Assembly: GCA_937124585.1 (NCBI GenBank)
Contig: CAKZKT010000044.1
Coordinates: 1 to 40,594 of the forward strand
Length of the DNA: 40,594 bases
Direction: 5' to 3'
Origin: an uncultured Anaerolineae bacterium
GTDB lineage: Bacteria > Chloroflexota > Anaerolineae > CG2-30-64-16
A program made the translations under genes and the position numbers. The notes beneath the pieces were generated by a model, which was given only the letters and a program-made list of their open reading frames with translations, searched no databases and had not been told where the DNA came from. Below are positions 1-40,594 of the stretch, piece by piece; the stretch's first letter is position 1; every line of letters begins with the position of its first letter.

Positions 1-25
1 ATGGTGTCTGGGTTAGACAGCCACC

Positions 26-454
26 ATGATGCCATGTCTTCCGCTTCCTGTCACGTTCGACTTAGCGGAAAGTAGAGAATACAGCGCGATCGTGCATTCA
101 GCGGGCCGCCCCATGATACTGCACATGTGCGGCCACTTGCTGGGACTGCTCTCAACCCTGGCGACCCTGCCGGTCGATGGTTTCGAGGCGTTCACCACAC
201 CGCCGGTAGGCAACACGACGTTGCTAGACGGCCGCACCGCATGCCCCGACAAAGTGTTGATCGGCGGGACGAACGCCGTCCTCTGGCTGGAGTCGGCCGA
301 GCGGATCATTGCCGAGATCGAGGCCGACCTGGACGCACTGCCGCATCATCGCGGGATCATCATCAGCTCGGCTGGTATGATGCCGCCCGACTGCCGGCCG
401 GAGACGATCAAGCAGGTGTGCGACTGGGTGCACACGTATCGCGCGCGCTTGTGA
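26..454 (+). CDS. Truncated uroporphyrinogen decarboxylase (URO-D)-family fragment
   Basis: The 142 residues look like the C-terminal third of a URO-D/MtaA-type protein. Visible family elements are the strand 'AGRPMILHMCGH', then 'VDGFEAFTTPPVG' and 'DKVLIGGTNAVLW', in the usual order of the last barrel strands. Family members are normally 340-380 aa, so most of the barrel is absent. The same frame has a TAG stop at 14-16 just ahead of the first ATG, and no Shine-Dalgarno precedes that ATG. The remainder was therefore lost, or lies upstream in another frame beyond the window edge. The 3' end overlaps the convergent gene at 408 by 47 bp. A second, full-length URO-D-like gene lies at 13421-14530. 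Likely a decayed gene; substrate unknown. Confidence 0.55.
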   Translation: MMPCLPLPVTFDLAESREYSAIVHSAGRPMILHMCGHLLGLLSTLATLPVDGFEAFTTPPVGNTTLLDGRTACPDKVLIGGTNAVLWLESAERIIAEIEADLDALPHHRGIIISSAGMMPPDCRPETIKQVCDWVHTYRARL

Positions 455-3419
455 AGAGATTTTCGCCGTACAGCGCCGCGGCCGCGCGCACCTCGGCCGC
501 GGGGACAAGGCTCAACCGTGCCCGGTCGTCAGGATGCAGACGCATGAACGCGTCCCGACCGCGTTCGGTGAGGACCAACTCGGCCGAGCCGAGCCGGTTG
601 ACGGTGCGGATCAGAGTCAGGGCAAACGAATCATGCGACGAGAACAGCGGGAGACCGCGCTGCTCGAACACGCGACGCAGCAGCGAGGTCCCTGCGTCGG
701 CACTGACGCCGAATTCGACCTCTAACACATCGGAGGAGAGCAGGTAGGTGACTTCGAAACTGGCTGCCGGCTTGGCGCGCACGTAGAGGCGCTCGACAGC
801 ATCGGCGCTGTTGTGATCCGCCACACCAGCGCCCTCCTGTCCGGCGACCGGGACCAGGAGCCGCTCCGCGCTGTACTGCGCGCTGATCTCCTGCATCAGG
901 TCCGGATGATCGGCCAGCAAACGCTGTGTGGGACACAGATCTTCCGTGGCCCGCGCCGCATATTCCCTGAAAACACCTGCCAGCGCAGGCGTATCGCCAG
1001 GCGCCTGACGACGTGTAACCAAAGCCGCGGCCAGACGCCGGACCAGCCGGTTGTCCTCTGGCGCCCAGGGCGGCGCGTCGTCGCCTTCGGCACGCCACAG
1101 GGCGCGGAAACGCTCCAGGGCACGAACGCCATCGGCACTTTTCCGGCGAATGTGATCGCGCACGCTGGGCCACAGCGCCTCGTGCGTGATCGCCGCGCGC
1201 GTCGGTGCATCGCCGGCGCGACCGGCTGCCGGCGCCAGTTCCGGCCCGGCATTCACCCACCTCGTCAACTCGACCAGAGCTTCCTCGACGGCCACCTGAA
1301 GGCCTGCCAGCTCCCCGGCCAGCTGCGCGTAGGCGCGAAACAGGCCGCGTTGGAGCAAGCGAGTCGCCAGGCGGGAAAGAGCTTCCTGCGCCAACGCGAT
1401 GCGCTGCTGCTTCAACTGCCGCAATCGCCCAACTGTCGCTCTCCAGGCGGCTATGCCCAGCCCGATCAGGACGGCGGCAAGGCCGATCACCAGCACGATG
1501 CGACCCTCGCGTCCCAGCGCAACGTCGCGTTGCAACAGGAGCGCGGCGGCCAGCCCCAACGCGGCCAGCCAGGCCGCTGCCAGAACGCGCAACCAGCGAA
1601 TCATCACCTGCCGCCGACTCGAAACGAAGCCTGTGAAGGCCAGCTGCCACACATATAGCCGGCTCCGATAGGCCTCATCCTCCTCCTCGGCCGCGGCGAG
1701 CGCCGGCTGGAGATCGCGCAGCAACGCCGCCACCACGTCGAGCCAGCTCGCCAGCCGCGCGCGCGCCTGGAGGATGCCGTCCGGCGCGCGACGCATGTCG
1801 GCCACGATCTGCCCGGTCGCCAGGGCGGCCGCCTTCGGTACCACCCCAGGGTGTGCATGGCCGCTCGCCATATCGGCAGCCGGCCGATCTGCGCTGCCGG
1901 CCGCGGGCAGATGGCACGCCTCGCCATCGCCGCCATCGGCGGCCAGACCCCAGGCGACCTGTGCCGCCCGATCCACTGCCTCGATCTCGGTCGTGATCGC
2001 GGCCGCGCGGCGCTCCAGGAGCTCCAGCCAGCGCTGCGGCTCGTGGGCCGCGCGCAATTCGCCGACGTCAATCTGCACCAGGAGACGGCTTGCCGCGACC
2101 TGCAGCGCGGGCGGCCACCCCAGGGCGAATCGCTCGGCCACCGGTTCACAGAGAGCCGTGCCGCCGGCGTCCAGGAATCGACGCACCAGCGCGGCCGGCG
2201 TTGCGCCCAGTGCCTGCAGATCGGCCCGCATCGTGGCCGGCTGCGGCCCGGCGGCCAGCACGGCCTGGCGGATCACCGCCTTCTGTTCCTCCTCGATGGC
2301 CGCGGCGACATACTCCGCGAGCGGGACATAGTCGCTGGCTGCGCCCACCACACTGTAAGTCGGTCGGTCGGCCGCCATTTCCGGGCCCAGGGAGCGCTCG
2401 ATGTGGCCGAGGCCATCCGCCGTCAAAAATGCTTCGACGGTGTTTCCGACCAGGACTGCCAAATCGAAGGCGCTCTCGGCCAGCGCCTGGTTGCTCTTCT
2501 CGCGATCAACCAGATACACCGCATCGAAAAGCCGTCGGCCGATGCGTTCCGTCCACGCGTCCCCACCGCAATGGGTGAGCAAACGCGCCAGAAAACTCGC
2601 ATGGTCATCCTGGCCGGCAGCGCCGGTCAGTGCCTCCAGCTCGCGGAGCGCCATGTGTACCGTCGCCTCTTCGATGGTCCGGTCATCGCCCGGCGCAAAG
2701 GAAGCCGTGGAGAAGAAGGCAATCATCCTGGACACATGGCGTCGGCTGAACCTTTCCGCCAGTTCCGCCATCACCGGCCACACCAGGGCCGATGTCCGCG
2801 GCTCGCCCAGTGCCGCGATCACGTAGATCGTGGTCTGCACGAACGGGTCACGGGTCTGCATGCTGTCCAGGCGGGTGGGATCCACGACCTGGTTCAACAG
2901 CGTGCGCACGATTGGCCCGGCTGCTGCGATGCCGGCCTGAAACACATCGCCGCGCGCGATCGGCCACGCGGATGAGCCATCGCCTCGGGGCGAGAGGCCG
3001 ACCACCGCCAGGGGCTGGACGTACCCATCAGCGCGGACGCGTTGCAGCAGGGAGGCGCCGATCCGTTCGGCGTGGGTGAGGCCCGATGCCGTTGCCGGCG
3101 TCGTCTCGGTCGCGATGGCCGCCAGCTGTCGCTCCAGATAGAAGGGTGCCGGATACCGGGTGGGGTTCGGCTGCAGGACGTGGAACGATGTCGCGGCCGA
3201 AGCCGGGGCCATCTCGGGCAGAATCGCCGCAAAGGCCGTCAACCGATCCAGGTCAGGCAGCTCGCGGCCATTTCCGGCGATCTCGCGCGCCTCCTGGATC
3301 AGGCGCAGGCGGGGCCACAGGTGGAGCATGGCCTGCAAACCCCAGCCGCCGAAACAGAGGACAGCCGCTCTGGTGCGAGCGTATGCCCCGTGGTTGCGAG
3401 CATGGATAGATGCAAGCAT
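408..3419 (-). CDS. Large two-TM membrane protein, apparently a degenerate tubulin-like paralogue
   Basis: Encodes 1003 aa. The start is the ATG at 3419, which has AGGAGGG upstream and lies 22 bp after the tubulin-like gene; longer starts run into that gene. Residues 19-42 ('VLCFGGWGLQAMLHLWPRL') line up with the 'TLVIGLGGSGVN' N-terminus of the neighbouring tubulin-like protein. Residues 198-211 ('IYVIAALGEPRTSA') occupy the place of its 'IYIVSSLCGGTGAG' G-box, but the glycine signature is gone. The following blocks 'MIAFFSTASFAPGDD', 'ALRELEAL' and 'FDAVYLVDREKSNQAL' also match in order. Two hydrophobic segments at about 606-628 and 638-657 are followed by a likely coiled coil and a C-terminal region of unknown fold. 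I infer a non-GTPase, membrane-anchored partner of the tubulin-like protein. The family is not one I recognise by name. Confidence 0.8.
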   Translation of the reverse strand: MLASIHARNHGAYARTRAAVLCFGGWGLQAMLHLWPRLRLIQEAREIAGNGRELPDLDRLTAFAAILPEMAPASAATSFHVLQPNPTRYPAPFYLERQLAAIATETTPATASGLTHAERIGASLLQRVRADGYVQPLAVVGLSPRGDGSSAWPIARGDVFQAGIAAAGPIVRTLLNQVVDPTRLDSMQTRDPFVQTTIYVIAALGEPRTSALVWPVMAELAERFSRRHVSRMIAFFSTASFAPGDDRTIEEATVHMALRELEALTGAAGQDDHASFLARLLTHCGGDAWTERIGRRLFDAVYLVDREKSNQALAESAFDLAVLVGNTVEAFLTADGLGHIERSLGPEMAADRPTYSVVGAASDYVPLAEYVAAAIEEEQKAVIRQAVLAAGPQPATMRADLQALGATPAALVRRFLDAGGTALCEPVAERFALGWPPALQVAASRLLVQIDVGELRAAHEPQRWLELLERRAAAITTEIEAVDRAAQVAWGLAADGGDGEACHLPAAGSADRPAADMASGHAHPGVVPKAAALATGQIVADMRRAPDGILQARARLASWLDVVAALLRDLQPALAAAEEEDEAYRSRLYVWQLAFTGFVSSRRQVMIRWLRVLAAAWLAALGLAAALLLQRDVALGREGRIVLVIGLAAVLIGLGIAAWRATVGRLRQLKQQRIALAQEALSRLATRLLQRGLFRAYAQLAGELAGLQVAVEEALVELTRWVNAGPELAPAAGRAGDAPTRAAITHEALWPSVRDHIRRKSADGVRALERFRALWRAEGDDAPPWAPEDNRLVRRLAAALVTRRQAPGDTPALAGVFREYAARATEDLCPTQRLLADHPDLMQEISAQYSAERLLVPVAGQEGAGVADHNSADAVERLYVRAKPAASFEVTYLLSSDVLEVEFGVSADAGTSLLRRVFEQRGLPLFSSHDSFALTLIRTVNRLGSAELVLTERGRDAFMRLHPDDRARLSLVPAAEVRAAAALYGENLFTSARDTCAPSRTPA

Positions 3420-3441
3420 AGGTTGGCTGCTCCCTCCTGTC

Positions 3442-5919
3442 TCAGGCGGTCGGGCCGCTGCCCGGCGACCGTTGCCGGGAAGTGGCCGCCCGTCCAAGCC
3501 CCAATGCATTGAGCGCGTCAGCGCCGGCGGCAGGCACGTACACCTCGGGGAAATCCACCCAATCCGCCTGCACGTGCAGCGTTCGGCGGTCGAATTCGCC
3601 GCCCGCATAGTGCTTGTAGAGATCGGGCATGCTGCGCAGCTGCACCAGGGGCAGGCCATGGACGATGTGACAGGCGTCAATGCGGTTGGCGTCGCCGGTA
3701 GGCACCCACTCGAAATCGTCATAGCCGCGCATCGCCTGGCGAAATGCGGTGTTCACCTCTTCGGCCAGTGCAGAGGGCGTCGCGACGACCCGAACGTGCT
3801 CCTCGTTGGCCTCGGTGTAGGGATAGGTGTCGCCATCTACGGCGAGGTGCGGCGCCATGCGTTTGAAGAGCTGGGCGAGCCGATAGTTGGCCGGTCGGTG
3901 CTCGCCGTCCTGCTGAGCCTGCACGACATTGCGCAGGTCGAACGCCTCTGTCAGCTCCTGGCGCAGAGTCGCCAGGTCGGGATCTTCGGCGAACCGCTGT
4001 TCCAGCACTGTCCTGAGCGCACTGGCGCTCACCGACGCGTTGGCGCGCGCGTTTTCCGGCGTGAGGTAGGCGAACACATAATCGCACAAGGCATCCAGAA
4101 GCAGACGCCAGCGCGTGATCGCGCCATCGGCTTCGGAGACCGGTTTGTCCAGCAGCGCCGCCGTCACCCGGATGTAGGTGTCCAGCATCTCCTCGTTAAC
4201 GGCGCCCGTCTCCAGATCATAGTATGTGTTCGTGTCCTCGTCGCCCTGGCGACGAAGCGGATGCACCCGTTCCGCGGCCTCGGCGGTATGGCGCATGGCG
4301 GCGTCCCTTGCCTCGTGCAGATCCTCTTCCAGCCGATCGAGCTGGCGCTCCCAATCGCGCGCCAACGCGCGCAGCGCGGCGAGCACGGCTCGCCACGTGT
4401 CCAGCCGCGCCTGGAACATGAGCCACTTCTGACGGGCGATCTCGATTTCGGCCAGCGCCGCGGCCGCGGTGAACAGCTGCTTGATCAACCCCGGCCGCTT
4501 CACCTCGCTGACTTCCTCGAAAGGCAGCTGACGGGGATGGGCCAGGTCTTCACGGCTCAATTCGGCATTGGCCTCATCCAGCGTCAAGCGGTGGAGAAGG
4601 TAACGCAGGCCCCGCAGGCCATAGGTCGGCAGCAGACCGCGCATGGCGTCGGAAACGATGGCGGTGAAGCCCAACCAGCGGCCGGCGCCTTGTGCCACAT
4701 CCTCGGCCAGCCCTTTGAGGTCTTCGTGGGTCATCTGATAGCGCGCAAACTCCGCCTGCAGTGCATCGCGCAGCGCCAGGTACTCCGTCCACAGTTGATC
4801 TTCGACCGGCTCCTCGCCGCCTTCGCCGGTCAGCAGGGCCTCGATAGCCCAGTACGATGCCACAGATGTGAAATAACGCCACAGGGCTTTCTGCGGCATG
4901 ACCAGCGCCGATGTGCTGAAGGCGCTGTAGGACAGATAGCGTTGTCGGCTGTCGGCCACTTCGGCCGTGCGCTCCTCGGTCACGTTGACATCGAGCCCCA
5001 GGATGCGCTGGTTCAGGTGCGACATGGACATCAGGTGGATCAGATGCGCGATCATCTGCTCCGCCTGTTTTTTGTTGGACAGCGTCCGGCCGTCGGCGTT
5101 GGTCCGTTCGACGAGGAAGATCCGATCCAGGGCCCGATACTTCGTGGTGGGCATCGGCGTTTTCTCGCTCGGATAGAGCGCTCGGAAGTCCTGGTTCTCG
5201 TGGAAGTGGTTCAACTCCTTCAAAGCGGCGTAGGCGTTGGCCTGGATGCGCCGCCGCTGCAGGTCGCTGCGAATTTCGCTCTCGAAGGTGGAGGGCATGA
5301 GGAAGATGCCGATGATGCTCGCACTCGAGCCCACCTCCTGGCGCACGCGGTGGATCACGTCGAGGAACATGCCGGCGCCCGTCCCGCCGCACAGCGAGGA
5401 GACGATATAGATCAACTGATGGTCGGCTGCGACCGGGAAGCCGCGCTCTTCGGCCTCCTGGATGGAGGCCAGCTGCCGCGTGGCGCGCAGCTTATCGGTC
5501 ATCAGCGTCTTGAAGGTCACATAGTTGCGGAAGAACGCCAGGCGGCCAATGGGCCGCAACTGCCGCGCGCCGTTGTGGATGTAGCCGAGCGGGAGATCAT
5601 GCGCGTCCCACTGCCACCAATCCAGATAGGGCGCGTGATTCTGTCGGTTCTGCACCAGCCGCGTGGCGTCGAACTTGCCGAGGAAAGCATACTCGTGCGA
5701 GTAGAGGGGTTCCTCGTCCGATGGGTTGACGAGCGGCTCTGTGTCCACGGCCAGTACCTGGAGCACGGCCGGCAAGTCGGTGAAGTCGCCCTGCTCGCCG
5801 GCGCGCCATGTCTTCAGGAATCGTCTTTTGACATAGCGCACCACATTCACACCGCTCCCACCCAGCCCGATCACGAGGGTAGGATAGATAGTTGGTTTCG
5901 CTTCGAACATGGCATTCAT
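3442..5919 (-). CDS. Tubulin-like (FtsZ/tubulin superfamily) GTPase
   Basis: Encodes 825 aa of the bacterial 'tubulin-like protein' family (Tubulin_2 type). The N-terminal strand-loop is 'VIGLGGSGVN' (residues 16-25), followed by 'LAVDTE' (56-61). The tubulin/FtsZ signature is 'SLCGGTGAGMF' at 175-185, matching the GGGTG(S/T)G phosphate loop of the superfamily. After it come 'IIGIFLMPSTFES' and 'DRIFLVERTNADG', then a long, mostly helical C-terminal half with no membrane segment, so the protein is probably cytoplasmic. Two starts are possible: ATG 5919 (used here) or the ATG three codons later at 5910, which is better spaced from GAAGGATG. It lies 15 bp after the vWA gene and 22 bp before its apparent degenerate paralogue. 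The family has been linked by genome context to vWA proteins and membrane remodelling. GTPase activity is inferred. Confidence 0.88.
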   Translation of the reverse strand: MNAMFEAKPTIYPTLVIGLGGSGVNVVRYVKRRFLKTWRAGEQGDFTDLPAVLQVLAVDTEPLVNPSDEEPLYSHEYAFLGKFDATRLVQNRQNHAPYLDWWQWDAHDLPLGYIHNGARQLRPIGRLAFFRNYVTFKTLMTDKLRATRQLASIQEAEERGFPVAADHQLIYIVSSLCGGTGAGMFLDVIHRVRQEVGSSASIIGIFLMPSTFESEIRSDLQRRRIQANAYAALKELNHFHENQDFRALYPSEKTPMPTTKYRALDRIFLVERTNADGRTLSNKKQAEQMIAHLIHLMSMSHLNQRILGLDVNVTEERTAEVADSRQRYLSYSAFSTSALVMPQKALWRYFTSVASYWAIEALLTGEGGEEPVEDQLWTEYLALRDALQAEFARYQMTHEDLKGLAEDVAQGAGRWLGFTAIVSDAMRGLLPTYGLRGLRYLLHRLTLDEANAELSREDLAHPRQLPFEEVSEVKRPGLIKQLFTAAAALAEIEIARQKWLMFQARLDTWRAVLAALRALARDWERQLDRLEEDLHEARDAAMRHTAEAAERVHPLRRQGDEDTNTYYDLETGAVNEEMLDTYIRVTAALLDKPVSEADGAITRWRLLLDALCDYVFAYLTPENARANASVSASALRTVLEQRFAEDPDLATLRQELTEAFDLRNVVQAQQDGEHRPANYRLAQLFKRMAPHLAVDGDTYPYTEANEEHVRVVATPSALAEEVNTAFRQAMRGYDDFEWVPTGDANRIDACHIVHGLPLVQLRSMPDLYKHYAGGEFDRRTLHVQADWVDFPEVYVPAAGADALNALGLGRAATSRQRSPGSGPTA

Positions 5920-5934
5920 CCTTCGATCCTGAAG

Positions 5935-8900
5935 TTATTTCGGAAGGGTAGGCCGCGTTGCTTTGGCGCGGCGCTGGGGCGGAGGAACCGGCGCGGTGGC
6001 CGGTCTGACCGCCGATGTGGCGGGCGCAGCCGTATCCTTTTTGCCGACGGCTGACTGCGTCTGGCGCTGGGGAATGCGATATCCCTGGCCGCCGGACGCC
6101 ATGGCCGGCCTGGAGCTGCGGCCCTGCCTGGCCCACCTCGCCGGTCCTGCGCTCTGCCTCGCCGCAGCTGCCGGCAGCGCGGCCGGCGCGGCCGTCCACG
6201 CCTGCGGGCCGGCCCGACGCATCAGGCGCTCAATGCTGGCATCTTTGCGGCGCTTCCATATCAGGACAACCAGCAGCAGTGGGATCACGATAGACAGTGG
6301 AATCGTCACGATGCCGGGCAACCACAATCGGTAGAAAGGCTGCACATAACGCTGATACAGGCTGGGGTTGTGCAGGCGGAAGCGGACTTCCTGGATTTGC
6401 GACCCCGGCAGGCCGACGACCTGCAGCTTCAGGATGCCGCTATAGTCGGCACCCCCCAACCAGCGCGCCAGCGAAGAAGCATAGGGCAGGGATTTGCGCA
6501 CCAGGAGCTCTATGGGCACGTGATACTCGTTGACGGCATCGGCCGACTGCACAGCCGACGCGGCGACCAGATCGAGCTCATTGCGGCCGATCACGATGTT
6601 GGCCTGTTCGGTTGCGGCCTGGAGATCGGACAGCTGCAGCGAGAAGGGCGGCTTGCCCGTGTAGCGCACCACCAGCGTCGCGCTCGCGCGCTCGCCGGCC
6701 TTGCCCAGGCTGCCCATGTTGGCGACGGACACATTGGCGCGTCCTTGCCGAACGCCCGTGATCTCCCACTCGACTGCCGGGATCACCAGATGCCACGACA
6801 GCGGCGTGGCCGGGCTGACGTCGTAATCTTCGGTGGGGCCGCGCAGCGCCAGCGTCCCCGTACAGGTCTGCGGCGCGATGGGCTCCGAGCTGCGGAGCGT
6901 CAGCGGCAGCCGATAGGCCTGGCCGTACGCCTCGGGCGGCCCGGCGATCAGATCCAGGCCGGGACATGAGCCGGAGATCGGCTCGACTTTCAGGTTGAAG
7001 GGCGCCTCATCGAACGCCACCGGCACGTAAACCGTTTCGTTCACGCGGAAGTTGGGAGAAGTGTCGAAGGTGACCGCGCCGAAGTCAACAGCGGCGGTTG
7101 CGATCTGTGCGACCGGCCGCGGCAGGTTCAGGCTCACCGGGATAGGCGCCGGCAGGCGAACGTTACGGCCAGCAGCCGGCTTGTCGGTTGCAAAGCTGAG
7201 CAGTCCTTCATAAACACCGGGCCGCAGCCCCGCCGGCAACGCGATCTGCAAGGACGCCGGCTGTTCTCCGGCGCCGCTGATCCTGGCGGTGAAGTTCACC
7301 TGCACATCAGAGACCGGCTTGTTGTCGTTGGTGCGGGTGAGCGCAATAGTGGCCCACAGCTGGCCCAGGTCTTCGGCGGCCCCGGCGACGATCGTAATCG
7401 GCCAGCCGCCGGCGGGCTGCGTCTTCAGGTTCAGGGTGGGCGGCAACCCGCGCAGATAGACCGCCGGCGCGATCGCCAGGTTGCTCTCCGCCCAATCGCC
7501 GAACAGCGCGCCGCCGACGCGCCCCCGCAACAGGAAGCGGATGGTGTAAGTATGGCCGCTTTCGCGCTTGAAGGCCTGCGCTGAATCGGTGCATTCGCGG
7601 CCCACGCAGGTCATCGGCGCTGAATAGACCAGTCTGCCGTTCTGAGTTTCATCCCGGACATAGACCATCGCTTGCAGATCGGCGACCTCGGCACCGGGAC
7701 CAAAGCCGACTTTCAGCGGGCAGGATTCATCTGGCAGACAGGCGGCGTCGGTGGCAGGGGCCAGCACCAGCGCGGTCGGCAGCTCGGCGCGCGTTGCGAC
7801 GCGAAATGTGCGTCGGATTTGCAGCGGGCCGGCATCCTCGCCCACTTGCAGGGTGAGGTCTCCCGGCCCCGGCAGAATGGTCCAACGCAGGGGATCGCCC
7901 GGCGCGAAGGGTTCAAGGTACGTCATGTCGTTCAGTTTGAGCGGTTCGCTGCTGCCAGGCCCGGCGACCCTCGCCACAATCAGCACCGGTTTGCCCGCCG
8001 GCGCGTAATGCGGCGCGACCGCGCTGCCGGGCGTCGCCGGCGGCGGGTAGACCAGCTCGGGCACGGTCGCCGTTTGGGCTACCACGAAGCTGCTGTCGCC
8101 CTTCGTGGTCATCGTCCACACGCCGGCCGCCAGTTTGCCGGCTTCCACGACGTTCATCAGGATGTTGGAGTCCTGAAACGCGCGCGAGACTGTTTCCGGA
8201 TTCCCGTTGCGCTTGAGGGCGATCAGACCGCCGTTCTCCGCAACGAGGATCAGCTGCTGTGCGCCGTGCGCCTCTCGGATCGTGAACTCGATGTCGCCGG
8301 CCGCGTTGCGCCGATCAACGACGTGCAGGTCGGGCTTCATCCTGGCGAAGACAGCGCTGAATATTTGGAGCAGTTCCTGGGCCGTCTTGGCTTTATCGGG
8401 CACTTTGCCCATCGTGCGCTTGACGAAGCTGTCGTCGGGACAGCCGGCCTTCTCGTTGCAGAGGAAGATCGGAAACACTTGCGCGCCGAGTTGCTCGAGC
8501 TCAGTCATCGCATGCTGGGTGGCCTGGTCTTGCGAACGCGGGCCCTCTTGCGTGGGGACGCCATCGGTGAGGAGGATCACGTAGCGCGGTCGCGGCGGCC
8601 CAGAGGCGGCCTTCAGGATCTGCACGGCGCGGCCCATGCCCAGGTCAATGCGGGTATAGCCGCCGGCTCGAGTGTAATCGTCGGGAGGCTGAACGGTGGC
8701 GAGGAGAGATTGTCGGTTGTTGCGGGGGCCAAGCGGCTGCAAGCGGCCGATCAGGTCTTGCGTTTCCGCGTTGAAGCGCACGATCGCCACGCGGTCTTCA
8801 GCGTCGGCCAGTTGCATCAACAGGCGCGCCGCGCTGTACCGCAGATCGTAGGGATCGCTGGGCGGATTTTCGGCAGGACGACAGTTATCACGGCGCGGAG

Positions 8901-9078
8901 CATCGGACCATGGCCAGCAAGTCGCCATGCTCCCCGAGTCGTCCAGCACGATCACAACGTCAATCCCGATGGCCGCCGGCGTTGCTTCTTCGGCGTGCGC
9001 ACCCCCGGAAGAAGCCAATAACAAAATGATCCCGCCAACCAGCACGAAGAATAGTCGGGATATATTCGTTTTTGTCAT
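5935..9078 (-). CDS. Secreted vWA-domain protein with C-terminal membrane anchor
   Basis: Encodes 1047 aa from ATG 9078, which has AGGA nine bases upstream and opens directly into a signal peptide (K3, hydrophobic core about 8-24, 'GAHAEE' cleavage region near 27-30). The vWA domain follows with an intact MIDAS: 'VLDDSGSM' supplies D46, S48 and S50, 'GGYTRID' supplies T142, and 'LLTDGVPT' supplies D172. An unusual Cys/Pro-rich insert follows the first MIDAS motif ('CWPWSDAPRRDNCRP'). Several Ig-like or beta-sandwich modules occupy about 290-900. One transmembrane helix at about 918-942 ends in 'WKRRKD', and an Ala/Pro-rich basic tail of about 100 residues faces the cytoplasm. It is the first gene of the operon with the tubulin-like proteins, so it could link an extracellular metal-dependent adhesion domain to a cytoplasmic filament. 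Confidence 0.88.
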   Translation of the reverse strand: MTKTNISRLFFVLVGGIILLLASSGGAHAEEATPAAIGIDVVIVLDDSGSMATCWPWSDAPRRDNCRPAENPPSDPYDLRYSAARLLMQLADAEDRVAIVRFNAETQDLIGRLQPLGPRNNRQSLLATVQPPDDYTRAGGYTRIDLGMGRAVQILKAASGPPRPRYVILLTDGVPTQEGPRSQDQATQHAMTELEQLGAQVFPIFLCNEKAGCPDDSFVKRTMGKVPDKAKTAQELLQIFSAVFARMKPDLHVVDRRNAAGDIEFTIREAHGAQQLILVAENGGLIALKRNGNPETVSRAFQDSNILMNVVEAGKLAAGVWTMTTKGDSSFVVAQTATVPELVYPPPATPGSAVAPHYAPAGKPVLIVARVAGPGSSEPLKLNDMTYLEPFAPGDPLRWTILPGPGDLTLQVGEDAGPLQIRRTFRVATRAELPTALVLAPATDAACLPDESCPLKVGFGPGAEVADLQAMVYVRDETQNGRLVYSAPMTCVGRECTDSAQAFKRESGHTYTIRFLLRGRVGGALFGDWAESNLAIAPAVYLRGLPPTLNLKTQPAGGWPITIVAGAAEDLGQLWATIALTRTNDNKPVSDVQVNFTARISGAGEQPASLQIALPAGLRPGVYEGLLSFATDKPAAGRNVRLPAPIPVSLNLPRPVAQIATAAVDFGAVTFDTSPNFRVNETVYVPVAFDEAPFNLKVEPISGSCPGLDLIAGPPEAYGQAYRLPLTLRSSEPIAPQTCTGTLALRGPTEDYDVSPATPLSWHLVIPAVEWEITGVRQGRANVSVANMGSLGKAGERASATLVVRYTGKPPFSLQLSDLQAATEQANIVIGRNELDLVAASAVQSADAVNEYHVPIELLVRKSLPYASSLARWLGGADYSGILKLQVVGLPGSQIQEVRFRLHNPSLYQRYVQPFYRLWLPGIVTIPLSIVIPLLLVVLIWKRRKDASIERLMRRAGPQAWTAAPAALPAAAARQSAGPARWARQGRSSRPAMASGGQGYRIPQRQTQSAVGKKDTAAPATSAVRPATAPVPPPQRRAKATRPTLPK

Positions 9079-9193
9079 CGGTATCGGTCCTGTTTGCTCG
9101 AATGTGCGAATGCTACTAATAGACACAAAATAAGTGCAAGAAGCGCACGAAGCTCACAGAACCGATCAAGAAATCAATATAGTGCAAAGATGA

Positions 9194-9221
9194 AAAATAT
9201 GCAAATTCGCCGTGTTGTCAA
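9194..9221 (-). promoter_or_regulatory. Promoter of the vWA/tubulin-like operon
   Basis: On the minus strand an exact -35 TTGACA (9216-9221) is followed after 16 bp by TATTTT (9194-9199). It lies 9 bp beyond the stop of the preceding gene and gives a leader of about 110 nt before the vWA start at 9078. The surrounding 9080-9215 is conspicuously AT-rich for this genome. Confidence 0.6.
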
Positions 9222-9229
9222 CAGGCTCC

Positions 9230-10492
9230 TCAGCTCCACAGCCGATCCCACGATCGTTCGTTGTCCCACGCGTCGGTCGGCGTGTCGAAGAAGATCGGCG
9301 CGGCCGGGTTGAGGTGTTCCCGGAACAGCTCCTCATTGATGTCCGCGAAGCCCAGGCCGGGCGTCTCCGGTACCGCGATGTAGCCGTCCTGCACCAGCGG
9401 CTTCGGCAGGCCCGTCACCAGGTCGTCCCACCACGGCACGTCGGACGCGTGGTTTTCGAGCACGAGGAAGTTCTCGGTGGCTGCAGCGCAGTGGACGCTG
9501 GCCAGCGTCGCAATGGGCGAGGCAGCCATATGCATCGCCATGGCCACGCCGTGCTCTTGCGCCAGGTCGCCGATCTTTTTGGTCTCCAGGATGCCGCCGG
9601 AGGTGGCCAGGTCAGGATGGATGATCGCCACGGCACGGGCTTCGAGGAGCGGCTTGAACCCCTCTTTGAGGTAGATGTCCTCGCCGGTGCAGAGCGGAGT
9701 GGTCACGGCACGGGAGAGCGCCACGTACTGGTCGGTGTACTGCCAAGGGAGCATGTCCTCGTACCAGGCCAGGCAGAAACGGTCGAGCGCCTGGCCGACC
9801 CGGATGCACGATTCGAGGCCGATGTGTCCGAAGTGGTCGGCCGCCAGCGGCACAGAATAGCCGATCACCTCGCGCACGGCCGCCACGTATTCGACCAGGA
9901 TGTCAACCCCTTTCGGCGTCACCTGAATGCCGGTGAACGGATGCTGGACGTGGGTGGTCTCTACCATGCCGGGCGGCGCGCTGAGCGCACCGGGCACGTC
10001 GCGCAGCAACCCGATCCCCACGTCCATCTTCAGGAATTTGTAGCCGGCCGCCATCCGCTCCTGCAGTCGGCGGCCCATGGCTGCGCCGTCCCGCTCGGCA
10101 GGCGTGTCGCAGTAGCAAAGAATCCGATCCCGAAACTTGCCACCCGCCAGCTGGTAGGCCGGCACGCCATAAGCCTTCCCGGCCAGGTCCATCAGCGCCA
10201 TCTCGACCGCGGCGACGCCGCCGGCCTGGCGGGCGTGATGGCCGAACTGTTTGATCTTGCGGAAGATCTTGTCCACGTTGCACGGGTTCTCGCCCAGGAT
10301 GCGGCTCTTGAGCATGAGCGCGTAGCTGGCGCTGGCGCCATCCCGCACCTCGCCGTAGCCGGAGAGACCCTGATTTGTGTCAATGCGGATGATCGTGCTG
10401 CGAAATGGCGCACCTACGATATTGGCGATACGCATGTCGCTGATGCGCAGGCGAGAGGGATGCGAATATGTCGAAATGTTGGGGTGATCCAT
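9230..10492 (-). CDS. Enolase-superfamily (mandelate racemase/muconate lactonizing type) enzyme
   Basis: Encodes 420 aa, the usual size for the family, with an N-terminal capping domain and a C-terminal barrel. Likely acid/base and metal residues are K155-x-D157 ('FLKMDVG'), metal ligands D219 ('AADHFG'), E245 ('YEDMLP') and E271 ('TGEDIY'), then D294 ('HPDLATSGG') and H321 ('AMHMAAS') as a candidate Asp-His pair. The layout suits a sugar-acid dehydratase, epimerase or cycloisomerase. The KxD rather than KxK motif leaves the substrate open. The ATG at 10492 has GGGAG six bases upstream and lies 9 bp after the DarA-like gene, so the two are probably cotranscribed. The only nearby sugar-metabolism gene is NanE. 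Confidence 0.85.
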   Translation of the reverse strand: MDHPNISTYSHPSRLRISDMRIANIVGAPFRSTIIRIDTNQGLSGYGEVRDGASASYALMLKSRILGENPCNVDKIFRKIKQFGHHARQAGGVAAVEMALMDLAGKAYGVPAYQLAGGKFRDRILCYCDTPAERDGAAMGRRLQERMAAGYKFLKMDVGIGLLRDVPGALSAPPGMVETTHVQHPFTGIQVTPKGVDILVEYVAAVREVIGYSVPLAADHFGHIGLESCIRVGQALDRFCLAWYEDMLPWQYTDQYVALSRAVTTPLCTGEDIYLKEGFKPLLEARAVAIIHPDLATSGGILETKKIGDLAQEHGVAMAMHMAASPIATLASVHCAAATENFLVLENHASDVPWWDDLVTGLPKPLVQDGYIAVPETPGLGFADINEELFREHLNPAAPIFFDTPTDAWDNERSWDRLWS

Positions 10493-10501
10493 GCATGCTC
10501 C

Positions 10502-11212
10502 CTACATACGGACAAACTGTTCGGCTTCGAGCACGAAGATCGTGGCCGCGTAGGAGGGCATCCCGCCCTCCACGGGCCGCGCCTCGGCACGCGTTCGGCA
10601 ATTCGCCTGAATGATCTTCAAGACGTCGTCCACCTTCTCGGACTCCACGCCGATGAGCAAAGTGACATTGCCGCGACGGAAAAAGCCGCCGGCCGAGTTC
10701 AGGCGGGTCACGCGATAGCCGGCAGCCATCAGCCCGCCGACCACAGGGTCAGCGTCTTCGTTCTGCAAAATAGCCAGCATCAGGTTCATCGGGGGACACT
10801 CCTCGCTGAGAATGGGCCGGGCAGCCGGCGGAAGCGACGGCGCGTGGCGCTCATCGGTGGCAGGAGGTGCAGAGCCGCCGCGCAAGCGCACGAACCGACA
10901 CACGGGAAACATGAAGACGATGGCGCCGCCGATGGTCACCTCGAGCGGCATCACGATGGCCAGCGAGGCATGAGGTGCTTCGATCTGAGGCAACGCATTG
11001 AGAAACGCCTGCCGGGTCTTGCAGGTGCGACGCAGGATCTCCAAAACAGACTCCACCTGATGGTCTTCCACGCCCATCAGGATAGTAGCATTGCCGCGCG
11101 CCAGAAAACTGCCGACCGAGTTCAGACGCGTAAAACGAAACCCCGCCTTGATCAAATGCTCCCCCAACACATCGGCGTCCTCAGCCTGCACGATCGTCAC
11201 CAGAAGCTGCAT
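10502..11212 (-). CDS. Tandem two-domain c-di-AMP receptor-like protein (DarA/PstA family)
   Basis: Encodes 236 aa as two consecutive copies of the PII-like c-di-AMP receptor fold, normally a single ~109-aa protein. Copy 1 starts 'MQLLVTIVQAEDAD' and has 'RFTRLNSVGSFLARGNATIL'. Copy 2 starts 'MNLMLAILQNEDAD' and has 'RVTRLNSAGGFFRRGNVTLL'. Each continues with G-V-E and a helix ending 'CKTR' or 'CRTR'. The start at 11212 has a strong AGGAGGGG; a longer in-frame start lacks similarity. A Pro-rich linker joins the copies, and an in-frame ATG at 10789 has its own GAGGAG nine bases upstream, so copy 2 (95 aa) may also be made alone. The family senses cyclic di-AMP in the cytosol; ligand binding here is inferred. 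Confidence 0.87.
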   Translation of the reverse strand: MQLLVTIVQAEDADVLGEHLIKAGFRFTRLNSVGSFLARGNATILMGVEDHQVESVLEILRRTCKTRQAFLNALPQIEAPHASLAIVMPLEVTIGGAIVFMFPVCRFVRLRGGSAPPATDERHAPSLPPAARPILSEECPPMNLMLAILQNEDADPVVGGLMAAGYRVTRLNSAGGFFRRGNVTLLIGVESEKVDDVLKIIQANCRTRAEARPVEGGMPSYAATIFVLEAEQFVRM

Positions 11213-11296
11213 TCTCTCCCCTCCTCGCTCAGGATGCTGCCGTGAGACGGATTCCCGCGTTGCACAACCCGCCATCGCCTCAGCCGTAGCGCCCTG

Positions 11297-11324
11297 AGAC
11301 TATCACACACAACACGGCTGTCAA
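11297..11324 (-). promoter_or_regulatory. Promoter of the DarA-like/enolase-family operon
   Basis: Minus strand: exact -35 TTGACA (11319-11324, overlapping the nanE stop codon), 16-bp spacer, then TAGTCT (11297-11302) preceded by TG as an extended -10. It gives a leader of about 80 nt before the start at 11212. Confidence 0.5.
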
Positions 11325-12049
11325 ACCGCGCTTGCCTGCGGGCCTGCGGCTGAGCTATCGGCGCTCAGCGCGGCCGCAAACTGCGCCGTGATCCATTGCG
11401 GCCGGGTGATGGCCGCGCCGACGACGACGGCGAACGCGCCGGCCTCCAACGCGGCCCGAGCCAGGGCTGGCGTGCTGATCCGCCCCTCGGCGATCACCGG
11501 CACGGCTACCCGTGCGGCCAGCGCCGCGACCAGAGCCAGATCGGGCCCGTCCTGCTGCGGGCTATAGGGCGTGTAACCGGACAGCGTGGTCGAAATGAGG
11601 TCGGCGCCCATCTGGGCGGCCGCCACTCCCTCCGCGACCGTGGATACGTCGGCCATGACGAGCGCATGGTGATCGTCGTGCAGGGCCGTGATCACCTGGA
11701 CCAGCGACCGGCCATCGGGGCGCGGCCGGCCGGTGGCATCGAGGGCGACGATATCGGCGCCGGCCTCGATCACCGCGCGCGCATGTTCCAGAGTCGGCGT
11801 GATGTAGACGTCGGCGTCGCCCGCTTTGTACAGCCCGATGAGCGGCAGCGGCACCCGCGCCCGAATGGCGCGGATGTCGGCCGGTGTGTTCGCGCGGATG
11901 CCGACTGCCCCGCCCTGCCAGGCCGCCAGAGCCATCCGCGCCATGATCTCGGCGCCGTGCAGCGGCTCATGCGGCAGCGCCTGACAGGAAACGATCAGCC
12001 CCCCGCGCAGCCTGGCGATGACGTCAGGCAAATCGGTCCTGGCAAGCAT
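11321..12049 (-). CDS. nanE: N-acylglucosamine-6-phosphate 2-epimerase (NanE)
   Basis: Encodes 242 aa, typical for NanE, which interconverts N-acetylmannosamine-6-phosphate and N-acetylglucosamine-6-phosphate in sialic-acid use. Family blocks in order: '[17 protein letters not shown]', '[15 protein letters not shown]', 'PLIGLYK', '[16 protein letters not shown]', '[10 protein letters not shown]', '[11 protein letters not shown]', '[12 protein letters not shown]' and '[11 protein letters not shown]'. The catalytic Lys ('GLYK') and Glu ('AEGR') are present. The start at 12049 has GAGG seven bases upstream. It follows the DUF72 gene by 19 bp and is probably cotranscribed with it. No other sialic-acid genes are in the window. 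Confidence 0.92.
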
Positions 12050-12068
12050 TCCAAACCTCGCAGAAAAA

Positions 12069-12836
12069 TCATGAAATCAGCAACAACTGGCCCAGGTCGC
12101 GCGCGCCGCGCACGGCCTGACCCGCATAGTGATTGTTGAAATAGACCAGCGTGAGCTCAGCTTTGGCGTCAAGCTGGCGCAGCCGGGGCACCCATTCGCT
12201 CAATTCGGCCGTCGAGTAGGTGTAATTGTAGCGCTCCCACGCCTCCTGGTGATTATACCATTTGGCCGAGTTCCGGCCATGGAAGCGCACATAGGCAATC
12301 GGGCCGGTCGCGATCGCGACCGGCGGCATCAAGCCGCGCAGCTGCGGCTCGTCCACGCAGCAGAACCCCAGCCCAAGCCCGGCCAGCAGGTCATACGTGG
12401 CCTGATTCACCCAGCCGGCATGGCGAAACTCCACCACAGCCGGCAGCCCGTCCAGGCCATCGCGCAGCCGCTTCAGGTAGTTGCGATTGGCCGGCGTAGG
12501 ATGAAACGAATAGGGAAACTGCGCCAGGACACAGGCCAGCCGGCCCGCCTCGGCCAACGGCTGCACGGCCGCCACGAACGCGGCGAAATCGGGCGCCTCG
12601 CGGCCGTGGGTCAGATCCTGATGCGCCTTCACCGAGAACAGGAAGCCCTCCGGGGTTTTGCGGATCCATCCCTGCACGGTCGCGACGTCGGGCACACGGT
12701 AGTAGGTCATATTGATCTCGACCGTTGAAAACTCCTGCGCGTAGAAGGCCAGGTGTTGGCGCTCGGACAATCCCGGCGGATAGACCGTGCCGATCCAGTC
12801 CGGATAGGAGAAACCGGATGTGCCGATCTTGATCAT
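12069..12836 (-). CDS. DUF72 (YecE-like) family protein
   Basis: Encodes 255 aa starting '[14 protein letters not shown]', the hallmark opening of DUF72 barrel proteins, followed by '[14 protein letters not shown]', '[13 protein letters not shown]', 'VVEFRHAGW', 'CVDEPQL', 'YVRFHGRN' and '[13 protein letters not shown]', all usual family blocks. The biochemical function of the family is not settled; conserved acidic and His residues suggest a barrel enzyme. The start at 12836 was chosen because AGGAG sits seven bases upstream; ATG 12842 is too close to that site. The gene is divergent from the SixA gene with 97 bp between starts. Confidence 0.9.
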
Positions 12837-12876
12837 GGCCATGCTCCTGCGCGTGTTTCCTCGCGCCGCGGTTTCG

Positions 12877-12885
12877 TGATAGAAT
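12877..12885 (+). promoter_or_regulatory. Extended -10 promoter for the sixA/URO-D pair
   Basis: TGaTAGAAT at 12877-12885 forms an extended -10 about 50 bp before the start at 12934. No good -35 is visible at 17 bp. Confidence 0.35.
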
Positions 12886-12911
12886 GTGGCTGCCCGATTG
12901 CTGCCTTCACA

Positions 12912-12917
12912 ATTATA
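12912..12917 (-). promoter_or_regulatory. -10 element for the DUF72/nanE pair
   Basis: A perfect TATAAT on the minus strand, with a weak TGCGCA 17 bp upstream as -35. It gives a leader of about 70 nt before the start at 12836. It overlaps the divergent sixA promoter region, so the two units could be coordinated. Confidence 0.4.
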
Positions 12918-12933
12918 CCGCAGGAGAGCCCAG

Positions 12934-13407
12934 ATGCGCATCTATTTCCTTCGTCATGGCGAAGCCGACTGGCCGACCTGGACTGCAGCCGACAGCGAGC
13001 GTCCCCTCACCGAAAAAGGAATTCGCGAGATGCAACTGGTGGCCGCCCGGATCGCCGCCCTGAAGCTGGAGCCCGCCGCGCTCCTGAGCAGCCCGTTCTG
13101 CCGCGCCGCCCAGACGGCCGAGATCCTCGCCGCGGCCCTGGGGATGACGGTGATCACCGAGCCGGCGCTGGCGCCCGGCTTTGGCCCTTCCCAGCTGTCC
13201 GGCCTGATCGCGAAACACAGTCAGCGCGACCTGGTGCTGGTGGGCCACGAGCCCGACTTTTCAAGCACGATTCGCAGCCTGACCGGCGGCGAGATCAAGA
13301 TGGCCAAAGCGGGTTTCGCCTGTGTCGAACTTGTTAACGCACAAACCAATGCCGGCGAACTGCTCTGGCTCGTGCCGCCGAAGATCTTCAAGGCCGGACA
13401 GGCCTGA
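12934..13407 (+). CDS. sixA: SixA-type histidine phosphatase
   Basis: Encodes 157 aa of the phosphoglycerate-mutase-like histidine phosphatase family in its short SixA form. The active-site motif is 'FLRHGEADW' near residue 6, with H9 as the phosphorylated His. It is followed by 'LTEKGIREM', 'LLSSPFCRAAQTAEIL' and the second His in 'LVLVGHEPDFS'. SixA removes phosphate from phosphohistidine on phosphotransfer proteins; the target here is unknown. The start at 12934 has GGAGAG upstream; a 16-residue longer frame has no SD and no similarity. It ends 13 bp before the URO-D-like gene, probably a two-gene unit. Confidence 0.85.
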   Translation: MRIYFLRHGEADWPTWTAADSERPLTEKGIREMQLVAARIAALKLEPAALLSSPFCRAAQTAEILAAALGMTVITEPALAPGFGPSQLSGLIAKHSQRDLVLVGHEPDFSSTIRSLTGGEIKMAKAGFACVELVNAQTNAGELLWLVPPKIFKAGQA

Positions 13408-13420
13408 GGGGGCACTCTCG

Positions 13421-14530
13421 ATGAGCGCAGCGCATCCCCTCATGGTGCCATGGGCTGCGGCCGGACAGCCGCCCTACCTGCTCGACCTCACGCTGTGGTA
13501 CCGCTGGCATGCCGACCGCGGGACGCTGCCCACCGCGTGGGCCGATCTCAGCGAAGCCCAGATCGCTCTGGAGCTCGGCGCGACGGCCTGGACGGTCGAG
13601 CGGCCGTGGCGCGTGAACGATCAGGGTGTGACCGTGACGACCGAGCAGGACGAACGCCGGCGCAGCGTGCGCTACGAGACGCTCTGCGGCGTGCTGACGG
13701 CGCGCTGGGAGATAGGGCCAGATGGCGACTGGTGGCAGACGGAATATCCGGTTAAGGCTGCGACCGACCTGCCGGCAGCACGGGCCATGATCGCGGCACG
13801 GCAATATGTGACGCCGGCCGACGATGCGGCGCACGAACCCGACAGCGCCGTGGCCCGCCAGACTACTGCTCCTGCCTCCATCATTGCCCTGGAACTGCCC
13901 ATGCGTCCCTATTCCGAGCTGCTGCACAGCCTGCTCGGTTGGGGCGAGGGGCTGCTCCTGCTGACAGGCGAGGGCCGGCCGCTCCTCCTGGAAATTCTGG
14001 CCGATCTGGAGGCCAAACTCGAGCACCTGACGGCCGAGCTCGCCACGCGGCCCGGCGTGGCTCTTCTGGCGCCCGATAATCTGGACGGCCAGTACATCTC
14101 GCCGCGGATTTTTCGCGAGCACCTGGCGTCGAGCTATCGGCGCACGGCCGAGATCGCCCATCGGCATGACAAGGCGCTGGTCGTGCACGGCGGCGGCCCG
14201 CTGCGCCGACTGCTGCCGTTGCTGGCAGAAGCGGGCGTGGACATGGTAGAAGGTGTGGCGCCGCCGCCGCAGAGCGATGCCACGCTGGCCGAAGCACGCG
14301 CGGCGGCCGGCCCCGACCTGATCCTGTGGGGTGGCATCCCGCAGGATTACCTGCTGCCCACATACGAGCGCGCGGAGTTCGAGGCCGCAGTGGAGGAAGC
14401 GGCCGGCCAGGCGCTCGGCGATGGCCGGGCAATTCTGGGCGTGGCCGATCGCGTGCCTGTGAATGCCGACCTGGCGCGCCTCCGTGCGATCTCGCCGCTG
14501 ATCTGGCGCGTCTGGCATCGGGCCGGCTGA
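13421..14530 (+). CDS. Uroporphyrinogen decarboxylase (URO-D)-family protein
   Basis: Encodes 369 aa, full length for the URO-D/MtaA-like barrel family. The N-terminus 'MSAAHPLMVPWAAAGQPPYLLDL' is followed by family-like blocks 'LLAPDNLDGQYISPRIFREH', 'RHDKALVVHGGGPLRRLLPLL', 'AGVDMVEGVAPPP' and 'LILWGGIPQDYLLP'. In methyltransferase members a His/Cys set near 'VHxCG' binds zinc; here it reads 'VVHGGG', so the Cys is missing and Zn-methyltransferase chemistry is doubtful. Such proteins often act on methoxylated or other small substrates, but nothing here fixes the substrate. The start at 13421 has GAGGGGG upstream, 13 bp after sixA. It converges with the glycyl-radical-enzyme gene, leaving 55 bp with no clear terminator. 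Confidence 0.75.
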   Translation: MSAAHPLMVPWAAAGQPPYLLDLTLWYRWHADRGTLPTAWADLSEAQIALELGATAWTVERPWRVNDQGVTVTTEQDERRRSVRYETLCGVLTARWEIGPDGDWWQTEYPVKAATDLPAARAMIAARQYVTPADDAAHEPDSAVARQTTAPASIIALELPMRPYSELLHSLLGWGEGLLLLTGEGRPLLLEILADLEAKLEHLTAELATRPGVALLAPDNLDGQYISPRIFREHLASSYRRTAEIAHRHDKALVVHGGGPLRRLLPLLAEAGVDMVEGVAPPPQSDATLAEARAAAGPDLILWGGIPQDYLLPTYERAEFEAAVEEAAGQALGDGRAILGVADRVPVNADLARLRAISPLIWRVWHRAG

Positions 14531-14585
14531 GCCGACGGAGCCGCTGCTGCCGGGGGAGCGTTGCGCCGTGGCCGCGCGCAGCCCC

Positions 14586-16952
14586 TCAAAACTGGTGATG
14601 CTCGGTGCGCGCGATGATCTCGTCCTGCAGCGCCTGGCTGAGGTTGCAGAAGTAATCGCTGTAGCCCGCCACCCGCACGATCAAGTCGCGATACTGCTCC
14701 GGGTTCGCCTGTGCAGCGCGCAGGGTCGCCGCGTCCACGACGTTGAACTGAATGTGATGGCCGTCGAGTGTGAAGTAGCTGCGCACCAGCTTCGTCAGCA
14801 TCTCCAGCCCGGCGTCATCCTTCAGGAGCGCCGGCGCCAACTTCTGATTGAGCAGAGTGCCGCCGGTGCGCACATGATCCATCTTCGCCACCGAGCGCAC
14901 GACCGCGGTCGGCCCGCAACGGTCGGCGCCCTGCACCGGTGAAACCCCCTCCGACAGCGGACGGCCGGCGCGCCGGCCATCCGGCGTCGCGCCGGTCACC
15001 GAGCCGAAATAAACGTGACAGGTCGTGGGCAGCAGGTTGATGTGATACTTGCCGCCCCGCGTGTTCGGCCGGCCGTCTACGGCTCGAAAATACGCCTCGA
15101 ACGCCCGCCGCATCAGGCTGTCGGCATAGTCGTCGTCGTTGCCGTAGCGCGGGGTGCGATTCAGGAGCAGCTGGCGCAGGCGCTCGGCCCCGGCGAAGTC
15201 GGCGTCGAGCGCGGCCAGCAGTTCATCCATGCGCACCGTCCCCTGATCGAAGACGTGAAACTTGAGCGCGGACAGACAATCAGTCAGCGTGCCCAGGCCC
15301 ACGCCCTGGATGTAGCTGGTGTTGTAGCGCGGCCCGCCATCGTGATAGTCCCGGCCGCGCGCGATGCAGTCGTCGGTCAGCAGCGACAGGAACGGCGCCG
15401 GCATGTATTGTGCGTACAGTCGCTCGATGACGTTGTTGCCCCGTATTTTTATGTCAATAAAATAGCGCAACTGCTGCTCGTAGGCTGCGAACAGCTCGTC
15501 GAAGGTGCGGAAGGCGCGCGGATCGCCCGTGCGCGGGCCGAGCTGGCGGCCGGTGCGAGGGTCCACGCCGTCGTGAAGGGCCAGCTCCAGCACCTTGGGC
15601 ATGTTGAAATAGCCCGTCAGGATGTAGCTCTCCTTGCCGAACGCGCCCACCTCGACACAGCCGCTCGAGCCGCCGTTGCGCGCATCAACGATGCTCTTGC
15701 CCTGGCGCACGAGCTCCTGCACGATCAGATCGGCGTTGAAGATCGAGGGCTGGCCGAAGCCGGTGCGGATGATGCGGCCGGCGCGCTGGATGAAGCGATC
15801 GGGGCTCTTCTTGCTGACCTGGATCGAGGCGCTCGGCTGGAGGAGCCGCATCTCTTCGATCACATCGAGCAGCAAGTAGGTGAGCTCGTTGACGCCGTCG
15901 GAGCCGTCTTCGCGCAGGCCGCCGAGATTGATCTGCGCGAAATCGGTGTAGGTGCCGCTCTCGGCCGCGGTGACGCCCACTTTCGGCGGGGCCGGCTGGT
16001 TGTTGAATTTGATCCAAAAACACTGGAGCAATTCCTCGGCCTGCGCTCGCGTGAGCGAGCCATCCGCGATGCCGCGCCGGTAGAAAGGATAGAGGTGCTG
16101 GTCGAGCCGACCCGGGTTGTAGGCGTCCCACGTGTTGAGCTCGGTGGTGACGCCGAGGTGCACGAACCAGTAGTACTGGAGCGCCTCCCATAGATCGCGC
16201 GGGGGATGCGCGGGCACATGGCGACAGACGGCGGCGATCCGATAAAGCTCGGCCCGGCGCACGGGATCGGCCTCGCCGGCCGCCAGCGCTTCGGCCATTT
16301 CGGCGTGGCGCTCGGCGAAGCGGATCAGCGCCTGCGCGCAGATGCGCATCGCCTTCAGCTCCTCCTGTTTGGCATGGGCCTCGCGGTCGGCCAGGTAGTC
16401 CAGTTGCGCCAGAGCGGCGTCAATCTCGGCGATGAAGTCGAGCATCCCTTTGCGATAGATCTTGTCGTCCAGCACGGTGTGGCCGGGCGCGCGCTGCTCC
16501 ATGAACTCGGTGAAGATGCCGGCATCGTAGGTCGCTTTCCACTCGTCGGTCATCTCCTGGAAGATCAGGTCGCGCATGGATTTGCCGCGCCAGAAAGGGA
16601 TGATCTCCTCGGCGTAGATCTCGCGCGTGGCCGGGCTGACTTTGAAGGGGATCTTCTCGCGGCGGTCGAGGATGTCGAGGTCGGCCAGGCTGTGACAGCA
16701 CAGCTCAGGGAAGGTGGGCGCGGCAGCTGGCGCCGGCCCCTTCTCGCCGACGATCAGCTCGCCGTCGTTGATGCAGATCGTCTTGTGCTCCAACAGATAG
16801 CGGAACGCCAGCGCCCGCCGCACCGGCATCGAAATCAGCCCATGATCCTGGCAATAGAACTCGGTCATCAGCCGGCCGCGCTCGGCCGACAGGGTTGGCA
16901 CGGCCTCCAGGCTTTGTCGGCGCAGACGCGCCACCCGTTCGGTGACGGCCAT
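14586..16952 (-). CDS. hypD: Glycyl-radical enzyme, trans-4-hydroxy-L-proline dehydratase (HypD) type
   Basis: Encodes 788 aa. The thiyl cysteine and base lie in 'GSSGCVEVGAFGKE' (C432, E434), and the glycyl-radical site in 'RVAGYSDYF' (G763). C-x-E is the eliminase pattern. From memory of the Clostridioides difficile HypD structure, catalytic positions C434, E436, G765, H160, D278, S334, F340 and Y450 all fall here at a constant offset of two: C432, E434, G763, H158, D276, S332, F338 and Y448. That supports HypD over other dehydratases. HypD converts hydroxyproline to pyrroline-5-carboxylate in anaerobes and needs a radical-SAM activase; neither an activase nor a P5C reductase is in the window. 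The start at 16952 has AAGGAGGAGG upstream, 10 bp after the aldo/keto reductase gene. Confidence 0.85.
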   Translation of the reverse strand: MAVTERVARLRRQSLEAVPTLSAERGRLMTEFYCQDHGLISMPVRRALAFRYLLEHKTICINDGELIVGEKGPAPAAAPTFPELCCHSLADLDILDRREKIPFKVSPATREIYAEEIIPFWRGKSMRDLIFQEMTDEWKATYDAGIFTEFMEQRAPGHTVLDDKIYRKGMLDFIAEIDAALAQLDYLADREAHAKQEELKAMRICAQALIRFAERHAEMAEALAAGEADPVRRAELYRIAAVCRHVPAHPPRDLWEALQYYWFVHLGVTTELNTWDAYNPGRLDQHLYPFYRRGIADGSLTRAQAEELLQCFWIKFNNQPAPPKVGVTAAESGTYTDFAQINLGGLREDGSDGVNELTYLLLDVIEEMRLLQPSASIQVSKKSPDRFIQRAGRIIRTGFGQPSIFNADLIVQELVRQGKSIVDARNGGSSGCVEVGAFGKESYILTGYFNMPKVLELALHDGVDPRTGRQLGPRTGDPRAFRTFDELFAAYEQQLRYFIDIKIRGNNVIERLYAQYMPAPFLSLLTDDCIARGRDYHDGGPRYNTSYIQGVGLGTLTDCLSALKFHVFDQGTVRMDELLAALDADFAGAERLRQLLLNRTPRYGNDDDYADSLMRRAFEAYFRAVDGRPNTRGGKYHINLLPTTCHVYFGSVTGATPDGRRAGRPLSEGVSPVQGADRCGPTAVVRSVAKMDHVRTGGTLLNQKLAPALLKDDAGLEMLTKLVRSYFTLDGHHIQFNVVDAATLRAAQANPEQYRDLIVRVAGYSDYFCNLSQALQDEIIARTEHHQF

Positions 16953-16962
16953 CCCCTCCTCC

Positions 16963-17934
16963 TTACCAGGCGTAGGCTTCCGGCGCTTCGCCGCCCGGGC
17001 CCGGCCAGATGGCATCGAGCCGTTTGAGCACTTCGTCCGACAGGGTGATCTCCAGCGCACGCAGGCTGTTCTCGAGCTGTTCGACCGTGCGCGGGCCGAT
17101 GATCGGCGCGGTGACGGCCGGGTTGTGCAGCAGCCAGGCCAGTCCGACGTTGGCCGGGTCTTCGCCCAACTCGGCGCACAGCGCCTCGTAGGCTTCCAGC
17201 TGGCTCCGATGCGCTTCGATCTGCGCCTGCAAGCCGGGGCTGGCGCGCCGGCCCTCTGCGGCTTTGCGCAGCGCGCCGGCCAACAAGCCGCCGCCCAACG
17301 GGCTCCAGGGGATCAGCCCCAGGCCGTAGGCGCGACACGCCGGGATCACCTCGAGCTCGATCATGCGCGTCTTCAGGTTGTAGATGCTCTGCTCGGAGAC
17401 CAGGCCGAGGAAGTGGCGCGCTTTGGCGGCCTCTTGCGCCTGGGCGATGTGCCAGCCGCCGAAGTTGCTGCTGCCCACGTAGAGGATCTTCCCCTGCTGC
17501 ACCAACACCTCCATCGCCTGCCAGACCTCTTCCCACGGCGCCGTGCGCTCGATGTGATGCATCTGATACAGGTCAATGTGATCGGTCTGGAGGCGACGCA
17601 GGCTGGCCTCGCACTGCTGGCGGATGTGATAAGCCGACATCCCCTGATCGTTGACGCCGGGGCCCATCGGATTGCGCAGCTTGGTCGCCAGCACGATCTG
17701 ATCGCGACGGCCGCCCCCCTGGGCCAGCCAGCGGCCGATGATCTGTTCGGTGATGCCCAGCCCCTTCGGGTTGCCGTAGCGATTGGCCGTATCGAAGAAG
17801 TTGATGCCCAGTTCCAGCGCGCGATCCATGATGGCGTAGCTGGTCGGCTCATCGGTCACGTCGCCCAGGTTCATGGTGCCCAGGCATAGACGGCTGACCG
17901 TCAGGCCAATGCGGCCCAGTTGCTTGTACTGCAT
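16963..17934 (-). CDS. Aldo/keto reductase
   Basis: Encodes 323 aa, a normal length. It begins 'MQYKQLGRIGLTVSRLCLGTMNLG' with the family barrel layout. The catalytic tetrad is visible as D and Y in 'FFDTANRYG', K in 'LATKLR' and H in 'LYQMHHIE'. The NAD(P)-binding C-terminal blocks are 'IPWSPLGGGLL' and 'PAVTAPIIGPRTVEQLENSL'. It probably reduces an aldehyde or ketone with NADPH. The start at 17934 has GGGAGGAT upstream; extending further enters the promoter. It is transcribed just ahead of the HypD-like gene (10-bp gap), so its substrate may be linked to that pathway, but this is inference. Confidence 0.92.
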   Translation of the reverse strand: MQYKQLGRIGLTVSRLCLGTMNLGDVTDEPTSYAIMDRALELGINFFDTANRYGNPKGLGITEQIIGRWLAQGGGRRDQIVLATKLRNPMGPGVNDQGMSAYHIRQQCEASLRRLQTDHIDLYQMHHIERTAPWEEVWQAMEVLVQQGKILYVGSSNFGGWHIAQAQEAAKARHFLGLVSEQSIYNLKTRMIELEVIPACRAYGLGLIPWSPLGGGLLAGALRKAAEGRRASPGLQAQIEAHRSQLEAYEALCAELGEDPANVGLAWLLHNPAVTAPIIGPRTVEQLENSLRALEITLSDEVLKRLDAIWPGPGGEAPEAYAW

Positions 17935-17972
17935 GGGGATCCTCCCGATGATGGTTGAGATTTTCGCAGTAC

Positions 17973-18001
17973 AGTTTAGCACAATTCGGGAAAGCGGCCA
18001 A
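17973..18001 (-). promoter_or_regulatory. Promoter of the aldo/keto reductase-glycyl radical operon
   Basis: Minus strand: TTGGCC (17996-18001), a 17-bp spacer, then TAAACT (17973-17978) with TG in the extended -10 position. It lies about 40 bp before the start at 17934. Confidence 0.45.
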
Positions 18002-18003
18002 AG

Positions 18004-18021
18004 GCGGCCGGAAACGGCCGC
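18004..18021. repeat. Small GC-rich hairpin
   Basis: A perfect 7-bp inverted repeat (GCGGCCG/CGGCCGC) around a 4-nt loop, GAAA on the + strand, just upstream of the aldo/keto reductase promoter. On the minus strand it is followed only by CTTTGG, so it is a weak terminator candidate for the ABC operon. Confidence 0.3.
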
Positions 18022-18042
18022 TGAGATGCCGGGTGTCGCGAA

Positions 18043-18074
18043 CGTGCCAGGCACCTGGGAGGATGCCTGGCACG
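18043..18074. repeat. 11-bp perfect inverted repeat after the ABC exporter operon
   Basis: Arms CGTGCCAGGCA (18043-18053) and TGCCTGGCACG (18064-18074) enclose a 10-nt loop, starting about 7 nt after the last stop codon of the export operon. There is no T-tract on either strand, so it may be an mRNA 3'-end stabiliser, a weak terminator or a dispersed palindrome. Confidence 0.5.
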
Positions 18075-18080
18075 GGAAAA

Positions 18081-20096
18081 CTAGACGGCAGCCGGCGTCA
18101 GTGCCGCATCACGGCCATTGCCGCCGCGCACAGCAGTTGTCTGCTCCTCTCGTCGGAACTGCTTCATGTACAGCTCGTAGTACGCGCCCCGGCGCTGCAA
18201 CAACTCCTCGTGTCGGCCGCGCTCGACGATCTCGCCGTCCACGAGCACCAGTACCTGGTCGGCGTTGCGGATGGTGCTCAGCCGGTGCGCGATGACGAAC
18301 GAGGTGCGCCCGCGCAGCAGGTCGTCGAGCGCGCGCTGGATCTGACGCTCGGTACGGGTGTCCACGCTGGAGGTTGCCTCGTCGAGGATCAGGATGCGCG
18401 GGTTGGTCAGCGCGGCGCGAGCGATGGCGAGCAGCTGGCGCTGGCCCTGGCTCAGCCCGGCGCCGCGCTCGCCGAGCACGGTTTGGTAGCCCTGCGGCAG
18501 GCGCTGGATGAACTCGTCGGCGCGCGCCAGCCGCGCCGCGGCCATCACCTCCTCGTTGGTGGCGTCGGGCCTGCCGAAGCGGATGTTGTTCATCACCGTG
18601 TCGCTGAACAGGAACGTGTCTTGCAGCACGATGCCGATCTGGCGGCGCAGGCTGGCGCGCGTCACATCGCGCACGTCATGCCCATCTATCCGCACTGCGC
18701 CGGCCGTCACGTCGTAGAAGCGCGGAATGAGGTTGATGATCGTGGTCTTGCCGGCGCCGGTGGGGCCGACAATGGCGATCATCTGGCCGGGCTCAGCCGT
18801 AAATGTGACGCCACACAGCACCTTCTCCTCGTGCCGATAGGCGGCATCTACCCGATCGAACTCTACCCGGCCGACGATCGGCGGCATCGTGATCGCATCG
18901 GGTTTGTCCTGGATGGCCGGGACGATGTCGAGCAGACCGAAGATGCGCTCGGCGCCCGCCACCGCGCTCTGCAGGTTGGTCCACATCACCGAGATCTGCT
19001 GAATCGGCTGGTTGAAGCGCTGGACGTATTGCAGGAAGGTGATCACCAGCCCTAGCGAGATCGCCTGCCCGGCCAGGGTCTGGCCGCGCAAGAGCAACAG
19101 GCCGCCGGCCACCGTGGTGATCGCCATCGCCAGGTAGCCCAACGCCTCCAGCGAGGGCCCCAGCGCGGCGGTGAACGAGACGGCGCGGATGTTGGCATCG
19201 CGATTCGCCGCGTTCGAGACACGGAAGCTCTCGATGTTGGCGTCTTCGCGGCCGAACGCCTGCACTTCGCGCACGCCGGCGATGCTCTCCTGGAGGTCGG
19301 CGTTCACCGCGCCGATCGCCACACGCGTGCGGCGGAACGCCCGGCGCGCCTGGCCCGAAAACCACCAGGTCGCGACGATCATCAGCGGGATCACGCTCAT
19401 GCTGATGAGGGCGTAGGGCAGGCTCAGCCTCAGCATGGCCGCGCCGATCCACACGATCAGCAGCAGGCCGCTGGCCACGCTGACCAGCACAAACGAGATG
19501 GCCTGCTGGAGGGTATCCATATCGTTTGTGATGCGGCTCATCACTGCGCCGGCCTCGTTTTCGGCGTAAAAGCTGAGCGGCAGCCGGTGCAGGTGTTCGA
19601 ACACCCGCACGCGCAGCTCGCGCAGCACATGCTGGCCCGTCCAGGCCATCAGGTAGAACTGCAGGCCGCCCGCCAGCGAGCCGAGCACGTAAAGCAGGAC
19701 AAGGAGGAGGATCAGCCGTCCCAGGCCGACAATGTAGTCGGCCGCGGTCGGGCTGGCCGGCAAACGGCTGCCCAGAATCGAACCATCAAACCAGCACCGG
19801 CTGCTGGCGGCGTCGGTCGCGCTGCCCAACATGGCAGCACCCCCGCGGCTGAGTTGGTCTGCAAAACGCTGCGCGGTCGCCGGCGTCAGGTAGCAGTCCA
19901 CGCTCTGTCCCACCAGATCGGGCGTCAGCACCTGCACATAGGTGCCGACCAGGATCAACACCACCACGCCGATGAGCGCAGGCCAGAAGCGGCCGAACTC
20001 GCGCGCCAGGCGGCCCAACGTCGCGGCCACGTTGACCGGCTTGCTGACTTCCTGCGCCAGGATGTGGCGCGGCCCACCAGGTCCTCCGAACATCAT
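18081..20096 (-). CDS. ABC exporter half-transporter with catalytic ATPase site
   Basis: Encodes 671 aa: a six-helix exporter membrane domain (about 35-365) and a C-terminal ATPase. Walker A is 'GPTGAGKTT' near 443, the signature is 'LSQGQ' near 545, Walker B is 'ILILDEATSSVD' with the catalytic Glu near 571, and the switch is 'IAHRLST' near 600. The LSQGQ signature paired with a full Glu/His site is the pattern of the consensus subunit in heterodimeric exporters such as TM287/288 or BmrCD. Its partner is the preceding gene, overlapped by 4 bp (ATGA), which carries the degenerate half. The N-terminal half has a long extracytoplasmic loop between the first two helices containing Cys residues. 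Likely a multidrug or lipid exporter in the cell membrane; substrate unknown. Confidence 0.92.
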   Translation of the reverse strand: MMFGGPGGPRHILAQEVSKPVNVAATLGRLAREFGRFWPALIGVVVLILVGTYVQVLTPDLVGQSVDCYLTPATAQRFADQLSRGGAAMLGSATDAASSRCWFDGSILGSRLPASPTAADYIVGLGRLILLLVLLYVLGSLAGGLQFYLMAWTGQHVLRELRVRVFEHLHRLPLSFYAENEAGAVMSRITNDMDTLQQAISFVLVSVASGLLLIVWIGAAMLRLSLPYALISMSVIPLMIVATWWFSGQARRAFRRTRVAIGAVNADLQESIAGVREVQAFGREDANIESFRVSNAANRDANIRAVSFTAALGPSLEALGYLAMAITTVAGGLLLLRGQTLAGQAISLGLVITFLQYVQRFNQPIQQISVMWTNLQSAVAGAERIFGLLDIVPAIQDKPDAITMPPIVGRVEFDRVDAAYRHEEKVLCGVTFTAEPGQMIAIVGPTGAGKTTIINLIPRFYDVTAGAVRIDGHDVRDVTRASLRRQIGIVLQDTFLFSDTVMNNIRFGRPDATNEEVMAAARLARADEFIQRLPQGYQTVLGERGAGLSQGQRQLLAIARAALTNPRILILDEATSSVDTRTERQIQRALDDLLRGRTSFVIAHRLSTIRNADQVLVLVDGEIVERGRHEELLQRRGAYYELYMKQFRREEQTTAVRGGNGRDAALTPAAV

Positions 20097-22012
20097 GCCA
20101 CCTCCCGGCTGGGCTCGACCAGCTCCGGCGCATCTTCCACCAGCTGCGACGCGTAGATTTCGGCGTAGATCGGGCTCTCTTCCATCAGCTGCTCGTGGAC
20201 GCCCTGGGCGACGATGCGGCCGCGATCCAGCACCAGGATCAGGTCCGCATTGCGCACAGTGCTGATGCGCTGCGCAATCACGAAGCTCGTGCGGCCGCGC
20301 ATCAGGCGGGTCAGCGCCTGCTGGATGGCATATTCGGTCACTGCGTCCACGCTCGATGTCGAGTCGTCCAGGATCAGGATGCGTGGATCCATCAGGAGGG
20401 CACGGGCGATGGCGACGCGCTGCCTCTGGCCGCCGGAGAGGGTCGCGCCGCGCTCGCCCACCGGCGTGTCATAGCCCTGCGCGAACTCCATGATGAAGTC
20501 GTGCGCGGCAGCTGCCTGCGCCGCCGCGATCACCTCCTCCATGGTCGCGTTTGGCCGGCCGAAGGCGATGTTGTCGCGAATGGTGCCCGAGAAGAGCGTG
20601 GTGTCCTGCAGGACGATGCCGATCTGCGAGCGCAGCGAGTCGAGCTTGACATCGCGCACGTCGTAGCCGTCAATCGTCACCCGGCCGGCCGTCACGTCGT
20701 AGAAGCGCGGAATCAGATTGATGATCGTGCTCTTGCCGCTGCCGGTGGCGCCGAGCAGGGCAACGGTCTGGCCGGGTTCGGCCATAAAGCTGACGTTGCG
20801 CAGCACCGCGCCATCGCCATTGCCGGCCGCGCCGGCGCCGAAGTAGCTGAAGGTGACGTTCTCGAAGGCCACCCGGCCCTGAATCGGCGGCAGGACGACG
20901 GCATCCGGCTTGTCGGCGACCTCGCTCTGGGTGTCGAGGATCTCGAAGATGCGCTGCGCCGAGGCGCTGGCCTGCGACATCTGGTTGATGATGAAGCCGA
21001 GCTGTCCGAGCGGAAAAAAGACGAACGCCAGGTAGAGGCTGAACTTCTGCCATTCGCCCAGCGTTAGTGTGCCGCCGATGATCTGGACGCCGCCGAAGTA
21101 GTAGACCGCAGCCTGGCCCAGGTTGGCGATCAGGAAGATCACCGGGAAGAGGAACGAGAAGGTGCGCGAGACCGAGATCTGCTGCTGCATGAGATCGTCG
21201 GCGGCCCGACGGAAGCGCGCCTGCTGCTCTGGCTCGCGCACGAACGCCTTCACGACTTTGATCCCGGCCAGGTTTTCCTGCAGCACGGTGTTGAGGGTCG
21301 AGAGCTTCTGCTGCACCTTCACGAACATCGGCTGCGTGATGCGGCCGAAGAGGATGAAGACGAACAGCGCCACCGGCAGGACGGGCAGGATCACCACCAT
21401 GAGCCGCCAATTGGTGACGAGCAGGATCGCCAGCGCCGCCACCAGGAGGATCAACGACTGGGCGGTCAGCAGCAGGCCCTGGCCGATGAAGAGGCGGACT
21501 TTCTCCACATCATCCGTGGCCCGGATCATCAGCTGGCCGGTCTGGTTGCGGTCATGGTAGGAGAAGGAAAGGCGCTGGATTTTGGCATACAGCTCGTTGC
21601 GGAAATCGAAGGCGACGCTCTGCGAGAGGCGCTCCGACATGTAGCCCTGGGTGAAGGCGAAGAGCGCGCGGATCACGGCAAATGCGACGATCAGCAGGCC
21701 GGCGGAGATCAGCGCGGTCTCCGCGCCGCTCAGATTACGGGCGAGTTGCTCGGGCGTCCAGCCGAGCGCGGCCAGAGCGGCGCCTTGCGCTGCGGCCGGA
21801 AGCGCGGCCAGGCTGCGGGCGGTCGCGCCATCGGTGATGGCGTCCAGCACCACCTGGAGCACCTGAGGCACGGCCAGCTGCGCGAGGACGGAGACCAACA
21901 ACGCCGCATAGGCCACCAGGGCAGTGCGCCGGTAGTGGCCGAGATAACGCATGGCGCGGCCGAGCGGGGCAAAGCCCGGTCGCGGGGAAGCGGGTGGGGT
22001 GCGAGAATGCAA
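20093..22012 (-). CDS. ABC exporter half-transporter with degenerate ATPase site
   Basis: Encodes 639 aa: membrane domain about 25-330, then an ATPase with Walker A 'GATGSGKST' (~421) and canonical 'LSGGQ' (~524). Walker B ends 'ILILDDSTSSVD', with Asp in place of the catalytic Glu, and the switch reads 'IAQRIST', with Gln in place of His. These two changes mark the non-catalytic half of heterodimeric exporters, matching the intact half encoded next. The start appears to be TTG at 22012, with AGGAGG five bases upstream; the next ATG (M21) lacks an SD. Its start lies 1 bp after the MarR gene, consistent with the regulator controlling this exporter. Confidence 0.9.
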   Translation of the reverse strand: MHSRTPPASPRPGFAPLGRAMRYLGHYRRTALVAYAALLVSVLAQLAVPQVLQVVLDAITDGATARSLAALPAAAQGAALAALGWTPEQLARNLSGAETALISAGLLIVAFAVIRALFAFTQGYMSERLSQSVAFDFRNELYAKIQRLSFSYHDRNQTGQLMIRATDDVEKVRLFIGQGLLLTAQSLILLVAALAILLVTNWRLMVVILPVLPVALFVFILFGRITQPMFVKVQQKLSTLNTVLQENLAGIKVVKAFVREPEQQARFRRAADDLMQQQISVSRTFSFLFPVIFLIANLGQAAVYYFGGVQIIGGTLTLGEWQKFSLYLAFVFFPLGQLGFIINQMSQASASAQRIFEILDTQSEVADKPDAVVLPPIQGRVAFENVTFSYFGAGAAGNGDGAVLRNVSFMAEPGQTVALLGATGSGKSTIINLIPRFYDVTAGRVTIDGYDVRDVKLDSLRSQIGIVLQDTTLFSGTIRDNIAFGRPNATMEEVIAAAQAAAAHDFIMEFAQGYDTPVGERGATLSGGQRQRVAIARALLMDPRILILDDSTSSVDAVTEYAIQQALTRLMRGRTSFVIAQRISTVRNADLILVLDRGRIVAQGVHEQLMEESPIYAEIYASQLVEDAPELVEPSREVA

Positions 22013-22013
22013 A

Positions 22014-22565
22014 TCAACCTCCTGATCCGGTAGTTCGGGATGCTTCGTTTGTGTTTGCGGCCAAAACGCGCTCGAGGAGCGTGTCCTCTCCCTCGATCTG
22101 ATTGGCCAGCTCGAGCAACAGCGCCTGAAGCTGCCTGGCCTTCTCCTGGCCCAGGAAGGCCAGGCCTCGCGCCAGCAGATCCGGCTCGGTGATCATGCCG
22201 ACACGCGCTACCACCTCGAAGCCGGCCTCGGTGAGCTGCAGCGGCAAGCGACGACGATCTTTGGGATCTACGCTGCGCTGCACGAAGCCTTTGCGTTCGA
22301 GCGTATCCACGACCGGCACGAGGGTGGCCGGCGATAGCAGCATCCGGCTGCTCAGCTCGATGATCGTCGCGCTTTCCTGGCTCAGCAGGCGCAGGACGCC
22401 GTATTGTGGCCCGCTGATGCCGACGCCGCTGGCTTCCAGGCGACGATCCAGGTCGCGCATGACGGTCTTGCCGACCAGCAGGATGAGGGTGCGCACCTCA
22501 TCGGCCCAGAGATACGGCTCGGCACGCGCGCCAACGGCGGTCACACCATCGCTCCCGATGCTCAT
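22014..22565 (-). CDS. MarR-family transcriptional regulator
   Basis: Encodes 183 aa. The winged-helix core is recognisable in 'GISGPQYGVLRLLSQESATIIELSSRMLLSPATLVPVVDTLERKG' followed by the wing 'VQRSVDPKDRRRLPLQLTEAG', the usual MarR layout. It probably binds DNA as a dimer and responds to a small ligand. It overlaps the previous gene by 4 bp (ATGA) and is followed at once by the two-gene ABC exporter, so it most likely regulates the export operon. A candidate half-site pair lies near the operon promoter at 28139-28150. Confidence 0.92.
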   Translation of the reverse strand: MSIGSDGVTAVGARAEPYLWADEVRTLILLVGKTVMRDLDRRLEASGVGISGPQYGVLRLLSQESATIIELSSRMLLSPATLVPVVDTLERKGFVQRSVDPKDRRRLPLQLTEAGFEVVARVGMITEPDLLARGLAFLGQEKARQLQALLLELANQIEGEDTLLERVLAANTNEASRTTGSGG

Positions 22566-23086
22566 TGGCCACCCTGCCCCTGGCCGGCCGGGCCCATTGG
22601 GCCGGCAAACCGACCGGCACCGATCTGGATCGTGGCGGCCTCGAGCACGTCATCGGCGCCTCTGGTACCCTGCACCACGATGCGCTCGCCGGGCTTGATG
22701 TCGGCCGACGTGCCGGCCACCGTCTTTTCGATCTGGGTTTTGTCGGTGAGCTTAACTTTCGTCACCCCGGTGGCAGTGGTGATCTCGAGCTCATTGTCGG
22801 AGACCGATTTCACCTGGCCTGTAGCGAAATTCCCGAGCTGCCCACCGCGACCCACGGCTGCTGCGCCCTGGCCTGCGCCGAAACCCCCAGAAGTCCCTGC
22901 ACCGGCCGCGTTCGGCGTCCCGGCGATCGCTCCGCCGGACGTGCGCATCTGGATGAACTCCGCGCGCGCGGCCAGGCCGGCCCGCATCCCTTCCTGCTTG
23001 CCCATATTGTACGCGTACACGCCGGTCGCGCCAGAGGCGACCACCACCACCAACGCGGCCAACAAGATCCACTTCAATGCTTTCAC
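22562..23086 (-). CDS. Small membrane-anchored protein with DUF5666-like C-terminal domain
   Basis: Encodes 174 aa if started at GTG 23086, which has GGAGG eight bases upstream; an ATG at 23101 overlaps the previous stop and has no SD. Residues 5-24 form a hydrophobic anchor or signal ('WILLAALVVVVASGATGVYAY'). A Gly/Ala-rich low-complexity stretch lies at about 45-85, then a beta-rich module 'GQVKSVSDNELEITTATGVTKVKLTDKTQIEKTV...IKPGERIVVQG' typical of DUF5666/OB-like envelope proteins, and a Gly/Gln-rich tail. It is expected on the outer face of the membrane. It lies between the propeller protein and the MarR gene. The role is unknown; it may be an accessory of the exporter. Confidence 0.75.
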   Translation of the reverse strand: MKALKWILLAALVVVVASGATGVYAYNMGKQEGMRAGLAARAEFIQMRTSGGAIAGTPNAAGAGTSGGFGAGQGAAAVGRGGQLGNFATGQVKSVSDNELEITTATGVTKVKLTDKTQIEKTVAGTSADIKPGERIVVQGTRGADDVLEAATIQIGAGRFAGPMGPAGQGQGGQ

Positions 23087-23091
23087 CGGGT

Positions 23092-24414
23092 CTACCTCCA
23101 TGAGATGACGCGTTCTTCCATGCCTTCATAGCGAATCTGAGCGCCGCCGAGCCTGCTGGCAGGGAGCAGCAGACGCTGGTTGCTCCCGTCGGCATTCATC
23201 ACCCAGATCTCCCACTGGCCGTTGCGATCCGAGAGAAATGCGATCTGCTTGCCATCTGGCGACCAGGCCGGCGCCGCATTGTTCCAGGAACGCGCGGGCT
23301 CGCCCTTCAGCTGCTGATCAATCAGCACCGAGGTCGGCGTCGAGGTCAGACGCACCCGGCCCGTGCCGTCGGCATTCATCACGTGCACCTCCCAGTGATC
23401 GGTCTGCCGGTAGCTGACCGCGATCTTCTTGCCGTCCGGCGAGAAGGTCGGGGTGTGATCCTGGGGATCGTTGGTCAGGAACCAGGTATTGCCCAGTTTG
23501 ATGTCCAGGTTCACCAGCCCGCGCTCGCCGACATACACCACGCGCCAGTCGTTCGCCGGGTCCTTCGCGGGCGCGAAGGAGAGGATATCGTCGCCCTTCA
23601 CGTCTTCGAACGCGCCCGTGGCGACATCCACCATGCGCAGCCGCCACAGGGGCCGCGCGATCTTGAAGCAGATCACATTCCCGCGGTCTTCGATCTCGGT
23701 TGCATCGGGCGGCAGGCTCATCGTCTTGGGGATGCACATCTGTCGGCCCAGCGAAATGCCGCGCTGAATGTTCAGGATGATCGTCTTGCCGTCGGCCGAC
23801 CAGGTGGGCGACTTCGGCTGCTGCACATCGCCCAGCACTTTGCGCTCGCCCTGGCCGTCCACGCCGATCACCCACAGATCGCCCTTGACGCCCGTGCTGC
23901 TGCCCAGCCAGCGCGTGAATGCCACCAGCCGGCCATCGGGCGACAGGGCCGGGTCCATGCCGGTCGTCAAATAGCGCAGGTTCGATCCATCGGGATTCAT
24001 GGCATAGATCGGCCCGCCGCTGGAGACCTGGAACACGATCACGCCGCCGGTCGCGGCGGCCCGGCCGGCCGTACTGGGCGCCGGCGCCTGCACCACCGGC
24101 AGGGCCGCCACATCGCCCTGCAGCCGGACGTACTCGCCGTACAGCCAGCCTTTCCGGCCATCGGACATCGTCACCTGCAGCCAGGCGGCCGCAGCATCGC
24201 GGCCTGTGGCGGTGCCCGTCTCGCCGCTGCGCAGGACGGACAAGATCGCGTATCCTGTCCCCGGCCCCTGGCGCAGATTCAGCGCAGGGACGGCCACCGT
24301 GAAGGTGGGGTTCTCCGCGGCCTGCGCCGCACCGAGTGGCATTGCCGCCAGCACGAACACAGCCGCCGCCGTACACATCAGTCGCACAAGAAGACTGAAT
24401 CTGAGATGTTTCAC
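23092..24414 (-). CDS. Secreted SH3-domain/TolB-like beta-propeller protein
   Basis: Encodes 440 aa. A signal peptide spans about 1-32 (basic N-terminus, hydrophobic core, 'GAAQAAEN'). A bacterial SH3-like domain at about 36-98 contains 'LNLRQGPGTGYAILSVLRSGET' and 'GWLYGEYV'. From about 120, repeated WD40-like TolB units appear: 'IYAMNPDGSNLRYLT', 'DPALSPDGRLVAFTR', 'SPTWSADGKTIIL', 'TPTFSPDGKKIAVSY', 'VHVMNADGTGRVRLT', 'PAWSPDGKQIAFLSDRNG' and 'IWVMNADGSNQRLL', forming a propeller of about six blades. It is extracytoplasmic and may bind cell wall through the SH3 part. It lies 41 bp after the MacB-type permease, so it is probably an accessory of the export system. Confidence 0.85.
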   Translation of the reverse strand: MKHLRFSLLVRLMCTAAAVFVLAAMPLGAAQAAENPTFTVAVPALNLRQGPGTGYAILSVLRSGETGTATGRDAAAAWLQVTMSDGRKGWLYGEYVRLQGDVAALPVVQAPAPSTAGRAAATGGVIVFQVSSGGPIYAMNPDGSNLRYLTTGMDPALSPDGRLVAFTRWLGSSTGVKGDLWVIGVDGQGERKVLGDVQQPKSPTWSADGKTIILNIQRGISLGRQMCIPKTMSLPPDATEIEDRGNVICFKIARPLWRLRMVDVATGAFEDVKGDDILSFAPAKDPANDWRVVYVGERGLVNLDIKLGNTWFLTNDPQDHTPTFSPDGKKIAVSYRQTDHWEVHVMNADGTGRVRLTSTPTSVLIDQQLKGEPARSWNNAAPAWSPDGKQIAFLSDRNGQWEIWVMNADGSNQRLLLPASRLGGAQIRYEGMEERVISWR

Positions 24415-24455
24415 CGCTTCCCCCTCAATCCTTTGCGGATTACCTCACAGAACAG

Positions 24456-25697
24456 TTACTCATAGCGCAACGCGTCGATAGGGTTCAACGATGCGGCGCG
24501 ATATGCCGGATAGATGCCGAAGAACAGCCCCACCGCAGTTGCGAAAATGGTCGCCAGCAGGACCGAATCCAGGCCGACGACCGAATTGAGCACCAACGTG
24601 CCGCCCAGCGGCGCCGCCGAGATCACCCTGGCCATCACAGCGCCCAGCCCGACGCCGATGAACCCGCCGAAGACGCTGAGCACCATCGCTTCGGTCAGAA
24701 ACTGCGCCAGGATATTCCCGCGCGTGGCGCCGATCGCCTTGCGGATGCCGATCTCGCGCGTGCGCTCGGTGACCGAGACCAGCATGATGTTCATGATGCC
24801 GATCCCGCCGACCAGCAGGGAAATGCCCGCCACACCGCCCAGGAAGAGGGTCAGGATGCCGGTGACCTGAGTGGCGGTCTCCAGGAGGTCTTGCTGGCTG
24901 CGCACGGTGAAATCGTCCTCGAAGCGGATCTTGTGGCGCTCGCGCAGCACCTCGCTGATCTGCTGGATCGCCAGATCCATCTGGCTGGCGTCGGTGGCCT
25001 GCACGCTGATCTGGCTGACCAGATTGCTGCCGCGGAAATTGCCGCGCTGGAGCCGCGTGTTCACGGTCGTCAGGGGCACCAGGATCTGATCATCCTGGTT
25101 GCCGAACCCGCCGCCGCCCTTGGCCTCCAGCACGCCGATCACTTTGAAGCCGACGTTGTTGATGCGAATCGTCTGGCCGATCGGGTCCTCGCCGTTGAAC
25201 AGGGTGGTCACGATATTGGCGCCGACGACCGCCACGGTCGAGCGTGCGGTGACGTTGCCGGCGCTGATGAACTCGCCGGATTGCACCCGATAGTTGCGCA
25301 CCGTCTCATACTCCGGCGTGACGCCGACGATCTGCGTGTTCACGTTGTTGCCCATGTAGACGGCCTGGCCGAACGTGCGCACCTCGGGCGCGACGGCCGC
25401 CACTGCCGAGAGGCCGCTCGTCGCCAGCGCCACTGCGTCGTCATACGTGAGCGTCTGCGCCGTGCCCTGGCCGGAGCGCACGCCGCCCTGATTGATGCTG
25501 CCCGGCGAAACGAAGATCAGGTTGGTGCCCATGCTGTTGATCTGACGGTCAATTGCCTGCTGCGCGCCGCGGCCGATGCCCATCAGAGAGATGACGGCGG
25601 CCACGCCGATGATGATGCCCAGCATCGTCAGCGCGGAGCGCAGCTTGTTGGCCGACAGGCTGCGCAGGGCAATCCGGATGCTCTCGATGATGGTCAT
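24456..25697 (-). CDS. MacB-type ABC transporter permease
   Basis: Encodes 413 aa with the MacB/FtsX architecture. An N-terminal membrane helix at about 20-42 ('[21 protein letters not shown]') is followed by a large extracytoplasmic domain ('[19 protein letters not shown]...') and three C-terminal helices at about 285-405 ('[47 protein letters not shown]', a strongly conserved family block). The ATG overlaps the ATPase stop by 4 bp and has CAGGAG upstream. With the ATPase and the fusion protein it makes a MacAB-like mechanotransmitting exporter. A TolC-like partner is absent, as expected if the envelope has one membrane. Confidence 0.93.
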
Positions 25698-26455
25698 CGC
25701 GTTGCTCCTGCTGCGACAGATTCAAGAATCACCGAATCGGAGGGCTTCATCTGCTCGGCGATGCCGGGCACTTTCCGGCGGTCGCCGTTGTGCTCATCGC
25801 CGATGATCTTGCCGTCGCGGATGTGGATCACCCGCTCGCACTGCGCGGCGATGTCGGGATCGTGCGTCACCATCACGATGGTCAGGCCCTGTTGGGTGTG
25901 CATCTGATGGAAGAGCTCCATGATCTCCGCGCCCGATTTCGAGTCCAGGTTGCCCGTCGGCTCGTCCGCGAGGATGATCGCCGGGTTCGTGACCAGGGCA
26001 CGCGCAATGGCCACGCGCTGTTGCTGACCGCCAGAAAGTTCATTCGGCTTGTGGTGCAACCGATCGCCCAGGCCAACCCGCTCCAGCGCCTCGACGGCGC
26101 GAGGCCGCCGATCGCGCACGCCGGCATAGATCAACGGCAGTTCGACGTTGGCCAGCGCGGTCGTGCGCGGCAGCAGGTTGAACGTCTGGAAGACGAAACC
26201 GATCTTGCGATTGCGCACGCGAGCCAGATCGCGATCGTTCATGCGCGCCACCTCGACCCCGTCCAGCTTGTACGAGCCGGCGGTGGGCTGGTCGAGACAG
26301 CCGATCACGTTCATCAGAGTAGACTTGCCCGAACCGGACGGCCCCACGATGGCCACCCATTCGCCGGCCTCGATCTTCAGGCTGACGCCGTCGAGCGCGT
26401 GCACCTCGCTGTCGCCCATACGGTAAATCTTGTAGACGTTTTCGAGTTCGATCAT
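25694..26455 (-). CDS. MacB/LolD-type ABC transporter ATPase
   Basis: Encodes 253 aa. Walker A is 'GPSGSGKST' at 38-46, the signature is '[16 protein letters not shown]', Walker B is '[12 protein letters not shown]' and the switch His lies in '[10 protein letters not shown]'; all are intact. '[14 protein letters not shown]' and '[26 protein letters not shown]' are typical of the MacB/LolD subfamily, which powers extracytoplasmic export rather than uptake. The final ~25 residues after 'GKIIGDEHN' extend beyond the usual end and lack motifs. It is 7 bp after the membrane-fusion gene and overlaps the permease by 4 bp. Confidence 0.94.
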
Positions 26456-26462
26456 CGCCAGC

Positions 26463-28040
26463 TCACCGCCCAGGTCCGGCCGGGCCAGACGAGAACATCA
26501 CGGGGTTCCCCATGCCCGGAATCCGATTGGTCTGCGCGGTCGTCGTCGTGCCCACGACGACCACATCGCCCTCGCGCAATCCGCTGACCACCTCGGTGTG
26601 CGTGTCGCCGCTCATGCCGACCACGATGGGCACCTGCATCTCGTTGCCCTCGAAGAGGACGGTGGCCATGCGCTGGCGGCCAACCGTGCGCACGGCCCGG
26701 TTCGGGATGATCAGCACGTTTTCGCGCTGATCGGTGATGATGTTGACGTTGGCCGTCATGCCGGTCTTGACCTCGGCAGTCGGATCCTTGATGGCAACGG
26801 TCACCGGGTAGTTGACCACGCCTTGCGTCTGGACGCCGGCCGGCGCAACCAGGGCGACTTCGCCGGTCAACGTGGTGTTCGGCAGCGCGTCCAGGGTGAT
26901 CTGCGCCGTCTGACCGACCTTGATCTTGCTGACGTCCACCTCGGCCATGTTGACGATGATCTCCAGGTTGTCCAGGTCGGCGAGCTGGATGGCGCCCGTG
27001 GTGCCGCTGGTAGGGCCGGCGCCGCCGACCACGATATTCACCGCAGTGACGGTCCCGTCGAAGGGCGCTATGATCTGAGCCTGGCGCAGCTTGTTCTCGG
27101 CCTGGCGCACTGCGATCTCGGCTTGGGTCACCTGTTGCTGCGCGATGTCGAGCGTCGCCGCATCCGGGCCGGCCAGCAGCTTGTCCAGGTCGTTCTTGGC
27201 CTGGATCACCTGCGCCCGCGCCGAGATGAGATCTGTTTCGCTCGCCTGCAGTTTGGCCAGGTTGGCCTGCGCCTGTTGCAGCTGGCTGAGGGCCTGGGCC
27301 ACTTTCGTGCGCGCATCTATGCCGGCCGTTGCCCGCGCCGCCTCATAATTGGCCTTTGCCTGGTTGAAATCTATGGTGGCAGTCTGGAGGTTAACCGATT
27401 CGGAGCGCGCTGCGATGTTGGGCGCAGTCGCCACACGGTCATATGCCGCCTGAGCCGCTTGCAGGGCCGCCAATGCTTTCTGGTACTGTGCGGTCGCGGC
27501 GTCAATCGTGGTGTTAGCGACCTCGGCCGCTTTGACCGCCGCCTCGTAGGAGGCCTGGGCGCTGGCCACCGCAGCCTGCGCCGCGGCCAGCTCAGCCGCC
27601 GTGGGTCCGGCTGCCAGTTTGTTGTAACTGGCCTGCGCCGCCTCCAGCCGTGCGCGCGCATTGGCAATGTCCTGCTCGGTAGAGGGAGACCTGGTCTGAG
27701 CCAGTTTGTTCTCGGCGATCCTGAGGTTGACCCGTGCGTTTTCCAGTTGCAGCTGCAGATCGGTCGTGTCCAGCTCGGCCAATACCTGGCCTGCTTTCAC
27801 GCGATCGCCGACCTTCACATACACTTTCGCCACTGTGCCGGCCTGGCCGAAGTTCAAGGCCACCTGCTGATGCGGCGTGATGTTGCCGGCTGCGTTGACC
27901 GTGGCGGTCAGGCTACCCCGCTGCACGGTGGCCGTCGTCGAACCGACAGCCTGGCCCGTGCTCTGCTGGCTAACAGGCAAGCAGCCTGCCAGTGTTCCGA
28001 CCAACACGACAATGAGTGCGACCCAACCAACTCGTTTCAT
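26463..28040 (-). CDS. Membrane-fusion (HlyD/MacA-type) lipoprotein
   Basis: Encodes 525 aa. A lipoprotein signal ends in the lipobox 'GTLAGC' with C20 as the likely lipidated residue. A biotinyl-lipoyl-like half '[34 protein letters not shown]' is followed by a very long Ala/Gln-rich coiled-coil hairpin (about 90-310), the second lipoyl half '[21 protein letters not shown]', and barrel and membrane-proximal domains ('[24 protein letters not shown]'). The start at 28040 has AAAGGA upstream; an ATG 18 bp earlier lacks one. The hairpin is longer than the usual MacA hairpin. First gene of the eight-gene export operon. Confidence 0.9.
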
Positions 28041-28105
28041 GCGCTGCGATCCTTTCATCGCAGGCCGCGGCAGGGCGCGACCTGCTGCGAGAAATTCGCC
28101 CCGAA

Positions 28106-28134
28106 ATTATAGCGCGTAAAAGCATAGGGCACAA
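28106..28134 (-). promoter_or_regulatory. Promoter of the export operon
   Basis: Minus strand: perfect TATAAT (28106-28111) 17 bp downstream of TTGTGC (28129-28134). It predicts transcription from about 28099 and a leader of about 60 nt. The downstream genes are tightly spaced or overlapping through 18081. Confidence 0.65.
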
Positions 28135-28138
28135 ATAA

Positions 28139-28150
28139 TTAGTACCCTAA
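28139..28150. promoter_or_regulatory. Candidate operator beside the export promoter
   Basis: TTAG-N4-CTAA, a short dyad immediately upstream of the -35. Its place and size would suit a MarR-type regulator such as the one encoded at 22014-22565, but this rests on position alone. Confidence 0.25.
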
Positions 28151-28196
28151 GCAAATGAGAGTTCGATGAGAAATCTGTTGGCTTTCTGTCAGGAGA

Positions 28197-29339
28197 TCAG
28201 GCTGTGACGCACTGCAACATGGCCACCAGCACACTCACCCCGCGGCGCCATTCTTCGATGAGGACATGCTCGTTGGGCGTGTGATCGAGGCTGCTGTCGC
28301 CGGGCCCATACGCGACGATGGGACAGCGCCAGATCGGCCCGACCACATTCATGTCGCTGGTGCCGGTCTTGACGACAAAGCCGGGTTCGCCGCCGTGGTC
28401 ACGGATGGCACTCAGGAAGGCGCGCACCAGCGGAGTGTTCTTCTCGGCCCGGAAGGCACGCTCCTCGCCGCTGAAGCGGAATGTCCCCTGGCCATCTACG
28501 CTGATGAGGAGGCTTTTGAGCGTCTCCGGCGCGATGTCCAGCGGCAGGCGAAAGCCCATGCGCAGGCTGGCCGTTTCCAGCAGGCCGTCGTCGCCTGAGG
28601 CGATGTGGCGGAGCGAAGCCTGCACCTGCTCCCAGGGCCGCTCGCGACCGGTGTTAAGCTCTTCCAGCAGCGCCTGCACGCGGCTCCAGTAGGCGAAGGC
28701 GGCCTCCGGCGCGCTGATGGCCGGTCCGGCGGTGTGCGACATCATGCGCTGAAACTCGATATCGGCCAGCAGGCGGCCTTTGTAGCCCAGGGCCACACGC
28801 TGCCAGCCCGTCGGCTCGCCGATGACGACCAGATCGGGCGTGCGTTGGCCGGCGATGTAGCGCGCGCCTTTGGACGAGGCGCTCTCCTCCTCGACCGCGC
28901 CGACGACGACGATGCGCCAGCCCGGTCGCCGGCCGACCGCCGCCGCTGCCGTCGCAAAAGCGGCCAGTGGGCCTTTGGCATCCACGGCCCCGCGGCCGTA
29001 CAGACGACCATTGCTCTCGCGCACGCGCGGAAAACCGCGCACGGTGTCAATGTGGCCGAGCAGCAGGATCTCGCGCAGAGGCTGGGAAGCGGGGGCTGGG
29101 GGCTCGGGGTTGGGGGCTGGCGCAGCGCCGTTCCCCGCATCCGGCAGCCGACCGCCGGCTTCCAGCACGCCGACCGCGTTGCCGGCCGCGTCGCGATAGG
29201 CGGTGAAACCGTGCCGCGAGAGCCAGCGCACCAGGTGGTTGACGGCCGGCATTTCCTCACCGGACGGCGAGCGGATCTCCAGCAGTTCGCGCAGCAGCTG
29301 CAAGCCGCTGCCTGTGATTTCTTCAATGGACGCTGTCAT
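28197..29339 (-). CDS. lysK: [LysW]-lysine hydrolase LysK (M20-type peptidase)
   Basis: Encodes 380 aa, last gene of the lysine operon. LysK releases lysine (or ornithine) from the C-terminal Glu of LysW. Metal-site blocks of the M20 family are present: 'LLLGHIDTV' (His, Asp), 'LYGRGAVDAKGPLAAF' (Asp), 'GAVEEESASSKG' (catalytic Glu pair), 'VVIGEPTG' (Glu) and 'DHTPNEHVLIEEW' (His). 'KTGTSDMNVVGP' is a LysK-typical block. The start at 29339 has GAGG seven bases upstream; the in-frame GTG at 29345 is too close. Residues near 70-88 are a Pro/Ala-rich insert encoded by a G-rich repeat between two core strands, not expected in the family. Confidence 0.92.
   Translation of the reverse strand: MTASIEEITGSGLQLLRELLEIRSPSGEEMPAVNHLVRWLSRHGFTAYRDAAGNAVGVLEAGGRLPDAGNGAAPAPNPEPPAPASQPLREILLLGHIDTVRGFPRVRESNGRLYGRGAVDAKGPLAAFATAAAAVGRRPGWRIVVVGAVEEESASSKGARYIAGQRTPDLVVIGEPTGWQRVALGYKGRLLADIEFQRMMSHTAGPAISAPEAAFAYWSRVQALLEELNTGRERPWEQVQASLRHIASGDDGLLETASLRMGFRLPLDIAPETLKSLLISVDGQGTFRFSGEERAFRAEKNTPLVRAFLSAIRDHGGEPGFVVKTGTSDMNVVGPIWRCPIVAYGPGDSSLDHTPNEHVLIEEWRRGVSVLVAMLQCVTA
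29091..29120. repeat. G-rich degenerate heptamer repeat inside lysK
   Basis: Three GGGGGCT-type units with variants, in frame, encoding a Pro/Ala-rich loop in LysK. The same unit occurs inside lysTU at 31006-31057. Four G-runs make a G-quadruplex possible on the + strand. Confidence 0.7.
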
Positions 29340-29388
29340 GAGCACACCTCACTTGTTTACAAAAAAGCATTCGGGGGTTGGCACATGA

Positions 29389-30471
29389 TCAACGGTGATC
29401 GGCATCGGCGATGATGCACCGGCAGATCTCGGCGGTCACTTCCGCGGTGGAAGCAACGCCGCCCAGGTCGGGCGTCGCGACGCCGGCAGCGATGGCGGTC
29501 GCCACCGCGCCGCGCACACGCTCGGCCGCCGCGGCCTGCCCGATGTGGTCGAGCAACATGGCCGCGCTGAGGATGGCACCGATGGGATTGGCGATCCCCT
29601 TCCCGGCGATGTCCGGCGCGCTGCCGTGCACCGGCTCGCACACGGCCACGCGACCGGCGCCTACATTGGCCGACGGCGCCACGCCCAGCCCGCCCACCAG
29701 GCCGGCCGCCTCATCGGAGAGGATATCGCCGAACATATTCGTGGTGACAATCACATCAAAACGGCCCGGATCGGTCACCAGCCACATCGCCGCTGCGTCC
29801 ACCAGCATCTCCTGGACCCGCACATCCGGATACTCCCTGGCGACCGCCAGACACGCCTCTCGGAACAGCCCATCGGTCAGCTTGAGCACATTGGCCTTGT
29901 GAACGACGGTGACCGTCGGGGGCCGGGGGCCGGATTTGCCCATTTGCCCGTTCGCCCTTTTGCGCGCCTGCTCGAACGCCACGCGCGCAATGCGCTCGCT
30001 GGCCCGCCGCGTGATAACGCGATCGGCGACCGCGGTGTCGGCATCTTCCCAGCGCTCGCGGCCGGCGTACAGGTCTTCGGTGTTCTCCCGCACGATGAGC
30101 AGGTCAATCGGCCGGCCGGCCGGCAGCAGGTTGACGGTCGGCCGCAGGTTGGCATACAGATCGAAGCGACGGCGCAGCTCGAGGATGGGGCTGCGGTAAA
30201 CGCCGCGCGCAGGCCCTGCGCTCCCCTGAGCCGGGATCGAGGCGGCACCGGTGATCGGCGACTGCGTGGCGCCGAAAAGCACACCGTCTGCACGGACCAC
30301 CGCCTCGACCGTCGCATCGGGCAATGCTGTGCCGGTGCGCAGGAAACAATCCCACCCGGCATCCGCCTCGACGAACTCGACATCCGGCAGCACGGTTGCC
30401 AGCACGGTTGCTGCAGCCGGAATCACCTCACGTCCCACCCCGTCGCCGGGGATCAGGCAAATGGTTGGCAT
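29389..30471 (-). CDS. hicdh: Homoisocitrate dehydrogenase (AAA lysine pathway)
   Basis: Encodes 360 aa of the isocitrate/isopropylmalate dehydrogenase family: '[13 protein letters not shown]' at the N-terminus, substrate Arg block '[18 protein letters not shown]', '[13 protein letters not shown]', catalytic Lys in 'VVHKANVLK', metal Asp residues in '[16 protein letters not shown]', and coenzyme loop '[18 protein letters not shown]'. It oxidatively decarboxylates homoisocitrate to 2-oxoadipate; the substrate call rests mainly on the flanking homoaconitase and LysK genes, since the family is hard to split by motif. The start at 30471 has AGGAG upstream and overlaps lysTU by 19 bp. A repeat-encoded insert ('[16 protein letters not shown]') precedes 'TVTVVHKAN'. 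Confidence 0.88.
29917..29962. repeat. Two simple repeats inside hicdh
   Basis: Two GGGGGCC units are followed by three to four degenerate 8-bp units of the type TTTGCCCA/TTTGCCCG. The block is in frame and encodes the extra loop of the dehydrogenase just before its catalytic-Lys strand. Confidence 0.65.
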
Positions 30472-32597
30472 AGTTCTCCTGGACAATTTTCGAAATCAGG
30501 GTTTGACGGTTCACGCCTCACGTCGCGCGCGCGCCGCAACATCTCCAGCAGCCCGCCTGCCTCGATGATCCGGCGGACAGAGGGCGAGAACGGCTGAAAC
30601 GAGAACTCGCCGGCCGCGCAGCGCACCGTACACCGATCCAGGTCAACCGAAATCATCTCGCCGGGCTGAATGGCGGCGACCGCCTCCGGGCAGACGATGG
30701 GCAGGACGCTGTTGTTGACCGCGTTGCGGAAAAAGATGCGGGCGAACGACGCGGCCACGATCACACGCACGCCTGCAGCCTTCAGGCACGTCACCGCCTG
30801 CTCGCGGCTCGACCCTGCGCCCCAGTTGCGGCCGCCGACAATGATGTCGCCGGGGCGCACGTTGGCCGCAAAGGTGGGATCGAGGTCCTCTAGCGCGTGC
30901 TTCGCCATCTCCGCCGCGTCCTTGATCGTGTAAGTGTATTTGCCCGGAAAGATCACATCGGTGTTCACGTCGTCGCCGTATTTCCAGACGCGTCCGGAAA
31001 AGGTAGGGGGTTGGGGGGTGGGGGCTGGGGGCTGGGGGCTGGGGGCTGGGGGTTGGGCGCGATGAGAGGAGGTTTCGGCTTCCGATCTCGGGCTGCTAAC
31101 CTCCGATCTCGAGCTGCTAACCTCCGATCTCGGGTTGGCAGCCTCCAGCCTCCGATGCCCCGCCTCAAACTGCGGAGTGCCACTGCGTGCAGCCCACTCC
31201 TCGGCCCCCGCTGTCACCTCGCGCGGGTCGGCGATCCGGCCCAGCACCGCGCTGGCCGCCACCACAGCCGGGCTGGCCAGGTAGACAGCCGCCTCGGGAT
31301 TGCCCATGCGACCGCGAAAATTGCGGTTGCCACTGCTGATCACCGTCTCGCCCGTGGCCGGCACGCCCAGATGATTGCCCATGCACGGCCCGCAGCCGGG
31401 CACGCCGATCATGGCGCCGGCCGCCACGAAGGTCTCGATGTAGCCCAGCTGAAGGGCCTGCGCCAGCACCTCGCTCGAAGCCGGGATCACGATGAGCCGC
31501 GTCCCGGCAGCGACACGGCGCACGCTCCCGTCCGGAGCGCGCAGGACGGCAGCCGCCGCGGCCAGATCCTCCAGCCGGCCGTTCGTGCAGGTGCCCAGAA
31601 ACGCCTGATCCACGTGCACGCCTGCCACCTGCGAAAGGGGCACGGCCTTCGCCGGGCTGTGGGGCACGGCCACCATCGGCTCCAGGGCGCTCAGGTTGAT
31701 GACGTGCCGCTCGAGGTAGCCGGCATCGGGATCGGGATAGAGCGCGCCGGCCGCCAGCCGCGCGGCCCAGGCCGCCGCGCGTCTCTCGCCCCGGTCCTCT
31801 TCCCCGTGGGGCGAGGGCGCGGCCGATGCCCCCTCCCGGCCGGGGAAAGGATCAGGGTGAGGGCCGGATCGGCCAGCCAGCCGCTCGGCCAGCCAGGCGA
31901 ACACTGCGTCGTCCGGCTCCAGATAGGCGCTCTTGACGCCCGACTCGGCCATCAGGTTCGGCAGCACCATGCGGCTCTCGATGCTCAACGTGCGCAGGCC
32001 CGGCCCACCGAACTCCAGCGCCCGGTAGATGCCCGCCTCTGGCCCCAATAACTTCAGCACCCACAGCCCCAGATCCTTCGCCGTAACGCCGTGCGGCAGC
32101 ACGCCGATCAGCTCGATGCGGATCGTCTCGGGCACGCGCAGCCATAGCTCGCCCGTGGCCCAGACGGCTGCCATCTCGCTGCGGCCGATGCCGGCGCCGA
32201 ATGCGCCCAGCCAGCCGGCATGCGTCGTGTGGCTGTCTGCGCCCAGGATGAGCTGTCCCGGCCAGATCAGCGCCTCCTCGCTGGCGACCTGATGACAGAT
32301 GCCGCGGCCCGCCTCGTAAAAATGCGTGATCCCCTGCTCGGCCACGAACTGCCGCACCTCGCGATGGTTCAAGGCGTGCTCTGCGCTCGGCGCGGGCACC
32401 GCGTGATCGAGAAAAATCGCCAGCCGTTCGGGATGGCGCACCCGTGTATAGCCCAGGCTGCGAAACAGCCGGGCGATGTCGGCCGTGTTATCGTGGCTCA
32501 GCACCACATCGGGCCGGGCATCCACGATCTGCCCGGCCGCTGCCCGCTCCAGCCCTGCCGCGCGCGCCAGCGCCTTCTCTGCAAACGTCAATCCCAT
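30453..32597 (-). CDS. lysTU: Fused homoaconitase, LysT-LysU (large and small subunits in one chain)
   Basis: Encodes 714 aa. The large-subunit part (about 1-475) has '[10 protein letters not shown]', '[11 protein letters not shown]', '[18 protein letters not shown]' and the three [4Fe-4S] cysteines, one in '[11 protein letters not shown]' (~335) and two in '[12 protein letters not shown]' (~398, 401). The small-subunit part (from about 530) has '[17 protein letters not shown]', '[17 protein letters not shown]' and '[12 protein letters not shown]'. It converts homocitrate to homoisocitrate; these subunits are normally separate proteins in bacterial AAA and leucine pathways. The ~55-residue linker is made of repeat-encoded sequence, and another repeat-derived insert lies at about 244-278. 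The start at 32597 has AAGGAG upstream. The 3' end overlaps hicdh by 19 bp. Confidence 0.92.
31006..31057. repeat. GGGGGCT heptamer array in the lysTU linker
   Basis: Four near-perfect GGGGGCT units flanked by GGGGGTT/GGGGGG variants. Read on the minus strand in frame it gives '[17 protein letters not shown]', the flexible linker between the LysT and LysU halves. Confidence 0.85.
31081..31143. repeat. 21-bp tandem repeat, three copies, in the lysTU linker
   Basis: Units at 31081-31101, 31102-31122 and 31123-31143. The first two differ at one base and the third diverges at its end. Each encodes a heptad like 'RSEVSSS', so copy changes would keep the frame. Confidence 0.85.
31783..31866. repeat. 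Palindromic GC-rich insert inside the LysT half
   Basis: Arms CTCTCGCCCC (31783-31792) and GGGGCGAGGG (31808-31817) pair at 9 of 10 positions and are followed by a CCCTCACCCTGATCC-like tail on the minus strand. The block encodes '[11 protein letters not shown]...[12 protein letters not shown]', a loop foreign to aconitases and reminiscent of dispersed palindromes in other bacteria. Confidence 0.6.
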
Positions 32598-32618
32598 CCT
32601 CTCGTCTCCTTAACCCTG

Positions 32619-33797
32619 TCACCCCACCCCCGCCGGCAGCGGCGACTCCATCATTTCATGGCCGTTGGCCCAGTTGCGCAGCAACAAGTCCACATCGTCC
32701 AGCGTCAACGCTCGCTCGTCGGCCAACGCCTTGATGTGCTGGGTCAACGCCTTCACCTGTGCGTCCGAGAGATTCAGGTTCAGCTGCTCGGCGCGCGCCT
32801 TGACGGCATTCCAACCGGTCAGCCGATGGGCGATAGAGATGTAGCGGGTCAGGCCGAAATCGTGCGGATCGAGCGCCTCGTAGGTCTCGGGCGCGTTCAG
32901 GATCGCTTTGGCGTGGATGCCGGCCTTGTGCGTGAACGCGCTGAAGCCGGTGACGTAATTGTTGAAGGGGATATCCACACCGACCATCTCCGCGACCATC
33001 AACTCCAGCGCGCGCAGCCGGGACAGGCGATATTTCGTTCGCGTCGCCGCGCGGTCGTAGGTATACATGCGCGCGATCAGGCCGCCCAGCGCGGTGATGC
33101 CGTTGCGCTCGCCGATGCCGAGCACGGTGGTGTCAATGTGCGTGGCGCCCGCCTCGAGCGCGGCGAACGCATTGGCGATCGCGCAGCCGGAATCGTTGTG
33201 GCCGTGAAACTCGATGTCACACCTGGTTAGCCGGCGCAGCGTGCCCACCAGCCGGCTCACCTGTGTCGGCGTGGCGATGCCCACCGTGTCGGCCGTTCCC
33301 AGCCGGTTGACGACCCCCAGCCTGTCCACCGCCAGATAGACGCGCAGCAATTCGGCCTCTTCGCTGCGGAAAGAGTCCTCGGTGCTGAAACGCAGCTCGA
33401 TGTCCGGCGCCTGCGCCCGGATCCAGGTCAGCACCTCGGCGGCCAGATCAATGATCTCGTCAATGCTCTTGCCGTGGCTGAACTGCCGCAGCTTCGACGA
33501 CGTGCCGATCACCACATCCACGCCGTGCACGCCGGTGTCGAGCGCCACCCGAGCGTCCTCTTTGTGGCAACGGATATGCGTCAGAATGCGGGCCTTCAGC
33601 CCCAACCGGGTGATGGCCTTGATGTCTTCCAGGCTGCGAGGCGAGGCCATCGGTGAAGTCAGCTCCAGGTACTCGACCCCGAACTCATCCAATGCCTCGG
33701 CGACACGGATCTTCTGCGCCGTGCTGAACTGCGCGTTGACAAACTGTTCGCCCTCGCGCAACGTGGAGTCTATGATGTAGTAGTGTTCCAGTGACAT
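32619..33797 (-). CDS. hcs: Homocitrate synthase
   Basis: Encodes 392 aa of the DRE-TIM acyltransferase family. '[12 protein letters not shown]' carries the family D-x-T-L-R-E-G motif, and metal His residues are in '[12 protein letters not shown]'. '[13 protein letters not shown]', '[14 protein letters not shown]', '[12 protein letters not shown]' and '[19 protein letters not shown]' complete the barrel, and '[13 protein letters not shown]' is the homocitrate-synthase-type block. It condenses 2-oxoglutarate with acetyl-CoA as the first step of the AAA route and is typically inhibited by lysine. The C-terminus is shorter than a full LeuA regulatory domain, as in Thermus-type enzymes. The start at 33797 has GGGAGGG upstream. 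Confidence 0.92.
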
Positions 33798-33820
33798 ATC
33801 GCTTCCCTCCCTGGCGAGAT

Positions 33821-33882
33821 GGTGACAAGGTGACAAAATGGAAAAAATGATGTGCGGCAGATCCTCGTGTCACCCCGTCACC
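33821..33882. repeat. Inverted pair of GGTGACNN repeats between lysJ and hcs
   Basis: GGTGACAAGGTGACA (33821-33835) and TGTCACCCCGTCACC (33868-33882) complement at 13 of 15 positions across a 32-nt loop. They could form a large hairpin in the lysine mRNA, with no T-tract after it. Each arm is two copies of an 8-bp unit. Confidence 0.6.
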
Positions 33883-33893
33883 CTGCAGCGGCC

Positions 33894-35144
33894 TCATCCC
33901 ACCGCGCGCGCAACCGCCTCCACCACCCGATCCAGATCGTCCGGCGCGATCACCAGCGGCGGCAGGAGGCGCAGGACGGTGGCGCCGGCCGGCAGTGCGA
34001 GCACCCCCATCTCCTGCAATTTCTGCAAGATCGGCGTGACCTTGACGCGCAGGTCTACGCCGACCATCAGGCCCAGACCGCGCACCTCGCGGATCAGCGG
34101 CGATTCGAGGCGACGCAGCCGCCCCAGCAGGTACTCGCCCAAACGAGCCGCGCGTTCGGGCAGGGTTTCGCCGGCCGCGCCGCGTTGCGTCATCAGATCC
34201 AGCGTCGCCAGGGCTGCCGCGCACGCCAGCGGATTGCCGCCGAAGGTACTGCCGTGCGTCAACGGCTTGATCCCCTGCACGGCCGGGCCGATCAGACACG
34301 CGCCCATCGGCAGGCCGCCGGCCATGGATTTGGCGATCGTCATCAAATCGGGCTGCAGTCCATAGTGCTGGCAGGCAAACAGCTTGCCCGTGCGGCCATA
34401 GCCGGTCTGCACCTCGTCGAGGATGAAGCACGCGCCCCGCGCGCGACAGAGCTCCTGCGTCCGGCCCAGGTATTCGACCGTGCCCGGATGCACGCCCCCC
34501 TCTCCCTGCACGACCTCCAGAATCACCGCGGCGGTGTCATCGCCGACGGCTGCTTCGAGCGCGGCGATGTCGTTGTAGGGCACGTGGCTGAAACCGGGCA
34601 CCAGCGGCTCGAACGGCTGGCGATATTCCTTGTTGCCGGTGGCCGAGAGCGCGCCGAAGGTACGCCCGTGAAAGCTGCGCACGGCCGCCACCACCCCTGG
34701 TCGGCCGGTGCTGAGGCGGGCGAACTTGAGCGCCGCCTCGTTCGCCTCCGCGCCGGAATTGCACAGGAAAACGCGCGTCTCCTGCGGGCCGGTCGGCGCG
34801 ACGGCAGCCAGCCGGCCGAGGAGTTGCGCCCGCTGATCGTTGTAGAAGATCTCCGGACAGGAGATCAACGTAGCGGCCTGCCGGCTGATCGCGGCGACGA
34901 TGGCCGGATGTGCATGGCCCAGATTGGCCGCGCCCTGGCCAGCGACGCAATCAATGTACTCGCGACCCGTCGCGTCCCAGACGCGCGCGCCCTGGCCCCG
35001 CACGATGACCAGCGGCCGTTTGGGATAGACGCCGGACGTGTGCGCGGATTCGAGAGCGACGATGGCGGATTGGTCGCCCGGCAGATCGGCGGATTGGGCC
35101 ATCGAAAAAACAGGAGAATGAGAAAACAAGCGCGTATCAGCCAT
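33894..35144 (-). CDS. lysJ: [LysW]-aminoadipate semialdehyde transaminase LysJ
   Basis: Encodes 416 aa, class-III PLP aminotransferase (ArgD-like). Visible blocks: 'YIDCVAGQGAANLGHAHP', 'FLCNSGAEANEAALKFAR', 'SFHGRTFGALSATGN', 'VQGEGGVHPG', PLP Asp in 'FILDEVQTGYGRTG' (D243), Schiff-base K272 in 'TIAKSMAGGLPMGA', and 'GSTFGGNPLACAAAL'. It aminates LysW-bound aminoadipate semialdehyde using glutamate to give LysW-lysine, and may also serve ornithine synthesis. The start at 35144 has GGGAG nine bases upstream and overlaps lysZ by 8 bp. About 15 residues at the N-terminus precede the conserved region; the next Met has no SD. Confidence 0.93.
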   Translation of the reverse strand: MADTRLFSHSPVFSMAQSADLPGDQSAIVALESAHTSGVYPKRPLVIVRGQGARVWDATGREYIDCVAGQGAANLGHAHPAIVAAISRQAATLISCPEIFYNDQRAQLLGRLAAVAPTGPQETRVFLCNSGAEANEAALKFARLSTGRPGVVAAVRSFHGRTFGALSATGNKEYRQPFEPLVPGFSHVPYNDIAALEAAVGDDTAAVILEVVQGEGGVHPGTVEYLGRTQELCRARGACFILDEVQTGYGRTGKLFACQHYGLQPDLMTIAKSMAGGLPMGACLIGPAVQGIKPLTHGSTFGGNPLACAAALATLDLMTQRGAAGETLPERAARLGEYLLGRLRRLESPLIREVRGLGLMVGVDLRVKVTPILQKLQEMGVLALPAGATVLRLLPPLVIAPDDLDRVVEAVARAVG

Positions 35145-36045
35145 GGGCGCCGTCTCCCGATGTGCTGCCGGCCAGGCCGTGATCCCGCCATGGGCCGGTT
35201 CCCGGCATGACGCGTTCCGCCCTGCCGTCGCCGATCACCGTCCCTTCGCCCGCCAGCGCCGCGCGAATCGGATCGGCGCGCCGCGAATCGGCGATGATGA
35301 CCGCGGAGACGCCGCGGTCCAGCGCCTCGCGCGCGGCCAGGATCTTCTTCTTCATCCGACCCTGTGCCATCTCCTCGGCCCGGCCGAGCTGCGCCGGCGA
35401 CAGGCGACGGACGAGGCTGCTCTCGTCCGGGAAGTTCGCCAGCAGCCCAGGCACATTGCTGAGCAGCACCAGCGCCTCCGCGACGAGCGCGGCCGCGATG
35501 AGCGCGGCGGCCCGGTCGCCGTCCACGTTCAGCCGCTCGCCCGCATGGCCCAACGCCAGCGGCGCGATGACCGGGGTGTAGCCGGCTGCCAGCAACAGGC
35601 GGAGCAGGCCGGCGTTCGCCGATTCGAGCTGGCCGGTGTAATCATCACGGATGATGCGCTGCCGGCCGTTCTCGACCGCGCGCACGGCGTCTTTGCGCCG
35701 CGCCAGCAGCAGCCGGCCGTCCACGCCCGACAGGCCCACCGCATTGCAGCCGAGCCGCTGCAGTCCGGCCACGAGGGCTTTGTTGACCTGGCCGGCTGCA
35801 GCAGCCACGTACAGCTCCAGCATCTCGGGGTCGGTGTAGCGGCTGACATGGCCCGACGGCGATGTGATGTGGCGCACGGGCACGCCCGCGCGCGCGGCCA
35901 GCGCATCGGCCGCGGCCGACGTGCCGTGCACCAGCACGACCGGCCGCCCCTCGGCCGCCAGGGCCGCCACATCTGCCAGCACAGCCGACGCGTCCACTCC
36001 CGCCGCGCCGCCGAGTTTGATCACGATGGATTGGTGAATGGTCAT
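35137..36045 (-). CDS. lysZ: [LysW]-aminoadipate kinase LysZ
   Basis: Encodes 302 aa of the amino-acid kinase (ArgB-like) family. 'IVIKLGGAAG' carries K10 at the phosphate site, 'VVLVHGTSAAADAL' and 'HVSRYTDPEMLELYVAAAAGQVNK' are substrate-side blocks typical of LysZ, and 'RLNVDGDRAAALIAAAL' and 'MKKKILAAREALDRGVSAVII' form the ATP side. It phosphorylates the side-chain carboxyl of LysW-aminoadipate. The start at 36045 has AAGGA upstream. The family is normally ~265 aa; the additional ~30 residues lie at the C-terminus ('GTGPWRDHGLAGSTSGDGAHG'). Confidence 0.92.
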   Translation of the reverse strand: MTIHQSIVIKLGGAAGVDASAVLADVAALAAEGRPVVLVHGTSAAADALAARAGVPVRHITSPSGHVSRYTDPEMLELYVAAAAGQVNKALVAGLQRLGCNAVGLSGVDGRLLLARRKDAVRAVENGRQRIIRDDYTGQLESANAGLLRLLLAAGYTPVIAPLALGHAGERLNVDGDRAAALIAAALVAEALVLLSNVPGLLANFPDESSLVRRLSPAQLGRAEEMAQGRMKKKILAAREALDRGVSAVIIADSRRADPIRAALAGEGTVIGDGRAERVMPGTGPWRDHGLAGSTSGDGAHG

Positions 36046-36094
36046 AGTGTGTTCCTTGTGGTTGGATGACGCTTGGCGTTTCACGCTTCACGCT

Positions 36095-37162
36095 TCACAC
36101 CGGATGCAATCCCATGAATTCCAGGCCCATCGTCTCATCCCAGCCGAGCATCAGGTTCATGCACTGGACCGCGGAGCCGGCGGCGCCTTTGCCCAGGTTG
36201 TCAATGGCAGCCAGTGCGACCAGCCGGCCGGTCTGCGGATCGAGCTCCCAGCCGACGTCGGCCAGGTTGGTGCCGGCGAGCAGCTTCGGCTCGGGATGGC
36301 GGTAGATGCCGCCTCGCTCGTGGACGATGCGCACGAACGGCTCCTGGCCGTAGGCGGCCCGATAGGCGCGCCAGAGGTCCTTGTCGGTCGTGCCGGGTGC
36401 TACCCAGGCGTGCGCGGTCGCCAGCACCCCGCGCACCAGCTCGACCGAGGTGACCGAGAGGAAGACGTCGTCGCGACCCAGCGCCTGGATCACCTCGGCC
36501 TGATGGCGGTGGCCGACCGGCGCAAACGAGCGCACCGCGTCGCGGCGCTCCGGATGGTGCGAGGCCGCGCTGGCGGTAGCCCCGCCCTCCGACGACCCGG
36601 CCTTCACGTCTACGACGATCCGCTGGCCGGGCAGCAGCAGGCCCGCGCGCGCGGCCGGCCACAGCGCCAGGATCGCGGCAGTGGCGTTGCAGCCGACGCC
36701 GGAGACGTATTTCGAGTTGCGGATGGCCTGGCGGTTGATTTCGGGCAGGCCGTAGACGAAGCGTTCGACCCAGCCGGCCGCCGCGTGCGGCTCGGCGTAG
36801 TAGCGCTGATACAGGGCGAGATCGCGCACGCGGAAATCGGCCGAGAGGTCCACGATGCGCCCGGCCAGGCCGGCCAGGCGCTCGATGCGACGCTGCGCCT
36901 CGCCGTGCGGCAACGCCACGAAGAGCACATCGCAAGGCTGCAGCTCGCCGATGGCGGTGAAACGGATCGGTTGAAAACCAGAAGAAAGACGTTTGCCGGT
37001 AGGACGGAGATTGGGATGAAGGCTGTGGACGAATTCGCCGGTGTGGCTTTCCGAGGTGACCTGGGCGATCTCGACCTGAGAATGGCCGAGCAGGAGGCGA
37101 AGGAGCTCGCCGCCGCCGTAGCCGGAACCGCCCACAATGGAGACACGCACGCGTTCGCTCAT
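36095..37162 (-). CDS. lysY: [LysW]-aminoadipyl phosphate reductase LysY
   Basis: Encodes 355 aa, ArgC-like. The NADP loop is '[17 protein letters not shown]' (8-24). The catalytic Cys is C158 in '[14 protein letters not shown]'. Also present are '[10 protein letters not shown]', '[11 protein letters not shown]', '[12 protein letters not shown]' and '[12 protein letters not shown]' with the probable base His. It reduces the acyl phosphate made by LysZ to the semialdehyde while the substrate stays on LysW. The ATG at 37162 overlaps the lysX stop by 4 bp and has AGGAG upstream. Confidence 0.94.
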
Positions 37163-38082
37163 CGGGAGGCTCCTGGAGTGCTGCTACGGTGGACCACACC
37201 GGCCGGATACTCGGCATCGCCGCCGCTGCGGCCGACTTCCAGGACATACGCCACCACGCGGCCGGGGATGTCCACGCCGGTCGTGTGGATGCTGTTGCGG
37301 AATTCCATGGTGTGATTGACCTCGTTGACCAAAAAGCCGTGCTGGGGGTCCTCGAGCACGTCAATCGCCAGCACTCCGCCGCCAACGGCGCGCGCCGTCC
37401 GCCGGCACAGGTCGTTGAGCACCGGCGTCACCGGGCAGTTGCTGGCCTGACCGCCCCGGGCGGTGTTGGTGATCCAATGTTCGGACGTGCGGTAGATGGC
37501 ACAGATCGTCTCATCGCCGACCACGAAGGCCCGGATGTCGCGTCCGGGTTTGGTGATGTACTCCTGGATGTAATAAATGCTGTGCTGATAGGAGCCCAGG
37601 ACGTCCTTGTGCTCCAACACCGCCTCGGCTGCATCGCGGTCGTTGATCTTCGACAGCAGCCGGCCCCAGGAGCCGACGACCGGCTTCAGCACCACCGGGT
37701 AGCCCAGCTCCTCGATGGCGCGCAGCGCCGACTCCGGCGTGAAGGCCACGCGGACGCGCGGCTGGGGGATGCCGGCCTCGGCCAGCGCGGCCGTGGTCAG
37801 CAATTTGTCCCAGCAGGTGGCCGACGTGGCGTAGCGGTTCACCGTGCGATAGCCGTGCGCTTCGAGCACGCGCAGCGCGTAGATGCCGCGCGCTGCGCTC
37901 ACCGAGCGTTCCAGCACCACATCGGCCTCGAACGATGGCCGGCCGCCGTTGATCGGCAGCACCAGATCGTCGTCGTTGATCACCTGCACTGCGGCGCCGC
38001 CGGCCTCCAGGGCCGTGAGCAGCAGCTTTTCTTCCACGCGGATGCGGGAGACGAGCACAGCAACGCGCACAGGAGCGCTCAT
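37159..38082 (-). CDS. lysX: [LysW]-aminoadipate ligase LysX
   Basis: Encodes 307 aa of the RimK/ATP-grasp family. It attaches the amino group of 2-aminoadipate to the C-terminal Glu of LysW, with ATP hydrolysis. Blocks: '[16 protein letters not shown]', '[25 protein letters not shown]', '[19 protein letters not shown]' (ATP-grasp Lys and loop), '[20 protein letters not shown]', '[16 protein letters not shown]' and '[15 protein letters not shown]' (Mg ligands). The start at 38082 overlaps lysW by ATGA and has AGGAGGA upstream. Some homologues also accept glutamate for arginine synthesis; the surrounding homocitrate genes point to lysine. Confidence 0.94.
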
Positions 38083-38249
38083 TCGCCCCAATCCTCCTCT
38101 TCTTCGGGCGCCAGCTCCAGGCGCAACGGATCGAGCGAGCGCACTTCCAGGTCGGCGCCGCACGCGGCGCACGGGACGATTTCGCCCTGCATCGGGTTCT
38201 GCAACACGATCGGGCCTTCGCATTCGGGACAAACGGTTTCGTACGACAT
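38079..38249 (-). CDS. lysW: Amino-group carrier protein LysW
   Basis: Encodes only 56 aa. A zinc-ribbon is formed by 'CPEC' (7-10) and 'CAAC' (27-30), and a strongly acidic tail ends 'EEEEDWGE', the LysW hallmark in which the terminal Glu carries aminoadipate through the later steps of lysine synthesis. AAAGGAG lies nine bases upstream of ATG 38249. The stop overlaps the lysX start (ATGA). It is the first structural gene after a long leader containing two terminators, so expression of the whole operon appears to be set here. Confidence 0.95.
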
Positions 38250-38298
38250 GGGAACGATCTCCTTTCTCGGGTGATGAAAATCGGCAAAGGCTCACAAG

Positions 38299-38333
38299 AA
38301 AAAAACCCCTTCCGCCAGACTGGGCGGAAGGGG
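38299..38333 (-). terminator. Intrinsic terminator T2 (attenuator 2) before lysW
   Basis: A perfect 11-bp stem, CCCCTTCCGCC with GGCGGAAGGGG (38323-38333 and 38306-38316), a 6-nt loop and a run of seven T on the minus strand. It stops 49 nt short of the lysW start, inside the leader, so it should control read-through into the operon. Confidence 0.9.
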
Positions 38334-38367
38334 CTGCGCTGCCTGTCTCATCGTGCGCGCCAGCGAC

Positions 38368-38439
38368 CTATCCAGACCTCCAGTCTGGCCGGTTGCCGAA
38401 CTGCTTCTTGGCGCGCTTGATGATGGGCAGAAGATACAT
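38368..38439 (-). CDS. Candidate lysine leader peptide 2 (23 aa)
   Basis: ATG at 38439 with GAGGA five bases upstream, stop TAG at 38368-38370. The peptide starts MYLLPIIKRAKKQFG and ends with a Trp/Arg-containing stretch. Three AAG Lys codons at positions 8, 11 and 12 and three Arg codons stand out. The segment able to pair with terminator T2 starts about 15 nt after the last Lys codon, at the edge of a stalled-ribosome footprint. It resembles leader peptide 1 in 'LP-[VI]-[IL]-K'. Likely translated for regulation only; no cellular function expected. Confidence 0.6.
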   Translation of the reverse strand: MYLLPIIKRAKKQFGNRPDWRSG

Positions 38440-38501
38440 CGTGTCCTCGTTCTATGCTGTGTGCTGTGTAGGCCGCTCTCCGATCGGTGCGCTCATCGGG
38501 C

Positions 38502-38547
38502 AAACAAAAAGCCCTGCCCGGCTCATCTCTGGCCTGGCAGGGCTTTT
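38502..38547 (-). terminator. Intrinsic terminator T1 (attenuator 1)
   Basis: Twelve-bp stem AAAAGCCCTGCC with GGCAGGGCTTTT (38536-38547 and 38507-38518), 17-nt loop, then TTTTTGTTT on the minus strand. It lies 140 nt downstream of the lysine promoter and so cannot serve the upstream gene alone. Confidence 0.85.
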
Positions 38548-38573
38548 GCGCTGATCTCGGTCTGCTGACGTCG

Positions 38574-38657
38574 CTATCCCAAGCACGCATTGCCGTCCCT
38601 GCAGGCCAGGGAAGGCTTCTTCGACTTGGAGGACTTCAAGACGGGCAGATGGTTCAC
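38574..38657 (-). CDS. Candidate lysine leader peptide 1 (27 aa)
   Basis: GTG start at 38657, stop TAG at 38574-38576, beginning about 23 nt after the predicted transcription start. The peptide starts MNHLPVLKSSKSKKPS; four Lys codons (AAG at positions 8, 11, 13 and 14) precede a 6-bp hairpin and terminator T1. The SD is poor (only GAAG), so initiation efficiency is the weak point. The pattern 'LPVLK..K.KK' parallels 'LPIIK..KK' of leader peptide 2, which suggests a duplicated module. Confidence 0.5.
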   Translation of the reverse strand: MNHLPVLKSSKSKKPSLACRDGNACLG

Positions 38658-38686
38658 CGGATCTTCACTCGTACAAGGATGGCATT

Positions 38687-38714
38687 ATTATAACCGGTTT
38701 CGGCGAGATGTCAA
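38687..38714 (-). promoter_or_regulatory. Near-consensus promoter of the lysine operon
   Basis: Exact TTGACA (38709-38714), 16-bp spacer, exact TATAAT (38687-38692) on the minus strand, 38 bp after the stop of the STAND/TPR gene. Predicted start of transcription near 38680. The best promoter match in the window, as expected where output is limited downstream by attenuation. Confidence 0.85.
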
Positions 38715-38752
38715 ATCGGGGCGGCAGTCGAATACAGGGGTGTCCGGCACGT

Positions 38753-40393
38753 TCAACTGCGATTCCCCCACGCCAGCAGCGCGGCCGCCTCCTCCCACCC
38801 CGGCCGGCGGCGGAGCGCCTCCTGCGCCCAGCGGGCCGCCTCGGCCCTGTCCCCGCGCGCCTTCGCCAGCTCGGCCCGGCGCAGGGCCAGGTAAGGCGCG
38901 TCCGGCTCGAGCTGTTCGGCCGCGTCGAGCTGCGCGGCGGCCTCGTCCAGCCGGCCAAGCGCGATGAGGACGTTGGCGTAGTTCCGGCGCAACATGGCCC
39001 CATCGGGCGCCAGGGCCACGGCCTGTTCGTAGGCTTCGCTGGCGCCGGCCCCGTCCCCCTGGTTGGCGCGCGCCTCGGCCAGGGCAGCCCAGGTCTCCGC
39101 ATCCGCTGCGCCCAGGGCGATGAGCGCCTCGGCGGCGGCCGCGGCCCCGGGCCAGTCTGCCGTCGCTGCGCAGAGGCGGCGCAATATCGTGCCCAGGATC
39201 AGGCGGTCGGTGGCGTCCAAGCCCTCCGCCAGCGCCGAGAAAGCGCGTTCCCCGGCCAGCACGCGGCGCAGCGCGGCGATCAGGTTGCGCCAGTCGGCCG
39301 TAGCACCCAGTTGGTCGAAGAGCGGGGCGAGCTGGCCGGCCGCCTCTGCGTCCCCCTGCGCTGCGGCGACCGTCGCAGCGATGACCGGCTCCCATTGTTG
39401 TAGCAGGCGCGCCGCCGCTTGTTGCTGTTCTTGAAGCCTGGAGCGCCACTCCTCGATTTGCTGCTGCAACTGCTCGCCCAGCGGGTGGCCGATCGCTTTG
39501 CCGAAGTCGGCGGCAGGCTGCATGTAGCGGATGGCGGAGGCCCAATCCCCACGGGACGCAGCATGACGGGCAAGGGTGATGCCGACATTGCTCAAGCCCA
39601 CGCGCTCACCGATCAGGCTATAGATCTGCCGCGCCTGATCCAAGAGTGCCATGCCGGACTCGACATCGCCAGCGCGCAAAGCAACGTCCCCCTGCGCCTT
39701 CAGCACGTTCGCCGCGCCCAGCCGGTCCCCGATGGCCTGGAAGTCGGCCAGCGCCGCCCGGTACTGCTCCCCCGCACCCGCCAAGTCATCCTGCCGCAGC
39801 GCCAGGTCCCCCAACGCCAGGCGCGCATTGGCCGCGCCCAGCCGGTCCTGGATTGCTTCCGCGATCCGCAACGCTGCCTGCGACCAGGCCTGATATTCGG
39901 CGATCAGGGAGCGGAAGCCAAGCGCATAATTGCGACAGGAGCCTATCAGAACCCGCAGGGCCGGCCAGGCGACAGGGTTATCCTGCGCCCACGCGACCGC
40001 CCGACTGATCTGCGAGAAGTCAAAGTCCATCTGCGCCAGGAACGCCAGGTCGTCCAGGTGCTCGGCGGGATCGTCAGACAGGTTGGCGTCGTTCAGCACC
40101 TCGGCGCGAGCGGCGTAATGCTGCGCGTGGGCCAGGCGCGCGGCAGCTTCCTCGGCCGGGTCGGCCGCCAGCCGCGCCGCCGCGAACGCGGCGATCACCT
40201 GGTGGAGCGAGTAGCGAATGGCGCACGGCGCACGGCGCACGGTGTCACCCGCTTCTCCCCCTCTCCCCCTCTCCCCCTCTCCCCCTCTCCGTTCTCCCCC
40301 TCGCCGTTCTCCCGCGCCTCCACCCGCTCCAGCAGGCCGGCGTCGCACAGCGCGATGCGCAGGTCGGCCGCGGCCTCCTCGTCGGCCTCCCAC
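38753..40393 (-). CDS. TPR-rich C-terminal part of a frameshifted STAND protein
   Basis: The frame is open from 40393 but resembles a real protein only from about 40216 ('RYSLHQVIAAFAAARLAADP', the linker after the winged helix in STAND proteins) to the stop at 38753. It holds roughly eight TPR-like helical repeats, including 'GAANARLALGDLALRQDDLAGAGEQYRAAL', 'GAANVLKAQGDVALRAGDVESGMALL', 'ETWAALAEARANQGDGAGASEAYEQAV', 'NYANVLIALGRLDEAAAQLDAAE' and 'ALRRAELAKARGDRAEAARWAQEAL'. Upstream in this frame is only repeat-coded Arg/Gly sequence. The matching ATPase half lies in another frame (40195-40594), so the gene is broken or phase-switched by the repeats at 40221-40316. The true start lies beyond the window. 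Function in signalling or defence is possible but not shown. Confidence 0.7.
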   Translation of the reverse strand: MGGRRGGRGRPAHRAVRRRPAGAGGGAGERRGGERRGGEGERGRGGEAGDTVRRAPCAIRYSLHQVIAAFAAARLAADPAEEAAARLAHAQHYAARAEVLNDANLSDDPAEHLDDLAFLAQMDFDFSQISRAVAWAQDNPVAWPALRVLIGSCRNYALGFRSLIAEYQAWSQAALRIAEAIQDRLGAANARLALGDLALRQDDLAGAGEQYRAALADFQAIGDRLGAANVLKAQGDVALRAGDVESGMALLDQARQIYSLIGERVGLSNVGITLARHAASRGDWASAIRYMQPAADFGKAIGHPLGEQLQQQIEEWRSRLQEQQQAAARLLQQWEPVIAATVAAAQGDAEAAGQLAPLFDQLGATADWRNLIAALRRVLAGERAFSALAEGLDATDRLILGTILRRLCAATADWPGAAAAAEALIALGAADAETWAALAEARANQGDGAGASEAYEQAVALAPDGAMLRRNYANVLIALGRLDEAAAQLDAAEQLEPDAPYLALRRAELAKARGDRAEAARWAQEALRRRPGWEEAAALLAWGNRS

Positions 40394-40594
40394 ACGGCCG
40401 CCATGGCCGCCGCCTCGAAGTCCAGCGGCTGGCTGCCGAAAACCGCCAGGCGGCGAAAAGCGCGACGCGTCGCATCGTCGGGCAGGGCGTCGTAGCTCAG
40501 GGCCAGGATCGCCTCCAGCGAGGGCTCGGCCGCTTCCAGGCCGGGGCGGCGTTCGGCCGCGGGTAGCGCCAGCAGGCGGCGGGCCAGCTCGCCG
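40195..40594 (-). CDS. NB-ARC/winged-helix part of the STAND protein (5' end off window)
   Basis: Open from the window edge. Sequence such as 'LEAILALSYDALPDDATRRAFRRLAVFG' and 'AADLRIALCDAGLLERVEA' is the typical end of an NB-ARC ATPase domain and its winged helix in bacterial STAND regulators. It then enters octamer-coded 'ENGEGENGEGERGRGGEGE' and stops at 40195 out of frame with the TPR part. If the repeat tract were absent or of different length, the two parts would form one normal STAND-TPR protein. The product as it stands would lack TPR sensing repeats. Confidence 0.6.
   Translation of the reverse strand, partial: GELARRLLALPAAERRPGLEAAEPSLEAILALSYDALPDDATRRAFRRLAVFGSQPLDFEAAAMAAVWEADEEAAADLRIALCDAGLLERVEARENGEGENGEGERGRGGEGEKRVTPCAVRRAPFATRSTR
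40221..40316. repeat. Octamer tract plus heptamer array in the STAND gene
   Basis: Four perfect TCTCCCCC units (40254-40285) are followed by degenerate copies to 40316, and three perfect GCGCACG units lie at 40221-40241. The octamer length is not a multiple of three, so gain or loss of a unit changes which frame joins the ATPase and TPR halves. Confidence 0.85.

Follow-up and report, generated by a model that had tools for sequence, protein, structure and literature searches.

Ribosome-mediated attenuation is textbook knowledge, and a lysine leader peptide reportedly attenuates the lysine cluster of Thermus thermophilus. The preliminary description of the locus that we discuss here knew of no leader-peptide attenuation for the LysW pathway. 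That claim does not hold, given the Thermus report and given that Thermus contigs show a leader (MLARGKKLGRRGVG, then a stop codon) and a terminator ahead of homocitrate synthase. Leader-peptide attenuators can also occur in tandem: those of the mgtCBR operon of Salmonella respond to two different signals, ATP and proline, and were considered by their authors to be a singular example (PMC3641672). As for the range of such systems, a genome survey from 2010 stated that they were not known outside the Proteobacteria and Actinobacteria (PMC2965389).

The window (the whole stretch of 40,594 nt that was analyzed, from an uncultured member of the Anaerolineae) carries a lysine operon on its minus strand and, upstream of lysW, a leader whose parts run 5' to 3' on that strand in the order promoter, ORF1, T1, ORF2, T2, lysW Shine-Dalgarno sequence, and lysW start. 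We think it very likely that this leader consists of two complete transcription attenuators of the trp/his type, placed one behind the other on a single transcript ahead of the operon. The two successive modules of the preliminary description, each with a Lys-rich short ORF, a hairpin of 6 bp with a 5-nt loop, and an intrinsic terminator, are all present. The features are:

38687..38714, minus strand: promoter, TTGACA-16 bp-TATAAT (-35 TTGACA at 38714-38709, -10 TATAAT at 38692-38687), 12/12 consensus
38574..38657, minus strand: leader ORF1, 27 codons, GTG start, four Lys codons (AAG), MNHLPVLKSSKSKKPSLACRDGNACLG then stop; conserved in 13 leaders
38616..38636, minus strand: KSSKSKK, the Lys codon run within ORF1; kept in 13 leaders
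38576..38630, minus strand: module 1 outer helix P1, formed by UCCAAG (Lys codon) and CUUGGG (just 5' of the stop codon); 86% of cells paired, 13 sequences
38596..38612, minus strand: module 1 small hairpin P2, UCCCUG-GCCUG-CAGGGA, 6 bp, 5-nt loop; 90% of cells paired
38529..38609, minus strand: module 1 antiterminator, 38609-38597 (CUGGCCUGCAGGG) with 38542-38529 (CCCUGCCAGGCCAG); covariation, duplex z -3.3, MFE fold
38506..38545, minus strand: intrinsic terminator T1; 97% of helix cells paired, four pairs changed on both sides
38368..38439, minus strand: leader ORF2, 23 codons, ATG start, Shine-Dalgarno GAGG, three Lys codons, MYLLPIIKRAKKQFGNRPDWRSG then stop; conserved in relatives
38355..38416, minus strand: module 2 outer helix P1, GCGCGCCA (KRAK codons, 38416-38409) with UGGCGCGC (past the stop codon, 38362-38355); 81% of cells paired, CG/UA/UG changes among relatives
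38372..38388, minus strand: module 2 small hairpin P2, CCAGAC-UGGAG-GUCUGG, 6 bp, 5-nt loop; 82% of cells paired
38314..38389, minus strand: module 2 antiterminator, 38389-38380 with 38323-38314; 88% of cells paired, covariation
38299..38335, minus strand: intrinsic terminator T2; 77% of helix cells paired
38249-38079, minus strand: lysW
28197..38249, minus strand: lysine operon; NCBIfam matches, homocitrate synthase over the curated cut-off

The promoter had been called near-consensus; in fact there is one promoter and its match is perfect, while just 0.1 promoter-like sites would be expected by chance (from shuffles). The same promoter lies upstream in the 13 homologous leaders, with a 12/12 match in 11 of them, an 11/12 match in the other two, and a spacer of 16 bp in every case. 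Between T1 and ORF2, there is no promoter-like site in 12 of the 12 tandem leaders tested, and at locus L004 the module 1 segment ends 13 nt before the start of ORF2, which leaves no space for a promoter. The preliminary description had also considered a transcription start downstream of T2, and in the tandem leaders that we checked there is no promoter-like site there, except for one weak 9/12 site (L008). Because there is one upstream promoter and none between the modules, the two leader-peptide attenuators share one transcript, and polymerase has to traverse both terminators. Elsewhere, a 28-bp site (L002; G000:C31:35102-35129) is 93% identical to the -35 region; it has no adjoining leader, and we set it aside as an apparent coincidence of promoter elements.

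Each module also has an outer helix, absent from the preliminary description, that links the Lys codons to sequence lying at the stop codon or past it. ORF1 has a weak Shine-Dalgarno sequence ahead of its GTG start. The small hairpin was said to overlap the end of each ORF. This is correct for module 2, where P2 abuts the UAG stop codon of ORF2 (the same motif is found class-wide), but in module 1 the hairpin is inside ORF1 and ends 19 nt upstream of the stop codon. Similarly, the 5' side of each small hairpin was said to be complementary to its terminator. In module 2 there are indeed 10 perfect pairs, with an extension of GGAUAGG (38373-38367) pairing with CCUUCC (38331-38326), and the 5' arm, the loop, and the 3' flank of P2 all pair with T2. 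In module 1 the alternative pairing exists too, as a helix of 13/14 nt with one bulge, but it is mainly the loop and 3' arm of P2, not its 5' arm, that pair with the 5' arm of T1. In one relative (G006, locus L008), an inverted repeat of about 80 nt is inserted into ORF2; it keeps the frame open and splits the Lys run (IKRAKDREL...LSPKKQ).

In our set, the order to which the window belongs is represented by one family (f1) of ten genomes, nine of which have both modules. The two modules precede lysW in all eight of the f1 genomes that have lysW, and in G008 they lie at the end of a contig, where lysW would come next; lysW and the modules are all missing from the tenth genome, G005. A second family, f15, has the tandem too (G058, G109, G128, G163, G209, G219, and G249). 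In G023 the two modules are on two separate contig ends, and in G029 module 1 stands alone and is followed by a second terminator. When covariance models of module 2 (R1) and module 1 (R2) were searched over 199 relatives, there was one strong match per genome in 14 genomes for R1 (at least 79 bits) and in 15 genomes for R2 (at least 70 bits), with no second match of equal strength in those genomes. The strong matches that were read are located before lysW or at contig ends. Our tandem counts include strong R1 and R2 matches only, because unrelated terminators are among the matches that score less than about 40 bits. A weak match at L166 was rejected as a likely T-box before a synthetase. Public metagenome-assembled genomes have the same loci, for instance Anaerolineae bacterium CG2_30_64_16 and HGW-Chloroflexi-1.

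In 96 of 396 Anaerolineae genomes there are matches to R3, a model of the generalized module. Tandems, defined here as pairs of matches on the same strand that are spaced by a few tens to about 300 nt, occur in five further families: before homocitrate synthase in f24 (G066 and G093) and f3 (G011), before lysW in f16 (G179), and also in f54 (G389) and f47 (G121). Judging from these sequences, doubling of the module probably happened more than once. Also, R1 matches module 1 as well in G163 and G128, which is consistent with modules 1 and 2 being old duplicates. Upstream of lysW in another Anaerolineae MAG (L084) there is a second, unrelated-looking pair of Lys-rich ORFs with terminators, possibly an independent tandem. 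In Phycisphaerae (phylum Planctomycetota), we saw a single Lys-rich leader ORF and then a terminator before lysW at L068, L083, L089, L100, and L102.

The preliminary description allowed that relatives might conserve neither the short ORFs nor the pairing. This did not turn out to be so: both are kept in relatives, and all of the aligned leaders encode Lys in ORF1 and in ORF2. We scored covariation in alignments of 13 sequences, with 500 shuffles and with slid controls. For the module 1 antiterminator, 87% of cells are paired, and its covariation score was met in 0 of 500 shuffles; for the module 2 antiterminator, which has three pairs with double changes, it was met in 6 of 500. The slid controls scored far below both. 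Covariation, as proposed in the preliminary description, is thus found for both antiterminators and for P1, P2, and the terminator of module 1 (92% of cells paired; 0/500 shuffles), but for P1, P2, and the terminator of module 2 (80% of cells paired) it is not above shuffles (67/500). Against dinucleotide shuffles, the duplexes in the window have z = -3.3 (p = 0.004) for module 1 and z = -2.9 (p = 0.005) for module 2. With a strict footprint from the last Lys codon, the module 1 antiterminator is not significant in most species, while it is significant under a lenient footprint that gives the P2 region in full.

It might be that only one module senses lysine. In the other, the leader ORF would be decaying, and the terminator would be fixed or vestigial and would reduce basal expression. 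Most of the Anaerolineae that have the module have a single one, ORF1 is shortened by an early stop at L009, ORF2 has the in-frame insertion in G006, and L011 retains module 1 only, along with a second terminator that lacks a Lys ORF. On the other hand, the f1 and f15 leaders that were examined retain both ORFs, both Lys runs, and both antiterminators, and the covariation of the antiterminators in modules 1 and 2 argues for selection on both. We consider it unlikely that one of the modules is idle, and we continue with two modules that would both sense lysine.

In the mechanism that we propose, each module would be read by its own ribosome. The Lys codons lie within or beside P1, and P1 encloses P2. 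If Lys-tRNA is ample, then the ribosome would reach the stop codon and either cover P1 and P2 or free them to refold, and the terminator would form. If lysine is short, then the ribosome would stall on the AAG run and block P1; in module 1 it would block the 5' arm of P2 as well. With P1 blocked, the P2 region would pair with the growing terminator, and polymerase would continue. Because polymerase needs to pass both terminators, the amount of full-length transcript should be roughly the product of two read-through probabilities, which would give low leakage and a steeper response to one signal. The AND gate and sharpened response of the preliminary description are thus a reasonable prediction. 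We infer stalling of the ribosome, dependence on lysine, and multiplicative gating.

Folding models are consistent with this. We masked a ribosome with a Lys codon in its A site and folded the RNA before completion of the terminator. In 27 of the 27 modules examined, the P2 region formed 16-28 bp with the still incomplete terminator, versus 0-2 bp with the ribosome at the stop codon, where the terminator alone remains; this contrast is partly a product of the masking itself. In module 1, the antiterminator is the minimum free energy structure of the nascent RNA with the ribosome stalled on the Lys codons (masked fold). In folds that have no ribosome, most modules form P1/P2 and the terminator side by side. 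Once the transcript is complete, folds with a stalled ribosome often revert to the terminator, so antitermination would have to be kinetic. Given the wide set of single modules, RNAalifold recovered the P2 helix alone. In single modules outside of f1 and f15, the register of P1 shifts (GAGCAAGUC:GGCUUGCUC, GCGAAGCAAG:CUUGCUUUGC, and others), with the Lys codons remaining in P1 in the best cases, and the 3' arm of P2 pairs with the 5' side or the loop of the terminator, by up to 12 bp. So the topology of the antiterminator has moved, and the logic is unchanged.

The genes downstream had been taken for a LysW-type lysine operon, and the full set for that pathway is there: lysW, lysX, lysY/argC (an ArgC/LysY reductase), lysZ, lysJ, homocitrate synthase, a fused homoaconitase, a homoisocitrate dehydrogenase-like gene, and LysK, the [LysW]-lysine hydrolase. 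The genome contains no DapA above the family cut-off and has a separate ArgJ, so the operon would most simply be the cell's lysine pathway. The large and small subunits of homoaconitase are apparently fused into one protein of 714 amino acids (30453-32597, minus strand).

The module with its hairpin at the stop codon recurs across the Anaerolineae, and its leaders are rich in Lys where lysine genes follow and mostly rich in Arg where argC-argB or argG follow. We read 70 of the R3 matches (a few leaders were unreadable) and scored the 18 residues that precede the tail encoded by P2. Of the 38 leaders that stand before lysW, lysX, or homocitrate synthase, 31 have more Lys than Arg, versus 1 of the 9 before argC, argG, or carA (Fisher p = 1.5e-4, among related genomes; R3 was trained on 16 lysine-gene leaders and 2 arginine-gene leaders, and some leaders of the arginine pathway contain Lys as well). 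One genome (G234) has both types, with ...KQSKSKKPDLWSG before lysW and ...RRSLRAQPDHWSG before argC, each followed by a stop codon. Reading onward from the argC genes, the next gene is an acetylglutamate kinase of the ArgB kind, so the operons behind the argC leaders are arginine operons. This codon swap is the strongest evidence that the specificity of the leader would be set by decoding and not by a ligand-binding RNA.

A ligand-binding RNA (a lysine riboswitch or a T-box) or an RNA-binding protein might nevertheless control the terminators, in which case the short ORFs would be incidental. The RNA structure is strongly conserved, and a terminator with an alternative pairing is the anatomy of riboswitches too. 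But the Rfam scan of the leader found no lysine riboswitch, T-box, or other family (there were two chance-level matches at E<=1), the Lys codons show in-frame conservation, and only decoding gives a simple explanation for a residue that becomes Arg before arginine synthesis genes. We find such control very hard to credit. Conservation and covariation back the preliminary description's reading of two consecutive ribosome-mediated attenuators of a lysine operon, as do footprint folding and the Lys/Arg swap.

Modules of the same architecture lie before argC at L238, L239, L246, L248, L258, L260, L269, L272, L275, L157, and L158, before argG at L153 and L249, and before carA at L242. Most of the readable arginine-gene leaders are Arg-rich (for example RRSPRHTPDQWSG and RRSLRAQPDHWSG, both up to the stop codon). 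At L028 and L031, the lysW leaders abound in Arg and Ser instead of Lys (MTLSVIRNSRRARPKRS... and MTSFGKRSSRLIRSKRSR...), which suggests that arginine synthesis, or the sensing of arginine, may be a role of some LysW operons. Two module-like matches, L255 (G018) and L277 (G062), have proline-rich leaders (LPSPPEPEKPDRRSG and IPQPGPEPDLGSG, then stop) and precede a metallophosphoesterase-like gene.

Might module 2 sense arginine, or lysine and arginine together, and so link related pathways, while module 1 senses lysine? ORF2 has three Arg codons along with its three Lys codons, the identical architecture serves arginine genes in other places, and in T. thermophilus arginine affects the lysine genes through ArgR. 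However, two of the three Arg codons are at or inside the P2 hairpin and are dictated by structure, the KK pair is best positioned for stalling, and Lys dominates the module 2 homologues, both in f15 and in genomes with a single module. So we doubt that arginine is the signal, and we favor lysine as the signal for both modules.

As in the trp and his operons of E. coli, there is a leader ORF with regulatory codons, a protector helix, an antiterminator, and a terminator, and the position of the ribosome would decide between them. The leader ORFs contain codons for the product of the operon, the terminators are intrinsic, and the antiterminators are exclusive with them and show compensatory changes. 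Unlike in trp and his, which are single modules for other amino acids, the Lys codons are within the outer protector helix, and the antiterminator of module 2 uses the loop and the 3' side of its terminator. The locus shares with T. thermophilus the LysW/alpha-aminoadipate genes, a short Lys leader ORF, and an intrinsic terminator, and the Anaerolineae leaders likewise have adjacent Lys codons before genes of the alpha-aminoadipate pathway. But the Thermus leader before homocitrate synthase is a single module whose two Lys codons are adjacent, whereas lysW in this member of the Chloroflexota is preceded by two modules that differ from each other and have four and three Lys codons. Comparing MLARGKKLGRRGVG with the Anaerolineae leaders by eye alone, we saw no obvious similarity. 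In a literature search that covered subscription journals thinly, and so gives a weak negative, we found no serial leader-peptide attenuators for the same amino acid and no paper on LysW attenuation beyond the Thermus report.

Like mgtCBR, this operon has two tandem leader ORFs. The stem-loops of mgtCBR are unlike intrinsic terminators (PMC3641672), whereas each module here has an intrinsic terminator, and instead of different signals, both ORFs are Lys-rich and apparently respond to the same amino acid. The tandem riboswitches of Bacillus clausii metE also put two terminators in series with independent sensors, but these are ligand-binding RNAs for two metabolites and have no leader peptides. 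Given the statement of the 2010 survey (PMC2965389), a class-wide system in the Chloroflexota extends the known range of amino-acid leader-peptide attenuation. The leaders should also be useful: their Lys or Arg codons would predict whether ambiguous operons of the LysW/ArgC type make lysine or arginine, and the tandems are a natural test of how two serial attenuators for the same signal affect gain and leakage. On balance, we lean towards the view that the Anaerolineae have a class-wide, codon-swappable module that has been doubled several times independently, so as to give a multiplicative, low-leak, and steep response to a single amino acid, and that this design had not been described before. 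A single lysine switch is of a known type, while no description appears to exist of a same-signal double that is kept across a whole lineage; what remains new is the use of same-signal serial attenuators within a class-wide module of the Chloroflexota that can swap Lys for Arg.
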